From NCBI GenBank assembly GCA_022841745.1, contig JALHQW010000007.1:124001-188000 (forward strand): a stretch of 64,000 nucleotides of DNA, in the 5' to 3' direction. The notes beneath the pieces were generated by a model that was not told the DNA's origin, ran no database searches, and saw only the letters and a list, made by a program, of their open reading frames with translations. The translations under genes and the position numbers were made by a program. Below, one piece after another: positions 1 to 64,000 of the stretch (positions are counted from its first letter, which is position 1; every line of letters begins with the position of its first letter). Origin of the DNA: Saprospiraceae bacterium. Lineage in GTDB: Bacteria; Bacteroidota; Bacteroidia; Chitinophagales; Saprospiraceae.

Positions 1-3000
1 TCGCTGTGCAAGTGGTCGTGAAAGGTGCGCAGGTACTGGTATAAGTGAATATCACCGTTGTCGAGCCGCCACAGGCAGAAGGTGCGCCCGTATTGTTGTT
101 CGTCAGCACACCGTTGCAGCCGCCGCTGGCCGAAGCCGTCGCCAGCCAAGCCGTGAAGGCGGCATTCACTTGAACCTGTGTTGAGCAGGCAGCTACTGTG
201 GCGTTCTGTGGGCAGGTCAGCACCACCATCGGTGGAGCAGCCACCGTGAAGGTCGCCGTGCAGGTGGTCGTGAAAGGTGCGCAGGTGCTGGTATAAGTGA
301 ATATCACCGTTGTCGAGCCGCCACAGGCAGAAGGTGCGCCCGTATTGTTGTTCGTCAGCACACCGTTGCAGCCGCCGCTGGCCGAAGCCGTCGCCAGCCA
401 AGCCGTGAAGGCGGCATTCACTTGAACCTGTGTTGAGCAGGCAGCTACTGTGGCGTTCTGTGGGCAGGTCAGCACCACCATTGGCGGTGCGGCCACCGTG
501 AAGGTCGCCGTGCAGGTGTTCGTGAAAGGTGCGCAGGTGCTGGTATAGGTGAAGATCACCGTTGTCGAGCCGCCACAGGCAGAAGGTGCACCCGTGTTGT
601 TGTTTGTCAAAACCCCGTTGCAGCCACCTGTGCCACTTGTGGTTGCCAACCAAGTGGCAAAGGCAGCGTTCACTGCCGCTTGGGTCTGGCAAGCTGCTGT
701 CGTCGTGTTCACTGGGCAGGTCAGCACCACCATTGGGGGTGCGGCCACCGTGAAGGTCGCCTGACAGGTTGTGGTCGTTGGTGCACAGCTGCTTGAGTAA
801 GTAAACGTCACCGTCGTTGAACCGCCACATGCACTTGGAGCACCCGTGCTGTTGTTCGTCAGGACGCCGTTGCAGCCGCCGCTGGCGCTGGCCGTGGCCA
901 ACCAAGTTGCGAATGCCGAGTTAACTGCCGCTTGCGTCTGGCAGGCCGCCGTCGTCGTGCTCGTCGGACAAGTAAGCACCACCATTGCAGGTGCGGCCAC
1001 CGTGAAGATCGCCGTGCAGGTGGTCGTGAAAGGTGCGCAGGTACTGGTATAAGTGAATATCACCGTTGTCGAACCGCCACAGGCAGAAGGTGCGCCCGTA
1101 TTGTTGTTCGTCAGGACGCCGTTGCAGCCGCCGCTGGCCGAAGCCGTGGCCAACCAAGTGGCAAAGGCAGCGTTCACTGCCGCTTGGGTCTGGCAAGCTG
1201 CCGTCGTCGTGTTCACTGGGCAGGTCAGCATCACAATTGGCGGTGCAGTCACCGTGAAGGTCGCCGTGCAAGTGGTCGTGAAAGGTGCGCAGGTACTGGT
1301 ATAAGTGAATATCACCGTTGTCGAACCGCCACAGGCAGAAGGTGCGCCCGTATTGTTGTTCGTCAGCACACCGTTGCAGCCGCCGCTGGCGCTGGCCGTG
1401 GCCAACCAAGTTGCGAATGCCGAGTTAACTGCCGCCTGGGTCTGGCAGGCAGGTGTGGTGGTATTCGTGGGGCAGGTGAGCACCACCATTGCCGGTGCGG
1501 CCACCGTGAAGGTCGCCGTGCAGGTGGTCGTGAAAGGTGCGCAGGTGCTGGTATAGGTGAAGGTCACGGTCGTACTGCCGCCGCAAGCGGAAGGCGCTCC
1601 CGTGTTGTTGTTCGTCAAAACGCCGTTACAGCCGCCGCTGGCCGAGGCCGAGGCCAACCAAGCGTTGAACTGTGCATTGATGGCCGCCTGCGTCTGGCAG
1701 GCTCCCACTGTGGTGTTAATTGGGCAGGTAAGCACCACCATTGCCGGTGCGGCCACCGTGAAGGTCGCCGTGCAGGTGGTCGTGAAAGGTGCGCAGGTGC
1801 TGGTATAGGTGAAGGTCACCGTTGTCGAGCCGCCACAGGCAGAAGGCGCTCCGGTGTTGTTGTTCGTCAAAACGCCGTTACAGCCGCCGATGGCCGAGGC
1901 CGAGGCCAACCAAGCGTTGAACTGTCCATTGATGGCCGCCTGCGTCTGGCAGGCTCCCACTGTGGTGTTAATTGGGCAGGTCAGCACCACCATTGCCGGT
2001 GCGGCCACCGTGAAGGTCGCCGTGCAGGTGGTCGTGAAAGGTGCGCAGGTGCTGGTATAGGTGAAGGTCACCGTTGTCGAGCCGCCACAGGCAGAAGGCG
2101 CTCCGGTGTTGTTGTTCGTCAAAACGCCGTTACAGCCGCCGATGGCCGAGGCCGAGGCCAACCAAGCGTTGAACTGTCCATTGATGGCCGCCTGCGTCTG
2201 GCAGGCTCCCACTGTGGTGTTAATTGGGCAGGTGAGCACCACCATTGCCGGTGCGGCCACCGTGAAGGTCGCCGTGCAGGTGGTCGTGAAAGGTGCGCAG
2301 GTACTGGTATAGGTGAAGGTCACGGTCGTACTGCCGCCGCAAGCGGAAGGCGCTCCCGTGTTGTTGTTCGTCAGGACGCCGTTGCAGCCGCCGCTGGCGC
2401 TGGCCGTGGCCAACCAAGTTGCGAATGCCGAGTTAACTGCCGCCTGGGTCTGGCAGGCAGGTGTGGTGGCATTCGTGGGGCAGGTGAGCACCACCATTGC
2501 CGGTGCGGCCACCGTGAAGGTCGCCGTGCAGGTGGTCGTGAAAGGTGCGCAGGTGCTGGTATAGGTGAATTCCACCGTTGTCGAACCGCCACATGCAGAA
2601 GGTGCCGCACAGTCGTGGAAGCTTGGACCGCTAGCGTCGTTGCAGTCCAAAACACCGTTACAGCCGCCCGTGCCACTGGCCGTTGCGAGCCAAGTTGCGA
2701 ACTGTGCGTTCACTGCCGCCTGGGTTTGGCAAGCTCCCACCGTGGTGTTCATTGGGCAGGTCAGCACCACGGTCGTTGGAGCATCCACGGTGAAGGTCGC
2801 CTGGCAGGTGGTCGTCAATGGCGCACAGCTGCTGGTGTAAGTGAATATCACCGTCGTTGAACCGCCACAGGCAGGAGGTGCACCTGTGTTGTTGTTGGTC
2901 AAAACACCGTTGCAGCCGCCGCTGCCCGAGGCTGTTGCCAGCCAAATTGCGAATGCCGAGTTCACTGCAGCCTGCGTTTGGCAGGCAGGTGTCGTGGTAT

Positions 3001-3640
3001 TCGTAGGGCAGGTCAACACTACGGGTGAGGATGCCACAGTAAAGGTCGCCTGACAGGTTGTCGTCAATGGCGCACAAGTGCTGGTATAGGTAAAGGTGAC
3101 GGTCGTGGAGCCCCCACAGGCAGAAGGTGCGCCCGTATTGTTGTTCGTCAGGACGCCGTTGCAGCCGCCGCTGGCGCTGGCCGTGGCCAACCAAGTGGCA
3201 AAGGCTGAGTTCACTGCCGCTTGCGTCTGACAGGCCACCGTCGTCGTGTTCACGGGGCAGGTCAGCGACACCGTCGGTGGAGCATCCACCGTGAAGGTCG
3301 CCTGACAGGTCGTGGTCAATGGCGCACAAGTGCTGGTATAAGTAAATATCACGGTCGTGCTGCCGCCGCAAGCAGGTGGCGCTCCCGTGCTGTTGTTTGT
3401 CAAAACACCGTTGCAGCCGCCGCTGGCGCTGGCAGTGGCCAACCATGTGGCGAAGGCCGAGTTAATTGCCGTCTGTGTCTGGCATGCCGCCTCCGTCGTG
3501 TTCACAGGACAGGTCAGCGACACGGTTGGCGCTGCGGGCACCGTGAAGGTCGCCTGGCAGGTCGTCATCGTTGGCGCACAGCTGCTGTTATAGGTAAAGG
3601 TCACGGTCCTGGATCCACCGCAGGCTGGTGGTGCGCCCGT
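1..3640 (-). repeat. 252-bp tandem repeat array within CDS
   Basis: The ACGG-coding block recurs at about 66, 318, 570, 822, 1074 and so on every 252 bp to about 3615, giving some 15 copies and continuing off the left edge. One step is 276 bp (a 24-bp in-frame insertion near 2605-2640) and one is 249 bp. The units 1809-2060 and 2061-2312 differ at only about two bases, which points to recent duplication or gene conversion. Repeats farther from the left edge are more diverged. Confidence 0.95.
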
Positions 3641-4711
3641 GCTGTTATTGGTGACCGTACCGTTACAGCCGCCACTGCCGGTGGCCGTTAACAGCCATGT
3701 GGCAAAGGCCATGTTCACGGCGGTTTGGGTTTGGCAAGCCGCTGTCGTGATATCGGCCGGGCAAATGATGCTCGGCGGCGTGGTGGCATCTACTGTAAAA
3801 GTAGTACAGTCCAGATCGCAACAGTTGGCTACACAATCAATATCGGAAATATTGGCAGGATTGGGAGGGGCAGTCCCAGCGGTTTGGTAATTGTAACTGC
3901 ATACTGTATGTGTGCTTCCGCAAGGCGTGTTGAGTGGTACATTGAAAATTCCCGTAGAATTGATTGCATCAATAGTACCATTGTTGTTCAGGTCAAGTAA
4001 AAATACCTGGGTATAAAGGTTGCTGGTCTGGTTACCGGTGGTGCTTGCTGTAACGGTGCCTCCGGGGCATACCGTAGTTGGCGTGACAGCAACTGTACCA
4101 GCATCAGCAATGCAGCATTGGATAATATAAACATCCTGTATAGAAATAGGGCCATCTCCAGGTCGGCAGACAGTTGTGGTATATTGCGTTACCCCGGGTT
4201 GTATCTCTATACAAATTTCACCGGTAGCGGCTGTGGGTGAGCCTAGTTGCACCCAAGCGCCTTGGTCTTCCCATACACATACATTGCCAATTGCGTTTCC
4301 ACATCCCTGTTTGGGGGTGTAGCAAATTTGGGTGTTACAGGTGGCTGTACCAACTGGGATGTTGGTAAAGGTAAAACTACCACAACCATCAATGGTTTGT
4401 GGGGCGGGTGGTTGCATGTTCCCAATGCAAAAATCTTCACCGGGCATATTGATCACCGTTTGGGAATTAATCAACATGGTGTTTGCCGGCGGCAACGGCG
4501 GCCCTAATGGGGGTTGCGAATTGTTGTTATTAGCACAGGGTCCGAATTGTGCTTGCAGGGTGCTTGTTCCAAATAGCACAAAGGCTAATGACAGTACAAC
4601 AAAACTAATTTGCCTTGTTGCCCAGCCTCGGTTTTTATGCTGCCGATTGCGACAACACGATTGCGAAGCATTTGGCTCCACCTTTTTAGTCTGATTGGAA
4701 TAATGATCCAT
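1..4711 (-). CDS. Giant secreted HYR-like repeat protein, 3' end outside window
   Basis: An open frame of about 1570 codons starts at ATG 4711-4709 and is still open at the left edge, so the C-terminus is missing. Residues 34-49 form a hydrophobic signal segment, with likely cleavage near the LQAQ at 52-55. The next ~270 residues resemble the N-terminus of the gene at 5539-11097 (shared PCANNNN, CIGN and GCGNAIG motifs), so the two are paralogues. From about residue 290 the protein consists of 84-residue modules, each with six cysteines (CP, ACQTQ, GGCNG, ACGG, STCAP, TTC). They resemble the HYR-like modules of Bacteroidota adhesins. A T9SS C-terminal domain is expected beyond the edge but not seen. 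Role inferred: an extracellular, disulfide-rich surface or adhesive protein. The frame was checked across the repeats, whose spacings are multiples of three. Confidence 0.85.
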   Translation of the reverse strand, partial: MDHYSNQTKKVEPNASQSCCRNRQHKNRGWATRQISFVVLSLAFVLFGTSTLQAQFGPCANNNNSQPPLGPPLPPANTMLINSQTVINMPGEDFCIGNMQPPAPQTIDGCGSFTFTNIPVGTATCNTQICYTPKQGCGNAIGNVCVWEDQGAWVQLGSPTAATGEICIEIQPGVTQYTTTVCRPGDGPISIQDVYIIQCCIADAGTVAVTPTTVCPGGTVTASTTGNQTSNLYTQVFLLDLNNNGTIDAINSTGIFNVPLNTPCGSTHTVCSYNYQTAGTAPPNPANISDIDCVANCCDLDCTTFTVDATTPPSIICPADITTAACQTQTAVNMAFATWLLTATGSGGCNGTVTNNSTGAPPACGGSRTVTFTYNSSCAPTMTTCQATFTVPAAPTVSLTCPVNTTEAACQTQTAINSAFATWLATASASGGCNGVLTNNSTGAPPACGGSTTVIFTYTSTCAPLTTTCQATFTVDAPPTVSLTCPVNTTTVACQTQAAVNSAFATWLATASASGGCNGVLTNNNTGAPSACGGSTTVTFTYTSTCAPLTTTCQATFTVASSPVVLTCPTNTTTPACQTQAAVNSAFAIWLATASGSGGCNGVLTNNNTGAPPACGGSTTVIFTYTSSCAPLTTTCQATFTVDAPTTVVLTCPMNTTVGACQTQAAVNAQFATWLATASGTGGCNGVLDCNDASGPSFHDCAAPSACGGSTTVEFTYTSTCAPFTTTCTATFTVAAPAMVVLTCPTNATTPACQTQAAVNSAFATWLATASASGGCNGVLTNNNTGAPSACGGSTTVTFTYTSTCAPFTTTCTATFTVAAPAMVVLTCPINTTVGACQTQAAINGQFNAWLASASAIGGCNGVLTNNNTGAPSACGGSTTVTFTYTSTCAPFTTTCTATFTVAAPAMVVLTCPINTTVGACQTQAAINGQFNAWLASASAIGGCNGVLTNNNTGAPSACGGSTTVTFTYTSTCAPFTTTCTATFTVAAPAMVVLTCPINTTVGACQTQAAINAQFNAWLASASASGGCNGVLTNNNTGAPSACGGSTTVTFTYTSTCAPFTTTCTATFTVAAPAMVVLTCPTNTTTPACQTQAAVNSAFATWLATASASGGCNGVLTNNNTGAPSACGGSTTVIFTYTSTCAPFTTTCTATFTVTAPPIVMLTCPVNTTTAACQTQAAVNAAFATWLATASASGGCNGVLTNNNTGAPSACGGSTTVIFTYTSTCAPFTTTCTAIFTVAAPAMVVLTCPTSTTTAACQTQAAVNSAFATWLATASASGGCNGVLTNNSTGAPSACGGSTTVTFTYSSSCAPTTTTCQATFTVAAPPMVVLTCPVNTTTAACQTQAAVNAAFATWLATTSGTGGCNGVLTNNNTGAPSACGGSTTVIFTYTSTCAPFTNTCTATFTVAAPPMVVLTCPQNATVAACSTQVQVNAAFTAWLATASASGGCNGVLTNNNTGAPSACGGSTTVIFTYTSTCAPFTTTCTATFTVAAPPMVVLTCPQNATVAACSTQVQVNAAFTAWLATASASGGCNGVLTNNNTGAPSACGGSTTVIFTYTSTCAPFTTTCTA

Positions 4712-5480
4712 AGGTAGGAAATTTTAGGTTTATAAATGTTAACACATGTTTTTAAAACGGCATAGGGATATAGGGGCAATGGATGCGACCAGTTTGCCAA
4801 TTGAAAACACAGGATTGTAAGGCCATAAGCATCATGGCCTTTGCATTTTCACAAAATCATAAACTTGTAAAACTTAAATCGTCGATTGGCTCATTTTGCT
4901 ATGAGCGCTGCATCTGGGAATGGCGGTAAATGTTTCATTCTAATTTCTTTTAGGTTTATAAATGCTGAAACAGGGTGAATACCTTAGCCTTGTTTCAAAT
5001 TGAACACTAGCCAACACCAAAATCCATAGGAAACTGGACAATTTGGTGAACAGTAAATGTAGTTGTGCGATAGGAGATGGGTTTGCTTTAAAGGCAAATA
5101 TGTAATTGGAGACAAAAGGAATTGATCTGAGATGCCTTTTTTCAGTTCAAAATTGATAAAGCTATGTGAGCAGCCTCTTTTCTAAACAAGTAAAACTTCA
5201 AGCAAAGTTAGTAACTATTTTAAATTATTCTAACAAAAACTAAATTTAGTTAAAGGGTTAGTTTTCAAAATACAACTTAACCTACGGAAGAAAAGAGCGA
5301 TTGTTACATTAGTTTTTTCAATACTTGTAAAAAATAATTTTATCAGCCTTTTTTGAAATTAAAATAATTAAATACCATAAATATTGTTCTAAAAACTAAC
5401 CTATACTACAAGACGGTTGGCCTATCAGCAATTTTTACTTAAAAAACTGTGGCCCAAAATTGCTCCATAGCTAAATCAAA
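4712..5480. other. AT-rich intergenic region, no gene seen
   Basis: This gap separates two co-oriented giant genes and is much richer in A+T than its neighbours. A 16-nt phrase (tttaggtttataaatg) occurs twice, near 4724 and 4951. A possible -7 box for the minus strand (TAACTTTG, reading 5210 to 5203) lies about 490 nt upstream of the 4711 start; a TTTG upstream of it is 23 nt away, longer than usual. No convincing ORF or RNA gene was found. Confidence 0.5.
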
Positions 5481-5512
5481 AAGCGGCAACCCTCTCACAA
5501 AGGTTGCCGCTT
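5481..5512 (-). terminator. Intrinsic terminator of the 5539-11097 gene
   Basis: An 11-bp perfect stem (AAGCGGCAACC with its complement) around a 10-nt loop is followed on the minus strand by TTTGATTT. It lies 27 nt after the stop codon. Confidence 0.85.
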
Positions 5513-5538
5513 CAATTTTCAATAGTTTCAGTAAATGA

Positions 5539-8500
5539 TTATCGCTGCACTACCAACCTTGTATTGTAGTGTTTTGCTCCCAATTTCACGTCCACAACAT
5601 ATAGACCAGCTTTCAGTCCGTCAATGCGGATGGACTCGTTGAGGAGCTGCACTTGGTCGAACTGCTGTATGAGCACAACCTGACCGAGGCTGTTATAAAA
5701 GGTCAGCACTACATCGGATGGCTGCTCCATCCAGGCCAGGCGGAAGGCGAAGGCATCGGAGGCAGGGTTGGGATTAATCTCGAAGTCCGGCGACCACTCA
5801 ATTTCCTCAATACTGCCAAGGTCGTCGAAGCCATTCGACCAAAGGTCTTGGCCATCGTCATCGGTACACAGGGCTGCCAGCATTTCGTCGTTGCCATAGC
5901 TGTTCAGCATCAGCAGGGACTGGTTCAGCGCCGTTCCGTAGATGACACCCAAGCCGCCTGAGAGGTCGAGGGCCCCGTTCAGGTAGAGGTTGACGAGGTC
6001 TTGCAAGCCGCCCACCGTGTATGGGAAGGAATACTCCTCCCCAAAAGCATCGAAGATACGCAAGTAACATACGCCCGCTGCATTGCAATTGGTGATGCAA
6101 GGGTGCAGGTTGATGCAATCAAGCGGGCTTGCAATGGCCTCCGCCCCTGACATGCCGTTGAATACCACGCCGTAGCGGATGTTCAGTTCCAGCGCAATGG
6201 CGTTTGCGGCCAGTGCATTCTTCATTCCACCAACACCCATTTCGTTACAGCCCGTGCAGTTCACTTGATGGCAGTCGCTCAGCACGCTAGGGCCGCCCGT
6301 GCCGGGCAGCAGGTCCATCACGCATTGTGCATTGTTCACCGTAAGGGAGCGGGCAGTGCCTCCAATTTTGATGGAGTTGCCCAGCAACTGCTGGATGACT
6401 TCCAAATCTGTGTTCGCATTTGCGTTAAGGGAAGGCTCGTCACCTTCTATGCCCCAGTCGCTCATGCTGAAACTCCCAAGTGGCTGGCAAAGGCCAAAAT
6501 AGGTCACTGGCACAAATTCCGGGTAGGTATTGCCGCAGCAGTCCTTTATCACGAAATAATAAGTGCGGCTGAACGTAAAGACCCCATCGCCGTCCGGGTC
6601 GGAGCAGCCCACCACATCCGTCCAACTGTGAAGCATGGCGATAGGCTCCTTGCAATTGTCATAGAAATCGCCTTCGGCAATGATTTCAGCCATCTTGTCG
6701 GAGAAGTCATCGTCCGGGCAGGGCAGGTCTTCCAGGCAAGCGACTTCTTCGTCCACGTCGGGGATGGTGCCCATTGGGGCTATGTCGTCCTTCACAAAAT
6801 AGGTGAATTTCCATTCCTGCGTACGGCCCCCACAATCACGGTAAGTGAAGGTGTAGATGCGGGTGCCCATGCAGCCCAATGGGTCAATGTCTTCCCAAAC
6901 ACCGCTCAACCAAACGGAGACTGGGCTGCCACAATTGTCATAGATGGTTGGTGGTATTGGCTCCACGACATGTTTGATGCAGGATACCTCGTTGTATTGG
7001 TCGGCATAAATCGCAAATTCACCCAAGTACTGGAAGCCATAGATAAAGGCCCAAGCATGGGAGAAGCCGGAGCAATCGGTATAGACATAGCTATAAGTCC
7101 GTGTTGCTTCGCAACCAAACGCATTGTAAGTGGAGGAAATGGACGGGCCTACGGGCACCACCTCCACGCCGCAGTTGTCGAACACGGTTGGTGGGACAGG
7201 CTCAACGGCAGCCTGTGGGCATTCTACCAATTCCCTTTGGATTGATGGCACTGTAAAGTCCTGATAGACAATGGTATATACAAACGACCAATCATGCGAA
7301 TTGCCCTCGCAATCGGTGTAGCGCCAGGTATAGCGGCGGGCGCCCTCGCACAGGGGCTTTGCATCGGTGTTTATCAAGACGGGTGTCAAAACCTCCCCGC
7401 AGTTGCTCAGCACAATGGGCGGGTTTGGCACTATGTCCGTATCGTCGGGGCAGTCAACCGTGGCCCCACCATTGGCAGGCACGGTGAAGTCGAGCCTTTC
7501 TACGGTATAAACAAAACTCCAGGTCTTTACCCTTCCGGCACAGTCAGTGTAGGTCCATGTATAGGTACGGGTGCCCTCGCAGGTGAGCGGGTTCGGGTTG
7601 TTGGTCACTACTGGGCCAGTTGGTGTGATGACGCCGCCGCAGCCGTTCAGCACCAAAGGTGGCATTGGTGGTGTGGCTTGGGCAGGGCATGCAACGGTGG
7701 CCGCACCATTAGCCGGAACGGTGAAATCAGGATATGCCGGCAGCGTGAAGGTTGAGGTACAAGTTGTGGTGAACGGTGAACACGTGCTCGTGTAGGTCCA
7801 AGTGATCGTCCTCGTGACCGACCCCGTGTTGCAGATGGTCGGGGCACCTAACGTGTTGTTGTTTGTCAGACTACCGTTGCAACCGCCCGATGCCGTGGCC
7901 GAGGCCAACCATGCCGCATAGGCAGCGTTGACCTGTGCTTGCGTCGAGCAGGGGTTCATGACCATGGGAGCCGGACAGGTGAGTTGCACAGGAGGCGGCG
8001 CAGCCACGGTGAAGGTTGCCGTGCAAGTAGTCGTGAAAGGGAAACAGGTACTGGTATAGGTAAAAGTGACCACTGTATTGCCACCACAAGCAGATGGTGC
8101 GCCCGTGTTGTTGTTCGTCAGGACGCCGTTGCAGCCGCCGCTGGCCGAGGCCGTGGCCAACCAAGCGTTGAACTGTGCATTGATGGCCGCTTGCGTCTGG
8201 CAGGCTCCCACCGTGGAGTTGATTGGGCAGGTAAGCTGTACCGTAGCCGGCGCAGCCACGGTGAAGGCGGCCGTACAGGAAGTTGTGAGAGGGGAACAGG
8301 TACTGGTGTAAATAAATGTTACCACTGTATTGCCACCACAAGCAGACGGTGCCCCTTGGTTGTTGTTGGTCAAAACACCGTTGCAGCCGCCGCTGGCCGA
8401 GGCCGTGGCCAACCAAGCATTGAACTGTGCATTGATAGCCGCTTGGGTCTGGCAGGCTCCCACCGTGGTGTTGATTGGGCAGGTCAGCACCACCGTAGGA

Positions 8501-11097
8501 GATGCGGGTACTGTGAAGGTGGCTGTACAGGTGGCAAATTGTTGGCAATCACCTGCAGCATTAAAAGTCACGGTCCTGCTTCCGCCGCAGCGGTCAGGAG
8601 GGTCAATGCTGTTGTTTGTGATAACGACATTGCAGCCACCTGAAGCCGTCACTGAGGCAAGCCAGTTGTTGTAGGCAGTATTGACGGCAGCTTGTGTCAA
8701 GCAAGCGCCTGTGGTCAGGTCGGCTGGGCAGGTCAGCACAATCGGTGTAGTGACAATCCAATTAAAAGTGGTAGAACAGGAAGCGGAATTGCCGCAGGCA
8801 TCGGTGGCCGTCCATGTCAATATCCTGGAACGATTGCACCCATTTATGCTGACCATTGATTCCGTGCACAAAGTCGGGATTGGCACTGCACCATTGCAAA
8901 GGTCATTGGCCACAGGTGGTGGTACATTCTGACAAGAAGGAACGAAGGTTGGGTTGCACCCAAGGTCAACCGTCGGTGGTGGGCAGCCTGAAAGCACTGG
9001 AGGTGTTACGTCTTCTGTCCAGGTATATACCGTTGAGCAGCTCGTGCTTTGGTTACAGTTATCGGTAGCTGTCCAAGTCAGTGTTCTTGTACGCCCACAT
9101 GCACTGGTATTTGTAATCGGCGTTTCCACGCAAATCACTGTAGGGCTACAACCGCCAGAAGCTGCCGGTGCTGTCACGCTGGTACAGGAAGGGATGGTCG
9201 GGTTGCAGGCTAATTGGACAGCCATTGGCGGGCAGCCTGAGAGCACCACATCGTTGGGAAAAGCAACGGTGAAGGTCGCCATGCAGGTTGTCGTCGTCGG
9301 TGTGCAAGTGCTGGTGTAGGTGAAAGTCACCGTGGTGGTGCCGCCGCAAGCTGGCGGCGCACCTTGGTTATTGTTCGTCAAAACACCGTTGCAGCCACCG
9401 CTGGCCGAGGCCGAGGCCAGCCAAGCATTGAACTGTGCATTGATAGCGGCCTGCGTTTGGCAGGAAGCTACCGTGGTGTTTATGGGGCAGGTTAGCATCA
9501 CCGTCTGCGGTGCTGCCACCGAAAAAGTTGCTTGGCAAGTAAGCGGTGGATGGCAATCGCTTGTTAGCGTATAGGTAACGGTAGTTGAACCGCCACAAGC
9601 GGATGGCGCACCGGGATTGTCACTGGTAATAATGCCATTACAACCGCCACTACCAGAGACTGAAACAAGCCAAGCATTGTACTGCGCCGTGATGGCAGCT
9701 TGGGTTTGACAGGCTGTGGCAGTGATATTTTGCGGGCAGTTCAGTACGGGTTGTGAGGGGGCCGTTACCGTAAACGTCGCTTGGCAACTTGTTGGCGGGG
9801 CACATTCGCCCTGCACGGTAAAAGTCACGGTCACCGTGCCGCCACAAGCAGCGGGCGGGCCTTGGCTATTGTTGCTCAACACAGCATTGCAACCACCCGA
9901 AAAGCTCGCCGTGGCCAGCCATGCGTTATATGCTGCATTGACGGCAACTTGGGTGGAACATATACCAATCGTTGTGTTTTGGGGGCAATTGAGCGTCACG
10001 GGTGGGTCAACTTCCCAAGTATAAACTGAAGAGCATACAGCTGTATTTTGGCATAAGTCGGTTGCCGTCCAGGTGAGGGTTCTCGTTCGCCCGCAAGCAC
10101 TTGTATTGGTAATGGGCGTCTCCATACAGATTACCGTCACTGTGCTACAATTGTCCGTTGCCGTGGGCATAGGTACAATGGCACAAGATGGGATGGCCGG
10201 CGGGTTGCAGGCCAAAACTATTGCCGGTGGTGGGCAGCCGTTTAGAATTGGGTCAACGTCGTCCACCACGGAATAGGTCACGGGGCATGTCGCTGTTTCT
10301 TGCGTTAAAGGGTCGGTAATGGTAAAAGTTCGGATTAAGGTCAAGGGATTGCCAATGCATCCAGCACCACTTGATTGGTCGGACACGGTGATGGTGACAG
10401 GATTACAACTTCCAACTACTATGCCGCCCAATGCAGCAAAAGCAGCGGCAGCATTGGCGTTGTTGACAACTGGGATTTGTGAGGCACAGGTTAAATTAAT
10501 CGGGCCTGGCGGCGGGCAGGTCACATCCAACTGGCAGCACAGGATCACGTTAACATCTTGTACGGACACAGGGCCGTTTCCAGGTCGGCAAATAGTTATG
10601 GTGTATTGCGTTTGCTGAGGTAAAAACTCTATACAAATTTCACCGGTAGCGGCTGTGGGTGAGCCTAATAGAAACCAAGTACCTGGAGGGTTTTCCTCCC
10701 ATACGCATACATCTCCAATTGCGTTTCCACATCCCTGTTTAGGGGTGAAGCAAATTTGGGTGTTGCAGTTAGCTGTACCGGGTGGAATATTGAAAAAGGT
10801 AAAACTGCCACAACCGCCAATAGTTTGTGGGGCAGGAGGATTCTGGTTCCCAATGCAAAAATCTGAACCTTGCGGCACAGCGGAGGCATCAATCAACATG
10901 GTGTTTGCCGCCGGCAACGGTGGCCCTGCTTGGGGTGGCTGATTGTTGTTATTAGCGCAGGGGCCGTATTGTGCCGATGCGGTGGTGTTTAATGCCACTA
11001 AGAACAAGATCACAAGTGTGGTTCCCAGCCATTGTCCAAGCCATTGCTCGGGAGAGGGCATAGGATTCAATTTGGGTTTGATAGTGCAGTTTTTCAT
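5539..11097 (-). CDS. Giant T9SS-sorted HYR-like repeat adhesin
   Basis: 1852 residues. Residues 26-43 are a signal segment ending TASAQ. A ~150-residue cysteine-rich N-terminal domain matches the paralogue at 1-4711. Next come a CNP-type HYR-like domain, many 84-residue modules (CP, QTQAAINAQ, GGCNG, ACGG), and then about five ~85-residue modules of another kind (FTVPANG, TCEGTRTYTWTYTDC, WSFVYT). The last 81 residues, from INPNPASDAF to LVVQR, form a typical T9SS type A sorting domain, so the protein is predicted to cross the outer membrane through T9SS. The modules are more diverged than in the neighbouring paralogue. Role inferred: surface adhesion or matrix protein. Start chosen for the signal segment. 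Confidence 0.88.
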   Translation of the reverse strand: MKNCTIKPKLNPMPSPEQWLGQWLGTTLVILFLVALNTTASAQYGPCANNNNQPPQAGPPLPAANTMLIDASAVPQGSDFCIGNQNPPAPQTIGGCGSFTFFNIPPGTANCNTQICFTPKQGCGNAIGDVCVWEENPPGTWFLLGSPTAATGEICIEFLPQQTQYTITICRPGNGPVSVQDVNVILCCQLDVTCPPPGPINLTCASQIPVVNNANAAAAFAALGGIVVGSCNPVTITVSDQSSGAGCIGNPLTLIRTFTITDPLTQETATCPVTYSVVDDVDPILNGCPPPAIVLACNPPAIPSCAIVPMPTATDNCSTVTVICMETPITNTSACGRTRTLTWTATDLCQNTAVCSSVYTWEVDPPVTLNCPQNTTIGICSTQVAVNAAYNAWLATASFSGGCNAVLSNNSQGPPAACGGTVTVTFTVQGECAPPTSCQATFTVTAPSQPVLNCPQNITATACQTQAAITAQYNAWLVSVSGSGGCNGIITSDNPGAPSACGGSTTVTYTLTSDCHPPLTCQATFSVAAPQTVMLTCPINTTVASCQTQAAINAQFNAWLASASASGGCNGVLTNNNQGAPPACGGTTTVTFTYTSTCTPTTTTCMATFTVAFPNDVVLSGCPPMAVQLACNPTIPSCTSVTAPAASGGCSPTVICVETPITNTSACGRTRTLTWTATDNCNQSTSCSTVYTWTEDVTPPVLSGCPPPTVDLGCNPTFVPSCQNVPPPVANDLCNGAVPIPTLCTESMVSINGCNRSRILTWTATDACGNSASCSTTFNWIVTTPIVLTCPADLTTGACLTQAAVNTAYNNWLASVTASGGCNVVITNNSIDPPDRCGGSRTVTFNAAGDCQQFATCTATFTVPASPTVVLTCPINTTVGACQTQAAINAQFNAWLATASASGGCNGVLTNNNQGAPSACGGNTVVTFIYTSTCSPLTTSCTAAFTVAAPATVQLTCPINSTVGACQTQAAINAQFNAWLATASASGGCNGVLTNNNTGAPSACGGNTVVTFTYTSTCFPFTTTCTATFTVAAPPPVQLTCPAPMVMNPCSTQAQVNAAYAAWLASATASGGCNGSLTNNNTLGAPTICNTGSVTRTITWTYTSTCSPFTTTCTSTFTLPAYPDFTVPANGAATVACPAQATPPMPPLVLNGCGGVITPTGPVVTNNPNPLTCEGTRTYTWTYTDCAGRVKTWSFVYTVERLDFTVPANGGATVDCPDDTDIVPNPPIVLSNCGEVLTPVLINTDAKPLCEGARRYTWRYTDCEGNSHDWSFVYTIVYQDFTVPSIQRELVECPQAAVEPVPPTVFDNCGVEVVPVGPSISSTYNAFGCEATRTYSYVYTDCSGFSHAWAFIYGFQYLGEFAIYADQYNEVSCIKHVVEPIPPTIYDNCGSPVSVWLSGVWEDIDPLGCMGTRIYTFTYRDCGGRTQEWKFTYFVKDDIAPMGTIPDVDEEVACLEDLPCPDDDFSDKMAEIIAEGDFYDNCKEPIAMLHSWTDVVGCSDPDGDGVFTFSRTYYFVIKDCCGNTYPEFVPVTYFGLCQPLGSFSMSDWGIEGDEPSLNANANTDLEVIQQLLGNSIKIGGTARSLTVNNAQCVMDLLPGTGGPSVLSDCHQVNCTGCNEMGVGGMKNALAANAIALELNIRYGVVFNGMSGAEAIASPLDCINLHPCITNCNAAGVCYLRIFDAFGEEYSFPYTVGGLQDLVNLYLNGALDLSGGLGVIYGTALNQSLLMLNSYGNDEMLAALCTDDDGQDLWSNGFDDLGSIEEIEWSPDFEINPNPASDAFAFRLAWMEQPSDVVLTFYNSLGQVVLIQQFDQVQLLNESIRIDGLKAGLYVVDVKLGAKHYNTRLVVQR

Positions 11098-11506
11098 GGT
11101 TTAGAATTAAGTGTTTGTTAAATATCAAAATCACAGGCAAGCCAAGGGCATTGCCATGTTTTTTTCTCTTTGGTTCGGCTTCCAGATGTAAGGCTATACG
11201 TCCTACGTGAGAATGAAAATGACCAATTTCCGTCGAGTTTCAGCGAAAATATATCGCTCTAACTCAGTAGTTAGGATGGAAATAATTTGATTGGATAAGC
11301 AAATTGAATGGGAAATTGCCAGATTGAAGGCAAGGAAAGATTGAATGGTAAGCAAATATAAGGAAAGGAAAGTTTGGCTGTATGTTTTTAAGTAAATTTT
11401 TTCGTCTGAGAAAAAATGTGAATTTGGGATTTAACTTGAGGTGGGTAGGTGATAAATCGGGTTGGGAATGGCAATTAAATACCATCCCAAAAAACTGAAA
11501 AACAAA
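11098..11506. other. Intergenic region, nothing clear
   Basis: About 400 bp between the nqr terminator and the giant adhesin start. A TATATTTG box on the minus strand (11360 to 11353) fits a Bacteroidota -7 element, but no -33 partner is visible and it lies about 255 nt from the start. No ORF of convincing composition is present. Confidence 0.4.
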
Positions 11507-11533
11507 AAAGCCCGACCAACTGGCCGGGCTTTT
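11507..11533 (-). terminator. Terminator of the nqr operon
   Basis: The stem AAAAGCCCG/CGGGCTTTT, with partial inner pairing, is followed on the minus strand by a T-rich tract (TTTTTTGTTTTTC). It starts 6 nt after the nqrF stop. Confidence 0.9.
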
Positions 11534-11538
11534 CCGTT

Positions 11539-12828
11539 TTAGCTTCCAAAATCATCAAAGGCAATATTCTCCTCCGGCACACCCAAATCGGAGAGCATTT
11601 TCTGCACCGCCGATAGCATGAGCGGCGGGCCACAGAGGTAGTATTCGATTTCTTCTGGCTCTGGGTGGTTTTTGAGGTAGTTCTCAAACACCACGTTGTG
11701 TATGAAGCCCACGGGGCCGTCCCAGTTGTCCTCTGGCAGCGGCTCGCTCAGGGCAATATGGTAGCTAAAGTTGGAAAACTCTTTTTCAATATCCGTGAAG
11801 TCTTCGGTGTAGAACAATTCCCGGCTGCTGCGGCCGCCGTACCAATAGCTCACCTTACGGTCACGGGTCTTCTCCGTATGGAAGAGGTGGAAGATATGGG
11901 AACGAAGCGGTGCCATGCCAGCACCACCACCGATATAGACCATTTCCTTTTTTGTCGGCTTGATGAAGAACTCGCCATAAGGGCCGGAGATGGTCACCTT
12001 GTCGCCAGGTTTGCGGGTGAACACAAAGCTGGAGCAAATGCCTGGGTTTACGTTCATCCAACCTTTTGCAGCCCTGTCCCAAGGTGGCGTGGCTACCCGG
12101 ATATTGAGCATGATGCGGTTGCCCTCTGCGGGGTGGTTGGCCATGGAATATGCCCGGAAAATAGGCTCCGGGTTTTTCATCTTCAAGCCCCACATATTGA
12201 ACTTGTCCCACTCTGGACGGTACTCGTCTGGCTTTTTGCCCATACGGGGGTGCGCCGTGATGTCAATTTCCTTGAAGTCGCACTCAATGGCTGGCACGTC
12301 CACTTGGATATAGCCGCCCGACTCAAAATGCAGGTTCTCGCCTGGCGGGAGCTTCACCACGAACTCCTTGATGAAAGTGGCCACATTGTAGTTGGACTCG
12401 ACCTCACACTCCCATTTTTTGATGCCGAACACTTCTTCTGGCACCCGGATTTCCATGTCGCCACGCACCTTCACCTGACAAGCGAGGCGCATGTGCTCGG
12501 CAGCTTGCTTGCGGCTGAGGTGGTTCATCTCGGTGGGCAGCACATCGCCGCCGCCAGCGTCCACATGGCATTTGCACATGGCGCAGGTACCACCGCCGCC
12601 ACAGGCCGAGGGAAGGAACACGTTTTTATTGCTCAAAGCCCCAAGCAGTGAGCCACCCGGTTGTACGATGAGCGGGTTCTCCCTGTCACCGTTGACGAAG
12701 ATTTTCACGTCACCTTGCGGAACGAGTTTTTTCTGCGCTACCAACAGCCCCACTGCCAGCAGCAAGATGATGGCTGTGAAAACAACCGCACCATACACCA
12801 CGAACATTACATCGAAAAGGAAAAGCAT
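11539..12828 (-). CDS. nqrF: Na+-translocating NADH:quinone reductase subunit F
   Basis: NADH-oxidising subunit of the Na+-NQR complex in the cytoplasmic membrane; it passes electrons from NADH via FAD to a [2Fe-2S] cluster. It has an N-terminal membrane helix ([11 protein letters not shown] onward), a ferredoxin motif C-x5-C-x2-C ([11 protein letters not shown]) with a fourth Cys in RLACQ, the FAD-site RAYSMANHP, the NADH-site GGGAGMAP and YLCGPPLM, and the conserved tail AFDDFGS. I place the start at ATG 12828, giving 429 residues. A longer frame reaches 12894, but its extra 22 residues are encoded by a spacer repeat and look unnatural. Last gene of nqrABCDEF. Confidence 0.97.
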
Positions 12829-12840
12829 ATTCTTATGGTC

Positions 12841-12907
12841 ATTGGTGATTTGTGATTGGTGATTCGTGACCGGGCCACCCGAATCACCAATCACGAATCA
12901 CGAATCA
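12841..12907. repeat. Inverted low-complexity repeat in nqrE-nqrF spacer
   Basis: GATTGGTGATTCG (12854-12866) is followed after 13 nt by its perfect complement (12880-12892), with further GTGATT/AATCAC copies on both sides. It fills nearly the whole spacer and can form a hairpin in the operon mRNA. Confidence 0.85.
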
Positions 12908-12914
12908 CTTTTTC

Positions 12915-13523
12915 TCAATTCAAATAATTAGCGGGGTTAATCCCCATTAAGCTCATAAAAGCGATGCCCATCAGCCCCGTCAGGATGAAGGCGATACCGA
13001 GGCCCCTCAGCGGCGCCGGCACGTTAGAGTACCTGATTTTCTCCCGAATGGCGGCCATAGCAATGATGGCAATCGCCCAACCGATACCAGAACCGATTCC
13101 ATAGACGGTTGCTTCCGCAAAATCATATTCCCTGGCTACCATGAAAAGCGCCGCTCCAAGGATAGCGCAGTTCACTGTGATAAGCGGAAGGAAGATGCCC
13201 AATGCGTTGTAGAGCGATGGCGAATATTTCTCCACGGCCATTTCCACCAACTGCACCGAAGCAGCGATGGTTGCAATGAACAGGATAAAGCGAAGGAAGG
13301 TCAGGTCGGTACCGAATATGCCATCAGCACCAAGGATGGGTACGCTGATGAGCCAGTTGATAGGCACGGTGAGGGCCAACACGAAGATGACCGCCCCACC
13401 AAGGCCGACGGCTGTTTTTACCGATTTGGATACCGCCAGAAAGGAGCACATCCCAATGAAATAGGATAGCACCATGTTCTCGATGAAGGCGGATTTGAAG
13501 AAGACATTGATTAAGTCACCCAT
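12915..13523 (-). CDS. nqrE: Na+-translocating NADH:quinone reductase subunit E
   Basis: A 202-residue membrane subunit with six predicted helices. In known complexes NqrD and NqrE together hold an intramembrane iron-sulfur centre by two cysteines each; here they are in [11 protein letters not shown] and ITVNCAILG. The length matches the family. It sits between nqrD and nqrF, with repeat-filled spacers on both sides. The N-terminus [20 protein letters not shown] is typical, so the start is firm. Confidence 0.97.
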
Positions 13524-13531
13524 CTTTTTAA

Positions 13532-13605
13532 GGGATGAGGGATGAGGGATGAGGGATGATTCGAAGGACGCTCAAGCATCCCTCATCCCTAATCCCTCAT
13601 CCCTG
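13532..13605. repeat. GGGATGA heptamer repeat forming an inverted pair
   Basis: Four GGGATGA units (13532-13559) face a block of complementary CATCCCT-like units (13577-13605). The arms are about 28 bp with two mismatches around a ~17-nt loop. They occupy the nqrD-nqrE spacer. Confidence 0.85.
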
Positions 13606-13608
13606 ATT

Positions 13609-14313
13609 TTAAGAAACGTCAACAAGTTTGCGGTTGCGGCTGCGCTGAATCCAGATGAGGATGCCCACCAAGAAAAGCGCAGAAGCGGGGAGCACCATCA
13701 AGCCATTGGGCTGGTACCAACCGAACAGGGCACTTGTTTGGGTATTGATAAGGTAATCAGGACTTGGGCCGATGATTTTCCATCCCATGAGTGCGCCCTT
13801 GCCTGTTATTTCCCGAATGACGGCAATGATGATAAGGATAAGGCCATAGCCCGCACCGTTTCCAATGCCATCAAGGAAAGAACGCCAAGGCTTATTGGCC
13901 ATTGCATAAGCCTCCAAGCGGCCCATCACGATGCAATTGGTGATGATGAGGCCGATGAACACCGACAATTTGTTCCAAACCTCATAATTGTAGGCTTTGA
14001 GCACCTGCTCGACCACCGTTACCAAGAAAGCGATGACCACGAGCTGGACAATCATCCTGATTTGCTTCGGAATCCCTTTGCGCATCAAAGAAATGATGAG
14101 GTTGGAAAAGCCCGTGACAAGCGTAACACTGACAGCCATGATGAGCGCAGGCTCAACCATTGTGGTTACAGCTAATGCAGAGCAGACCCCCAAAACTTGC
14201 ACCGTCACCGGGTTATCATTGTCAATGGGGTCAATGAGGAGTTTGCGCTCTTTTTTGCCAAACCACTCTTCTTTTTCCTCTTGAATTGTTGGGGAAACAG
14301 TTGTTTCTGCCAT
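13609..14313 (-). CDS. nqrD: Na+-translocating NADH:quinone reductase subunit D
   Basis: A 234-residue integral membrane subunit of Na+-NQR. A ~30-residue charged N-terminal segment (EEKEEWFGKKERKLL) precedes six predicted helices. The two family cysteines expected to ligate the intramembrane iron-sulfur centre with NqrE are in VLGVCSALAV and LIITNCIVMGR. The GIGNGAGYG stretch is also typical. The family is usually about 210 residues; the difference is the N-terminal segment. Third from last in the operon. Confidence 0.96.
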   Translation of the reverse strand: MAETTVSPTIQEEKEEWFGKKERKLLIDPIDNDNPVTVQVLGVCSALAVTTMVEPALIMAVSVTLVTGFSNLIISLMRKGIPKQIRMIVQLVVIAFLVTVVEQVLKAYNYEVWNKLSVFIGLIITNCIVMGRLEAYAMANKPWRSFLDGIGNGAGYGLILIIIAVIREITGKGALMGWKIIGPSPDYLINTQTSALFGWYQPNGLMVLPASALFLVGILIWIQRSRNRKLVDVS

Positions 14314-14325
14314 GAGTTATTGATT

Positions 14326-14404
14326 GTTGGGATTGTTGAATTATTTGATTGTTGAAGGTTGTTGCTGTTAGGCGGGCAACAATTTAACAATCAAGCAATT
14401 CAGC
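14326..14404. repeat. TTGATTGTTG-type repeat, inverted, in nqrC-nqrD spacer
   Basis: Several GATTGTTG units face AACAATC/AGCAATC units across a TTAGGCGGG centre, again giving an imperfect long hairpin that fills the spacer. The unit sequence differs from those in the other nqr spacers. Confidence 0.8.
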
Positions 14405-14409
14405 AATCA

Positions 14410-15120
14410 TTACTTCTTCTTCAATGTTTCAAAATAAGGCAAATAAGGTGTCAAACCAGCCTTCATCATTTCGTGGACGCCCGATGAAGTGATGGTTGCG
14501 CCAGAAATAGCATCCACCTCATGGCTTTTGTCCTTCGCACCACCTTTTATAACGCCGACGGACACAAATTGGCCATCCTTATAAATGGTTTTACCTTGAA
14601 ACTGTTTAGGGAAATTGGGGTTGTCCTTGATTTCTGCACCGAGGCCGGGCGTTTCGGCCACGTGCCCGAAAGAGACACCTGCCACCGTGTTGAAATCATC
14701 CTGGAGTGCAACTGTTGCCCAAATTTTATCCCAAAGCCCCATGCCACGTAGGCTCAACAGGTAGAGGTTGCCTTTGTCGCCTTTAAAAATATAGAGTGGG
14801 TAATGGCGGTCGGCCTCTGGCTTTTTCTCCTCAGCGGCCATGCTGATTTTTTCGGCCTGCTCGCCTTCCACGGGCGCTCCGTTGGCGTCAAGCACCACTT
14901 GTTCCACCTTGTTTTTGAAAAGCTCCAATACTTCTTGGTCACCCATTGTGGTCAAATCAGCCCCAAGCTGCTCTTTGATGGCACCAAGTATTTCCTTTTT
15001 CTTGAACACCTCTTCATTGGCGACGTGCATTGGCTCCAAGCCTTTTACCACGAACGCCAATACAATGGACACTACAAGCGTCATTACCAAGGTGTAAATG
15101 ATGATATATCTATTAGTCAC
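14410..15120 (-). CDS. nqrC: Na+-translocating NADH:quinone reductase subunit C
   Basis: A 236-residue subunit with one N-terminal membrane helix (residues 5-26) and a periplasmic FMN-binding domain. The covalent flavinylation motif is SGAT within DAISGATITSSG, with Thr209 as the FMN-carrying residue. ApbE would attach the FMN, but no apbE gene is in this window. HVAETPGLGAEI is also a family signature. The start has no competitor. Confidence 0.96.
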   Translation of the reverse strand: MTNRYIIIYTLVMTLVVSIVLAFVVKGLEPMHVANEEVFKKKEILGAIKEQLGADLTTMGDQEVLELFKNKVEQVVLDANGAPVEGEQAEKISMAAEEKKPEADRHYPLYIFKGDKGNLYLLSLRGMGLWDKIWATVALQDDFNTVAGVSFGHVAETPGLGAEIKDNPNFPKQFQGKTIYKDGQFVSVGVIKGGAKDKSHEVDAISGATITSSGVHEMMKAGLTPYLPYFETLKKK

Positions 15121-15152
15121 GGTTTTGATTTTTCACTTTAACGATTATCAAT

Positions 15153-16418
15153 TCAATTTGCAGCAGTTGCCACACGCTTGGCTCTCCGTTTCATATTTGA
15201 TTGAACCACATAATGGTCAATCAGTGGTGCCCACACGTTCATGAACAAAATAGCGAGCATCCATCCCTCTGGATAGGCGGTGTTCATTACCCTGATGATG
15301 ATGCCCAAGACGCCAATACCGAAGCCGTATATCCATTTACCCGTATTGGTGCTGGCGGCTGTAACGGGGTCGGTGGCCATGAAGGCCATAGCGAACCAGA
15401 AACTGCCCATGTAAAAATGGAAGTACCAAGGTATGTCCATCTGAACATCGTGCCCCCAGGCATTGAACAATAGGCCCATAAAAGCAGCACCGATTATCAT
15501 GGAAAACATGATTCGCCAAGATGCGATGCCCGTTGCGATAAGCATCAAGGCACCAATCATGATGAGCGGCTTGCTGGTCTCACCCACCGAGCCGGGTACG
15601 TCACCCCAGAACATTTGCAGAGACGAATAATGGGCAGTCACGTTGTCCCATCCATTTTTTGCAAGTGCCAGCGGCGTTGCGCCGCTCCAGCCATCCACCA
15701 CTGCCCCACCCCCGTCGCCGAAGGTGGCCACACCGAGCCATTTGAACAGGCCATCGAACATGCCATGCGCCCAGCCATAAGCCTCGCCCATGGCTGCCGT
15801 ACCCTCGAACTCAAGGCCCGAAACCCAGCACCGGTCGCCGGATATTTCGCCAGGATAGGCGAAGAACACGAATGCCCTTGCCAAAAGCGCAATGTTCACA
15901 ACGTTCATGCCTGTTCCACCGAATGCTTCCTTGCCCAAAATTACGGCAAACGCCACAGCAAAGGACAAAATCCACAGCGGGATATCAGGCGGCATGATGA
16001 GCGGGATTAGCGCACCTGTCACCAGAAAACCCTCCTCAATGCCGTGGCCTTTGCGGGCTGCATAGTAGAATTCGATGCCGAGACCCACAATATGTGTCAC
16101 GATGAATACCGGCAGTATCTTTATGAGGCCATGAACCAATTTGAGGTGCATCGCCGCCATAAAGGAGGTATGTTGCCCCAAAGCCACGAAATGTTGGTGA
16201 CCAATATTATAGGTGCCGAAAACATAGCACAGTGTGAGCGCCAGCACCACCATCACCATCGTGCGCTTGAGGTCCATCCGGTCACGGACGTGTACCCCCC
16301 CATGCGTCACATGGTTCGGCGTGTAAAGAAAAGTGAAGAACCCATCGTACAACGTGTGGAGGAACTTCTTCTCCTTTGGCGGCTCAAAACTTTTTACCTT
16401 GTCTAAAAAGCTATTCAT
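15153..16418 (-). CDS. nqrB: Na+-translocating NADH:quinone reductase subunit B
   Basis: A 421-residue polytopic membrane subunit with about ten helices; it carries a second covalent FMN and lies on the Na+ and quinone path. The flavinylation motif is SGAT in DGWSGATPLAL (Thr248). Other typical segments are GHGIEEGFLVTGALIPLIMP, FGGTGMNVVN and FMATDPVTAAST. It is followed after 32 nt by nqrC, the only nqr junction shown here without a repeat cluster apart from its short length. Confidence 0.97.
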   Translation of the reverse strand: MNSFLDKVKSFEPPKEKKFLHTLYDGFFTFLYTPNHVTHGGVHVRDRMDLKRTMVMVVLALTLCYVFGTYNIGHQHFVALGQHTSFMAAMHLKLVHGLIKILPVFIVTHIVGLGIEFYYAARKGHGIEEGFLVTGALIPLIMPPDIPLWILSFAVAFAVILGKEAFGGTGMNVVNIALLARAFVFFAYPGEISGDRCWVSGLEFEGTAAMGEAYGWAHGMFDGLFKWLGVATFGDGGGAVVDGWSGATPLALAKNGWDNVTAHYSSLQMFWGDVPGSVGETSKPLIMIGALMLIATGIASWRIMFSMIIGAAFMGLLFNAWGHDVQMDIPWYFHFYMGSFWFAMAFMATDPVTAASTNTGKWIYGFGIGVLGIIIRVMNTAYPEGWMLAILFMNVWAPLIDHYVVQSNMKRRAKRVATAAN

Positions 16419-16423
16419 TTTTT

Positions 16424-16563
16424 AACGGTGGACGGTGGACGGTGGACGATTGACGGAATACGCTTCCTCAACCCCACTATTTCACCATCGTTTATCTCAA
16501 TAACTTAAATTCAACACTCGGCATTTCTAATCCGAAATCCGCAATCGCCAATCCGCAATCGAA
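16424..16563. repeat. Two low-complexity repeat blocks in nqrA-nqrB spacer
   Basis: Near nqrB lies a tandem ACGGTGG/ACGATTG block (16424-16460). Near nqrA lies an AATCCGCAATC-type block (16529-16563). Relatives of the first occur at 55800 and 59591; relatives of the second occur inside the A2M gene at 32474. Confidence 0.8.
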
Positions 16564-18195
16564 TCACGACTCCTTGACCATGTCCAGCCCAGTCCTGAGG
16601 ATTTCCTGCAGGGGCTGCTTACTGGTGCATGCGAACTCGCAAAGTGCCACGTCCTCTTCCACTAATTCGTGGATGCCGAGGCCTTCCATTTTTTCGTAAT
16701 CATTGGTCAGGATAGCCTTCATCAGGTGCTGCGGGTAGATGTCCATTGGCAGCACTTTTTCGTACTGACCTGTGACCACGAAGGCCCGCTTTTCACCATT
16801 CATATTGGTATGTGCCTTGAAGGCGATATCGGGGAAGCGACTGCCAGGCAATGCCTTCGAAACACTCGGTGTTGACAAATCGGGCAAAAGCCAACCGAAC
16901 ATCTCGTAATGGTCGCCCTCCATTACCACAGTCAACTGGTCGTCGTAGTAGTTGAGATAGTCATCCTTCGCAGCTTTTGCCCCGCTAAGCACGTCGCCGG
17001 AAATGATGCGATTGTTGCCTTCGAAAATATTGCCTTCCAACAGTTGACCAATATTGGCCCCAATAAAAGTTCGAACATATTTTGGCGTAGCCAACTCGGC
17101 GCCAGTGAGTGCCACTACCCTTTCAGCATTGAAACGACCTTCGGTAAACAATGCACCAATAGTAATGACGCCTTGCACGTCCAATGTCCAGACCATGCTC
17201 TTCGGGCCGATGGGGGCAGTGTGGTGGATTTGCACACCTACATTGCCAGCAGGGTGCTGGCCACTGAACCAGGTCTTCTGAACGCCGGTTGCATTGGTGA
17301 ATACGGCACTGGGGGCTGTTTCTCCATTGGCATTCAGGCCGAGCCACACTTTGCCTTTGGTAAGCTTGCCAAGTACGTCGAGGCCTTTTTGAAATGCGGC
17401 ACCACGACCCTCCACCACGAGATCAAGGTTGGGGGCAAGCGGGGCTGTATCGAAAGTGGAGACAAAGATATTGTCGGGCACCTCGTTGTGTTCAGCTATG
17501 ATATTGAAGGGGCGCTGGCGCAGCATGGTCCAGCCACCGGAGTCGAGCAGAAAAGCCACGAGGTCGGCCCGGCTGCAAGTTTCGAGGTTCGGTATGTTCA
17601 AGCTGCGGTACTGCTGCTGCTTGTCGGCCAGCACTACGATACTGGCGATGGAGCGGCGCTCACCCCGGTTTACCGCAATAACTTCCCCGCTCACTGGCGA
17701 GACGTATTTTACGTCGGGGTTCTTTTTGTCATAAAACAGGTGGTCACCTGCCTTTACGGTATTCCCTGGCTCAACCTCCACTTTCGGTATGGGGGACATG
17801 CCCCTGAAATTGGGCGGCTCCACGGCGAAGGTGTTGGCTGTTGCTTGCTCAATAGGGCCTTTGGCAGCACCTTCCAGCACGATATTGTGCCCTTGTTTCA
17901 AGGCCACATAGCGGCCTGTGGCATAGGCTGGCCCTTTTTTGCGAAAAACATCACGCAGGCCGGGAGTAAGGGACAACTCTTCGCTTTCACTGTCCAAGCC
18001 AGATTTTTTGGCTTCAATCCTCAAAAGATTGTCCGAAACTTGCCAAATGATAAAAAAGGAGATGATTACCACGATGGCGATGAGCAATGCCGTGAAGCTG
18101 CCTGTGCCGGAACCAGAAGGGGATTGTGCCTGAACGATTTGGAAAAGAAATAGAAATGCTGTAACGAAATGTAGCCTTTTTAAAGCCTTTTTCAT
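16564..18195 (-). CDS. nqrA: Na+-translocating NADH:quinone reductase subunit A with N-terminal membrane extension
   Basis: First gene of the operon. The NqrA core begins near residue 98 (GHNIVLEGAAKGPI) and includes KNPDVKYVSPVSGEV and AVNRGERRSI, followed by the Rnf/Nqr domains to the C-terminus. Ahead of it is a ~97-residue extension absent from classical ~450-residue NqrA: a signal-like segment (residues 8-23, ending IVQAQ), a Ser/Gly-rich stretch, and a strong membrane helix (about 33-51, FTALLIAIVVIISFF). The extension is in frame, with no plausible internal start just before the core. NqrA is peripheral in known complexes, so this one may be tethered. nqrB follows after a repeat-filled 145-nt spacer. 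Confidence 0.95.
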   Translation of the reverse strand: MKKALKRLHFVTAFLFLFQIVQAQSPSGSGTGSFTALLIAIVVIISFFIIWQVSDNLLRIEAKKSGLDSESEELSLTPGLRDVFRKKGPAYATGRYVALKQGHNIVLEGAAKGPIEQATANTFAVEPPNFRGMSPIPKVEVEPGNTVKAGDHLFYDKKNPDVKYVSPVSGEVIAVNRGERRSIASIVVLADKQQQYRSLNIPNLETCSRADLVAFLLDSGGWTMLRQRPFNIIAEHNEVPDNIFVSTFDTAPLAPNLDLVVEGRGAAFQKGLDVLGKLTKGKVWLGLNANGETAPSAVFTNATGVQKTWFSGQHPAGNVGVQIHHTAPIGPKSMVWTLDVQGVITIGALFTEGRFNAERVVALTGAELATPKYVRTFIGANIGQLLEGNIFEGNNRIISGDVLSGAKAAKDDYLNYYDDQLTVVMEGDHYEMFGWLLPDLSTPSVSKALPGSRFPDIAFKAHTNMNGEKRAFVVTGQYEKVLPMDIYPQHLMKAILTNDYEKMEGLGIHELVEEDVALCEFACTSKQPLQEILRTGLDMVKES

Positions 18196-18315
18196 GCTTC
18201 AATGCATTAAAGTATGGGAATGGTGGTCGTTTTGCTTTGTGCTAAAAAGCCGCTTTGACTAAAAATTATTCATGCGCCGCACCTCGGCTACACTTAACTT
18301 TCCTTCAAGGCGTGG

Positions 18316-18323
18316 CAAAGTTA
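18316..18323 (-). promoter_or_regulatory. Possible -7 element of the nqr operon
   Basis: TAACTTTG on the minus strand fits the Bacteroidota TAnnTTTG box and lies about 120 nt upstream of the nqrA start. No good TTTG partner is present at the usual spacing. Confidence 0.35.
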
Positions 18324-18525
18324 TAAAAGGTTTCATTTTAAGGAATATTAGGAAAAATCATTTCCGAAATCAATCTAATTTAGACTCATTCAAAATAAGG
18401 GCATTGAGCTAAAATGCCGTCGCCAAGCTCCATTCCAGTGACAGTTCTGGCCTGCCCAAAAACCACTTCATACTGACTTATACCACCTGGTTTTATTCAA
18501 AAAAACAGGTGAACTGTAAAGAAAT

Positions 18526-18555
18526 TTTGCAGTTTAAACCAATTCCCTACATTTG
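18526..18555 (+). promoter_or_regulatory. Bacteroidota-type promoter of the PUR-like gene
   Basis: TTTG (18526-18529), an 18-nt spacer and TACATTTG (18548-18555) match the Bacteroidota primary-sigma consensus. Transcription should begin near 18562. This rules out the upstream ATG at 18553 as a start and supports GTG 18619. Confidence 0.75.
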
Positions 18556-18618
18556 TCAGGAATTTGCGCCATCTTTCCTTTAAAGAATGGGCTATTTTTC
18601 ACTAAAATCCTTCTACCA

Positions 18619-19074
18619 GTGGACAGAGACAGACGGTTTGATAGCGTGTTCTCGAAAAAAGTAAACGCTGGAAAACGTAGAACCTACTTCTTCGACGTAC
18701 GCCAAACCAAGGGCGACGACTTCTTCCTTACGCTCACCGAAAGCACCAAGCGTTTCAATGGCGATGGTTATGAAAGGCATAAGATTTTCCTTTATAAAGA
18801 GGACTTCAACCGCTTTTTGACCAATTTGGAAGAGGTCATTACCTATATTAAGACGGAATTGATGCCGAATTACGACTACGAGGAGTTCGACCGAAAGCAT
18901 GAGGAATGGGACGCTCAAGAGGATGAATACTCCCGTGAGCGCCGCCCGACCCAGCCTCCAACCAACGAGGAGGAGAGTCGGCACAACGAAGATGATGAAA
19001 TTGAGGAAGACAACAGCCAGTTGAAAGAGCCTCCAACTACCAAGCCTCGCTTCGATGACGACCTTAGCTGGTAA
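18619..19074 (+). CDS. DUF3276 / PUR-alpha-like nucleic-acid-binding protein
   Basis: The PUR-like domain occupies residues 1-80 (VFSKKVNAGKRRTYFFDV, LTLTESTKRF, KIFLYKEDF). Proteins of this family are small Bacteroidota relatives of PUR-alpha, which binds single-stranded DNA or RNA; the cellular role here is not established. The tail from about residue 85 is acidic and low-complexity (EEDNSQL, DDDLSW). An upstream ATG at 18553 gives 22 more residues but lies inside the promoter, so I use GTG 18619 (151 residues), where similarity to the family starts. Monocistronic. Confidence 0.85.
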   Translation: MDRDRRFDSVFSKKVNAGKRRTYFFDVRQTKGDDFFLTLTESTKRFNGDGYERHKIFLYKEDFNRFLTNLEEVITYIKTELMPNYDYEEFDRKHEEWDAQEDEYSRERRPTQPPTNEEESRHNEDDEIEEDNSQLKEPPTTKPRFDDDLSW

Positions 19075-19203
19075 TCCATTGATACTGGCTTTTGGCCGAA
19101 CAGTCATAGATGAATCCTATAAACACAGATTTTTTCAGTGATTGCCTGAAAGTCAAATAATCTTCCAGGGCAGTAATTTGATATGGAGGAGTAGGCAGTC
19201 CTG

Positions 19204-19258
19204 CACCTCCATACCTCCATACCTCCATACCTTCACACCTCCACACCTCCATACCTCC
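19204..19258. repeat. CCTCCATA octamer tandem repeat
   Basis: About seven copies of an 8-bp unit (CCTCCATA with variants CCTTCACA and CCTCCACA). The array overlaps the 3' end of the phosphoesterase gene and supplies its last codons and stop. Confidence 0.9.
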
Positions 19259-19757
19259 CTTCCCCTCTTCTGCCCAATTCTACCACTTCTAAGTTTTCAA
19301 TTCTTCCCGCATTCAGGTCAAAACGAAGCAGCGTCTTCACTTTATGCCAGCCTTCATTGCCGCAGGCACCTGGGTTCATGTGCAACAGGCCATGCTGTTT
19401 GTCTGGAATCACCTTTAGTATATGGGAATGGCCACAAATGAAGAGTTTGGGTGGGTCGGTGAACAGGATGTCTTTCACCCGCTTGACATATTTGCCCGGG
19501 TAACCTCCTATATGGGTCATAAAAACATCCACGCCCTCGCATTCAAAACGGAGGTCAAGTGGAAAGCGGTGCTGGATAGGAAGGCCATCAATATTGCCAT
19601 AAACGGCCCTTAGTGGGCGGAATGCTTCCAAGCGGTCGGCAATTTGGGGATCGCCTATGTCTCCAGCATGCCAGATTTCTTCGCAAGGCGCTAAATATTG
19701 GAACACGCTTTCGTCCAAGTGGCTGTGGGTGTCAGAAAGCAGGCCGATTTTCTTCAT
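19233..19757 (-). CDS. YfcE-type metallophosphoesterase
   Basis: 174 residues. The calcineurin-like metal-binding motifs appear in order: SDTHSH (residues 8-13), HAGDIGD (~30), YGNID (~53), THIGG (~81) and CGHSH (~109). This spacing fits the YfcE/MJ0936 family of small two-metal phosphodiesterases; the natural substrate cannot be read from sequence. The last ten residues (GEGRYGGVEV) are written by the CCTCCATA repeat array, so the true ancestral end was probably near LGRR and changes in repeat number would change the tail. Cytoplasmic; no signal peptide. Confidence 0.9.
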   Translation of the reverse strand: MKKIGLLSDTHSHLDESVFQYLAPCEEIWHAGDIGDPQIADRLEAFRPLRAVYGNIDGLPIQHRFPLDLRFECEGVDVFMTHIGGYPGKYVKRVKDILFTDPPKLFICGHSHILKVIPDKQHGLLHMNPGACGNEGWHKVKTLLRFDLNAGRIENLEVVELGRRGEGRYGGVEV

Positions 19758-19770
19758 AGTTGTGTGAGAC

Positions 19771-19812
19771 TGGATGCTGGATGTTCGATACTAGATGCTG
19801 GATGCTGGATGC
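19771..19812. repeat. GATGCTG-type tandem repeat
   Basis: Repeated TGGATGC/TAGATGC heptamers just upstream of the phosphoesterase start (19757), possibly within its leader. Same class as the other spacer repeats but with a different unit. Confidence 0.8.
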
Positions 19813-19932
19813 TTCTTGCCCCTTTGAGGGATGCTGTATACTGGAATTATCCCAAGCATTTAGGATTACGGCAGCCCTTGACTGCCATCCCGAGGGGTCG
19901 GGACAAGACCAGTCGAACTTCCAATTCAAATA

Positions 19933-21036
19933 CTACTGTCCCATTTCCTCCAGTTCCTTTTCCGTCTTTGGGCCTGCCTTGTATTTGTTAGCAAGCACTT
20001 GGCGTTCCTTTTCCAAGGCTCCAGATGAATTGAACAAGACTCCCACCCGGTATAGGTTTCCAACTTTCTTGGTCTGGGTTGCATAGCCGTCACCTTTGAG
20101 GGTAGCAGCAAACTTGGTGGCATTGCCCTGCTTGCCGAAGCTATGCACCACTAAGTAATATCTGTCAGAACGCTCGGTTGGTGCTGCTTCGGTCTTTGGA
20201 GCAGGTATAGCGGCTTCTTGTTTCGGGGCGGGTGGCGGGCTTGATGGCTTAGGCTGCTCCGCAACAGGTGATTGTGTAGCCGAAGGGGCGTCTTCGTTGG
20301 GCACGGGTGTTGAAGTCGTGGACTCGGCCGGCTCAGTTTCATCCTCCGCTTTTGTTGATGGTTCTGGCAAGGCAGGCTTCACATTAACCCGCTCTATCGC
20401 TTGTGGCAATTCTGCAATCGGTTTGCTTGGGCCGCCTCCGAAAATCTTGTACAAGGCCAAGGCAATCAAAATGGCAGCCAATAGCACAACCCAAGGAAGC
20501 ACCTTCATCAACATGGAAGTTTCTGGTTGCTCGATATCATTGGCTGGGTCAGTTTCAACGGCAGCTGCCTCTACAAGCGGCCTGGGCTGGGTGTGCACCA
20601 CCTTTGGCTTCTCCTTTACCAATGGCTGGAAATCAATCGTTGGAAGGCCGAATGAGTCAGCGTTGAAATTGGTGCCTTCTGGCATGAACCTTATTTTCTG
20701 CTCATAGTCCAGGTAAAGCCGACCTACTTTGGGTATTTCATAGATTTCCCTACGCTCTAAGGTGCTTCTGACCGAGTTAACATAGTTTTCGACCAACGCC
20801 TCGGCCTCTTGGTAGGTGCTGAGGTTGTTTTTCTGAAGGTATTGAACGAGTATCCCATCGTTGAGCACCAGGTTGGGGTTGAAATCCAGTTTGGAAGCTG
20901 GGGGTGTCACTACGTCCTGCACATAATCCACAGTGGCAGGCACGGGCATGGAGGTGAACCCACCCAAGCTGGGAACAATGACTGCGGTTTGCTCAAAGAG
21001 CAGTTCTTGGATAGCTTTATTTACGTCGGTGGTCAT
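19933..21036 (-). CDS. HU-CCDC81-like / SPOR domain membrane protein
   Basis: 367 residues. Residues 1-130 match the pair of HU-like domains found at the N-terminus of Bacteroidota SPOR proteins (AIQELLFEQTAVIVPSLGGF, YEIPKVGRLYLDYEQKIRF). A membrane helix follows at about 180-197 (KVLPWVVLLAAILIALALY), then a Pro/Ala/Glu-rich linker, then a C-terminal SPOR domain (RYYLVVHSFGKQGNA, YATQTKKVGNLYRVGV). SPOR domains bind glycan strands stripped of peptides, typically at division sites. The topology suggests the HU-like part is cytoplasmic and the SPOR part periplasmic, possibly linking the nucleoid to the septal wall (inference). Confidence 0.9.
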   Translation of the reverse strand: MTTDVNKAIQELLFEQTAVIVPSLGGFTSMPVPATVDYVQDVVTPPASKLDFNPNLVLNDGILVQYLQKNNLSTYQEAEALVENYVNSVRSTLERREIYEIPKVGRLYLDYEQKIRFMPEGTNFNADSFGLPTIDFQPLVKEKPKVVHTQPRPLVEAAAVETDPANDIEQPETSMLMKVLPWVVLLAAILIALALYKIFGGGPSKPIAELPQAIERVNVKPALPEPSTKAEDETEPAESTTSTPVPNEDAPSATQSPVAEQPKPSSPPPAPKQEAAIPAPKTEAAPTERSDRYYLVVHSFGKQGNATKFAATLKGDGYATQTKKVGNLYRVGVLFNSSGALEKERQVLANKYKAGPKTEKELEEMGQ

Positions 21037-21080
21037 ACGTTGGATAGTGTTGATATTAACAAATGCCCTTCAGTGACCGA

Positions 21081-21088
21081 CAAAGTTA
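21081..21088 (-). promoter_or_regulatory. Possible -7 element of the SPOR gene
   Basis: TAACTTTG on the minus strand, 45 nt upstream of the start at 21036. It fits TAnnTTTG, but no -33 TTTG is seen at the standard distance. Confidence 0.35.
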
Positions 21089-21161
21089 GAAATTTTTTCA
21101 TTTGTCGCTAAGAAGCTGCAAACCAAACACTTCTCCGATAAAGATACCCTCAAAAAAAGAA

Positions 21162-21190
21162 CTCCCGCTCCTCTCATTGGAGGGCGGGAG
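21162..21190 (-). terminator. Intrinsic terminator downstream of a possible RNA region
   Basis: CTCCCGC/GCGGGAG plus inner CCTC/GAGG pairing forms a strong hairpin, followed on the minus strand by TTCTTTTTTTG. It lies 310 nt after the S24 gene stop, an unusually long distance for that gene's own terminator. Confidence 0.75.
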
Positions 21191-21499
21191 AACAGAACTT
21201 ATAAAAACAGCAGGATAATTCCATGCAAGGACGCATGGTAAGAGAAATGACTCTTTAGTTGGCAGCTTGTCCGCCTTTCCTGCCTGTCGGTGGACAGGGG
21301 CGGGTTATACAGAGGGCCACAAAGGGGTGAACAGTGGGCAGTCGGAGACTGCAAACTCCCAATGGGCTGCCATAAATTGTCTATTTTAAACCAATCGGCT
21401 TACAGTTGGGCAGGCTATGCCCAGGCTCTATGGGCGTACAGTTGGTTACAAACGCCCAAGGTGCTGTTAGGAAGCGATTATTTTCAACCGATAAGCAGG
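21191..21499 (-). other. Structured non-coding stretch, possible long 3' UTR or RNA
   Basis: This 309-bp stretch before the terminator has no convincing ORF but several local hairpins: GCAGTC-GGA-GACTGC (~21341), GGGCA-ggcta-TGCCC (~21411), CTGTC-GGTG-GACAG (~21286) and a CATGC/GCATG pair near 21222-21237. It could be the 3' UTR of the S24 gene or a separate small RNA. I do not recognise it as 6S, tmRNA, SRP or RNase P RNA; their core motifs are not visible. Confidence 0.35.
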
Positions 21500-22231
21500 T
21501 TAGAAATCGCTAATCTTCCTCACCACTTTATAAAGCCGGGTATGCACGTTGACTTCTTCAACGAAGGGGTCGTGCTCCAGATGGTTGGCGGAGATGAGCT
21601 TCAAGTGGGTGACCCGGCCACCGTGATAGATGCGCTGAACGTGCTTCACCCACATGGAGCCGTTGTTCTTCACGGCATATATTTCATTGTCTTTGACTTG
21701 GTCCATTCGTTCTACTTCCCGGCACACAACGATGTCATTGTCCATGATGACAGGCTCCATCGAGTTGCCGTTGATTTGGAAGGCCACCAAACCGCCACCT
21801 TGCAGGCCGGGGAGCGAGAACCAAGAGTTCTCTTCTGTAGTAAAACTTCCAGTATCCACTGAACTGCCCGCAAATGCCTCCACGGTAGTGAAGAGGATAT
21901 TGCCCTTGGAGGTAATAAGACCAAGTTCGTTGCTGCGCTTGGGCAAGTCGAGGCCGAATGGCGTGCCCGTTCCGTCGAGCAGGTAGTCTTCGTTGACGCC
22001 GTACTCCCTGCAGAACTTGCGTGCCTGTGAATAACTAACGACCCGCTTGTCGTCGGGGGTGAGGTAGGCACGGATGATATGGCCATAGCCCTTGTTGCCA
22101 AGTATCTTCTCGGCTACATCACCAATGCCCCTGCCGCTACGGTCGTTTTTGACGATGGCACCACGGTCTTCGAGCATTTGGAAAACCTTGATGAAGCGGT
22201 CGTTGAGTTCGAGGCGGTCTTCTCCTATCAT
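21500..22231 (-). CDS. S24/LexA-like autocleaving transcriptional regulator
   Basis: 243 residues. The N-terminal ~90 residues contain a helix-turn-helix-like segment (ARKFCREYGVNEDYLLDG). The C-terminal half is an S24 peptidase fold with catalytic Ser157 in INGNSMEP and Lys196 in SMWVKHVQ. An Ala121-Gly122 pair lies 36 residues before the Ser; the spacings of roughly 36 and 39 are close to those in LexA, UmuD and CI, so RecA-assisted self-cleavage is possible. It is not LexA itself, as the N-terminus lacks the LexA winged helix. No prophage genes are nearby, so it may serve a host stress response. The promoter contains repeated half-sites, suggesting autoregulation. Confidence 0.85.
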   Translation of the reverse strand: MIGEDRLELNDRFIKVFQMLEDRGAIVKNDRSGRGIGDVAEKILGNKGYGHIIRAYLTPDDKRVVSYSQARKFCREYGVNEDYLLDGTGTPFGLDLPKRSNELGLITSKGNILFTTVEAFAGSSVDTGSFTTEENSWFSLPGLQGGGLVAFQINGNSMEPVIMDNDIVVCREVERMDQVKDNEIYAVKNNGSMWVKHVQRIYHGGRVTHLKLISANHLEHDPFVEEVNVHTRLYKVVRKISDF

Positions 22232-22349
22232 GGCTTAATGTTTTAGTGATAAATAAGGTTGTATTTTCCGATTCATGTAAGGCTTCCGTAAGCATTTGAA
22301 CCCAAACCAGCATGTTCTTTGTTTTGATTCATGCCCGACTGTCCAAACA

Positions 22350-22398
22350 TTTACATCAGCGTTGATGAGGCAAAGTTAAAACAAATTATTTTACATCA
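22350..22398 (-). promoter_or_regulatory. Candidate operator: two TTTACATCA half-sites
   Basis: The 9-mer TTTACATCA occurs at 22350-22358 and 22390-22398, 40 bp apart (about four helical turns). The second overlaps the -33 box, and the first lies near +10. CATCA-gcgt-TGATG around the first copy is palindromic. Likely the site for the S24 regulator (inference). Confidence 0.45.
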
Positions 22399-22400
22399 AA
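22371..22400 (-). promoter_or_regulatory. Bacteroidota-type promoter of the S24 regulator gene
   Basis: On the minus strand, TTTG (22400-22397), an 18-nt spacer, then TAACTTTG (22378-22371). Expected start near 22364, giving a leader of about 130 nt. An AAACAAA/TTTGTTT inverted pair (22379-22385 and 22405-22411) surrounds the upstream half. Confidence 0.7.
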
Positions 22401-22429
22401 ATGTTTTGTTTAAATTTTTTGATTTTTTT

Positions 22430-22987
22430 TCAATAAGATTTTCGCTTTGACCAGTCCTCCTTTACAAGCCCATAGATTTCGGCATCGTGGTAGTTGTTGT
22501 ACATGAAAACTGCTTGCTTCAAGGATCCTTCCCGTTGGAAGCCAAGGCTCAACATTAGTCGGCCACTGCGTAGGTTGCCTGTCAACACTTGCGCTTCAAC
22601 CCTGTTCATCCCCTTTGTTTTGAAGAGGTATTCAACGAACCTTGCCGCAGCCTTGGACATGATTCCCAGCCCTTGCAGGTCTTCCAGCAGCCAATAGCCA
22701 AGCTCGCATTTGCGGTGATCACGGTTAAAATTAACCACTCCAATGGTGCCGACCAACCTTTCACCATATAATATAAAGGTGGAGAGCCGTGTTCCATCCC
22801 GGTTTTGCGCCATGCTTTCATCCATGAACGTTTTTGTGTCTGCTTCGGAGCAGATACCGTCCACCCAAGGCAGCCAAGTGCGCAAATAGGCTCGATTTTC
22901 GTCAATAGTTTCAAACAAGGGCAAGGCCAACTCGTGGCGGGGAAGGTGCAGGCTGGTGGCGTCGTCAATTTTCAGAAAGGGTCTCAT
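22430..22987 (-). CDS. RimJ/RimL-type GNAT N-acetyltransferase
   Basis: 185 residues. The GNAT core shows ELGYWLLEDLQGLGIMSKAA (acetyl-CoA-binding region), NRVEAQVLTGNLRSGRLM and LGFQREGSL, the usual motif order of the RimJ/RimL group that acetylates N-terminal amines of ribosomal proteins or small molecules. The substrate cannot be deduced. Cytoplasmic, no signal peptide. The end lies close to the S24 promoter on the same strand (43 nt), so read-through into the S24 region is possible. Confidence 0.9.
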   Translation of the reverse strand: MRPFLKIDDATSLHLPRHELALPLFETIDENRAYLRTWLPWVDGICSEADTKTFMDESMAQNRDGTRLSTFILYGERLVGTIGVVNFNRDHRKCELGYWLLEDLQGLGIMSKAAARFVEYLFKTKGMNRVEAQVLTGNLRSGRLMLSLGFQREGSLKQAVFMYNNYHDAEIYGLVKEDWSKRKSY

Positions 22988-23202
22988 ACCTTTTTTTTAA
23001 CGGGCAAGCTACAAATACTGCCATTTGGTTGACAAGTTATTAGAATTAAGTAGATTCTAATTCAACCAAAATACTCCATCCTTATCTTTGTTGCCACTAT
23101 TCGATTATTGGATAACAGCCACCACAAGACCTTTAGCAAACCCTTGCAACAAGCTTGAATCATTGACATCATGCCTCATCCAGCAGGCAACAACTGAGTT
23201 TC

Positions 23203-26163
23203 ATGAAAATAAGAATCTTTACATCACTATTTCTCCTTTGCTCCATTTTCGGTTCTGCCACTGCCCAACAGCACTCCGCTGCACGGGAGTGGAACGAAAT
23301 GTTGATTTTCGCCATTCGGGGCGATTTTGGGCGGCCTACCGTGCATGCCCGCAACCTGTTCCACACCTCCATCGTCATGTATGATGCTTGGGCAGCCTAC
23401 GACCCCATTGCGAAGCCCTACCTACTGGGCAACACTGTTGGGAATTTCACCTGCCCTTTTGATGGTATTGCCCCTTCGGCAAACGTAGGAGCCTCTCGTG
23501 ACACAGCCATCAGCTACGCTGCTTACCGGCTATTGAGGCATCGTTTTGCTTTTTCACCGGGGAACACGAACCCCCTTTTTTTTACGTCTCAACAGTTGGA
23601 TTTCAAGATGTTGCAGCGGGGCTACGACATCAGCTTTACCAGCACCGACTATTCCACGGGCAGCGCCGCCGCTTTGGGCAACTATATCGCCAGCCAGATG
23701 ATTGGTTTTGGTTACCAGGATGGTTCCCGTGAGCAGTTCAACTACTCCAACGCCTACTACTTGCCAATTAATCCAGCCCTTGTGACAAAACGGATTGGCA
23801 ATCCCAATATCTTGGACTTCAACCGTTGGCAGCCGCTTTCGCTTGACGTTTTTATTGACCAAAATGGTATCCCAATCCCCGGCAACACTCCCCCTGCACT
23901 CACGCCAGAATGGGGCAACCTGCCCCCGTTCGCCATGGACGACGACGACAAGGTGACTTACCAACGTGGTGGCAATAATTGGAACGTGTACCACGACCCC
24001 GGTGCACCACCCCAATTGGTGTCGGGAGACTCCGCTGCTTCGGCAGAATATATTTGGAACTTTGCAGTTGTATCGGCCTGGTCGGCACACTTGGCACCTG
24101 ACGACAATGCCATTATTGACATATCGCCAGCCTCTATCGGCAACCTTGCCGTGGAAAACCTTCCGACCACGTTTGAGGATTACAAAGCATTTTACAAGTT
24201 GGAAGAAGGTGGTACCAATTTCTCGGAAGGCCACGACCTCAATCCCGCCACTGGTGAGCCGTATTCCCCGCAGTTCGTGACACGGGGCGATTATACCAGG
24301 GTGTTGGCTGAATTTTGGGCAGATGGTCCGAACTCCGATACACCGCCGGGCCACTGGTTCGAGATTTTGAACTATGTGATGGACCACCCAGATTTTACAT
24401 GGCAATACCGTGGCCAGGGTGAGCCGCTTGGCAAGCTCGAATTTGAAGTAAAAGCATACCTGATGCTCGGCGGGGCGCTTCACGATGCCGCCGTGACTGC
24501 TTGGGGAATCAAGGGTTACTATGATGGTATTCGACCTATTTCAGCCATACGTGGCATGGCCGAACGTGGACAGAGCACCGACCCCAGCTTGCCCAACTAC
24601 GACCCAAATGGCTTACCACTTATACCGGGCTATATTGAGGTCGTGCGGGCGGGTGACCCCATGATTGGAAAGAGCTACAGCACCGACGATTATATCGTAA
24701 CAGAAGGCGACATCAAAGTGCTCGCTTGGAACGGCCCAGATTCCATCTCCGTAGCCGCCACCGACGAAGCCGGCGTAGGCTGGATTCCTGCTAAATACTG
24801 GTGGCCCTACCAGCGCCCGACGTTCGTTTCGCCGCCATTCCCCGGTTATATCTCTGGTCACTCCACCTACTCCCGCACTGCTGCCGAGGTGTTGACGGCG
24901 CTGACTGGAGATCCCTACTTCCCTGGGGGCATGGGTGAGTTTCTTTGCCCACAAAACCAGTTCTTGGTATTCGAGGATGGCCCGGCACAAACCATCACCC
25001 TGCAATGGGCCACCTACCGTGATGCCTCCGACCAGTGCAGTCTTAGCCGCATCTGGGGTGGTATCCACCCGCCCGTGGACGATATTCCGGGCAGAAAGGC
25101 TGGAATACTTATCGCTGCCGACGCCGTTGCTCATGCCGAAACTTATTTCTTCGTGGACGAAGACCAGGATGGGTACTACAACTATTTGGATTGTGATGAT
25201 ACCAACGCCGCTATGTACCCCAACAATCCAGAAGTTTGCGACGGCCTTGACAACGATTGCAATGGCTTGGCCGAGGATGGGCTGGTATTCAACGATTACT
25301 ACCTTGATACGGATGGCGATGGATTTGGCACTTTGCCCGCATCCATTTCTTCTTGCGAGGCAATACCACCAACCGGATACGTGACGAACAACACGGACTG
25401 CGATGATACTGCCGCCAATGTCAATCCATCGGAAAGCGAAGTTTGTGACGACCTCGACAACGACTGCTCAGGCGTTGCGGACGATGGCTTGCAGCTTTAC
25501 ACTTATTACCAAGACCTTGATGGCGATGGTTTTGGATTCGGTGCCAACAGCGTCATCGAATGCGACAATACTGCCCCGGTCGGCTATGTGAACAATTTCT
25601 TTGATTGCGACGACAACAATGCTACAGTCAATATCAACGCCATTGAAATCTGCGATGAGGTTGACAACAACTGCAATGGCACAGCCGATGATGGGCTTCC
25701 GCTCTTTACCTACTACAAAGACAATGATGGCGATGGTTTTGGTGATGCTAACGCAACCCAAGCCACCTGCTACGCCACGCCACCGGCAACCTACGTCACC
25801 AATAACACGGACTGCGACGACAACGATGCTACCGTAAACCCAGATGCCATTGACCTGCCGTTGGATGGCATTGACAACAACTGCGATGGCATTTTGGATG
25901 CTGTCAACGATGTGGTCCAAAAGAATTGGAAAATATCGCCGAACCCGACCACTGGCAATTTGAATATCCAGTACGAATTCAATGGCCAATTGAACGTGCA
26001 GGCGTTTGATGCAAGCGGCTCCATGCAAGTCGCCAAGGCACTCGATTTCACGGGTGGTGCTGCGCAATTCAGCATAAATGGACTGCCAAAAGGCGTTTAC
26101 CTGTTGGTGGGTACCGATGTGCAAGGCAACCAGCATTTCGTGGAAAGGGTGGTGAAGATTTGA
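23203..26163 (+). CDS. Vanadium-haloperoxidase/PAP2-like T9SS protein with MopE-like repeats
   Basis: 986 residues. Signal peptide 1-21 (SIFGSATAQ). Residues ~25-640 form a vanadium-dependent haloperoxidase/acid-phosphatase-like domain with the full vanadate pocket: Lys531-x6-Arg538-Pro (KYWWPYQRP), ISGH with His553, and Ser-Arg616-x5-His622-x3-Asp626 (SRIWGGIHPPVDD). Four MopE-like metal-binding repeats follow (DCDD, EVCDGLDNDCNG, YYLDTDGDGFG) from about 645 to 900, rich in Asp and Cys. The last ~75 residues (ISPNPTTGN onward) are a T9SS type A sorting domain. Predicted surface or secreted oxidoreductase or phosphatase; sequence does not decide which. A TATCTTTG box at 23083-23090 may be its -7 element. 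Confidence 0.92.
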   Translation: MKIRIFTSLFLLCSIFGSATAQQHSAAREWNEMLIFAIRGDFGRPTVHARNLFHTSIVMYDAWAAYDPIAKPYLLGNTVGNFTCPFDGIAPSANVGASRDTAISYAAYRLLRHRFAFSPGNTNPLFFTSQQLDFKMLQRGYDISFTSTDYSTGSAAALGNYIASQMIGFGYQDGSREQFNYSNAYYLPINPALVTKRIGNPNILDFNRWQPLSLDVFIDQNGIPIPGNTPPALTPEWGNLPPFAMDDDDKVTYQRGGNNWNVYHDPGAPPQLVSGDSAASAEYIWNFAVVSAWSAHLAPDDNAIIDISPASIGNLAVENLPTTFEDYKAFYKLEEGGTNFSEGHDLNPATGEPYSPQFVTRGDYTRVLAEFWADGPNSDTPPGHWFEILNYVMDHPDFTWQYRGQGEPLGKLEFEVKAYLMLGGALHDAAVTAWGIKGYYDGIRPISAIRGMAERGQSTDPSLPNYDPNGLPLIPGYIEVVRAGDPMIGKSYSTDDYIVTEGDIKVLAWNGPDSISVAATDEAGVGWIPAKYWWPYQRPTFVSPPFPGYISGHSTYSRTAAEVLTALTGDPYFPGGMGEFLCPQNQFLVFEDGPAQTITLQWATYRDASDQCSLSRIWGGIHPPVDDIPGRKAGILIAADAVAHAETYFFVDEDQDGYYNYLDCDDTNAAMYPNNPEVCDGLDNDCNGLAEDGLVFNDYYLDTDGDGFGTLPASISSCEAIPPTGYVTNNTDCDDTAANVNPSESEVCDDLDNDCSGVADDGLQLYTYYQDLDGDGFGFGANSVIECDNTAPVGYVNNFFDCDDNNATVNINAIEICDEVDNNCNGTADDGLPLFTYYKDNDGDGFGDANATQATCYATPPATYVTNNTDCDDNDATVNPDAIDLPLDGIDNNCDGILDAVNDVVQKNWKISPNPTTGNLNIQYEFNGQLNVQAFDASGSMQVAKALDFTGGAAQFSINGLPKGVYLLVGTDVQGNQHFVERVVKI

Positions 26164-26187
26164 CGAACTTCTATATCCGAAAATAAT

Positions 26188-26219
26188 AAACGGGAAGCGG
26201 CTATTGCCACTTCCCGTTT
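26188..26219. terminator. Bidirectional terminator between convergent genes
   Basis: AAACGGGAAG and its complement pair around a 12-nt loop. T tract on plus (TTTTTCGTTTG), T-rich on minus (TTTATTATTTT). Serves the genes ending at 26163 and 26260. Confidence 0.85.
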
Positions 26220-26259
26220 TTCGTTTGTGAAACAACGTGTGCTTAATCCTGATTCAGTT

Positions 26260-27015
26260 TTAATTTATTTTCACTAGTTTTTCCGTTACTCGCTGTCCTC
26301 CTGCCATCGCATGGATGAAATAAATACCTGCTCCCCAATCGCCCATGTCCAATTTTATTTGCGAATAAAATCCGAAATTGAGATAAGGCTGTTCAAAAAC
26401 CAATTTCCCGCCAGCATCAAAGACCCGCACTAGTAGGTCTTCAACCTGTGAAAACGACTTTGTCCTCACTTCCACTTCACCCGTTACAAGCGTGGGGCGC
26501 ACTACCAGCCCACCAAGAACGCCGGGGTCAACCACTGCGGCGGGGGTCAAATCGCCACAATTGGCAGTGCTTGGAAAGTCAACCAATGGCACCTCGTCAA
26601 TCCCTGGAGCTATTGCGCCTTTGACCATGCCATTCTCCACTTTCAAAAAAGAAAGCCCGCATTCACTCAACTCAATGGTAATGCTGTTGCCAGTTGAACT
26701 GATAATATACTCAGCCCCGTCTTCAAGGAATTGACTGGCAAAAAGGACACAGTTAGCCCCGTTGCCATCCTGGATGATGAGGTCATGTCCTACCAAATTC
26801 TCACCTGCATAAGTCTCCAGAACTGATACGTTCAAGCCATTGGGCATTTTGGCATTGACCTTAATGCGGTGAATTGAAAGGTAATCTGGTATTTGGCCAT
26901 TGTTGCCAAAAGTAATAGACTCACAAAATGTGGGGATGGGTAGGCAATCGCAAGCAGCCAATTTGATAAGCACTCCGACTGTCAAGAAGAGGAAGGAAGT
27001 AATGAATCTTTTCAT
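26260..27015 (-). CDS. Small T9SS-sorted protein with NTR/TIMP-like N-terminus
   Basis: 251 residues. Signal peptide to about residue 21 (LIKLAA), after which the mature chain would begin CDCLP. The opening Cys-x-Cys, the later FCESI, and a distal pattern (VLETYAGENL, GANCVLF, EYIIS) resemble the NTR/TIMP OB-fold arrangement, where the N-terminal cysteine can chelate a protease metal; this is a weak, motif-level similarity. Residues from about 170 (VVRPTLVTGEV to VTEKLVKIN) form a T9SS type A-like sorting domain. Predicted exported. A netrin-like inhibitor role is speculative. Confidence 0.75.
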   Translation of the reverse strand: MKRFITSFLFLTVGVLIKLAACDCLPIPTFCESITFGNNGQIPDYLSIHRIKVNAKMPNGLNVSVLETYAGENLVGHDLIIQDGNGANCVLFASQFLEDGAEYIISSTGNSITIELSECGLSFLKVENGMVKGAIAPGIDEVPLVDFPSTANCGDLTPAAVVDPGVLGGLVVRPTLVTGEVEVRTKSFSQVEDLLVRVFDAGGKLVFEQPYLNFGFYSQIKLDMGDWGAGIYFIHAMAGGQRVTEKLVKIN

Positions 27016-27047
27016 AGAAATGCATTTTCAATCTAAGACAGTCATGC

Positions 27048-27527
27048 TCAGGGCAATGGTTGGGCATTTGATTTGAAACGGGGCAGGCAGAATTGGAACA
27101 AGCCCAATAAGCTATAATAGAGTATCAGACCGATAGGGGCGGCCAATAGGGACCAACCGACAAGGGCTTGCAAGTTGGCTCCAACCAAGTCAACGAGAGC
27201 GCCAAAAAAATTGGCCTCGAATGCTTTGCCCACTGCATCAAATGAAAGCTGGGCGGGCGCAGCGCCAGTTACCCACTCCCCTACCCTGACAAATGGAATC
27301 AGCAGCCCGATTTGAAATGGATAAATCACGTAGCTAAGACCCAACATGAGGGGCAGGTTTAGCTGCCACCGCACGGAGATGGCACCCATCATAATCGTGG
27401 TCACCCCCAAAACAGGGAAGATGCCAAGCAGCAAGCCTATGGCAGCAGATGAAGCAAGGGCTTTTGGCGTGGCCCCTTGCCGGACGAACGCTTTTATTTT
27501 TTCTTTGAACGAAATGCGTTGGGACAT
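27048..27527 (-). CDS. DUF2062 domain membrane protein
   Basis: About 159 residues with three or four predicted helices. The DUF2062 pattern is clear: GATPKALASSAAIGLLLGIFP near the N-terminus, LMLGLSYVIYPFQIGLLIPF in the middle, and a C-terminal hydrophobic pair. Function unknown for the family; it is often near glycosyltransferase or lipid genes, which are not seen here. A longer frame starts at 27563, but MSQRISFKEK at 27527 is the usual family start. Confidence 0.85.
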   Translation of the reverse strand: MSQRISFKEKIKAFVRQGATPKALASSAAIGLLLGIFPVLGVTTIMMGAISVRWQLNLPLMLGLSYVIYPFQIGLLIPFVRVGEWVTGAAPAQLSFDAVGKAFEANFFGALVDLVGANLQALVGWSLLAAPIGLILYYSLLGLFQFCLPRFKSNAQPLP

Positions 27528-27648
27528 AGACAATTTTAACGGTGCTTCTAAAAACTTTAACACAAGGCAAAAGTTGTGTCAAATACGAATGAAGTTTTTG
27601 TGAACGTTTAAGGGTCGGTTTTTTTCAGAACAAAATTCAGCACTTAAC

Positions 27649-28161
27649 ATGGTTGTAGCTAAAGTTGTCGCCACATTCGCACTGGTTTTGACCAGTTTTT
27701 TTCCAAAAACAGATTCCCTGCTTTTCACGCATTTTTCCGAATCCGAAAAACAGTCCATGCTCGACGCTGTGAACCGCCTCCGTGCCAAGGGCTGCCACTG
27801 CGGAAGGAAGTACATGCCGCCCGTAGGCCCCATTCGATGGAATGCAAGATTGGAGAAGGCTGCCCTCGCCCATGCCAAAGACATGGAAAGCAATGGGTTC
27901 TTCGGGCACACGGGCAGCGACGGCAGCAGCACCGGCAAGCGGGCAGACCGGGCTGGGTACAAATGGCGGGCGGTTGGCGAAAACATTGCCGAAGGCTACG
28001 GCGGCTTCCACAATACCCTGCTGGCCTGGAAGGACAGCCCCGGCCACTGCCGCAACCTGATGAACGCTGGCTACGATGAAATGGGCGTCTCCAAGATCGG
28101 CGACCTTTGGGTACAGGATTTTGGGGCAAGTATTGGGAAATATGAAAGCGCCGGGAGGTAA
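27649..28161 (+). CDS. CAP (SCP/PR-1) domain secreted protein
   Basis: 170 residues. Short signal segment at residues 1-15. CAP-domain hallmarks: LDAVNRLRAKG, LEKAALAHAKDMESNGFFGHTG (His of the CAP cavity), VGENIAEGY and LLAWKDSPGHCRNLMNAGYDEMGVS (second cavity His and motif). Bacterial CAP proteins are usually extracytoplasmic; their activities vary and are mostly unknown. Followed after 6 nt by a small ORF that may be cotranscribed. Confidence 0.92.
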   Translation: MVVAKVVATFALVLTSFFPKTDSLLFTHFSESEKQSMLDAVNRLRAKGCHCGRKYMPPVGPIRWNARLEKAALAHAKDMESNGFFGHTGSDGSSTGKRADRAGYKWRAVGENIAEGYGGFHNTLLAWKDSPGHCRNLMNAGYDEMGVSKIGDLWVQDFGASIGKYESAGR

Positions 28162-28167
28162 GCCAAA

Positions 28168-28347
28168 ATGAATAGCACCAAAAAAATCGTCTGGGTGTTC
28201 ACCAAAAGAAAGTCCGTCATCGTGGCCACGCCCGATGTCCCTTGGCAAATCGCGGACTGGCACCACGACATCGAAATTTTCCCTGGCATCATTTTCAACA
28301 TCGGAAAGTATTTAAAAGAAGAGGACATAAACCCAGATAATGCCTGA
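28168..28347 (+). CDS. Small hypothetical protein, 59 residues
   Basis: ATG-initiated frame six nt after the CAP gene stop, with ordinary codon use and a natural composition (KKIVWVFTKRK, VPWQIADWHHDIEIFPG). No signal peptide or membrane helix. I do not recognise the family. The close spacing suggests an operon with the CAP gene; the opposite-strand frame over this stretch looks less natural. Confidence 0.5.
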   Translation: MNSTKKIVWVFTKRKSVIVATPDVPWQIADWHHDIEIFPGIIFNIGKYLKEEDINPDNA

Positions 28348-28492
28348 GCCAAAGCTGGGTCTTTTGCAATCCCAGCGACGTTTCACCCACCTTCCTATGT
28401 AATATCCGCAGTTAGCTGCATCTGCCAAAAGGTTTTTCTAAAAACCGCCAACCATTTTCCGGGCAGCCCTCGTTGTCCTTTTTACATAGCAG

Positions 28493-29140
28493 ATGCAAAA
28501 CAACATTTACACTACTCAAAGCCCGGACGCCCTCCTCGTGGAGGGTTGCCGCCAGCAACACCGAATGGCGCAGCAATGCCTGTACCAGCGGTACTATGGC
28601 CGGTTGTTGGGCACCTGCATGCGGTACACCGGCAGCCGCCCCGAAGCGGAGGACGTGCTGAACCGGGCGTTCCTGAAAATCTTCCAACGCATCGGCGAAT
28701 ACTCCGAGCAGGGCAGCCTGTTCGGTTGGATGGCGACCATCACGCTGCGCACGGCGATTGACTTTGTGCGCTCGCAGGTGAAAATGCGCAGCGTCTCCCT
28801 GTTTGGTGAGCCTCCGGAGACACCACACGACGATGGCATCTTGGAGCAATTGCAGGCCGAGGACATCTATCGCCTCATTCAACAGTTGCCAGCAGACCAA
28901 AGGGCCGTCTTTTCAATGAACGTGGTGGAGGGCTATACCCACCGGGAGATTGCGGAATTGCTTGGTATCAACGAGAATACCTCGAAGTGGCGGCTGGCGG
29001 AGGCGAAGAAGGGGCTGCGGGAGCGGCTCCTGGCGCATTTGCCCCTGACCCCTAAAGGGGAACCTAATCGGGGAAGTGCTCCCCATAAATCAAAAATTGA
29101 AAAGCTACCACAAACTGAAAGTCCGTGGGTTCCCCTTTAG
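28493..29140 (+). CDS. ECF-type RNA polymerase sigma factor
   Basis: 215 residues. Sigma region 2 covers ~25-95 (LYQRYYGRLLGTCMRYTG, EDVLNRAFLKIFQRI, FGWMATITLRTAIDFVR) and region 4 ~125-180 (LPADQRAVFSMNVVEGYTHREIAELL with the helix-turn-helix in NENTSKWRLAEAKKGLR), the usual ECF arrangement. The natural end is near LLAHLP; the following ~30 residues are encoded by spacer-type repeats and may be dispensable. Forty-nine bp downstream is the anti-sigma/A2M fusion, so this sigma factor is probably the partner released by that protein. Confidence 0.92.
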   Translation: MQNNIYTTQSPDALLVEGCRQQHRMAQQCLYQRYYGRLLGTCMRYTGSRPEAEDVLNRAFLKIFQRIGEYSEQGSLFGWMATITLRTAIDFVRSQVKMRSVSLFGEPPETPHDDGILEQLQAEDIYRLIQQLPADQRAVFSMNVVEGYTHREIAELLGINENTSKWRLAEAKKGLRERLLAHLPLTPKGEPNRGSAPHKSKIEKLPQTESPWVPL

Positions 29141-29158
29141 TCCCGATAGCTATCGGGA
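29042..29158. repeat. Palindromic spacer repeats at the sigma/A2M junction
   Basis: Contains a 26-nt element (29042-29067) whose exact reverse complement recurs inside the A2M gene at 32922-32947, and an 18-bp perfect palindrome TCCCGATAGCTATCGGGA (29141-29158) that recurs inside the A2M gene at 29492-29509. The first is within the sigma gene tail. Confidence 0.95.
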
Positions 29159-29189
29159 AGGGGCAAAAGGCGGCTAATCCTGTAGAAAA

Positions 29190-32100
29190 ATGGACAAGAA
29201 TCAAAAAAATATAAAGCAAAAGCTCGCCGACCACGAGTTTGACTACAACCCGGCGGCGTGGGAAAAAATGGAGCATCTCCTCGATGACAGGACTCCAAAT
29301 AGAAGCTATTTTTTAACTAAAACTGTTTTAGCTATGACGACTTTACTAATCGTGCTTGCGGTGCTTTTCATGCAGCGCAACACAGAAGGGACTACCAGTC
29401 CTTCAATCTCTACGCAGGTTTTTCAAGAAGCAAAAACCACTGACAATCAAGCTGTTGCGCAAGCAGCTAAGCCAGCTGGGCCAGATTTCCGTCCCGATAG
29501 CTATCGGGATGAAGACTTCGGAAATCTCACTCCAAGCCTTCCTGCCCCCCCAAATCTTAAATCTGATTTCTTAAATCTGAAATCTGAAATCAAAACCCCA
29601 CACGACAGTTCATTCTACCAAAAACTCTTTTCCGCTCTCTCCCTCCACACCCAGGCCCTCTCCCCCGAAAAGGTCTATCTCCAGTTCGACCGCCTGTTCT
29701 TCGAGCCGGGTGAGGACATTTGGTTCAATGCCTACCTGCGAGACGCCAACTCGTTGAAGGCCAGCCCGAAAAGCGACATCCTATATGTGGAACTGCTTGG
29801 CCCGAATGGCTCGGTGTTGAAGAAAATCAACCTAATGGCAAAAGGAGGCACGGCGGCTGGCGACTTCAAATTGGAGCCAAACGCTCCCGGTGGTCTTTAT
29901 AAAATCAGGGCCTACACCAACTGGATGCGCAATGCCAACGACGCCTTCGAGCGGGACATACAGGTGCAGGCGACGGTACTGCCCCGGCTGCGCATGGAAC
30001 TTGATTTTATTAAAAAAGCCTACGGCCCAGGCGACGTGGTGGAGGCTAAAATTGACCTGAACACCTTGGCCAATGCGCCGCTTACCAATTATGATTTCAC
30101 AGCCAAGGCCAGTCTATACGGACAGCAGTTCACCGAGGTGGCGGGCAAAACGGACGGACGGGGACACGCCAAGGTCAAGTTCGACCTACCAAAAGGCTTA
30201 GAGACCAACGACGGCCTGCTCAACATACTTATCTCCTACAATGGTCAGACCGAGAGCATCAGTCGCAGCATCCCGATTGTACTAAACAAGATTGACCTCC
30301 AGTTCATGCCAGAGGGCGGCGACATGGTGGCCGGGCTGCCAGCCACGGTGGCCTTCAAGGCACTGAACGAATGGGGCAAACCCGCTGATATTGCTGGCAA
30401 AATCGTGAACTCGAAGGGCGTGGAAGTTGCCCGGTTCGAGAGTTACCACCAAGGCATGGGGGCCTTCAATTTTACTCCGGCGAGTGGGGAAAACTACCAC
30501 GCCGTTCTGACAAAACCAGAAGGAATCACGGAAAAATACGGCTTGGCGGATGCCTTCCCCCGTGGTTTTTCGATGAAGATAAACCCGCTGCAAAAGGACG
30601 AACTGACGGTGGAGGTCAATTCCACGGAGGATGAGGCGCTGCACGTCGCACTTGTTTGCCGAGGCGAGGTGAAATACATGCAGACCTTGCCCGCCCGTGC
30701 TGGCTCGCACCTCGTCCGAATCCCTGTGAAATCGCTGCCCATCGGCATCGCTCAAGTTACCTTGTTCGACAGCCGGGAACTGCCGAGGGCCGAGCGGCTC
30801 GTGTTCCTCAACCATGACAAACAACTGAAAATCAGCGTAAAAACGGACAAGGAGAAATACATGCCCCGTGAAAAAGTGACCATGACCGTGAGCGTGACGG
30901 ACGAGCGGGGACTGCCCATGCCCGGCCAGTTCAGCCTCGCCGTGGCAGACGACAACCTGCTCACTTTTGCCGATGACCGTCAGGGCCATATCCTCAGCCA
31001 CCTCTTGCTCGAAAGCGAACTAAAGGGCAAGGTGGAGGAACCGAATTTTTATTTTGAACCAAAAGAAAAACACCCTGAGAAGAACGAACTACTGGCATTG
31101 GACTACCTGATGCTTACGCAGGGTTGGCGGCGGTTGGCTTGGGAGGAAATGCTTGGTAAGCAGTCGGTTGCGATGCAATTTGAGAATGAGCGTGCGGTGA
31201 TGACTGGAATCATGTTGGATGAATTTGCCAAGCCAATTGCAAGGCAAAAAGTGATTTTGCAAGGTACTTCACTCACAGCCATGACAGACGAAAATGGAGT
31301 ATTCACGCTGGACACCCTGTTTGACAATGCCGCTTGGATGAAAGTGAAAGCGGATGATTCCGGGTTTTACCATGCAAAAAACATTGAGTTCAAGGGGCCA
31401 AATTCAGCAGTACTGCGAATGCCCTGCCTTGTGTCCTCTAACGGGGTTTCATGGACGGAAAACCCAAAAAGCATGGCAAAAATCGCTCGTTTGTCAGGTG
31501 TGGCTATAGATGAATTTACCGAGGAGCCATTGATTGGGCTGACCGTGCTGCTAAAATCGAACGGAAAAATCATCAAAGGGGCAGTTTCCGATGTAGATGG
31601 CAGTTTTAACTTTGACTTGCCTGCCACAGGAAATTACGATGTAGAACTCACTTACACAGGTTACCAAACGGTTCGTTTGCAGAACATTAGTCTAATTCAG
31701 GGAAAGACCGTGAACGTGTTGCCTTCCCTAAAGCCTGACCCACAGCAGCTTTCGGAAGTGGTAGTGGTTGGTTACGGAGTACAAAGGAAGCAAGACGCAA
31801 CCGGGTCTGTAGCAATCATTGAAAAAGACAGCAAAAAGCGGAAAGCACCAAAGGCTTCCGCTAAAAAGGAGGAACTGTCCCAAGTTAACCTACCAGCCGT
31901 TGAGTTGGCTTACGTTCGCCCAATCATTGAGCAAGATAACTCTACGCAAGGGAAGCCCCTTACCTCAGAGGAAATCAAGGCACTCCCAACCAGGGATGTA
32001 ATCAGCCTTAGTTCATCCACTGCTGGCGTATCATCTGTAGACGAGGGTGCCGATATTGGCGTGCGAGGCAGCCGCACCGACGCAACGGCTTATTTTATTG

Positions 32101-34634
32101 ACGGCGTAAGGGTGACTGGGAATTTACCCCCGAAGCAAGCATTAAATGGAACATTATCAGACAAACTACCCGGCATTCCAGCTCAGTTTGACAAGGATAT
32201 TCAAATGAACGTGGAAGGCTCAATCGGGGAGAAACTGAAACTCAGCACCAACTACAACACGACAGCCACCTTTGATTTTGATGGAGAGGAGGACATTATT
32301 AGCCAAATAGAGGCCGGTAATGTGAGCCTGCCGCTCAAGGCCCAAACAGACCTAAGCATGCCAGGGGATTTGAACAAAAAGATGGCTGATAGAAACCGAA
32401 CCAATTTCAGTCAGCAAAACTTAGTCACGCAATTCCACGCCCCCCGGCAGTTCTACGCCCCCAAATACGGCGAGGAATCCGCAATCCGCAATCCGCAATC
32501 CGCAACCCGGGATGATTTCCGCAAAACCGTCTTCTTCGCTCCCAAACTCGAAATCGGACGAAACGGCCGGGCCATTGTTGAATTCTACAACACCGACGCC
32601 ATCAGCACCTTCCGGGCAACGGTAGAAGGGCTTGGCACCGATGGCAGCATTGGCCGCACCGAGCAGCGGTTCTTCACCCAAATGCCATTCAGCATGGACG
32701 TGAAAGTGCCCGTCAACTTGCTCATTGGCGACCGCTTGGCCTTCCCGTTGGCTTTGACTAACAACACAGCCAAAGCCCTGACGGGTAAGCTTTCCATCGA
32801 AATGCCAAACGGATTTTCTTCGGTAAAAAACATGGGCGAAATCATCACACTCAAGCCCGGCGAAAGCACCACGATATACCCCGAATACCTCGTTGGCCTT
32901 CCTACCTCGGACAGTTCGGGTTTAGGTTCCCCTTTAGGGGTCAGGGGTGGGGGCATGAAAGTGTCGTTCGAATCAAATGGCCAAAGCGACGCCTTCACCC
33001 AAGCCCTCAAAGTACAGCCCCGTGGCTTCCCAGTTGACCTTGTTTTTGGGGGAAATGACCGCAGCAAGACCTTCACTGTACCCGTAAAAGATGTGGTAGA
33101 GGGCAGCCTAACCGCTACCTTCACAGTTCACCCCAGTGTGTTAAGCGACTTGACCACGGGATTAGAGCGGATGATTCGGCAACCGAATGGCTGCTTCGAG
33201 CAGACGAGCAGCACCAACTACCCTAACTTATTGGTAGTCAACCTTTTGGGTACGACGAACAATTATGCATCCGATATTGTTGCCACTGCGATGCAGCACC
33301 TCGACTTCGGTTACAAACGCCTAAAAACCTTCGAAGTCAAGGGCGGTGGCTTCGACTGGTACGGCAAGCCCCCTGCACATGAGTCGCTAACGGCTTATGG
33401 ACTGATGCAGTTCGTGGACATGAAGGCAGTCTATCCCGTGGAGCAGGAATTGATTGACCGCACCGCCGATTGGCTGCTCAACCGCCGGGATGGCAAGGGC
33501 GGCTGGATGGCAAGCCAGCAGGGGCTGCACAGTTGGCACCAGCAGTCGCCCGTGCGGGATGCGTACATCACTTGGGCCATGACCGAGGCAGGCTACGGCA
33601 AGCGGATTTCCAACGAAATGACAAAGCTGGTGAAGGATGCCCGTGAAACGCAAGACCCGTACATCGTCGCCCTTGCCGCCAAGTCGCTGCTAAACATAGG
33701 CGACCGCCGGGCCGAGGAGTTCCTTGCCATTTTGACCAAAAGCCAAGCTACGGACGGCAGTTGGACGGGCAAGACCGTGAGCATGACCCACTCTACTGGC
33801 AAGAACCTGACCGTGGAGACAACGGCGCTGGCTACCTTGGCCTTGTTGGCAAATATAAATGCGGCAGAAGGCGGCGCTTCGGCAACAGAAATGGCTGGGC
33901 TGAACAAGGCCGTGACTTATCTTGCTGGGGCAAAAACGCAGTATGGCTTCGGCAGTACGCAAGCCACCGTGCTGGCGTTGAAAGCCCTTGTTGCCAATGC
34001 CAAGTTCATGAAAAAAAGCATCGGCGGCGAAGTGCAGTTGTTTGTGAACAGCAAGTCGGCGGGCACCCGCAAGTTTACCGCCAACGAATCCAATGCATTG
34101 GTTTTCAATGGTTTGGAACAATATTTTACCGAAGGAAAAAATGAGGTCAAGGTCAAGTTTGCCGATGGCGATGCACTACCCTACGACCTCTCGGTGAAGT
34201 ATTCGACGACGCTGCCGTACAGCAACCCTGATTGTAAATTGGCGCTGAAAACAGTTTTGAGTTGCGAGTCACAAGTTGCGAGTTTGGGCGAAACGGTGCG
34301 TTTGTCCACGGCCATTACCAACCGAGCATCGCAGGCAGTGCCGAATCCAATAGCCATTGTGGGCATACCGGCAGGGCTAAGCGTACAGCCTTGGCAGGTG
34401 AAGCAAATGCAGGAGCGGGGCTTGATGGACTTCTACGAAATCAAAGAAAGCTATGTGGTGTTCTACTTCCGGGGCATGGATCCTGGCGAGGTGAAGGAGC
34501 TTCACTTGGACCTGAAAGCCGACGTGCCGGGCGAGTACGAAGCACCTGCATCGGCGGCTTGGTTGTACTACTCCAATGATGCGGTTGTTTGGAGCAAGCC
34601 GGAAAGGGTGGTGATTGGGAAATTGGGAAATTAG
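29190..34634 (+). CDS. Anti-sigma-like / alpha-2-macroglobulin fusion with thioester and plug-like segment
   Basis: 1814 residues. Residues 1-40 are cytoplasmic and resemble the N-terminus of Bacteroidota anti-sigma factors (KLADHEFDYNPAAWEKMEHL). One membrane helix lies at about 45-61. Macroglobulin-type domains start near 158 (VYLQFDRLFFEPGEDIWFNA). A carboxypeptidase-regulatory-like domain at ~768-840 leads into a SusC-like VVVVGYG (857-863) and a truncated TonB plug-like stretch (~936-978, RGSRTDATAYFIDGV), with no beta-barrel. The A2M core resumes near 1108, and the thioester motif GCFEQ has Cys1335 and Gln1338. The complement-like toroid and C-terminal domain follow. Known A2Ms trap proteases; here the same chain may signal to the sigma factor encoded just upstream. 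Confidence 0.88.
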   Translation: MDKNQKNIKQKLADHEFDYNPAAWEKMEHLLDDRTPNRSYFLTKTVLAMTTLLIVLAVLFMQRNTEGTTSPSISTQVFQEAKTTDNQAVAQAAKPAGPDFRPDSYRDEDFGNLTPSLPAPPNLKSDFLNLKSEIKTPHDSSFYQKLFSALSLHTQALSPEKVYLQFDRLFFEPGEDIWFNAYLRDANSLKASPKSDILYVELLGPNGSVLKKINLMAKGGTAAGDFKLEPNAPGGLYKIRAYTNWMRNANDAFERDIQVQATVLPRLRMELDFIKKAYGPGDVVEAKIDLNTLANAPLTNYDFTAKASLYGQQFTEVAGKTDGRGHAKVKFDLPKGLETNDGLLNILISYNGQTESISRSIPIVLNKIDLQFMPEGGDMVAGLPATVAFKALNEWGKPADIAGKIVNSKGVEVARFESYHQGMGAFNFTPASGENYHAVLTKPEGITEKYGLADAFPRGFSMKINPLQKDELTVEVNSTEDEALHVALVCRGEVKYMQTLPARAGSHLVRIPVKSLPIGIAQVTLFDSRELPRAERLVFLNHDKQLKISVKTDKEKYMPREKVTMTVSVTDERGLPMPGQFSLAVADDNLLTFADDRQGHILSHLLLESELKGKVEEPNFYFEPKEKHPEKNELLALDYLMLTQGWRRLAWEEMLGKQSVAMQFENERAVMTGIMLDEFAKPIARQKVILQGTSLTAMTDENGVFTLDTLFDNAAWMKVKADDSGFYHAKNIEFKGPNSAVLRMPCLVSSNGVSWTENPKSMAKIARLSGVAIDEFTEEPLIGLTVLLKSNGKIIKGAVSDVDGSFNFDLPATGNYDVELTYTGYQTVRLQNISLIQGKTVNVLPSLKPDPQQLSEVVVVGYGVQRKQDATGSVAIIEKDSKKRKAPKASAKKEELSQVNLPAVELAYVRPIIEQDNSTQGKPLTSEEIKALPTRDVISLSSSTAGVSSVDEGADIGVRGSRTDATAYFIDGVRVTGNLPPKQALNGTLSDKLPGIPAQFDKDIQMNVEGSIGEKLKLSTNYNTTATFDFDGEEDIISQIEAGNVSLPLKAQTDLSMPGDLNKKMADRNRTNFSQQNLVTQFHAPRQFYAPKYGEESAIRNPQSATRDDFRKTVFFAPKLEIGRNGRAIVEFYNTDAISTFRATVEGLGTDGSIGRTEQRFFTQMPFSMDVKVPVNLLIGDRLAFPLALTNNTAKALTGKLSIEMPNGFSSVKNMGEIITLKPGESTTIYPEYLVGLPTSDSSGLGSPLGVRGGGMKVSFESNGQSDAFTQALKVQPRGFPVDLVFGGNDRSKTFTVPVKDVVEGSLTATFTVHPSVLSDLTTGLERMIRQPNGCFEQTSSTNYPNLLVVNLLGTTNNYASDIVATAMQHLDFGYKRLKTFEVKGGGFDWYGKPPAHESLTAYGLMQFVDMKAVYPVEQELIDRTADWLLNRRDGKGGWMASQQGLHSWHQQSPVRDAYITWAMTEAGYGKRISNEMTKLVKDARETQDPYIVALAAKSLLNIGDRRAEEFLAILTKSQATDGSWTGKTVSMTHSTGKNLTVETTALATLALLANINAAEGGASATEMAGLNKAVTYLAGAKTQYGFGSTQATVLALKALVANAKFMKKSIGGEVQLFVNSKSAGTRKFTANESNALVFNGLEQYFTEGKNEVKVKFADGDALPYDLSVKYSTTLPYSNPDCKLALKTVLSCESQVASLGETVRLSTAITNRASQAVPNPIAIVGIPAGLSVQPWQVKQMQERGLMDFYEIKESYVVFYFRGMDPGEVKELHLDLKADVPGEYEAPASAAWLYYSNDAVVWSKPERVVIGKLGN
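29492..29592. repeat. Spacer-type repeats inside the A2M reading frame (N-terminal)
   Basis: The 18-bp palindrome TCCCGATAGCTATCGGGA (29492-29509) is coding for RPDSYRD. It is followed by AATCTGAAATC-type tandem repeats (29555-29592) coding for NLKSDFLNLKSEIK. Both lie in the linker between the membrane helix and the first macroglobulin domain. Confidence 0.85.
32474..32511. repeat. AATCCGC heptamer repeat inside the A2M reading frame
   Basis: About five AATCCGC units coding for EESAIRNPQSATRD, immediately before the A2M bait/macroglobulin core resumes. The same unit is intergenic near 16529. Confidence 0.85.
32922..32947. repeat. 26-nt repeat inside the A2M reading frame
   Basis: Exact reverse complement of 29042-29067. 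It codes in frame for part of GLGSPLGVRGGG, a glycine-rich loop between two predicted macroglobulin strands. Confidence 0.9.
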
Positions 34635-34635
34635 G

Positions 34636-34718
34636 AAATTGCGTTTCGTGCAGACAAAACAGCTCTGTTAGAGCTTGAAGCCCTAACAAGGCTGTTTTGT
34701 CTGCACGAAACGCAATTT
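34636..34718. terminator. Very long perfect hairpin between convergent genes
   Basis: Arms of 28 bp (34636-34663 and 34691-34718) pair perfectly; a second 6-bp pair (TGTTAG/CTAACA) lies in the 27-nt loop. It begins one base after the A2M stop and ends four bases before the phosphatase stop. T tract TTTTTTA on plus, AATTTCC on minus. Bidirectional terminator, but far longer than needed. Confidence 0.85.
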
Positions 34719-34722
34719 TTTA

Positions 34723-36054
34723 TCACGGCTCCGAAGTCACGCTCCTCGCCCAAAGCTCCTTCCCATTCGTGTCAAAAATGCTCATTTTCATCACCCTCGC
34801 CGTGCGAGGCCCACTGAACTCCAGCACACCAAAGTTTTTCTGCTGTACCATTGTGCCCTCCACTCGCAGGGCGTTCGGCTCCTCGCCCGTGTGTACGCCC
34901 GACGTAAGCGGAGAAACGGTGAGGTCATAAACCGTGTTGCCCACCCGGTTTTTCATCATGCTCAGTTCCGTGTGGTGGCGGTCGCCTGTGAGAAAAACGA
35001 CGTTTTTGATGCCTTCCGCCTCTATCATTTCCAAAATCATTTCCCGTTCTGCTGGCGCAATGTTCGAGTAGGTCTCGTGCCCGGCGAAGGTGGTGAGCAC
35101 CTGCCCGCCGATGGCCACGATTTTGAAAGGTGCTGTGCTGGCAGCCAGTGCGTCTATCAACCAGTTGATCTGGGCTTCGCCCAAAATGGTTTGGTCGCCC
35201 GTCTTGCGGCGGTTCGGGGTGCGGAAGTAGCGGTCGTCGAGCAGGAAGAAGTCTATATCGGCCCATTGGAAATAGCTGGTGCAGCCGCCATGCCCCGGCA
35301 GCCCGACCTTGGGGTTCGCCCAGAACTGGCTGAACACCTCAGTGGCCAAGTCCTTGTGGATGAAGCTGCGGTCGCTGTCGTTTGGGCCAAAATCGTGGTC
35401 GTCCCAGATGGCGTAGTGGTGGGTGCTGGCGAGCAGTGGCTGTAGTTCCGGCAGCGAGCGGGAGTGAGTATAGCGATGGATGAAACCCGTTCGGGTGAAC
35501 CAGTCCACCTCCCGCAGGTAGGTATTGTCACCGAGCCAGAGCATGAGGTCGGGTCGCTGTTGGTGAATGGACGAAAAAATTTGATAATCACCGCCGTAGG
35601 GCCTGCCGGGGCGGTCGTAGGGATCTTCATTCACGTAGGCACAACTGCCCATCACTACCCGAAAACTGGGCGGGTCGGTGCGGTACTGCCACAGCATTTG
35701 GGTCTGAAACTCCAGCGGGTAGTCAAGCTTTATGGGTTGGTCGTTGATGCGCAGCTCGTATTCGTAGCGGTTGCCAGGCTGCACCTTGTCGGCAAGGAGA
35801 TGGGCAGTGAAGCCGGTTTCTTTTTGGGTGGAAACGGCATCCGTCAGCTGCCGTTCTTTTGGTTGGCCTTTCGGCCAATAGGCGACCTGCACCTTGGCAT
35901 TAGCCGTGGTCTGCGCCCAAAGCATGGTCTCCATCATGTCGGAGTAGCCGAGCATAGGGCCGGACTGAAGGAGGCTTTTTTGCGCCAGCAAAAAGGTTGA
36001 AGCCAACAAAAGGAATAACAGAAGCGAAGCGAAGGGTAGTTTTTTCATGCCCAA
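34723..36054 (-). CDS. PhoD-like alkaline phosphatase family protein
   Basis: 443 residues. Signal peptide 1-24 (LLASTFLLAQ). The N-terminal Ig-like part of the PhoD family is followed by metal-site motifs: VVMGSCAY, LMLWLGDNTYLREVDW, YAIWDDHDFGPNDSD, FLLDDRYFR and FLTGDRHHTE. Enzymes of this family are extracytoplasmic, Ca/Fe-dependent phosphodiesterases or phosphomonoesterases that release phosphate. No sorting domain at the C-terminus, so it is probably periplasmic. The upstream spacer holds a MITE-like element. Confidence 0.92.
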   Translation of the reverse strand: MGMKKLPFASLLLFLLLASTFLLAQKSLLQSGPMLGYSDMMETMLWAQTTANAKVQVAYWPKGQPKERQLTDAVSTQKETGFTAHLLADKVQPGNRYEYELRINDQPIKLDYPLEFQTQMLWQYRTDPPSFRVVMGSCAYVNEDPYDRPGRPYGGDYQIFSSIHQQRPDLMLWLGDNTYLREVDWFTRTGFIHRYTHSRSLPELQPLLASTHHYAIWDDHDFGPNDSDRSFIHKDLATEVFSQFWANPKVGLPGHGGCTSYFQWADIDFFLLDDRYFRTPNRRKTGDQTILGEAQINWLIDALAASTAPFKIVAIGGQVLTTFAGHETYSNIAPAEREMILEMIEAEGIKNVVFLTGDRHHTELSMMKNRVGNTVYDLTVSPLTSGVHTGEEPNALRVEGTMVQQKNFGVLEFSGPRTARVMKMSIFDTNGKELWARSVTSEP

Positions 36055-36113
36055 TTTTTGCGGTAAAATTAGCCAGAATAGGCTGGGATGCGCTTTAATT
36101 CTAGCTGAATTAA

Positions 36114-36339
36114 CATGAGGTTTGGATTAAAATCTTCATAAATGATTGATAATCAATCTTTATTGAAAGAATAGCAGGAGAAACGGATGTAGCAGTCTCC
36201 TTGCGAGAGGGCGGGTTATCAAACCCGCCTGTTCCGGAACAGGCGGGTTTGATAACCCGCCCGCGGGGTTGAATGGGGTGGATGTATTATTATTAAAAAT
36301 TTTTGCTACAAAATGCCCCGGTTTAATCCAAACCTCACG
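36114..36339. mobile_element. MITE-like element, 226 bp
   Basis: Terminal inverted repeats of 18 bp (36114-36131 and 36322-36339, 17 of 18 matching) are bordered outside by a perfect 9-bp direct repeat CTGAATTAA (36105-36113 and 36340-36348). No coding capacity. The inside carries a 54-bp perfect palindrome and AT-rich sequence. Ends and target duplication fit a non-autonomous transposon; the parental transposase is not in the window. Inserted upstream of a PorP/SprF gene. Confidence 0.8.
36209..36262. repeat. 54-bp perfect palindrome
   Basis: Two 27-bp arms with no loop, centre between 36235 and 36236. Each arm contains its own smaller inverted pair (GGCGGGT/ACCCGCC), so alternative cruciform or double hairpins are possible. 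It lies inside the MITE-like element. Confidence 0.95.
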
Positions 36340-36520
36340 CTGAATTAATACCGCAATGAGCAAGGCATAATATTTGCCAAGGGCAGGTTGAAAACAACTG
36401 AACAACATGAACAAACTTCAATCCCCTCCTTATATCTGGGCAAAAACGGCACAGAATTCCACACTTGCATTAGAACAAAAGCGAAAAAACGACTTCCAAC
36501 TTCATGATGCAATCCATTTG

Positions 36521-37612
36521 ATGAATCCTATCCACCTATTCTCCAGCTTGAAATCATTGCCTTTTATGGGCAAGATGGCATCGGCCTTGGCCTTGGCGAT
36601 GGTGGCAATCGTTGGCACATCAACTGCGCAACAAGAGGCTCAGTTCACGCATTATATGTTCAATACGCTTTCCTTCAATCCCGGCTATGCAGGCAGCAAG
36701 GAATACCTCTCAGCAGTGGCAGTTTACCGTGACCAATGGGCAGCGACAGGGGGCAAAGTTGGCTGGGAAGGAAGGCCCGTTACGCAAACGCTTTCCGTCC
36801 ATTCCACTTTCAAAAAAAAGGTTGGGCTTGGTCTAAACATCATCAACGGCATTGTCGGGGCGAGGGAGGCAACCTATCTGAGCGGCATTTATGCTTACCG
36901 CATCAATTTTGGCAAGGGAACACTTTCCGTAGGCCTACAGGGAGGTATGATGAACTGGCGGGCAGACTGGAACCAACTCGACTTCCAGCAGCCACTCGAG
37001 ATTGACAATGCCTTCAAAAACCCAAGCCCTAGCCTTTGGCTGCCCGATTTTGGGGCAGGGCTGTTTTTCTATACGCCCAATTTTTATGCTGGAGCTTCCA
37101 TGCCCCACCTTGCCAACTTTCAATTGCGCCAACTTACATCAGCCGAGCAAGGCGAGGTACGGAAATGGGCCAGGGTACACCGCCATTTTTACCTTACCAC
37201 GGGCGGGGCCATCCCCATCAAGGGCGACGACCTTGTTTTCAGGCCAGCTTTCTTGCTGAAAAGCGTCGGCCTGTTCAACAATTTCTTCCGGCAGGGCGAC
37301 ATCGTACGGGAAATAGGCGCACCAGTCGCCTTTGACCTCGATGCGGCGCTGTTTTTCCATCAAAAACTATGGGTGGGCACCTCGTTCACCTCCGCCTTTG
37401 CCGCCTTCAACAATACTGGCAGCAAACAGACGAGCCACACTTCCGTGGATTTTTACACCGTTTTCCACCTTGAAAAAGGGCTTAGAATCGGCCTTGCCTA
37501 CGACTACCCGTTGGGCAAGTTGAAGACCGTTGCCACTGGGTCATTCGAACTGATGCTGGGCTATGACTTCAATTACGAGGTGGATAAGGCGGTGCATATC
37601 AGGTATTTTTAA
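36521..37612 (+). CDS. PorP/SprF-family T9SS-associated outer membrane protein
   Basis: About 363 residues from ATG 36521; the frame is open to 36407, but the first 38 residues there look unlike a leader. Signal peptide ends GTSTAQQ. The family signature follows (QFTHYMFNTLSFNPGYAGSK), then alternating amphipathic strands of a beta-barrel (LGLGLNI, GTLSVGLQGG, FRPAFLLKSV, GLRIGLAYDYPL) to the C-terminal aromatic HIRYF. PorP/SprF proteins associate with T9SS, often each serving one SprB-like or other substrate. No giant substrate is directly adjacent, but several are nearby. Confidence 0.9.
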   Translation: MNPIHLFSSLKSLPFMGKMASALALAMVAIVGTSTAQQEAQFTHYMFNTLSFNPGYAGSKEYLSAVAVYRDQWAATGGKVGWEGRPVTQTLSVHSTFKKKVGLGLNIINGIVGAREATYLSGIYAYRINFGKGTLSVGLQGGMMNWRADWNQLDFQQPLEIDNAFKNPSPSLWLPDFGAGLFFYTPNFYAGASMPHLANFQLRQLTSAEQGEVRKWARVHRHFYLTTGGAIPIKGDDLVFRPAFLLKSVGLFNNFFRQGDIVREIGAPVAFDLDAALFFHQKLWVGTSFTSAFAAFNNTGSKQTSHTSVDFYTVFHLEKGLRIGLAYDYPLGKLKTVATGSFELMLGYDFNYEVDKAVHIRYF

Positions 37613-37653
37613 CCTTGGTTTATCACCTGTGAAATAGCTGGGCAAATGGCCAG

Positions 37654-37698
37654 AACCAAAACGGCGGCTGCATCTTCGATGCAGCCGCCGTTTTGGTT
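37654..37698 (+). terminator. Intrinsic terminator of the PorP/SprF gene
   Basis: A 21-bp perfect stem around a TTC loop, followed by TTTATTGATTTTTT on the plus strand. It starts 42 nt after the stop. Confidence 0.9.
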
Positions 37699-37773
37699 TT
37701 ATTGATTTTTTGAATCTGTCACCATTTTAATATGGGATGACTCATATTACAGCAAAGGCGAAAAGCCCATACG

Positions 37774-40700
37774 CTATGGTTTAATTACTTCAACCAAATT
37801 GTTGAAATTAGCCTCCCATATCACATAATCGCCCAATCCTGCAAATCCACCTCCATCTAAATCTGTAGGAATATAACCATCTATGAGGTTATTAAAATCG
37901 CTTTCCCAATCAATATACTCCTCTAAACCGACAAAATTATTTGATGGGTTTGTACTAAAATTCCCGCTATAAATCACAGGAATACTTCCAGACAATCCAA
38001 GGTTGCTGCCATACGCTTGTCCAACCGAGCCAAAATTATAGGTAGGGCTAAAACTGAACGCCTGCGCTGTGGCGCTCCAAGTCTCCACAAAATTCCTTCC
38101 TTTAATCACGATGTAATAGTTATTGCCCACGGTAGAAGGTGGGAAAACAGCGGTGGCTGTACCCGTAGTGCTAAGTATAGTCTTTTTGGAAAAAACCTCC
38201 GCATAAGGGCTTGTAGGCGCATGCAATGCGACGGTGATGGTATCGCATTGACTGCCAGTAGCACCAGGCACCATGCTGTTCTGCAACACGGGTTGCATGA
38301 CACTGCCGTTCATATAACCTTGAATGAAAGTCTGGGAAAGCCCGAGGTTTGCCGTGCAGTCCGTGATGAGCTCCAAGCTCCAGGTTTGAAGTGACCCGCC
38401 GTCACCACCAACAAGGTCATTGATAGTCAATGTCCAGGTACCGTTGGGCGAGGTACCGTTCAATCCGGCAAACGAAGTGATCGGCTGGAAAGTGCCATTG
38501 ATGGCATAAGGAGGAGGCGTAGCCCCTGAGGAGGAATTACATGTGCTCTCCAATTGGGCGGCTGTTTGGGTGGCGTTATTGTCAAGCGTGACCAAGATAT
38601 GATTCTGGCTGCACCCGTTGCCCCCAGGTGTTGTTGTGCCTGGTTGGTCGAACAAGACATAATCCACATTGCCCGGCGATTTCAAAGTTGCTTTTAAATC
38701 TCCTACCCAGCTATGGTGTATGTTCAAATCTTTCACTTTGAACCCAATGATATTGCCGTTTATGCCACTTAATGTGAGTGTGGAAGTGATTGTTGGAGTA
38801 CCCGATCCTGAAATGGTGACGGGCACATTGGTGCTTGCCGTCGTTTGTGTACATCCAGTGGTGAAGTTATAGGTGGCAGACCAAGGCCCATCGCAACTAC
38901 TCGAACCCCTTACCCTCCAGTAATAGGTCGTAGTTGCGCTCAACGGACTTGTAACCGTAAAGCTCGTGGATGTAAGCCCTGTGGCATTAATAACTGTGCT
39001 TGGAAAGCTGCTGCTCGTTGATACTTGTAATTGGTAAGTGTTGGAGTTGGCAGCGGTTCCCCAAGTAAATGTTGGTAGCGTTGTTATACTTGGTACATTG
39101 TTAGTTGGGGCAGTAAGCGCAGGGGCACCTGGCAAGGCATTAACGGTCAAAGCGATATTGCGGTTGATGGTCAATGCCCCGCTGACACCTGTTACAACTG
39201 GGTTGAAATTCCCAGTTGCGGCATTGGTGGTTTGTATGGTCAGTGTTGTAATGCCGGGCACAGTGACTGGGTTTGTGCTGAATGTTGCAGTAGCACCAGC
39301 TGGCAAGTCCGTGGCGCTTAAGTTGACACTGCCACCGAAACCACCAATTGAACCTAAGGTGATGGTATAGACCGCATTGGTAGGCTTACAAACCGTCTGA
39401 CCATGCGGGCTGGAGGTGATACTGAAATTGCTCGCCCCAGTGGTAATGGTAAAATTCGCATTGGAAATATCGTAGAAAATATTGCCATTGGCCCTAACCA
39501 TGATGCGGGCCGTCGTGCTGGCCACGTTTGGAATGGCAGCAACCTGTGAGCCATCATTGGGCGTCGCCACCAATAAGGTATAGGGATAAGTCAGGCCACC
39601 GTCCACGGACATGAGCACGTCCACATTTGCACAGTTGACGGGGGCGGCATTGGTGCTCGCCACATCCCAGGTGATGGTTTGGAGGGAACCACCGGCCCAA
39701 CTCACTGCCGTATTGGGCGAAGTGACGAGGAATGGCCCTGCCGTTCCATTGACGGTCACCACCATATTGTCTTCTGCCGTGCAGCCACCACCCATGCGGT
39801 TGTCTCTGACCGTAAGCCTAAAGTTCAAGGTACGGGCCACGCTGTTCAATACCTCCCAAGTCGGACTTACGTTGTTCACGACATCCTGCAAACGTGGGAG
39901 GTAGCGAACAGGTGAGGTAGTACCTTTGAAGGAACGGAACATCGGGCCGGCCGTATTGGTGGATGCAGGTGGCATAGTGACCGTGGCAGTAACATTGTCC
40001 ATTTGTTCCCAAGTGTAGGTGATTGGATCGCTGTTCGGGTCACTACCTACCCCTGTCAGTAGGAAAGGGGTTGACCTTGGTATCACGTAATCAGCACCGG
40101 CGTTAGCTGTTGGCGCAGTATTGATGGTGCTATTGGATGAGCAAGCGTTGGCGCTACCCGTCACCAATGTTGCGATTTCTTGTACGCTAATGGCATGAAA
40201 ATAGTCATCGGAATTGCTCTGGACATTGGGAGAACAAATACCCGCATAACCCATGATGGTGCTGGCGCTACCAGGTTCCATCGAGGTAGCGTTGTTCCGC
40301 TGGCAGGCGTTACTTTGCGTATGGTTGCCAGCAAATTGGTGCCCCATCTCATGGGCCACATAATCAATGTCGAAAGCATCACCTATTGGCGCTCCGCTCC
40401 CTGTGACACCACGTGCCTTGTTCCCAGTTATGCATACTACGCCCAAACCTGCTATACCGCCCCCACCTGTCGAGAATACGTGCCCAATATCATAATTGGC
40501 ATTGCCAATGACTGCATCGCATTTGGCTTGGTTTTCACCCAACATCGTACTGCCATTTGTATTCGTATAACCGTCTGTTACAGGATCCAAAAAAATAAGG
40601 TTATTGTTGTTTGCCACAAGGGTCATGTGGACGGAAGCGTCTTTTTCAAAAACGCCATTCACCCTCGTCATAGTCGTGTTGAATGCAGAAGCAACCAAGG

Positions 40701-41376
40701 GTACTGTGCCGCCATGAAAAGTAGCGTACTCTCCAGTACAAGCCAAAGCGAGGCTATAATCACGCAAAACACAGTCTCCCGCCATCTTGGCTGGGTCAAT
40801 GGGCATTGGCTTGTACTCATGCGTTATCTCTTCGAAATGACAGGCCCAAGGTTCCGTTTTTTGGGAGTCCTTGCGGTAATAAACCTGGTAGTTGACCAAA
40901 TCATCCGTAGAATAAGGATCAATGAAGACCGTGCTATGCGCTGGGCTGCGTATCATACCGTGGAAGCCCCGCAGGGTAAAATCGCCCCGGAAATAGGCAG
41001 CGGGGTCGTCAATACCGATGCCAGCATACGATCGGATGTCAGGGAACTTGGCCTGTAGGTCGGGGTGCATGACCGGGGCCTCCAGTATGCGGAAGCGCTG
41101 AAAGCTGCCATTGGGCATGGGGAGGGTTATGACGTTCTCAGACTTCTCCGCTTCTTCGGTACGCCATAGTGGTGACTTCGCCAACATAGATTTCATGGCC
41201 GCAACATCCAACGATGCTGTCAAATAATTCTTCGGGGTTATCTGCCTAAATTGGCTTTTGGCAGTAAGGCCCGACTCGGAAATGAATTTCCAAGGGTTGG
41301 ATGATTGTGCAAAGGAATTAGTGAATGCCAAAGCAAGGAAGCTAATGGCGAAGGACAATTGCTTGAAATTCAGCAT
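37774..41376 (-). CDS. Reprolysin-like metalloprotease with dockerin-like C-terminus
   Basis: 1200 residues. Signal peptide ends NSFAQ (24). The M12B-like catalytic domain (~205-410) has HEMGHQFAGNH and the Met-turn TIMGYAG. Then come a PKD-like domain (PTANAGADYVIPRSTP), Ig-like and FN3 domains, and a proprotein-convertase P-like domain (GDLKATLKSPGN, NGTWTLTINDLVGGD). The last ~190 residues form the module shared with the giant gene at 43123 (GYMNGS, YYIVIKGRNFVETWSA, YGSNLGLSG), ending in a degenerate and an intact dockerin-like EF-hand loop (DLDGGGFAGLGD), then WEANFNNLV. It lacks the type A sorting domain. Predicted secreted zinc protease, perhaps anchored by its C-terminal module. Confidence 0.9.
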   Translation of the reverse strand: MLNFKQLSFAISFLALAFTNSFAQSSNPWKFISESGLTAKSQFRQITPKNYLTASLDVAAMKSMLAKSPLWRTEEAEKSENVITLPMPNGSFQRFRILEAPVMHPDLQAKFPDIRSYAGIGIDDPAAYFRGDFTLRGFHGMIRSPAHSTVFIDPYSTDDLVNYQVYYRKDSQKTEPWACHFEEITHEYKPMPIDPAKMAGDCVLRDYSLALACTGEYATFHGGTVPLVASAFNTTMTRVNGVFEKDASVHMTLVANNNNLIFLDPVTDGYTNTNGSTMLGENQAKCDAVIGNANYDIGHVFSTGGGGIAGLGVVCITGNKARGVTGSGAPIGDAFDIDYVAHEMGHQFAGNHTQSNACQRNNATSMEPGSASTIMGYAGICSPNVQSNSDDYFHAISVQEIATLVTGSANACSSNSTINTAPTANAGADYVIPRSTPFLLTGVGSDPNSDPITYTWEQMDNVTATVTMPPASTNTAGPMFRSFKGTTSPVRYLPRLQDVVNNVSPTWEVLNSVARTLNFRLTVRDNRMGGGCTAEDNMVVTVNGTAGPFLVTSPNTAVSWAGGSLQTITWDVASTNAAPVNCANVDVLMSVDGGLTYPYTLLVATPNDGSQVAAIPNVASTTARIMVRANGNIFYDISNANFTITTGASNFSITSSPHGQTVCKPTNAVYTITLGSIGGFGGSVNLSATDLPAGATATFSTNPVTVPGITTLTIQTTNAATGNFNPVVTGVSGALTINRNIALTVNALPGAPALTAPTNNVPSITTLPTFTWGTAANSNTYQLQVSTSSSFPSTVINATGLTSTSFTVTSPLSATTTYYWRVRGSSSCDGPWSATYNFTTGCTQTTASTNVPVTISGSGTPTITSTLTLSGINGNIIGFKVKDLNIHHSWVGDLKATLKSPGNVDYVLFDQPGTTTPGGNGCSQNHILVTLDNNATQTAAQLESTCNSSSGATPPPYAINGTFQPITSFAGLNGTSPNGTWTLTINDLVGGDGGSLQTWSLELITDCTANLGLSQTFIQGYMNGSVMQPVLQNSMVPGATGSQCDTITVALHAPTSPYAEVFSKKTILSTTGTATAVFPPSTVGNNYYIVIKGRNFVETWSATAQAFSFSPTYNFGSVGQAYGSNLGLSGSIPVIYSGNFSTNPSNNFVGLEEYIDWESDFNNLIDGYIPTDLDGGGFAGLGDYVIWEANFNNLVEVIKP

Positions 41377-41490
41377 GTGGTCAGTTTTTGTATGTTCTCA
41401 AAAAAGATGTTAACAAGAAATAAGTATAGAGTGTTGATAGGTGCAAAAATAGCCTTTTCCTTTGGGCATTTTTAATTTCAAAATAAAAAA

Positions 41491-41520
41491 AGCCCTTGGT
41501 GCAATGTTGCGCCAAGGGCT
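41491..41520 (-). terminator. Terminator after the small T9SS gene
   Basis: Stem AGCCCTTGGTGC/GCGCCAAGGGCT with one wobble or mismatch; flanked by A and T runs, giving TTTTTTATTTTG on the minus strand. Confidence 0.7.
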
Positions 41521-41553
41521 TTTATCATAAGAAACAAGGAAGCTATCGCCATG

Positions 41554-41580
41554 AGTCAGGCGGTGACTTGAAGTCACGTA
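41554..41580. repeat. Partial copy of the 43003 palindrome
   Basis: Carries GTCAGGCGGTGACTTGAAGT and a short start of the right arm, then diverges. Left arm and centre are identical to 43005-43025. Confidence 0.85.
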
Positions 41581-41630
41581 TCCCTTTAGCATTGTTCACT
41601 GCATCCCTGTTAGGCGGGACTCCTTGAAGG

Positions 41631-41775
41631 GGCGGCAAATTGATTTTTTGCCTCAGCAAAAAATCAATTTGCCGCCTCTAAAAAAAAACGCTTCGGCGGC
41701 TAATGGCTCTGCCACTAACCGCCGAAGCGTTTTTTTAGGGGGGGGGATTTTGCTTCGCAAAATTTTCGTTCCCCC
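41631..41775 (-). repeat. Three-hairpin cassette, copy 1
   Basis: Hairpin 1 has 21-bp arms (41631-41651, 41656-41676; loop CTCA). Hairpin 2 has 26-bp arms (41682-41707, 41711-41736; loop TCT) with two positions that are G-U pairs only on the minus strand. Hairpin 3 has core TTTTGC-TTC-GCAAAA with a damaged left arm. It lies downstream of the small T9SS gene. Flanked by CTCCTTGAAGGGGCGGC and CTTTCCTGGGAG, also found in copy 2. Confidence 0.9.
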
Positions 41776-41820
41776 TTTCCTGGGAGTAGCGGTACGCTAA
41801 ATAGTCATAAGCCAAGGCTG

Positions 41821-42957
41821 TTACTGCTTGACCACCTGCTCCGTCAACTGCTCAATGCCGTTGTTTAGCTTGACGAAGTAGGTGCCCGCAGCAAAGCGGG
41901 TCAGGTCAACCTGAATTTCGGCCAATCCTTTCTCTATTTCCATTTCTGAAACCTGCAGCAGCCGACCGACCACGTCCGTCACCGATACCGTCAGGTTGGA
42001 ATGCTCAGGTAGGCTCACCTGCATGGTCACCTTGTCGCTCGTCGGCATGGGGAACACGTTCACCACCCCGAAGTCCTCCAATTTGCGCTCCACGCTCACC
42101 ACCTTCGAGTACTCGTACTGGCCGTCGAAATCCAGTAGTTTCAAGCGGTAGTAGCTCATGGGCAAAGGCCGCTCATCTTCCAAGCTGTAATCCTGTTCTG
42201 CCTCCGTCGTGCCGGCGGCCAGCTTCCTGCCCACCTCTGTCCAGTTGGCAATGCCGTCCGCAGAGCGCTCCACGATGTGGTACTGGCTGTTCAGCTCCGA
42301 GGCAGTTGACCAGGCGATCAGGTTAACAGGGCCCCGCTCCGTTGCGGTCAGCGAAGTCAGCTCTACGGGTAGTAACCCCATAATGATGCCTCCGGTGGCA
42401 GTTAGGTTGCCATTGGCCAAGTTATACAGCGCAGAGTTCGGGTTGCCGTTGCAATAGCCAACTATGCCAGGCACTGCTGCCCCTGTCGTTACCCAGGTCA
42501 GTGTGATGTCCCCGGTCGGCAGCGCATCGCCACCCGTCCTTGTAAAGCGGAATCGCCCAAATTTTGTGGACACGGTTGGCATCGTCGACGAAGCAGCCTC
42601 GCCGGTCGGGGTCTGCACGATTCGCATCGCCCTTTGACCCGAAATTGCGGGGGCGGAAAGCGTCAAGGCCCCGGTTGGTGCGGGGGGCTGGGGGGCATCA
42701 ATCAAGGAGAAAGTCCCCAATACAGCGGACGACCCGATGCCGATCGTAGCACCGTTTATCCCCGATGTTTTAATGGGAATGGTACCGTTGGTGTTATGGA
42801 ACCACACGTCGAAATCAATGATGTCAGCGCTTACCCTTGTGCCGTTCTCAACGCTCATGGCAGCAGTGGAACCGGGGCAGGCCTGGCCCAACGACTCTCC
42901 AGGCAGGAAGCCCAAGAAACCAATCAAGGCTAAAAGGAAAAGGAAAGTTTTGTTCAT
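41821..42957 (-). CDS. Small T9SS-sorted beta-sandwich protein, copy A
   Basis: 378 residues. Signal peptide 1-24 (GFLPGESLGQ). Residues 25-190 look like a beta-sandwich domain (VSADIIDFDVWFHNT, KFGRFRFTR, ITLTWVTTG) of a kind common in Bacteroidota secreted proteins and reminiscent of cohesin-type folds. A fibronectin-like segment follows (NLIAWSTASELNSQYHIVER, YYRLKLLDFDGQYEYSKVV). The last ~75 residues (NVFPMPTSDKV onward) are a T9SS type A sorting domain. The 379-residue gene at 52460 is a close paralogue. It lies between two genes with dockerin-like ends, suggesting a surface-anchored partner role (inference). Confidence 0.85.
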   Translation of the reverse strand: MNKTFLFLLALIGFLGFLPGESLGQACPGSTAAMSVENGTRVSADIIDFDVWFHNTNGTIPIKTSGINGATIGIGSSAVLGTFSLIDAPQPPAPTGALTLSAPAISGQRAMRIVQTPTGEAASSTMPTVSTKFGRFRFTRTGGDALPTGDITLTWVTTGAAVPGIVGYCNGNPNSALYNLANGNLTATGGIIMGLLPVELTSLTATERGPVNLIAWSTASELNSQYHIVERSADGIANWTEVGRKLAAGTTEAEQDYSLEDERPLPMSYYRLKLLDFDGQYEYSKVVSVERKLEDFGVVNVFPMPTSDKVTMQVSLPEHSNLTVSVTDVVGRLLQVSEMEIEKGLAEIQVDLTRFAAGTYFVKLNNGIEQLTEQVVKQ

Positions 42958-43002
42958 AATCAGAAATAATTTTTAAACTAAGAATAGTTGTGACCGCTGC
43001 AA

Positions 43003-43037
43003 AAGTCAGGCGGTGACTTGAAGTCACCGCCTGACTT
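43003..43037 (-). terminator. 35-bp palindrome, probable terminator of the giant gene
   Basis: 17-bp perfect arms around one base (43020). It lies 86 nt after the stop of the giant gene. No long T tract, so termination strength is uncertain. A half copy occurs at 41554-41580. Confidence 0.65.
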
Positions 43038-43122
43038 CCGACCTGCGAAGAAGGATGAGGGAAGTTTCCAGTGCTTCGTTCATCCTGAACGACAGCCCGG
43101 AAACTTCCATCAAGTAGTCGTA

Positions 43123-46100
43123 TCACGGTGTGACCGCATCAACGAGGTTGTTAAAATTAGCCTCCCATAAGATGTAATCAGGAAGATCGGTAAAGCCGCT
43201 ACCATCAAGGTCAGAAGGGACATAGCCCTCTACGAGGTTGTTGAAGTCAGCCTCCCATTGAATGTACTCTTCCAAGCCTACATAAGTATTGTTGTCTGGT
43301 GGAGTGGTGATGAAGTTCCCACTGAAAATCGCTGGCACCCCAAATACAGTTGCCATGTTGCTGCCAAAAGCATCGGCTGCGTTGTCAAAATTGTAGCCAT
43401 AGGTGACTCCAGTAGCCACTGGGCTTGCGCTCCAAGTGGTAATGATGTTCCTGCCCTTGATGACGAGGTAGTAACTGTTCCCAGCTGCTGCGCACGGGAA
43501 GTTTACGGTAGCACCACCCGATGTGTTCAAAACCGCTTTCGCAGAATACGCCAAGGTATAGGGCGAGCTTGTACCACGGAGTTCCACCGTTATGGTGTCA
43601 CATTGTGTGGAGGTGAATGGCGGCATTGCCAAAGGATAGCTGTTCATGAGAACTGGCCGCATCGTCGTCGCATTTGTCATATACCCTTCAATAAATGTAT
43701 TGCTCAGCGTTAGCACCGAATTGCCCGTGACCGTGATGGCAGAAGTAGCGGCATCGTTGCAGTTTCCAGCATTCGTGCCAGTTACGGTATAGGTGGTATT
43801 GGCCGTCGGCTTCGCATACACGGTTGCCAAGTCCTGGTTGGTGTAGGGTATGGTAGCCGCCATATCCTGGAACAAGTTGGTGGTTGGTGACCACAACAAG
43901 GTTGAGACGGGCCTTTCAAAGGAATAAACCTGACCAGTGGCTGGTTTTGTCGCCAAGCTGGTAGTAAAGGTGGCTGTCAGAGCGTTCGGGTTGGTACCAG
44001 TTCCATCCAGCATTTTGTAATTGCTTGAGGAAGTCATAAGACCAATGGACGCACTGGGTGAAACGGTAGCTCCAGCTTCTTGCCTATAAACGAACTCAAT
44101 CTTGTTGGTTCCTTCATATAGTTTTACTTGGAAAGAAATCACCGCAGTGCTGGCAGAAAAGCCCCATTCCCAATTGAGCCATTCGAAGGTAAATACTTGA
44201 CTGCCGGGGGCTCCTGTCACCGTATAACTTGCTGCGCTTGAAGACACAGCTGCACCTGCCAAATCGTCCCAAAGCGGGGCAATCAATGGCAACATTACAG
44301 CCGGGGCAGTGGATACATTTGTACGTTGCTGAGTAGTAGTTGCAGTACCTGCAGCGGCGTTGAAGCTCAACCAACCATTGGAAGAAGCATAGACATCGGT
44401 GTAGGTTGTGCCTTCAAAACTAAAGCTGAAGCCAATTGGAATTGCTGCTGCAGCAACGGCGTCATCCACCTCAATATCATCAACTGCCGTACCACCAGAA
44501 AGCGCCGTGAATGTTCCAGAAGAAGCTAAGAATGGATAGCCACTGGCCGGAAGTGCCTGGGTTGCTGTTATTGCCTGTACTGTACCACAGCTGATGGAGG
44601 CTGTGGCTGGGGAAGCCGAAATGTCTGGAACAGGGTAAACAGAAACAGTTACAGTTTCCGAATCAGAACAGCCGCCTGCATTGGTAGCTACCACCGTGTA
44701 GATAGTAGTTGCTGTTGGTGAAGCAGTAACGTTCGGGCCAGTTGTACCAGAGAGGCCAGTTGATGGCGACCACGAATAGGTGCCACCGCCTCCTGCTCCA
44801 CTCGCCGTAAGTGCTACGTTACCACCAACACAAATACTAGCAGATGCCGGTGTAACTGCAGCTGTAGGGAAGGTCGTTTCCACCGTCAGTGCAGCTTGGT
44901 TGCTTGTAACTGGTGAACCACAAGTGGAAGTTACGATTACATCATAATTGCCAGCATCGCCAGCTACTAAGCCTGTAATGGTAAGTGTCGCAGAAGTAGC
45001 ACCGGAAATCGTACCGCCATTGGTCAGGTTAACCATATCCTTTCTCCACTGGTAGGTAAGGCTTGGACCAGTAGCCACGACGTTGAACATGACCGTAGAG
45101 CCAACACATTTCGCTTGTGCGGCTGGATGGGTCGTAATGCCTGGGCCGGTCACAACCGTCACTGTCGTATTGGCAGTTGAAGAACAACCGAATGTATTGG
45201 AAATGGTAACCGTGTAAGCCGTTGTAGCGGTAACAGCAGTAGCAACCGGGTTCGGTATATTGGTAGCCGACAAGAATGTGGCAGGCGACCAGCTATAGGT
45301 CAGCGCAGGCGAGAATGTGTAAATAGTACCTGACGCAGGATATGCAGCAGCAAGCGTAAGGGCAGAGTTATTGCCTGTCACAGCGTTGAAATAGGTACCA
45401 GTTGCAGTTGCAATTCCTATCGCACCACCTGTGGCAGGTGTACCCATGCTAGAACCGTAGATGATTTCTATTTTGCCCGGATCGGCACTTGCATCGCCCC
45501 ACAGAACTACCTGTGCAGTAACAAAAATGGTTGCGCTCTCTGCACCTCCCGATGCGCCTGCGTTGTTGGTATATTGGAAGACATACTTTCCTCCAGCGGC
45601 TGGGCCGTGAGTTAAGTTACCGGCATTTGTTGGGTTCAAGTTGGCGTCTCGACCGAAAGCAAAAATGCCATTCGCCGTCGGGCTTATCAACGAGGTAGGT
45701 ATGGCAGAACTGGCTGTGTTGCCCATCCTCAACCAACCATTCGTGCTGGCAGAGAAATTCGTATAAGTAGTGCCGTTGAACCTGAAGGAGAAGGCAGGGG
45801 ATGGCGTAATTTCATTCGAACCATCATCTATGGTACCTGAGGTAACAGTGGTGAGCACTACCGGAGTGGTAATTGTCTCCAAGGATGCCCCACTACCAGA
45901 AGTGAATGTCATCAACGATAGCGAGGTAGCAGCAGAGGATGTCAACTGGCTGTTGTCTCCTGTACATACCTCAGATGGGGTGGCAGTGGCAGCGATACTC
46001 GTTGGCAGAGGGTTGACTGTTACGTTATGTGCAACTGTGTTTGCGCACATTAGGCCACCCGTCTGCGTTGCAGTCAGCACATAAGCAGTGGTTGCCGTTG

Positions 46101-49100
46101 GGTTGAAGGTATAACCCGTGCCAGCAGTACCTGATACGCCAGTTAATGGGTTCCAAGTATAAGTATCGTAGTCGCCAATGGTCGAAGTAATAGTGACCGT
46201 ACCAGAAGTTGCACCTTGGCAGATGGTACTGCTGGCCGCACTAAGTGTGAGAGCAGGTGGTGTGGTGACCGTTGCGACTACTGGTGTGCGGGTACCCTCA
46301 CATCCTCCAGATGCGCTGATATTGTAGAAGTAGTAATACCCACCTGTAACAACACCACCATCATATCCAGAAGTGATGGAACCAAATGTACCCAGGTTGT
46401 TCCAAGGTGACATGGTATAGTCTGCACCTGTGCTGTGGGAACTGACACTCCCCGAACTGAAACCAATTAGCAGGCGATAAGGGCCAGCTGCCGGTACAGC
46501 AAGGTTCAAGGTCATGGTGTACCAACTTGCAACACCGGCTGAAGGGAATGTAACTGGTACAGACGCACCCACCTGTGTACCGGTGGTATGGTCAACCAAC
46601 CTTGCTGTTCCTGTTATGTTGCCAGTTGTCACAGTGCTGTAGAATTGCGCAGTCTGGATGGTGATAGGACCGTTGGTATTAATTACGATGCCACGTTCTA
46701 CCGAAAATCCAGTGGATGTTGGTTGAGAAGTTTGGCCAAGGCCAGATTGAGATGCCGCCCCAGATACTGCGGCTGCATGGTAGGTCGTAGTAGTGCTGAT
46801 GGATGGCGTTGTAAAGCTCGTGCCAGTACCCAGCGGTATGCCACCTGTTGATGCGGCATACCACCTGATGTCGTCACCAGGGTTCGCAGAAGCACCCAAC
46901 GTCACTGTACCAGTACCACAACGGGAGCCAGGAGTTGTGCTGACCAATTGTGGGTTAGAGTACGAAACATTGGAAGTTATATTGGAATACCCCACCAACA
47001 TGCCAAAGGAGCACTCTACTTTCAAACGGAAATAGTTGTTTCCAACAAGGAAGGTACCCGTAGCTGAAAGCGGGTTGGTGGCACCGGAAATGTTCACGAT
47101 ATCCGAAACGAAGTTATCGTTCGACCGCTGCCATTGGTAGCTGATGCCCAAACCTGTAGAGTAGCCAGTAGAAGAAAGCGTGGTGGAGTTTGAATTGCCA
47201 CAGGCAGTGTTGCCCGTATAGGTACTGCTTGCAGTACCACCATTGGCAGCCGAGCAAGTAGGCGTTGCGATTACTTCTATGTCATCAATGTGGACGGTGG
47301 AAGTAGTAACTGCTGTGGGGCCAGTTGCCCTTATCAGGATGTAGTAATCACCAGATGTTGATGGAATGAAACTTAGCGTGGCCGTTTGTGCTGTTATGTT
47401 ACTGACGTTAGCCAGGTTTCCCAAAACAGTGCCACCTGTGGCCAAACTGGAATTGTACTGCGCCTCCAATGATAGGGTTGCTGTAGCGCTGGAGTTGGCA
47501 TACTTGAATATCAAGTCATAAGAAGTTCCCCCTGTCAAGGTCAATGCCCTGAAATGAAAGTACCTGTCAGTCACCAACGAGGTACTTGAAGCGATACGAG
47601 CAGTTGTACCTGACATCCCTGATGGCAACGATGTTGTGTTGGTCGTCCAACTATTGCCGGTGCCCGTGTTCAATAATTGGCCCACGCAGGTCAAAGTCCC
47701 ATTGAGGTTCTCCGAATATGGCACTGTCGTGCCTGGGCAAAGGGTGCTATTGTTGCCCGTGAGGTTTGTGCTATAGCAGTTCGTGTTGCCGTCATATGCC
47801 CTTACCCTGATGTAGTAGAGCGTTTGTGCGGTCAGGCCCGTGATGGTGTAAGTGGTTCCGCCACCAGCATTATTTGCATACTGAATAAAATTGGTGTAAG
47901 TTGAATTGGTTGCCACGTCCACTTCATAGGTAACGCCAGCGGTGGATGATGCGGTCCAACTAATATCAAGCGTTGTCATTGACCTTCCAGTGTTGACAAA
48001 TGTCGTTGGTGCGCCAATAGCCGGTGTATTGCACGTAGTGACAGTACCGAACAATGGAGAAGTAGTCAAATAAATCGGGCCTCCGCCACAACCGATATTG
48101 TTGAAGGAATATACGTAATAGTCGTAGCCTTGATTAGCAGTCAATCCCGTTTGGTTGAAGGTCGTGGTTGAACCAACAGCAACAACGGTTCCTGCCCCCA
48201 ATGCACCGTTAACTGCGTATTGTGTGGTATTGACAGGTGGTGTTTCTGTTCCACCAGTCACGTAGCGAACTACTAGATACGCATCCGCTACAGGTGAGGC
48301 TGCCGTAAAGTTGGCAGTCAAGGTTGTTGCCCCAATTGAAACGAAATTCAAGGCGGTTGGCTGTGCCGTCGGTGCCACGCAAGGTGTAAGGTCGCCGTAG
48401 GCAAAAAAGCCCGTGAAGCTCGCAGTCGGAATTGGTGAACCACTCGGGTTAGTCTTCAAGGTATTGACCGGTGTACCCGCTGTGTACAGCGTACCCGTCA
48501 CAATACCACCATAGGCACCAACAGCTGAGGGTGCCTGAAGTATTTGATTGGTAGAACCAATGCTTACATCGCCCACCTGAATGTGAACATTCGTCAGGTT
48601 GGCAGTGGAGCTCGGTATGATGGACCAAGTATTGTTGGATAGGTTGGTAACACCTGGCCCAGCCGAACCTGTGTTGCTGTTGAACGCCTCTCCTGTGAAG
48701 ATGGTACCAGCAGCTGTGGTGGTTGGGCTTAACCAAATTGGCAGGTACTTAGCCCCTTTACCGGTTGGCCACAAATGGGTATTGGTGAAGGTATTGGTGG
48801 CAGTAGTGGTGCCATAGGTCCTGAGGAACGGCCCATCTATGTGGGTGTCATCAGCAAATGTGGTACCTGACAAGGTAGCAGCGGCAGTGGCGGTGCCAAG
48901 GCGCAGGGTGTTGGTAGCAGTGGTGTAGATAATACCTTTTGTCATCGTCAACGTGCCCGACATGGTCAGCGGCAGGTTCAAGGTAAGGCCGCCAGTGGTG
49001 TTCATGGTCAAACCAGTAAGGTTGGCCGTGGGGGACGCTGTCAGGTTCCTGAAAGTTCCAGCACCCGAAATCTGCGAAGCAGAGGCCCCTACCACACCAG

Positions 49101-51684
49101 CGCTACCACTCCAATCAGAAAAAGTAAGGGTGGAGGTAGCGGTCAGTGTACCAGCAGCGGCATTCGAGATATTCCCGCTGATGAAATGGGTGGAGGCAGC
49201 CCGGTATTCCCCACTAGTAATTGTCAGGTTGTTCACCGGGAAGTTACCAGAAGTGGATACGTGGCGGTTCGTGCCGCCAGTGGTTGCATCAACTACTAAT
49301 GTGCCGCCAATCTTGAAGGAAGCACTGTTGGTCAGGTTGATAAGGTAACCATTGGAATGCCCACCATTGTTGGTGGTGGTGCCGTTGCCCATCTGTAGCG
49401 TCCAGCCAGCACCTGTGCTTACGTTCAAGCCCGTTGCAGGGAAAACCTTGAAGGCCGCGTTGGTAGTGGTGGTTGATGCAGGAGGGTCAACCACGATAAA
49501 AGTACCGCCTGTAAGTTGAAGGTGATTTACATTGTTGCAGAAGAAATCTGCAATATGCGTTAATACGCTTTCTCCTGCAACACCGTTGTTGCCATCCACG
49601 TTGATGGTGCCGCCCGATTGCTTGAAAACACCCGTAGTGGTGTCCAAAGTTCTGAAAGCACCTTTCACGTTCAAGGTGCCGCCCTGCATGTCAAAAGTAC
49701 CTGCGCCAATATCGAACCTTGCATCGGCACGTGGGGTGCAGGCGTCCACGGTCAGGTCACCGCTCGTCATGGTGAGCACACCACTTGGGCCGATGTTAAC
49801 ACCCTTAGCAACAAGGCTTGCGCTATTGATGGTAACCGCATGGGTGATGTAAACGTTATCGGTGCAAGTAGGAACAGTTCCTTTAGACCAAGTAGCTGCT
49901 GAGTTCCAGTTGCCAGCGGCAATGGAAGCATTGGGTGCATCTGCGTTGCTCAAGCCCAAATAGAGGGCACCGCCTGTCAAATCTGCCAATGCAGTGCCGC
50001 CCGTGAAGTTTCTTTGACCGCAGGGAGTCGTGGTTCCTGCCTGGTTAGTACCAGCAACAGCACTTGCCCTAACCAAACGGGGATAAACCGGAGGAGGAGG
50101 GCCAAAAATATTTGGTGCTACCACTACAAATTCAATGGAGGCACATGCTAGCGTACCAGAAAGGATGGATGCTGACCAATTCTCGTTGGTTCGCTGTTCC
50201 ACCGTATAGGCAGGGTTTGCATCTGCAATTGATACACCAGTAAAGCCAGTGGCCTCCGTGTAGGTTACGCCCAAGATACCTGCCCCAGTTGGCGTGGTCC
50301 TCTCAAACCAAGCACTCCGGTTTAGTCCTGATGAGTTGATAAAGGGATACCTTGATGTAGTAGTGGTGGGGTCAGCACCTGCCGTAATGGCTGAGCCAGT
50401 AGTTGATGTGGATTGTCCCCGGCCAAATGTACCTGACAAAATACCGCCAGACCCAACTGTTAATGTTCCACCCGCTGTGGCAGTTCCACAAGAGAGCCAG
50501 TTGCCCGTAATGGCTACCCTGCCCGCAGTGAAGGCAGTGGTACCTGAAACCATAATACCATTCGCGCCCCAAGTAATGCTGGGGAAGGTAGTAGAGGTAT
50601 TGTTGAAGGTCAAACCGGCAATGGTACTGCTTGTGAAAGTACCGGCACCGCTTACGGTTTGAGGCGCAGTTCCCGTCAGTTGGAGGACAGAGCTTGTCTT
50701 GGAGAGGTCAATGGTACCGTTGTTGGTGATATTGCCTCTAGCTATCAGTGTCTTGCCTGTCGTACCATTGAAAACATTGACCGTTCCAGTTGCATCCACA
50801 GTCAAGTTGCCAGCAACCGAAAGAATGGTGGCTGTTGTCGGCCACGCCAATGTTCCTGTGCCGTTCACCGTTACGTTGTTCACATTGTAGGTAGTAGCTA
50901 CTGCGTCGAGGGTCACCGTGTGGCCAGCAGCAATGGTAACGTTGTCCTGAATTGTAGGCGTAAAACCCGCATCCCAAGTAGAGGGTGCCGTCCAGTTGCC
51001 GGAAGCAATTGATGTAAAATTGCCTGGCGCACGGGATATCAAAGAGATATTGTCTATAGAATGGCCAGGAATAGTTCCACCAGAAGTGTCGCTCTTCCAC
51101 ATGAATACTATTCGAAAGGTGGTACCGGCATAGCTGGCAGGTACAGTTGCCGTTACCGTGTTTACGGTACCGTTTACGCCGAGAACTGTATTTGCCAAAT
51201 GCACCCCACCTGTTAAACCTGCCGGTACGTTAGTGGTACCACTGCCTGGGTGAGTAGCAGCTCCAACAGGTGTAGTCGAAGTTGGGACTGCATACACTTG
51301 TATGATGTCCCAGCTACCCTCGCCAACGCCGTGCCAATTGAAGCTAAGTGTAATGATGGATTCACCAGCAGGGACAGTCACGTCGCGCCAAAAGTAATTT
51401 TGACAAGGTGTGGTAAGGGAATAGGTAGCGTCGGTGCAACTATTGCTTGAAGGGTAAGCAAAGTCACCTGAAAATGGAGCACCTGGCGCACCTCCGTAAG
51501 TCCCTACACACCAAGGGTTGTTGGCTGAGCTTGAAACAGACCAACCATTAGCGGCAAAGCCGCCAGCGGTCGCAAACCCCCCATCCCCAGCTGGATTTAT
51601 CAGGGTAGTCTGAGCGTAGGACTCTATTTGCAAAAAAGCAAACAAGCCTACCAGAAATAGCAAACGAGTAACAGATTTCATCAT
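43123..51684 (-). CDS. Giant multidomain surface protein with dockerin-like C-terminus
   Basis: About 2853 residues from ATG 51684; the frame is open to 51789 but the extra 35 residues precede a clean signal peptide (RLLFLVGLFAFLQIESYAQ). Domains in order: a jelly-roll-like N-terminal domain; three G8/parallel-beta-like blocks opening with WNSAATW or SGNWTAPSTW; two FN3 domains (~1180-1400); several choice-of-anchor-like and Ig-like domains (CVGSTVMFNVV, GDAGNYDVIV); PKD-like linkers; and a ~190-residue C-terminal module with a dockerin-like EF loop (DLDGSGFTDLPD) ending WEANFNNLVDAVTP. No type A sorting domain. Role inferred: adhesin or matrix protein. Confidence 0.87.
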   Translation of the reverse strand: MMKSVTRLLFLVGLFAFLQIESYAQTTLINPAGDGGFATAGGFAANGWSVSSSANNPWCVGTYGGAPGAPFSGDFAYPSSNSCTDATYSLTTPCQNYFWRDVTVPAGESIITLSFNWHGVGEGSWDIIQVYAVPTSTTPVGAATHPGSGTTNVPAGLTGGVHLANTVLGVNGTVNTVTATVPASYAGTTFRIVFMWKSDTSGGTIPGHSIDNISLISRAPGNFTSIASGNWTAPSTWDAGFTPTIQDNVTIAAGHTVTLDAVATTYNVNNVTVNGTGTLAWPTTATILSVAGNLTVDATGTVNVFNGTTGKTLIARGNITNNGTIDLSKTSSVLQLTGTAPQTVSGAGTFTSSTIAGLTFNNTSTTFPSITWGANGIMVSGTTAFTAGRVAITGNWLSCGTATAGGTLTVGSGGILSGTFGRGQSTSTTGSAITAGADPTTTTSRYPFINSSGLNRSAWFERTTPTGAGILGVTYTEATGFTGVSIADANPAYTVEQRTNENWSASILSGTLACASIEFVVVAPNIFGPPPPVYPRLVRASAVAGTNQAGTTTPCGQRNFTGGTALADLTGGALYLGLSNADAPNASIAAGNWNSAATWSKGTVPTCTDNVYITHAVTINSASLVAKGVNIGPSGVLTMTSGDLTVDACTPRADARFDIGAGTFDMQGGTLNVKGAFRTLDTTTGVFKQSGGTINVDGNNGVAGESVLTHIADFFCNNVNHLQLTGGTFIVVDPPASTTTTNAAFKVFPATGLNVSTGAGWTLQMGNGTTTNNGGHSNGYLINLTNSASFKIGGTLVVDATTGGTNRHVSTSGNFPVNNLTITSGEYRAASTHFISGNISNAAAGTLTATSTLTFSDWSGSAGVVGASASQISGAGTFRNLTASPTANLTGLTMNTTGGLTLNLPLTMSGTLTMTKGIIYTTATNTLRLGTATAAATLSGTTFADDTHIDGPFLRTYGTTTATNTFTNTHLWPTGKGAKYLPIWLSPTTTAAGTIFTGEAFNSNTGSAGPGVTNLSNNTWSIIPSSTANLTNVHIQVGDVSIGSTNQILQAPSAVGAYGGIVTGTLYTAGTPVNTLKTNPSGSPIPTASFTGFFAYGDLTPCVAPTAQPTALNFVSIGATTLTANFTAASPVADAYLVVRYVTGGTETPPVNTTQYAVNGALGAGTVVAVGSTTTFNQTGLTANQGYDYYVYSFNNIGCGGGPIYLTTSPLFGTVTTCNTPAIGAPTTFVNTGRSMTTLDISWTASSTAGVTYEVDVATNSTYTNFIQYANNAGGGTTYTITGLTAQTLYYIRVRAYDGNTNCYSTNLTGNNSTLCPGTTVPYSENLNGTLTCVGQLLNTGTGNSWTTNTTSLPSGMSGTTARIASSTSLVTDRYFHFRALTLTGGTSYDLIFKYANSSATATLSLEAQYNSSLATGGTVLGNLANVSNITAQTATLSFIPSTSGDYYILIRATGPTAVTTSTVHIDDIEVIATPTCSAANGGTASSTYTGNTACGNSNSTTLSSTGYSTGLGISYQWQRSNDNFVSDIVNISGATNPLSATGTFLVGNNYFRLKVECSFGMLVGYSNITSNVSYSNPQLVSTTPGSRCGTGTVTLGASANPGDDIRWYAASTGGIPLGTGTSFTTPSISTTTTYHAAAVSGAASQSGLGQTSQPTSTGFSVERGIVINTNGPITIQTAQFYSTVTTGNITGTARLVDHTTGTQVGASVPVTFPSAGVASWYTMTLNLAVPAAGPYRLLIGFSSGSVSSHSTGADYTMSPWNNLGTFGSITSGYDGGVVTGGYYYFYNISASGGCEGTRTPVVATVTTPPALTLSAASSTICQGATSGTVTITSTIGDYDTYTWNPLTGVSGTAGTGYTFNPTATTAYVLTATQTGGLMCANTVAHNVTVNPLPTSIAATATPSEVCTGDNSQLTSSAATSLSLMTFTSGSGASLETITTPVVLTTVTSGTIDDGSNEITPSPAFSFRFNGTTYTNFSASTNGWLRMGNTASSAIPTSLISPTANGIFAFGRDANLNPTNAGNLTHGPAAGGKYVFQYTNNAGASGGAESATIFVTAQVVLWGDASADPGKIEIIYGSSMGTPATGGAIGIATATGTYFNAVTGNNSALTLAAAYPASGTIYTFSPALTYSWSPATFLSATNIPNPVATAVTATTAYTVTISNTFGCSSTANTTVTVVTGPGITTHPAAQAKCVGSTVMFNVVATGPSLTYQWRKDMVNLTNGGTISGATSATLTITGLVAGDAGNYDVIVTSTCGSPVTSNQAALTVETTFPTAAVTPASASICVGGNVALTASGAGGGGTYSWSPSTGLSGTTGPNVTASPTATTIYTVVATNAGGCSDSETVTVSVYPVPDISASPATASISCGTVQAITATQALPASGYPFLASSGTFTALSGGTAVDDIEVDDAVAAAAIPIGFSFSFEGTTYTDVYASSNGWLSFNAAAGTATTTQQRTNVSTAPAVMLPLIAPLWDDLAGAAVSSSAASYTVTGAPGSQVFTFEWLNWEWGFSASTAVISFQVKLYEGTNKIEFVYRQEAGATVSPSASIGLMTSSSNYKMLDGTGTNPNALTATFTTSLATKPATGQVYSFERPVSTLLWSPTTNLFQDMAATIPYTNQDLATVYAKPTANTTYTVTGTNAGNCNDAATSAITVTGNSVLTLSNTFIEGYMTNATTMRPVLMNSYPLAMPPFTSTQCDTITVELRGTSSPYTLAYSAKAVLNTSGGATVNFPCAAAGNSYYLVIKGRNIITTWSASPVATGVTYGYNFDNAADAFGSNMATVFGVPAIFSGNFITTPPDNNTYVGLEEYIQWEADFNNLVEGYVPSDLDGSGFTDLPDYILWEANFNNLVDAVTP

Positions 51685-51762
51685 GCCAATTGAAATATTG
51701 AGTGAAAGAAATAATTTGATTCCGAAGGGAAAAAATTGATTAGAACGTAAACGGATGAGTCC

Positions 51763-51990
51763 AATTTGGATTGATAGGATGCCATTCAATGTGGCTTACT
51801 AAACCTTTTCGTCACTGCCTTGATAGAGATTGGGCATCTAAGGGATTAGGCTTTTCCGTTGTTCATAAAAAATGACTGCGCTCAAAATCAGTGATAAAAA
51901 TCACTTGATACCTAACTAAATTACGGCGAAAGCCTATTCGGCGTTGCAAACGTAGTGAAATCAAAACAATTTTCGTACGTTGAGATTGAA
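51763..51990 (-). repeat. 5' flank of the giant gene, duplicated at 54694-54928
   Basis: The upstream region, including GCAAACGTAGTGAAATCAAA and the CTAAGGGA-TAGGCTTTTCCGTTG block, is about 80 percent alike in both places. CAAACGTA (51947-51954) gives TACGTTTG on the minus strand, a possible -7 element conserved in both copies. Likely holds the giant gene's promoter and leader. Confidence 0.8.
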
Positions 51991-52080
51991 ATTTATTTTT
52001 TTGTGACTTGTTTGGATCAGGGGTTGGAACTGGAGCAGCGCACCGAAATCTTTGTAGCCAAGGCAAAATTCTAGGCTTTG

Positions 52081-52188
52081 GAGGTTGTATCATTAGTTTG
52101 TTGGGCCTTCGGCCTAACAAATTAATGAACGCAGGGACACAGAGGCGCAGCGGATTTTTTCAAATGCTGCGCCTCTGTGCCCATGATT
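52081..52188 (+). repeat. Dispersed ~110-bp palindromic element, copy 1
   Basis: Contains TTGGGCCTTCGGCC, TTAATGAACGCAG and a hairpin of CACAGAGGCGCAGC with its complement. A rearranged relative in the opposite orientation is at 57011-57118. A further spacer phrase (ACCGAAATCTTTGTAG, 52040-52055) recurs near 59743. Confidence 0.8.
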
Positions 52189-52261
52189 TGAAATTAATTT
52201 TTTCGAATATGGATCAATTTAGTGTATATTGCTTCATCGCCGTTCGGCGGGACTCCTTGAA

Positions 52262-52414
52262 GGGGCGGCAAATTGATTTTTTGCTGAGGCAAAAAATCAA
52301 TTTGCCGCCCCTAAAAAAAAACGATTCGGCGGCGTGTGGCTCTGCCACACGCCGCCGAAACGTTTTTTTTTTAGGTGAAACGAAAATTTTGCGAAGCAAA
52401 ATTTTCGTTTCACC
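52262..52414 (-). repeat. Three-hairpin cassette, copy 2
   Basis: Hairpin 1 has 23-bp arms (52262-52284, 52289-52311; loop TGAG). Hairpin 2 spans 52320-52364 (loop TCT; one mismatch). Hairpin 3 has 19-bp perfect arms (52374-52392, 52396-52414; loop GAA). Loops of hairpins 1 and 3 are the reverse complements of those in copy 1; that of hairpin 2 is not. Lies downstream of the paralogous small T9SS gene. Confidence 0.9.
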
Positions 52415-52459
52415 TTTCCTGGGAGCAGCGGTACGCTAAATAGTGGCAAGCCAAGCCCC

Positions 52460-53599
52460 TTACTGCTTGACGATTTGCTCCATCAGCTGCTCAAAGCCGT
52501 TATCTATCTTGACGAAGTAGGTGCCTGCAGCAAAGCGGGTCAGGTCAACCTGGATATCGGCCACCCCTTTCTCAATTTCCATGTCTGAAACCTGCAGCAG
52601 CCGACCGTTCACATCCGTCACCGATACCGTCAGGTTCGTTAACTTGGGTAGGTTCACCTGTAGGGTCACCTTGTCGCTCGTCGGCATGGGAAACACGGTC
52701 ACCACGCCAAAATCCTCCAATTTGCGCTTCACGGTCACCACGTTCGAGTATTCGTAGTGGCCGTCGATGTCCACCAGCTTTAGGCGATAGTTACTAACTG
52801 GTAGGGGGTGCTCGTCTTCTAAGCTGTACTCCCGTATTTCCTGCGTTGTGCCAGCGCCCAGCTTCCTGCCCACCTCTATCCAGTTGGCAATGCCGTCCTC
52901 AGAACGCTCCACGATGTGGTACTGGCTGTTCATCTCCGTGGCAGTTGTCCAGGAGACCATGTTCACAGGGCCCCGCTCCGTTGCGGTCAGCGAGGTCAGC
53001 TCTACGGGCAGTATGCCCGAAATGACGGCTCCGGTGGCCGTTAGGTTGGTATTGGCCACGCTATACAGCGCAGAGTTCGGGTTGCCATTGCAATAGCCTA
53101 CTATTGAAGGCACCGCTGCCCCTGACGTTACCCAGGTTAGCGTGATGTCCCCGGCCGGCAGCGGATCGCCACCCGTCCTCGTGAAGCGGAACCGCCCAAA
53201 CTTCGTGGACATGGTTGGCATCGTCGGCGCAGAAGCCTCGGGGGTCGGAGCCTGTACGATGCGCATCGCCCTTAGGCCAGAAATTGCGGGGGCGGAAAGC
53301 GTCAAGGCCCCAGTTGGTGCGGGGGGCTGGGGGGCATCAATCAAGGAGAAAATCCCCAATACAGCGGACGTCCCGATGCCGATCGTGGCACCGTTTATCC
53401 CCGATGTTTTAATGGGAATGGAACCGTTAGTGTTATGGAACCACACGTCGAACTCGATGATGTCCGTGCTTACCCTTGTGCCGTTCTCAACGCTTATGGC
53501 TGCAGTGGAACCGGGACAGGCCTGGCCCAGCGATTCGTTTGGCAGTAAGCCCAGCGAGGCCGCCAGCGCAATCAAAAAATGTAATGGATTCTTCGTCAT
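52460..53599 (-). CDS. Small T9SS-sorted beta-sandwich protein, copy B
   Basis: 379 residues, closely similar throughout to the gene at 41821 (same ACPGSTAA start of the mature chain, FDVWFHNTNG, LPVELTSLTATERGPVN and VFPMPTSDKVT). The signal peptide ends NESLGQ. Domain plan: beta-sandwich domain, FN3-like segment, T9SS type A sorting domain at the C-terminus. It follows the decayed giant gene, as copy A follows the intact one, so the pair giant plus small was duplicated as a unit. Both small copies are intact, suggesting selection for the small protein even without its neighbour. Confidence 0.85.
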   Translation of the reverse strand: MTKNPLHFLIALAASLGLLPNESLGQACPGSTAAISVENGTRVSTDIIEFDVWFHNTNGSIPIKTSGINGATIGIGTSAVLGIFSLIDAPQPPAPTGALTLSAPAISGLRAMRIVQAPTPEASAPTMPTMSTKFGRFRFTRTGGDPLPAGDITLTWVTSGAAVPSIVGYCNGNPNSALYSVANTNLTATGAVISGILPVELTSLTATERGPVNMVSWTTATEMNSQYHIVERSEDGIANWIEVGRKLGAGTTQEIREYSLEDEHPLPVSNYRLKLVDIDGHYEYSNVVTVKRKLEDFGVVTVFPMPTSDKVTLQVNLPKLTNLTVSVTDVNGRLLQVSDMEIEKGVADIQVDLTRFAAGTYFVKIDNGFEQLMEQIVKQ

Positions 53600-53733
53600 T
53601 TCTATTGAATTTTAGATTTTAAATTATTCATCCAACTGTTCAGGTGCGTTTGGCCGATGAACTGAGAAGCGGTTCCCATTAGGTGGAAATTCCAATCCAA
53701 ATACTGGGAATCCCTTCCGGGTTGTGCTGATTG

Positions 53734-54690
53734 TTAGGGCGTGACCACATCAACGAGGTTGTTAAAATTAGCCTATCAAATGATGTAATCAGGAAGATCG
53801 GTGTAGCCGCTACCATCAAGGTCGGAAGGGACATAGCCCTCTGCGAGGTTGTTGAAGTCGGATTCCTATTGAATGTACTCTTCCAAGCCTACAAAGGTAT
53901 TATTGTCTGGTGGAGTGATGACAAAATTGCCACTAAAAATCGCTGGCACACCAAAAGAAGTTGCCATGTTCATGCCAAAAGCATCAGCCACGTTGTCAAA
54001 ATTATAGCCATAGGTGACTCCAGTAGCCACTGGGCTTGCGCTCCAAGTGGTTATGATGTTCCTGCCCTTGATGACGAGGTAGTAACTGTTCCCAGCTGCT
54101 GCCCAGGGGAAGTTTACGGTAGCACCACCCGACGTGTTCAAAACCGCTTTCGCAGAATACGCCAAGGTAAAGGGCGACATTGTACTACGGAGTTCCACCA
54201 TTATGGTGTCACATTGTGTGGAGGTGAATGGCGGCATTGCCATAGGATAGTTGTTCATAAGGACAGGCCGCATCGTAGTCGCATTTTTCATATACCCTTC
54301 AATAAAAGTATTGCTCAGCGTGAGCACCGAATTGCCTGTGACCGTGATGGCAGAAGTTGCCGTAGCGGTACAGCTGAATGCATTGGTTCTACGGAACTAC
54401 CACTACAAATAGAAGCAGATATGGGTGTAACCACAGCTGTAGGTATGGTAGTTTCTAACGTCAGTGCAGCCAGGTTGCTCATAACGGGCGAGCCACAAGT
54501 GGCTGATACAATTACATCATAGTTGCCTGCATCACCAACAACTATACCTGTTATAGTCAGCGAAGCTGTCGTTGCGCCAGAGATGGTGCCACCGTCAACA
54601 AGTGGAGTGCCTCCTAACCTCCACTGGTAGGTCAGGCCTGGGCCTGATGCTACCACATTGAACACTGCTGTTGAACCAACGCAATGAGAC
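53734..54690 (-). pseudogene. Decayed second copy of the giant gene (internal deletions, stops)
   Basis: Two fragments of a giant-gene homologue. An Ig-like piece (54683 to ~54390, MFNVVASGPGLTYQW) is followed by a frameshift and the C-terminal module (~54327 to 53734). Relative to the intact gene, about 6.6 kb upstream and 1.1 kb between the pieces are missing. The C-terminal part has three in-frame stops where the intact copy has Trp, Trp and Glu (GLEEYIQ-stop; II-stop-stop-ANFNN). The EF loop DLDGSGYTDLPD is still readable. No start codon or signal peptide remains. Confidence 0.9.
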
Positions 54691-54693
54691 CTA

Positions 54694-54928
54694 AATCTTG
54701 GATTGATTTGATGCCATTCTGCGTCGCAAACTAAACCATTTCGCTACTTCCTTTAATATAGAATGTGCATCTAAGGGAATAGGCTTTTCCGTTGTCCATT
54801 AAAAATTCTTGCGCTCAAAATCAGTGAGCAGATCACTTTTACCTAATTATTTACGGTGAAAGCCTCTTTGACGTTGCAAACGTAGTGAAATCAAAACAAC
54901 TTTCTTGCGTTGAGATTGAACATTATTT
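54694..54928 (-). repeat. 5' flank copy fused to the giant pseudogene
   Basis: Matches 51763-51990 over most of its length, showing that the deletion joined the promoter and leader region directly to the Ig-like fragment. The -7-like CAAACGTA is preserved here. Confidence 0.8.
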
Positions 54929-55041
54929 TTGTGTGTATTGAAAGAAAGCGCTTTGCCAAATTTAGGTCGCAAAGTGGAGATTTCTCAACCTAATTTTATT
55001 CCTTATTATCAAAAATTTAAAAATAAAAACAAATCGTCACA

Positions 55042-55791
55042 ATGTCAATTTTTAACATAATTTCAACAACAGCGATTTTATGGTCATTTCTTTTTGGGGG
55101 TTGCTTTAAAAAAACGACGCCCGGTTTGATGACCAAAATGGAGGACGAGACACGTCAACTAATTGTAGTACGTACACTAAACGCCGAAGAAACGATTGGT
55201 TTTCTCCAAGCTTATGAGCAAAAAGCGGGTGGATGGGTAGCCGTTGGCCAGCGCATCGAAGTATCGGTCGGTCGCAGTGGCTTGGCACCAGCCACCCATA
55301 GCGCCTCCAAGCCCAACCAGCCCATAAAACGGGAAGGCGACGGCAAATCACCCGCAGGTATATTTAATTTTGGTCATATCTTCGGATACGCCCCGGCTGC
55401 CGAGGTCAAGTTCAAGATGCCCTATACCCATGCTACGGACGCGCTCGAATGCGTGGACGACAGCAACTCCCGCTTCTACAACCAATTAGTGGACAACCAA
55501 TCCGTTCAAAAAGACTGGACGAGCAGCGAGTTCATGCGCCGCCAAGACCACCAATACCGCTGGGGTATCGTGGTCAACCATAATACCTCCCCTACCCTGC
55601 CCTTGGGCGGTTCCTGCATTTTCCTGCACATTTGGAAAGAACCAGGCGCCCCCACTTCCGGCTGCACGGCCATGGCCGAGGAAAATTTGTTGGAACTGCT
55701 GCACTGGCTCGACCCTGCCAAGTCGCCCCGCCTTTTACAAGTAGTTGAAAAGGACTACCCTGCCTACCAAAAAGCATTCGGATTGCCGTGA
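55042..55791 (+). CDS. L,D-transpeptidase (YkuD-like), probable lipoprotein
   Basis: 249 residues. N-terminal hydrophobic segment ends in FGGC (Cys21), a possible lipobox. The catalytic region has SCIFLHIWKEPGAPTSGCTAM, with the His and the Cys of the S/T-x-G-C motif as in YkuD enzymes, which cross-link peptidoglycan or attach proteins to it. The upstream SPAGIFNFGHIFGY is typical (GDGKSPAGIF). The upstream ATG at 55042 was preferred because it supplies the signal segment. Envelope role; not obviously in an operon. Confidence 0.88.
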   Translation: MSIFNIISTTAILWSFLFGGCFKKTTPGLMTKMEDETRQLIVVRTLNAEETIGFLQAYEQKAGGWVAVGQRIEVSVGRSGLAPATHSASKPNQPIKREGDGKSPAGIFNFGHIFGYAPAAEVKFKMPYTHATDALECVDDSNSRFYNQLVDNQSVQKDWTSSEFMRRQDHQYRWGIVVNHNTSPTLPLGGSCIFLHIWKEPGAPTSGCTAMAEENLLELLHWLDPAKSPRLLQVVEKDYPAYQKAFGLP

Positions 55792-55799
55792 AACGGGGG

Positions 55800-55834
55800 A
55801 CAGTTGACGATAGACGATGGACGATGGACGGTGG
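55800..55834. repeat. GGACGATGGACG-type tandem repeat
   Basis: Units ACGATAG, ACGATGG, ACGGTGG between two convergent genes; a possible complementary GCCGTCCACCGTTGGCCG block follows near 55890. Relatives are at 16424 and 59591. Confidence 0.75.
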
Positions 55835-55907
55835 TTGGAAGAAGGATGATGATGGAGGCAAACCAGCGTTAGACCGCTGTATCTCCTTTGCCGTCCACCG
55901 TTGGCCG

Positions 55908-56846
55908 TTAAAACACCCTCCTCCCCTCCTCGGGGTTCTCGAAGAAATCGTAGCCGAGGGTAAGGGTATGCGTGGCGGGGAGGGAAATATTGGATATGGT
56001 CTGGTCGTTGTATTGCAGGGCATAGCCAAACCGGAAATTGTCAAAAAGGAACATGCCCGAAATACCGATTCTCCGTTGGTTGATGCCGTTCTCCACCCTG
56101 GAAATGCCGCCAAGCAGGCCGACCACATAACTGCCTTCGATGAAAACGCTGAGGTGAAGGTCGGCTGAGTTGATTTGGTTGTCTGGGCGGAAATCCAAGT
56201 CGTTCAAGGTGTAGGGAGTGGCCTGTTTCAGCAAAATGGCTGGTTTCAAGTAGTATTCGTCGGTGATGTGGAACGTGCTTCCTGCATGGAGGTTGATCGT
56301 GCGGAAGCGCAATGGACCGCCCTCGTCATCAAAAAATGGCCTTTCGAAGAAATTGGGCATGGAGAAGCCAATGAAGGTGCGCTGGTTCTGCCAAAAAACG
56401 CCAGCCCCAGCCTCCATGGCCATGAAGCTAACGCCAAGGTTAACGTTCTCGTTTGCATCGAAATACGAAACCCCTGCCGTCGCACCGATGGCCAAGCTTC
56501 CGCCGGCCATGGGGAATAGCCTCGAAAACACTGGCTTGATGGAAAGCTCGTTGAAGTCAGGCTGGTTGTGGAACTGGAGCACCCCTCCAAAACCAACGTT
56601 CTCTCGTACGCCACCCCGGCCGTGCAAACTCACCATTGCGGAGCGGCTCAACTGCATGTCGGAGGCAAAGCTGCCATAGTAAAATGCCTCAAAGCTCGTT
56701 GCGTTTACCCGCCCGGCGTAGGCAGGGTTGAGCGGCAGCGCATTGAACTGGTACTGCATCAGGGAGTTGCGAAAGGTCTGGTCGTCCTGAGCAGTGGCAG
56801 CCAGACTCGCCGCCAAAATGAATACAAAAGCAAATAACTGTTTCAT
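55908..56846 (-). CDS. PorP/SprF-family T9SS-associated outer membrane protein
   Basis: About 312 residues from ATG 56846 (MKQLFAFVFILAAS); nine more residues are open upstream but precede the signal peptide, which ends ATAQ. Family signature: SLMQYQFNALPLNPAYAGR. Amphipathic strands alternate through GVLQFHN, LAIGATAGVSYF, YVVGLLGGIS, FRFGYALQYND to the end (TLTLGYDFFENPEEGRRVF). Second such protein in the window. Function as for the family: outer-membrane partner of T9SS substrates. Confidence 0.9.
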   Translation of the reverse strand: MKQLFAFVFILAASLAATAQDDQTFRNSLMQYQFNALPLNPAYAGRVNATSFEAFYYGSFASDMQLSRSAMVSLHGRGGVRENVGFGGVLQFHNQPDFNELSIKPVFSRLFPMAGGSLAIGATAGVSYFDANENVNLGVSFMAMEAGAGVFWQNQRTFIGFSMPNFFERPFFDDEGGPLRFRTINLHAGSTFHITDEYYLKPAILLKQATPYTLNDLDFRPDNQINSADLHLSVFIEGSYVVGLLGGISRVENGINQRRIGISGMFLFDNFRFGYALQYNDQTISNISLPATHTLTLGYDFFENPEEGRRVF

Positions 56847-57010
56847 GCCGCCAAAGTTAGCGGGTTTTGACACCGTTTCGCCGTTTGTTTTTCACAGAAA
56901 ATTTTTGGTTTTTACGTGAAATCCTACCTTCACGCTCGAAATTCAAAGGCGGAACAACCTGAGCCTGTATCATAAGTCAATTTTTCGCCTTCGTCGAAGA
57001 GTTTAATTTC

Positions 57011-57118
57011 AACGCAAAGACACAGAGGCGCAGAGTTTGAAATAATCCTCTGCGCCTTAGCGTCTCTGCGTTCATTAATTTGTAGGGCCGAAGGCCCAAC
57101 TGACTGATGATACAACCT
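57011..57118 (-). repeat. Dispersed ~110-bp palindromic element, copy 2
   Basis: Inverted relative of 52081-52188: shares GTTGTATCAT, TTGGGCCTTCGGCC and TTAATGAACGCAGAGAC on the minus strand. It ends 23 nt before the fabG start and may therefore contribute to its leader or promoter. Confidence 0.8.
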
Positions 57119-57140
57119 CAGGTTGGTCCAAAAAAACAAC

Positions 57141-57893
57141 ATGATGAAACAATTGCACGGAAAGACTGCCCTTGTGACGGGAGGTTCAAGGGGAATCGGG
57201 GCCGCCATCGTCCGCAGGTTTGCCGAGGAAGGGGCGAGCGTCGCCTTCACCTACCTATCCTCCGCCGAAAAAGCCAATGCATTGGCCACTGAACTGACCA
57301 ATGCCCACGGCGTTCAGGTGCAGGCCTACCCTTCCAATGCCGCCGATTTTGCGCAAGCAGAAACCTTGGTGAACGACGTGCTGCGTGATTTCGGCAAGCT
57401 CGACATCTTGGTGAACAATGCCGGTATCACCCGTGACAACCTCATGCTCCGCATGACGGAGGAGCAGTGGGACGAGGTCATCAATACCAATCTGAAGTCC
57501 ATTTTCAACCTGACCAAGCACGTCCTTAAACCAATGTTGAAGGCCAAGTCCGGCTCCATTATCAATATGAGCAGCATCGTGGGCATGACGGGCAATGCGG
57601 GGCAGGCCAACTATGCGGCCTCGAAGGCAGGCATATTCGGCTTTACCAAGTCCATCGCCAAAGAGGTCGGTTCCCGCAGTATCCGCTGCAATGCGATTGC
57701 CCCTGGCTTCATCGAAACGGAGATGACCGAGGCATTGGATGAAAAGACGAAAGAAGCTTACTTCGCCAATATCCCCATGAAACGGTTTGGGAAAGGCGAG
57801 GAAGTAGCCAATGTCTGCGTGTTCCTGGGCTCTGACGCCTCCTCCTATGTTTCCGGCCAGACCATCAGCGTTTGTGGTGCGTTGAACTGCTGA
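57141..57893 (+). CDS. fabG: 3-oxoacyl-ACP reductase (short-chain dehydrogenase)
   Basis: 250 residues from ATG 57141. Rossmann motif TGGSRGIG, NNAGIT, and active-site Ser (MSSIVG), Tyr-x3-Lys (YAASK). These define the classical SDR family, and the overall pattern, including NVCVFLGSDASSYVSGQTI, matches FabG, which reduces 3-oxoacyl-ACP with NADPH in fatty-acid elongation. The end SVCGALNC differs from the usual VNGGMYM. A start at 57123 is possible but adds six unusual residues. Confidence 0.93.
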   Translation: MMKQLHGKTALVTGGSRGIGAAIVRRFAEEGASVAFTYLSSAEKANALATELTNAHGVQVQAYPSNAADFAQAETLVNDVLRDFGKLDILVNNAGITRDNLMLRMTEEQWDEVINTNLKSIFNLTKHVLKPMLKAKSGSIINMSSIVGMTGNAGQANYAASKAGIFGFTKSIAKEVGSRSIRCNAIAPGFIETEMTEALDEKTKEAYFANIPMKRFGKGEEVANVCVFLGSDASSYVSGQTISVCGALNC

Positions 57894-58048
57894 TTGTCAA
57901 CGGAAAACAGCGAATTGAATCTTTAGGTGGGCTTACCGTACCCTGCATAGCTCCTATGGCAAGCTATTTGCAAACCCAGTTTCGGAAATGCTGACCCTGT
58001 ATTCCTCCTTGTTCAGTGGCAGCCATTTGAATTTGAAACTGACATACC

Positions 58049-58273
58049 ATGGGACGCCAAACTACGGAAACCCAACAAGCGGTCGAGCATCAATGCATTG
58101 GCCATAAAGAAGGTGACTGGATCATCTTCACCTGCCCCATCTGCAGGGATTACCAGCGGCATATCAACTGCAAGACAAAGGAGGTCATTGTCCGGAAGGG
58201 GAAAGGCAACGCGGTACACATTGGCTCACATGCACCCGTGCATTCCGACTTGGCATGTTTCAGCGGGAGCTGA
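58049..58273 (+). CDS. Small Cys-containing hypothetical protein
   Basis: 74 residues with CIGH and TCPICRDYQRHINC, giving a CxxC plus more Cys/His that could bind zinc. No signal peptide. I do not recognise the family. The composition (DWIIFTCPICRDY) looks like a real protein, and nothing longer competes on either strand. Neighbouring fabG is 155 nt upstream. Confidence 0.55.
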   Translation: MGRQTTETQQAVEHQCIGHKEGDWIIFTCPICRDYQRHINCKTKEVIVRKGKGNAVHIGSHAPVHSDLACFSGS

Positions 58274-58371
58274 CCACATGAACGACTCACCCACAGCAAC
58301 TTGTGCAGAGCTCGAATGTTCAAGGGCCACTCAATACCAAATAGAAGTTGGGAAAGAAAAGTGTTTAGCTA

Positions 58372-58683
58372 TCAAAATGGCTGGACGAAGCTGCGCAAAG
58401 CAGCGTTGACCTTGCGGATTGCTCGCTTATTGGCGACAAACCTTACCTCATCGGCCTTATCTATGGAATTGATCATGCCTGCGTGCTGCAACACCAATAA
58501 ATGCTCCATGATATAAGATTCGGTCAGCCTGAGATTGGCGGCAAGCCTCGTGGGGTTCATGCTACCATTGTCGAGCAGTTCAGTGATGATGGCAAACCTG
58601 TGCTTGTGGTTGAATGCCCGCAACATGCTTGTCGCCGTCTCGACTTTTTCGCCATTTAGGCAGGGTGGATTTTTCGTGCTCAT
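58372..58683 (-). CDS. ArsR-like winged helix transcriptional regulator
   Basis: 103 residues from ATG 58683. A winged-helix core is visible: FNHKHRFAIITELLDNGSMNPTRLA, LTESYIMEHLLVLQHAGMI, KVNAALR. The ArsR pattern (TELL then LTESYIMEHL) is clear, but the metal-binding CxC of metal sensors is absent. The frame is open to 58962, but the added 93 residues are unlike the family and include the promoter, so the short form is preferred. Confidence 0.75.
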   Translation of the reverse strand: MSTKNPPCLNGEKVETATSMLRAFNHKHRFAIITELLDNGSMNPTRLAANLRLTESYIMEHLLVLQHAGMINSIDKADEVRFVANKRAIRKVNAALRSFVQPF

Positions 58684-58718
58684 CAAATAGTGGTAACTGG
58701 TTATAAGGATTTGAGCGT

Positions 58719-58748
58719 CAAAGATAACTTTAGGCATCCATTTAGCAA
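58719..58748 (-). promoter_or_regulatory. Candidate promoter of the winged-helix regulator
   Basis: On the minus strand GTTG (58749-58746), a 19-nt spacer and TATCTTTG (58726-58719). Expected start near 58712, giving a leader of about 29 nt before ATG 58683. Confidence 0.5.
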
Positions 58749-59085
58749 CATGCTTCAAATTTTTTTTTATAAAATAACTGAGAAACACTATTTTCAATAC
58801 AAGCAAATTACAAGGCGGTACGTAGTGATTTTCTTTCCAATAAGAACTATTTTTTTCGGTATCGTTGCAATGCCGATTCTCCAAAACCTTGGTTTTCAGC
58901 CGTAAGCGAAGTAGTGAAAAAACTATGCTTGAAGCCATTGGAAAAATCAAGTATCCGAACAAAAAAAAAATATGATTAATTGGGAGGGTGCTGTTTAGGG
59001 GTGTTTTTGGGGTGAAACGAGACGGTGACGAAGCATCTTAAAGTAGTATGATTGACGACTGTTTGAGGCAGGAGCACGGCTAGAA

Positions 59086-59154
59086 CTGACACCTCGAAAG
59101 GGCGAGCAAAATAATCGTATTTGGACAAGCTGAGCCGCCCTTCCGAGGCGTCAG
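59086..59154 (-). terminator. Hairpin downstream of the DUF983 gene
   Basis: Two 19-nt arms (59086-59104 and 59136-59154) with two A-C mismatches on plus that become G-U pairs on minus, so the structure is best as RNA from the minus strand. No T tract follows, so it may be a 3'-end hairpin rather than a classical terminator. Confidence 0.6.
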
Positions 59155-59193
59155 CTCAAGCCTCGCCAATACTCAGTTAGTTGGCCAAGTAGC

Positions 59194-59577
59194 TTACTTC
59201 CCGTCCAAGGCATTTGTGTTGTACTTCACATTGATATTTATCCAAATAGCCCTGGAAATGCGAAAAAACCAAACAAACAGGATAGCAATAACGACCAGCA
59301 GTACCAAGAAGGCAGCATTGATGGAGAGGCCAACTAGTAGGATTAGCCCACCCACGACGAATAGGGAAAAAAAGCCCGTGATGATATAGGAAATGAACAT
59401 GGCCCCATAGTAGAAGCCGGGGCCGAGGAAATACTTCTGCCCGCACTTAGGGCAGGTCTCCGGCATGTCGAAGGGCTTGCTGAAGGAAAACGAGCCGGTC
59501 GGGAACAGGTCGCCCTCATGGCATCGTGGACATTTCATGTTGAAAATACTGTATGCTTTCGTGCCTTTCTTGAACAT
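59194..59577 (-). CDS. DUF983 membrane protein with zinc-ribbon-like motif
   Basis: 127 residues. N-terminal CPRCHEGDLFP and CPKCGQKY pairs suggest a zinc ribbon, followed by two hydrophobic segments (ISYIITGFFSLFVVGGLILLV, INAAFLVLLVVIAILFVWFF). This is the DUF983 family, whose function is not established. Start at 59577; a later Met at residue 14 would still include the first CxxC. Confidence 0.85.
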   Translation of the reverse strand: MFKKGTKAYSIFNMKCPRCHEGDLFPTGSFSFSKPFDMPETCPKCGQKYFLGPGFYYGAMFISYIITGFFSLFVVGGLILLVGLSINAAFLVLLVVIAILFVWFFRISRAIWININVKYNTNALDGK

Positions 59578-59971
59578 AATTTTAAACGGCTTACGATGGA
59601 CGATTGACGGTGGACGGCGAGTACGGTTGGCGTAATCTACCAGCCGATGCCTTCGGCAAAGGTAGGTAGATTGAGGACTTATAAATTGTGATTACTGTCA
59701 CAACTTGCTTTTTCGTGCCGTATCCTAACGAGGTTCAGCGTACCGAAATATTTGTAGCTGCCTAGCACCCACGCCACCAAGGTGAAGCGCACCAAAACAT
59801 TGGTATCGCCATACCAACCATAGTTTCGAGGTTCAAAAAAAAACCAAATCGCAGCGATTGCATCTTGTCCCATACTTGGCGGAAAAAAATATTCGTCCAA
59901 AAATTTGGATGGTAGGTGCAAAGGCTACTTACTTTGCATCTCAAAGTTCTTTTTGAAAACAAATCACCATC
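59578..59971. other. Repeat-bearing intergenic region, divergent promoters
   Basis: Holds ACGATGGACGATTGACGG-type repeats (59591-59620), a spacer phrase resembling 52040 (CCGAAATATTTGTAG, 59743-59757), and a TTTG at 59904 with a TTACTTTG near 59929 that may be a weak promoter for the gene at 59972. No ORF with natural composition. Confidence 0.5.
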
Positions 59972-60610
59972 GTGAGAAACCACAACGAACATCTGGAAAC
60001 GCTGACCGAAATCCGCTCTATGATGGAACGGAGCAGCCGTTTCATCTCCCTCAGCGGACTGTCGGGGGTTGCAGCCGGCATCATTGCGTTGTTGGGCGCA
60101 GCAATGGTCTATGTCTATCTTGGCCTCCGCCCGTTTTCCAATTACCGTATTTTCTATACCGAGGTATTAGACAAGGGAAAATGGGGCATCGGCTACGAGG
60201 CATTCTTCCTAATGGATGCCTTCTTGGTGCTGGTGCTGGCCTTGGCCGCTGGCATTTATTTCACCTCCCGTAAGGCAAAGCAAAAAGGGCAAAAAGTATG
60301 GGACAAGTCGGCGCTGCGGATGCTGTCGAACCTTTCCATTCCCCTTGTGGTTGGCGGTATATTCTGTCTTGTGCTTTATAGGGAGGGTCAGATTCTGCTC
60401 GTTGCCCCAGCCACACTTGTGTTTTATGGACTTGCCTTGGTGAATGGCAGCAAATACACCCTTAACGACATCCGCTACCTTGGCCTCTTCGAGATTGGGT
60501 TGGGCATCATCGGGCTGTTCTTCCCCGGCTATGGGCTGGAGCTTTGGGCGATAGGGTTCGGGCTGCTGCATATTATTTATGGGCTGGTCATGTACCGGAA
60601 GTATGAGTGA
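59972..60610 (+). CDS. Polytopic membrane protein of the creD cluster
   Basis: 212 residues with five or six hydrophobic segments and a short cytoplasmic N-terminus (HLETLTEIRSMMERSSRF). Not recognised at family level. GTG at 59972 is used as start because the N-terminal helix looks conserved in style; ATG 60020 (MMERSSRF) is the alternative. It is followed by a winged-helix regulator and creD, an order I know from other Bacteroidota, so these probably act together in envelope stress. Confidence 0.7.
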   Translation: MRNHNEHLETLTEIRSMMERSSRFISLSGLSGVAAGIIALLGAAMVYVYLGLRPFSNYRIFYTEVLDKGKWGIGYEAFFLMDAFLVLVLALAAGIYFTSRKAKQKGQKVWDKSALRMLSNLSIPLVVGGIFCLVLYREGQILLVAPATLVFYGLALVNGSKYTLNDIRYLGLFEIGLGIIGLFFPGYGLELWAIGFGLLHIIYGLVMYRKYE

Positions 60611-60716
60611 AAATTGGAAATTGGGGAACGTCCAACCCGAACATTCGTAAAACAATGGCAATTGGATAAAACTAGGCATTGACTGCCCACTTCCAACTGC
60701 CAACTGCCAACTTAAA

Positions 60717-61019
60717 ATGAAACACCTGCTTGAAAAGTTGGAAACCACCAAACTCGACAACCGCATCCGGTTGGGCATCATGTCCATGCTGATGGTGAAC
60801 GATTGGGTGGATTTCGGCGGCTTCAAGGAGATGTTGGGCTTGACGGACGGAAACCTCGCCAGCCACATGAAGGTGCTCGAAGGCGAGGGATATGTGGAAA
60901 TGCGCAAGGCGTTTGTGGGCCGAAAACCGCAGACCTCCTACACCGCTACCGTGTTGGGCCGGAAGGCTTTCACCGACCATTTGGCAGCTTTGGAGGAACT
61001 GCTGAAATCTGGGACGTGA
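60717..61019 (+). CDS. Winged helix transcriptional regulator of the creD cluster
   Basis: 100 residues. A compact winged helix: LDNRIRLGIMSMLMVNDWVDF, FKEMLGLTDGNLASHMKVLE (recognition helix) and the wing YVEMRKAFVGRKPQTSY. It resembles the small MarR/HTH_34-like regulators that precede creD in Bacteroidota. Probably represses the flanking genes (inference). The preceding gene ends 106 nt upstream. Confidence 0.85.
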   Translation: MKHLLEKLETTKLDNRIRLGIMSMLMVNDWVDFGGFKEMLGLTDGNLASHMKVLEGEGYVEMRKAFVGRKPQTSYTATVLGRKAFTDHLAALEELLKSGT

Positions 61020-61172
61020 ATTTTTTTTGTACTTAAACTTTGATTTTCAAAGTTCTTTTTATACTCAAAAACCGAAAATAGAAGTTAGAATTGGTGGGAC
61101 GGCATTCGGCAAAAAACGAGTTACCAGGGGGGCCGATGGGCCGTTCCCAACTTTTAATCCTAATGGTAATAA

Positions 61173-61335
61173 CAATGGTTCGTGAAGTTTTCGGGTTTTA
61201 GGGTGCTAAGGTTGTGGGCTAATAGCTGTTTTTGAAATGGCTGGTTAGGTTTTCAATCCTTTCAAAAATGATTTGTGGTTAGGTTTTGCCCCCAAACCCT
61301 AAAACCCCAGAAACTTAGAACTTCACGAACTATTG
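61173..61335. mobile_element. Possible small MITE-like element, 163 bp
   Basis: 17-bp terminal inverted repeats (61173-61189, 61319-61335; 16 of 17 match), a second inverted pair (GGTTTTAGGG 61194-61203 with 61297-61306), and AATAA immediately outside both ends (61168-61172, 61336-61340). No coding capacity. The 5-bp direct repeat is A+T-rich and weak evidence. Located directly before creD. Confidence 0.5.
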
Positions 61336-61353
61336 AATAAACAATCAATTAAG

Positions 61354-62787
61354 ATGAATAACGAATCCACTTCAAGCTCCAACCCATTGAACCGCATCAG
61401 CCAATGGTTCAAAGAATCGCTGATTGTAAAGCTGTTTTCCATCGGCTTTTTGGTGCTGATTCTGTTGATACCCAACGCCATGATAAAGGAACTCATCCGA
61501 GACCGAAACCTCCGTCAAGAGGAAGTGAAAGCGGAAGTTAGCCAATCATGGGGAGGTAATCAGGGAATCCAAGGGCCAGTGCTCACAGTTCCCTACACGA
61601 CCTACTCAACGGTTGAAGGAAAAACAACAGCAGAACGCCACACTGCCTATTTCTTGCCCCATACGCTCAAGGTGGACGGCGACTTGAAGCATCAAATACG
61701 CAAGCGAAGCATCTTTGACGTGGTACTGTACCAAGCGGGCCTTACGCTCTCCGGCGAGTTCCAACAGCCCGATTTTCAATCACTCAACCTCGCCCAGGCT
61801 GATATACATTGGGCAGAGGCTCGGCTGGCCGTCGGCATCAGTGGCATGACGGGCATCAAAGAATCCGTACAGGTGGATTGGTCGGGCCAAACACGGCGCA
61901 TGGAGCCGGGCACGGGCATGACTGGGCTGTTGCCCGCCGGCGTCAGCGCATTGGTATCCCTTGAAGCCAATGGCAATGGCTACCGTTTCTCCATTCCTAT
62001 CAAATTGAATGGCAGCGAGTACCTCAGCTTCGAGCCGGTAGGCAAATCAACGACCGTTGACCTCCGCTCCGATTGGCATTCACCGAGCTTTGAAGGTGCT
62101 TTCTTGCCCGACCAGCGCAATATCACCACAACAGGTTTTAGTGCCGTATGGCAAGTGCTCGACCTTAACCGGGCCTATCCACAGCTATGGAAGGACGACG
62201 TGGTTCGGTTTGCACAACATCCATACAGTGGTCAAGCAACATACGAAACTACTTCTGAAAAAACCGTGCAGTACAACGCCTCTTACCTGGGTGTTCGCCT
62301 CATCCAGCCCGTGGACGAGTATTTGAAAAACACCCGTTCGGCCAAGTATGCCATCCTAATCATCGGCCTTACGTTCATGCTCTATTTCTTCTTTGAGGTG
62401 CTCCGCAAATTGTTCATACACCCATTCCAATACTTGTTGGTAGGTTTGGCTTTGACGGTTTTTTACCTCCTCTTGCTGTCCTTGTCCGAACATTTGGGAT
62501 TCAACCTAGCCTACCTCACTTCTTCAGTAGCCACCATTGGTCTCATCTGTTTTTACAGCGTTTCCATGCTTCGCATCAAACGATTGGTCTGGCAGCTGCT
62601 GGCCATGCTGGTGGCCATTTACGGCTTTATTTTCATCCTACTTCAACTGGAGGACTACGCATTGCTGGCTGGTAGCATCGGCGTGTTCTTGGCTTTGACA
62701 GCCGTCATGTACAGTTCCCGAAAAGTGGACTGGTACAATTTAGGGCGAAGCAGCGATTTGCCAGAAGCCACAAATAATGAGCAATAG
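61354..62787 (+). CDS. creD: Cell envelope integrity protein CreD
   Basis: 477 residues from ATG 61354 (MNNESTSSSNPLNR); the frame opens at a TTG 21 nt earlier. One N-terminal helix (LIVKLFSIGFLVLILLIP), a periplasmic domain (RDRNLRQEEVKAEVSQSWGG, PYTTYSTVEG, AYFLPHTLKVDGDL), then five or six C-terminal helices from about 330. This matches the CreD (PF06123) family, linked in Enterobacteria to the CreBC regulon and beta-lactam or colicin response; here regulation by the upstream winged-helix protein is more likely. Confidence 0.92.
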   Translation: MNNESTSSSNPLNRISQWFKESLIVKLFSIGFLVLILLIPNAMIKELIRDRNLRQEEVKAEVSQSWGGNQGIQGPVLTVPYTTYSTVEGKTTAERHTAYFLPHTLKVDGDLKHQIRKRSIFDVVLYQAGLTLSGEFQQPDFQSLNLAQADIHWAEARLAVGISGMTGIKESVQVDWSGQTRRMEPGTGMTGLLPAGVSALVSLEANGNGYRFSIPIKLNGSEYLSFEPVGKSTTVDLRSDWHSPSFEGAFLPDQRNITTTGFSAVWQVLDLNRAYPQLWKDDVVRFAQHPYSGQATYETTSEKTVQYNASYLGVRLIQPVDEYLKNTRSAKYAILIIGLTFMLYFFFEVLRKLFIHPFQYLLVGLALTVFYLLLLSLSEHLGFNLAYLTSSVATIGLICFYSVSMLRIKRLVWQLLAMLVAIYGFIFILLQLEDYALLAGSIGVFLALTAVMYSSRKVDWYNLGRSSDLPEATNNEQ

Positions 62788-62863
62788 CTCCAACCGATTT
62801 CAAAAACAACAATTAGGCAATAGCTGGGGGAGGCAAGGAAGTTATTCTGCGCCTCCCGCTTTT

Positions 62864-62913
62864 CATGCATCCAGCATCCAATATCCAGTATTAAATCACC
62901 AATCACCATCACC
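62864..62913. repeat. Short ATCCAGC/ATCACCA repeats
   Basis: Low-complexity heptamers ATCCAGCATCCAATATCCAG, then AATCACCAATCACCATCACC, directly before the DUF1361 start. Confidence 0.7.
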
Positions 62914-63609
62914 ATGCAATCCTTCTTCCAAACCGAAAAGCAATACCGCATCTTCAAGCTGCTCTGCCTCACTACCCTGCTCAATTTTGCATTGGTGGCA
63001 GGCCGCCTTTGGCACACGGGATTTGATTTCTCCCAAATCAACGAGTTCTACGACCTCGCCATGACCCGCAGCAGCACTTTCCTGTTCCTTATCTGGAACC
63101 TGTTCTTGGCATGGGTTCCATACACGCTCTCCCTATTACTCCCCAAACTGCCGACACGGTGGCTCGCCCTGCCATTGTTGGCGGTTTGGTTAGTCTTCCT
63201 ACCGAATGCACCTTATATCGTCACCGACCTGTTGCACATCCGCTACCGGGTGGGCATCCCGCTCTGGTACGATGTGATGATGATTTTCTCCTTCGCATGG
63301 ACGGGCCTGCTCCTTGGGTTCCTCTCCCTGCTCGACGTGCAGGCTTATTTGGATAAAAACCTTGGCAAAAAACCTTCCGCAACCATCATCTGGGCAGTCA
63401 TCGGGCTTTGCGCTTTTGGGGTTTATCTCGGCCGCTACCAACGTTGGAACACCTGGGACCTACTACTCGAACCTTACCAGCTTTTCTGGGATGTAATGGG
63501 CGTCTTGTTCCACCCCATCGCCAATATGGGCACCTTGGGCTTGGCCGCCGTGATGGCGGGTGTGCTTGGAACGGGGTATATGACGCTGAAGACGTTGGTG
63601 AGAGAGTAG
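62914..63609 (+). CDS. DUF1361 membrane protein
   Basis: 231 residues, six to seven predicted helices. The family hallmark FLPNAPYIVTDLLHI is present, with LGRYQRWNTWDLL farther on. Family function is unknown. The start is the only ATG before the first helix. The gene lies 126 nt after creD; repeats fill the spacer. AG-rich sequence follows the stop. Confidence 0.88.
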   Translation: MQSFFQTEKQYRIFKLLCLTTLLNFALVAGRLWHTGFDFSQINEFYDLAMTRSSTFLFLIWNLFLAWVPYTLSLLLPKLPTRWLALPLLAVWLVFLPNAPYIVTDLLHIRYRVGIPLWYDVMMIFSFAWTGLLLGFLSLLDVQAYLDKNLGKKPSATIIWAVIGLCAFGVYLGRYQRWNTWDLLLEPYQLFWDVMGVLFHPIANMGTLGLAAVMAGVLGTGYMTLKTLVRE

Positions 63610-63645
63610 AGAAGTGAGAGAAGTGAGAGGGTGAGAGAGGGAAGG
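63610..63645 (+). repeat. GTGAGAGA-type purine repeat
   Basis: Purine-only GAGAAGTGAGAG units immediately after the DUF1361 stop. No hairpin visible. Confidence 0.8.
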
Positions 63646-63796
63646 CGACTGAATCAGTTGGGTTGTACGCCAATGAATCAGTTGTTTAACGTGATAAAAA
63701 ATGCCTAGTCGGCAATTTTAGCAGGGCTATTTTGATTAATATCACTGGGTGGGAGGCAAAGAAGCCCTATTTTTACCCCATAAACCCAGCCTTGCT

Positions 63797-64000
63797 ATGT
63801 CAATTTCCCGCATTTACGAAATACTCTCCACCCTTACAGATCCTGAAATACCAGTACTTACCCTGCTCGACCTTGGCATTATTAGGGATGTGAAATGGGA
63901 CGAAGGCACCCATGAAGCCGAGGTCATTATAACGCCCACTTATTCCGGATGCCCGGCGATGGACTTCATCGAGGTCAATATCCGTTCGGCATTGCAAGAA
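63797..64000 (+). CDS. paaD: Phenylacetyl-CoA epoxidase subunit PaaD, 3' end outside window
   Basis: First 68 codons of a gene cut by the window edge. MSISRIYEILSTLTDPEIPV, LDLGIIRDV and TPTYSGCPAMDFIEV match PaaD, an MIP18/DUF59-like small protein that is needed for the Fe-S and diiron maturation of the aerobic phenylacetate ring-epoxidation complex. In related genomes it is accompanied by paaA, B, C and E, which would lie beyond the right edge. The C-terminal zinc-ribbon part cannot be seen. A SufT-like assignment is the alternative. Confidence 0.85.
   Translation, partial: MSISRIYEILSTLTDPEIPVLTLLDLGIIRDVKWDEGTHEAEVIITPTYSGCPAMDFIEVNIRSALQE

Follow-up and report, generated by a model that had tools for sequence, protein, structure and literature searches.

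An alpha-2-macroglobulin encoded directly behind an ECF sigma factor gene in a Saprospiraceae bacterium carries a putative anti-sigma segment

Results

A sigma factor gene and a transmembrane A2M gene

The window, a 64,000-nucleotide stretch of a Saprospiraceae bacterium genome (GCA_022841745.1, contig JALHQW010000007.1, positions 124,001 to 188,000), contains an ECF sigma factor gene that is followed, after a gap of exactly 49 bp, by a gene for a large alpha-2-macroglobulin (A2M), just as had been predicted from the sequence (Table 1). Pfam recognizes Sigma70_r2 at residues 30-95 (5.5e-13) and Sigma70_r4_2 at residues 123-173 (2.2e-16) of the sigma factor; region 2 and region 4 stand alone, the arrangement by which ECF membership is defined. 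In the NCBIfam scan TIGR02937 matches at 87.2 bits, against a cut-off of 42.9, and both TIGR02985 and NF058625 match below their own cut-offs. The pair has CAP and PhoD-like neighbours in the window. Across 13 loci that we compared, sigma factor and A2M constitute the sole common unit, and no third gene is common to more than two of these loci. Distances between A2Ms and between their sigma factors are correlated (Mantel r 0.764, 26 pairs, 0/2000 permutations), which says little because linked genes are expected to show the same anyway.

Table 1. Features of the sigma-A2M locus (window positions)
Feature	Position	Strand	Basis or detail
ECF-type promoter-like site	28448..28476	+	-35-like CCAACC 28448-28453, N17, -10-like CGTTGT 28471-28476
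ECF sigma factor gene	28493..29140	+	215 aa; Pfam and NCBIfam; counterpart 5' of 28/28 segment-bearing A2Ms
Transmembrane A2M with putative N-terminal anti-sigma segment	29190..34634	+	1814 aa
Putative short anti-sigma segment, residues 1-34	29190..29291	+	conserved profile; two model helices
Membrane helix, about residues 42-62	29313..29375	+	hydropathy; model helix 38-63
Tether, residues 63-140, largely disordered	29376..29609	+	pLDDT <50 over residues 65-136
MG2 domain, residues 161-247; macroglobulin body begins	29670..29930	+	Pfam 1.8e-13
CarboxypepD_reg domain of insert, residues 768-859	31491..31766	+	Pfam about 1e-16
Degraded plug-like part of insert, residues 894-997	31869..32180	+	Plug sub-threshold
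SprA-derived piece, residues 999-1051	32184..32342	+	85% identity to the genome's own SprA
Variable low-confidence stretch preceding MG7, residues 1052-1105	32343..32504	+	likely bait region
Thioester domain (TED), residues 1319-1601	33144..33992	+	Pfam 2.7e-26, alignment

Anatomy of the A2M protein

Alpha-2-macroglobulin is a protease trap of human blood, and Foldseek matches the model of the window protein to complement C3/C5, TEP1 and E. coli A2M, that is, to the macroglobulin fold. The chain length, the A2M domains (one of them at residues 1113-1201; Pfam 2.2e-5) and the single membrane helix (hydropathy 2.18 near residue 42) that had been read from the letters are borne out by Pfam, hydropathy and the structure model. 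So is the thioester motif: CFEQ occupies residues 1335-1338 (33192-33203), with Cys1335 and Gln1338 intact at the predicted positions. Knowledge of the family suggests that the window A2M would trap proteases.

Of the sigma-linked A2Ms, 20 extend over this site, and 17 of them retain the motif. The other three (L081, L084 and L094) have no thioester motif, and they keep both the N-terminal segment and the sigma gene; since the motif is missing there, covalent trapping cannot be the signal in these three proteins. (L038 was excluded from the structure alignments.)

The macroglobulin body is interrupted by an insert, for which the structure model is poor; the Foldseek matches in this part seem to derive from MG domains. 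Residues 924-977 match Plug at 21.9 bits, against a Pfam cut-off of 23.9, and the NCBIfam scan also matches the insert to the first 112 positions of a SusC model. The original prediction had read this as a link to SusC-like signalling. We rejected SusC/TonB-type signalling via the insert, because the alignment shows the CarboxypepD_reg/plug-like insert to be filled about equally in free A2Ms that have no sigma gene, and because neither a FecR or STN signalling domain nor a TonB-dependent barrel was found at E<=0.1 in the Pfam and NCBIfam scans. Furthermore, the plug-like part also occurs in another, unrelated protein of the same genome. The SprA-derived piece that follows, a feature that the original prediction did not mention, is missing from all five aligned close orthologues. 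As for the bait region, its position and low pLDDT make residues 1052-1105 the likely candidate; this stretch is poorly modelled (mean pLDDT 58.3) and varies among close orthologues, and A2M_BRD, the Pfam bait-region model, scores 14.9 bits against a cut-off of 22.7.

A short N-terminal segment that accompanies ECF sigma genes

The presumed cytoplasmic part of the A2M protein comprises about 41 residues and contains no cysteine. Its first 34 residues form a segment in which Trp24 and Met27 are invariant (15-row alignment) and which is modelled, with moderate confidence (block pLDDT 51-71), as two helices, at residues 4-14 and 21-32. No Pfam family matches this segment at E<=0.1, and a sequence search for solved relatives yielded none, the best match being a Homer protein at E 0.23.

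The key observation is one of gene company. In 398 genomes of Saprospiraceae, 28 A2M genes, in 11 genera, start with the segment, and an ECF sigma gene lies directly 5' of every one of them, in 10 of the 28 pairs with a 4-bp overlap between the two reading frames. By comparison, such a gene precedes none of the 35 segment-less A2Ms whose 5' end is present: segment and sigma neighbour are jointly present or jointly absent throughout. We also searched 390 Bacteroidota genomes at E<=0.001 with a profile built from A2M N-termini alone and obtained 24 other matches, 23 of which begin proteins encoded right behind an ECF sigma gene. These other short-segment proteins bear beta-barrel-like or PKD domains in place of A2M, several of the ECF-adjacent ones having a beta-barrel-like C-terminus, and tandem copies of the segment were found within one protein. 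Segment conservation and gene company are thus well past the level of chance, and the prediction that the A2M begins with an anti-sigma N-terminus, for which homologues were expected to keep both sigma neighbour and segment, has come through this survey. The genomic evidence strongly supports the segment as the anti-sigma module of the A2M protein, which probably silences the adjoining sigma factor. Binding of the sigma factor by the segment, and the orientation of the protein in the membrane, are what one would expect from knowledge of the family.

A promoter-like site upstream of the operon

Just ahead of the sigma gene there is an ECF-type promoter-like site; it had escaped the original prediction and is an addition of the present analysis. 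The form CAAC[CT]-N17-CGT[TC] occurs in 18 of 23 regions upstream of sigma-A2M pairs (shuffle mean 0.085), and the conserved site with its 17-base spacer occurs in 0 of 36 regions upstream of free A2Ms. In six genomes of the window genome's genus, the strict form of the promoter has exactly one match per genome, at the operon; matches with two mismatches to this pattern are at control level. In the window genome, CCAACC-N{12,22}-CGTTGT has 14 matches, and the reversed control pattern has 22. A 17-base spacer is found in three of the 14, one at the operon and two elsewhere; the latter two are probably chance matches, because each falls inside an open frame (150 codons or longer, in either strand). 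A wider CCAACC/CGTTGT regulon found no support in these searches, in which exact matches to the strict pattern were confined to the operon. The promoter pattern may have additional, weaker targets. From these sequence patterns it is likely that the operon is autoregulated, with the A2M as its main product.

Comparison with known systems

Class I anti-sigma domains exceed 50 residues and some carry an Hx3Cx2C zinc motif; the window segment falls outside this class, its cytoplasmic part being shorter (about 41 residues), cysteine-free and without a Pfam match. Class II (CnrY-like) helices wrap around the sigma factor and contact sigma4 and sigma2. The sensor of the CnrY system is a separate protein. 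With its approximately 34 residues and two helices, the latter taken from the model, the segment resembles the very short two-helix domain, below 50 residues, of class II (PMC7406223).

The overall layout of the window pair recalls the Dma anti-sigma factors of Bacteroidota, a predicted protease trap taking the place of the beta-barrel. As outlined in PMC13088901, Dma proteins have an N-terminal anti-sigma domain, a membrane helix, a long disordered tether and a C-terminal extracytoplasmic domain, next to an ECF sigma gene; this likeness is one of layout and description. The sigma group paired with Dma is ECF21. In the window protein, the anti-sigma domain is a putative one, assigned through the association with an adjacent ECF sigma gene, and the model has a helix (38-63) and then a long disordered tether (65-136), but the C-terminus holds MG2, A2M and TED, a thioester A2M instead of the Dma outer-membrane beta-barrel.

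Among bacterial A2Ms, type I (ECAM/YfhM of E. coli, Salmonella A2M) shares with the window protein the macroglobulin body, CXEQ in the TED (here CFEQ) and inner-membrane anchoring (PMC4498604). Unlike type I, the window protein has an N-terminal helix anchor with a cytoplasmic, putatively anti-sigma segment, an ECF sigma partner gene rather than pbp1C, and the CarboxypepD_reg/plug-like insert ahead of MG7. Its three thioester-less sigma-linked relatives recall the type II A2M MagD of Pseudomonas aeruginosa, which has no CXEQ and is reported to trap protease without a thioester (PMC5764988); MagD belongs to a six-gene operon and needs MagB for its membrane place, whereas the window protein keeps the thioester motif. 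Among the literature matches listed, the titles and the beginnings of the abstracts describe no A2M in the role of anti-sigma factor.

Discussion

Bearing in mind the observed anatomy, the thioester motif, the fixed linkage, the phylum-wide association of segment and ECF genes and the promoter-like site, we consider it somewhat probable that the two genes form a self-regulating sigma/anti-sigma unit, in which a cut in the bait of the periplasmic A2M frees the sigma factor. Gene 1 would encode the ECF sigma factor and gene 2 its anti-sigma factor. In the latter, a cytoplasmic segment of 34 residues and two helices would lead into a membrane helix, beyond which a disordered tether carries the thioester A2M in the periplasm. 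In the resting state, this segment would keep the sigma factor bound to the inner membrane. A protease entering the periplasm would cut the bait stretch, and the A2M would collapse around it and be spent; the anti-sigma part would then be lost or altered, most likely because the spent molecule is turned over or undergoes regulated proteolysis. The freed sigma factor would transcribe its own operon, so that more sigma factor and more trap are made and the system is reset. We only infer the route by which the sigma factor is released. The window genome has a member of a site-2-type protease family (PF02163), which is weak evidence because the family is universal in the genomes compared (14/14 control genomes), and on the model it seems unlikely that a shape change is passed mechanically through the tether of about 75 disordered residues. 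That bait cleavage is the signal is likewise something we infer, and it is weakened by the three thioester-less sigma-linked relatives.

Those relatives, in which segment and sigma gene persist, fit with a true anti-sigma factor whose A2M body senses a cue other than cleavage, for example envelope damage, a small nucleophile that attacks the thioester, or a partner that binds the insert. The beta-barrel-like or PKD domains of the other short-segment proteins agree with such a cue, as does a Phocaeicola beta-barrel anti-sigma pair that is toxin-induced, probably via envelope stress (PMC9308784). We nevertheless think this reading unlikely, given that most sigma-linked A2Ms retain the thioester motif and that free A2Ms without a sigma partner have the insert too. 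Alternatively, there may be no sensing at all: the sigma factor would drive A2M synthesis, and newly made A2M would titrate it, so that the amount of trap stays constant, while activation of sigma comes from other inputs. The confinement of the strict promoter form to the operon in six genomes would suit such a circuit, in which the downstream gene, overlapping in some pairs, is the A2M itself; Dma-type anti-sigma factors, however, are built in just this way, with an anchor, a tether and a large extracytoplasmic domain (PMC13088901), and we regard pure titration as distinctly improbable. Mere co-transcription, with an N-terminus that is an ordinary membrane anchor making no sigma contact, draws on the segment having no solved relative by sequence and on sigma binding being predicted. 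It would leave unexplained why sigma gene and segment come and go jointly, why a cytoplasmic motif beyond the anchor is conserved and recurs phylum-wide behind ECF sigma genes in otherwise different proteins, and why the segment occurs in tandem within one protein; we hold it to be very improbable indeed.

Returning to release by bait cleavage, we put forward tentatively, at slightly less than an even chance, a stronger form of the idea: that a complement-like thioester protein is trap, sensor and anti-sigma factor in one, that each capture spends one anti-sigma molecule, and that the trap is refilled from a promoter dedicated to the operon. The promoter motif renders such a circuit testable by reporter. 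Class I anti-sigma factors accompany just 6% of Bacteroidetes ECF genes (PMC7406223), and the 34-residue segment profile offers a handle on the regulators of some of the remainder. In the protein described here, a Bacteroidota-wide, putatively anti-sigma segment is fused to what is predicted to be a protease trap, a trap that may report an attack and order its own replacement. If this is true, protease attack in the periplasm becomes a directly readable transcriptional signal, and the bacterial periplasm would possess a one-protein, self-replenishing immune alarm.

A sigma factor gene travels with segment-bearing A2Ms

The original prediction described an ECF sigma factor gene followed after 49 bp by a gene for an 1814-residue alpha-2-macroglobulin (A2M) protein with an intact thioester motif; we find both this gene layout (see the table) and the motif (CFEQ, residues 1335–1338) as described. 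The A2M has Pfam matches to MG2, A2M, TED and CarboxypepD_reg, with Plug only sub-threshold, and its short anti-sigma-like N-terminus (the segment, residues 1–34) precedes a membrane helix and a tether. The window's genome, G000, comprises 8.4 Mb in 178 contigs (closely related contigs bear the label Saprospiraceae); its contig C27 holds another, only distantly related A2M-like gene (26% identical across the matched part). Three genes further downstream from the A2M gene, a reprolysin-like metalloprotease with a P-domain is encoded; it could be a self protease.

Coordinates of features in the window and in compared locus regions
Feature	Region	Position	Strand	A2M residues
ECF sigma gene	window	28493–29140	+	
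A2M gene	window	29190–34634	+	1–1814
Palindrome, between genes	window	29141–29158		
Palindrome, tether coding region	window	29492–29509		
SprA-like piece	window	32184–32342		999–1051
Repeat-like peptides before MG7	window	32481–32504		
Reprolysin-like metalloprotease	window	37774–41376	-	
Second A2M-like gene (G000)	L183	1125–6788		
Pair with 1.2-kb intergenic gap (G022)	L054	2309–4050		
Protein with three segment copies (G000)	L132	1056–2777		

Relatives of the A2M (E<=1e-60) occur in 29 of 150 family genomes, window genome included. Our first locus set comprised 51 regions around these relatives, one other G000 region and six named loci; the window's sigma protein served as phmmer query to recognise sigma genes (E<=0.01), and the linkage count left out eight loci truncated at the 5' end. 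Fifteen A2Ms, the window's among them, have a sigma gene upstream, and all 15 carry the segment (recognised by alignment in L054 and L094, which a strict motif misses). A profile of segment plus MG2 (A2), run over 398 family genomes, matched in 156, and the match starts in the first six profile positions in at least 28 genomes of 11 genera. A homologue search had been proposed as a check, and its outcome supports the anti-sigma assignment: segment and sigma neighbour go together, a same-strand sigma gene lying upstream in 28/28 segment-start A2Ms among the matches listed (these overlap with the first 15), versus a phmmer match in 0/35 loci whose A2M has its 5' end but no segment (upstream sequence is merely 0.7–1.1 kb in three of the 35). 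Among the 28 pairs, the sigma gene is truncated by a contig end in G182 and G191, and the sigma-to-A2M distance reaches 1.17 kb in G022 and 0.43 kb in G015.

Both genes are common to all 13 sigma-A2M loci compared; any other ORF there is related to an ORF in at most one further locus. The pair is a unit. Among 395 phylum genomes, the only A2 match starting within the segment is the window's own; the arrangement thus seems confined to the family, as far as sampled, and seems patchy inside it. The A2 profile has no match in 7 of 14 same-genus genomes (window genome included). The two genes have stayed linked over long divergence, with identity down to 39% for the sigma factors and 25% for the N-terminal 900 residues of linked A2Ms; the 28 pairs should not be counted as independent events. 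A quick tree of 48 A2Ms requires three changes to account for its sigma-linked rows; since the two apparently sigma-free rows intruding among them (L039 and L040) are both cut at the 5' end, one origin is the simplest reading.

A shared promoter-like motif

A motif recurs upstream of the sigma gene: CAAC[CT]-N17-CGT[TC] is found in 18 of 23 upstream regions (23 of the 28 pairs, excluding one duplicate, two contig-end regions, G352, G241 and G275), compared with a mean of 0.085 regions and a maximum of 1 in 200 shuffles, 0 or 1 region for other spacings (12 to 22), and 0/36 regions upstream of sigma-free A2Ms (two of the 36, L055 and L076, lie inside split genes). Over-long start calls explain two of the five misses, those in L038 and L256 (the exact motif is present in the matching genomes G217 and G358); in L094 the motif is visible by eye, the spacer in L084 is 16 bases long, and L054 lacks the motif by this pattern. 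The strict same-genus form, CCAACCA-N14-CTCGTTGTCC, searched with up to two mismatches, has one exact match per genome in 6/6 genomes, at the sigma-A2M operon; at two mismatches there are seven further matches versus 11 in a reversed control. Because ECF factors commonly transcribe from their own promoter, the operon is likely autoregulated, with A2M as its main predicted output.

We also observed a perfect 18-bp palindrome, TCCCGATAGCTATCGGGA, at two window positions; G000 has 5 sites and three same-genus genomes have 0, 3 and 16, and it could represent a palindromic element that is mobile.

Predicted structure, bait region and thioester

The model of A2M residues 1–700 (33 rows, mean pLDDT 73.9) has helices at 4–14, 21–32 and 38–63, disorder at 65–136 and macroglobulin domains thereafter; in Foldseek it best matches complement C3/C5 chains and TEP1, and A2M of E. 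coli and of Salmonella is among the further matches. Both the layout and the charged residues preceding the helix lead us to infer that the N-terminus faces inside. The model of residues 560–1345 is poor (58.3) except in its CarboxypepD_reg and MG parts.

The CarboxypepD_reg and plug-like parts, common to close orthologues, sit at the expected place of a bait region, between MG domains and MG7. Residues 999–1051 match G000's own SprA at 85% identity and are present in the window A2M only of six aligned, being absent from five close orthologues, which suggests that a SprA-like piece recombined into the presumed bait region. The stretch after residue 1051 differs among orthologues, and would in this respect behave like a bait region. 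Repeat-like peptides (RNPQSA, LPTGQAG) occur in the variable stretch before MG7, in the L256 A2M and in the tethers of some orthologues.

CFEQ is present in 17 of the 20 sigma-linked A2Ms covering the site and absent in L081, L084 and L094; a sub-threshold TED match is left in L081 and L084, and none in L094. The branch of these three must either sense without covalent capture or have changed the sensed event.

Taken together, the ECF sigma factor and the A2M are very probably a sigma/anti-sigma pair, and there is a good likelihood of autoregulation dedicated to the operon; that protease capture is the signal has an even or slightly better chance. Among the best matches in the open-access literature, none presents an A2M in the role of anti-sigma factor.

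The segment behind other ECF sigma genes

A profile built from the 15 segments (A1) has further matches in G000 on contigs C11 (three copies, best E 7.4e-4), C8 (0.013) and C18 (0.14), the first two directly behind ECF sigma genes and the last not. The C11 protein carries its three copies in tandem before a hydrophobic stretch; L148 apparently has two. Across 390 phylum genomes A1 matched 25 times at E<=0.001, and these matches fall in 22 genomes: 23 of the 24 other than the window A2M begin proteins whose genes abut an ECF sigma gene, starting from 46 bases before to 9 bases after its end, and the single exception is a 66-residue ORF. Twenty lined-up segments share a charged helix that ends close to 'ENHE', then a short loop followed by 'AW.KME..L'.

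G000 has 51 sigma matches, of which 48 were examined (excluding that of the window itself, another at the end of a contig and an additional one on C40); a protein with a segment-like N-terminus follows 12 of them by eye, or 17 by a loose regular expression. Beta-barrel matches (E<=0.05) were found in 5 of 10 of those 12 proteins scanned, 2 above the cut-off, and OMP_b-brl_2 in 5 of 10 proteins scanned from the 23 phylum loci, 3 above the cut-off, with PKD in one. These segment-bearing beta-barrel proteins are near the layout of the Dma family, Bacteroidota anti-sigma factors with a membrane helix, tether and C-terminal beta-barrel, as outlined for that family (PMC13088901). In the phylum loci (L308–L330) the 34-residue segment behind Bacteroidota ECF sigma genes has no Pfam match; it may account for how regulation works where few class I anti-sigma domains occur.
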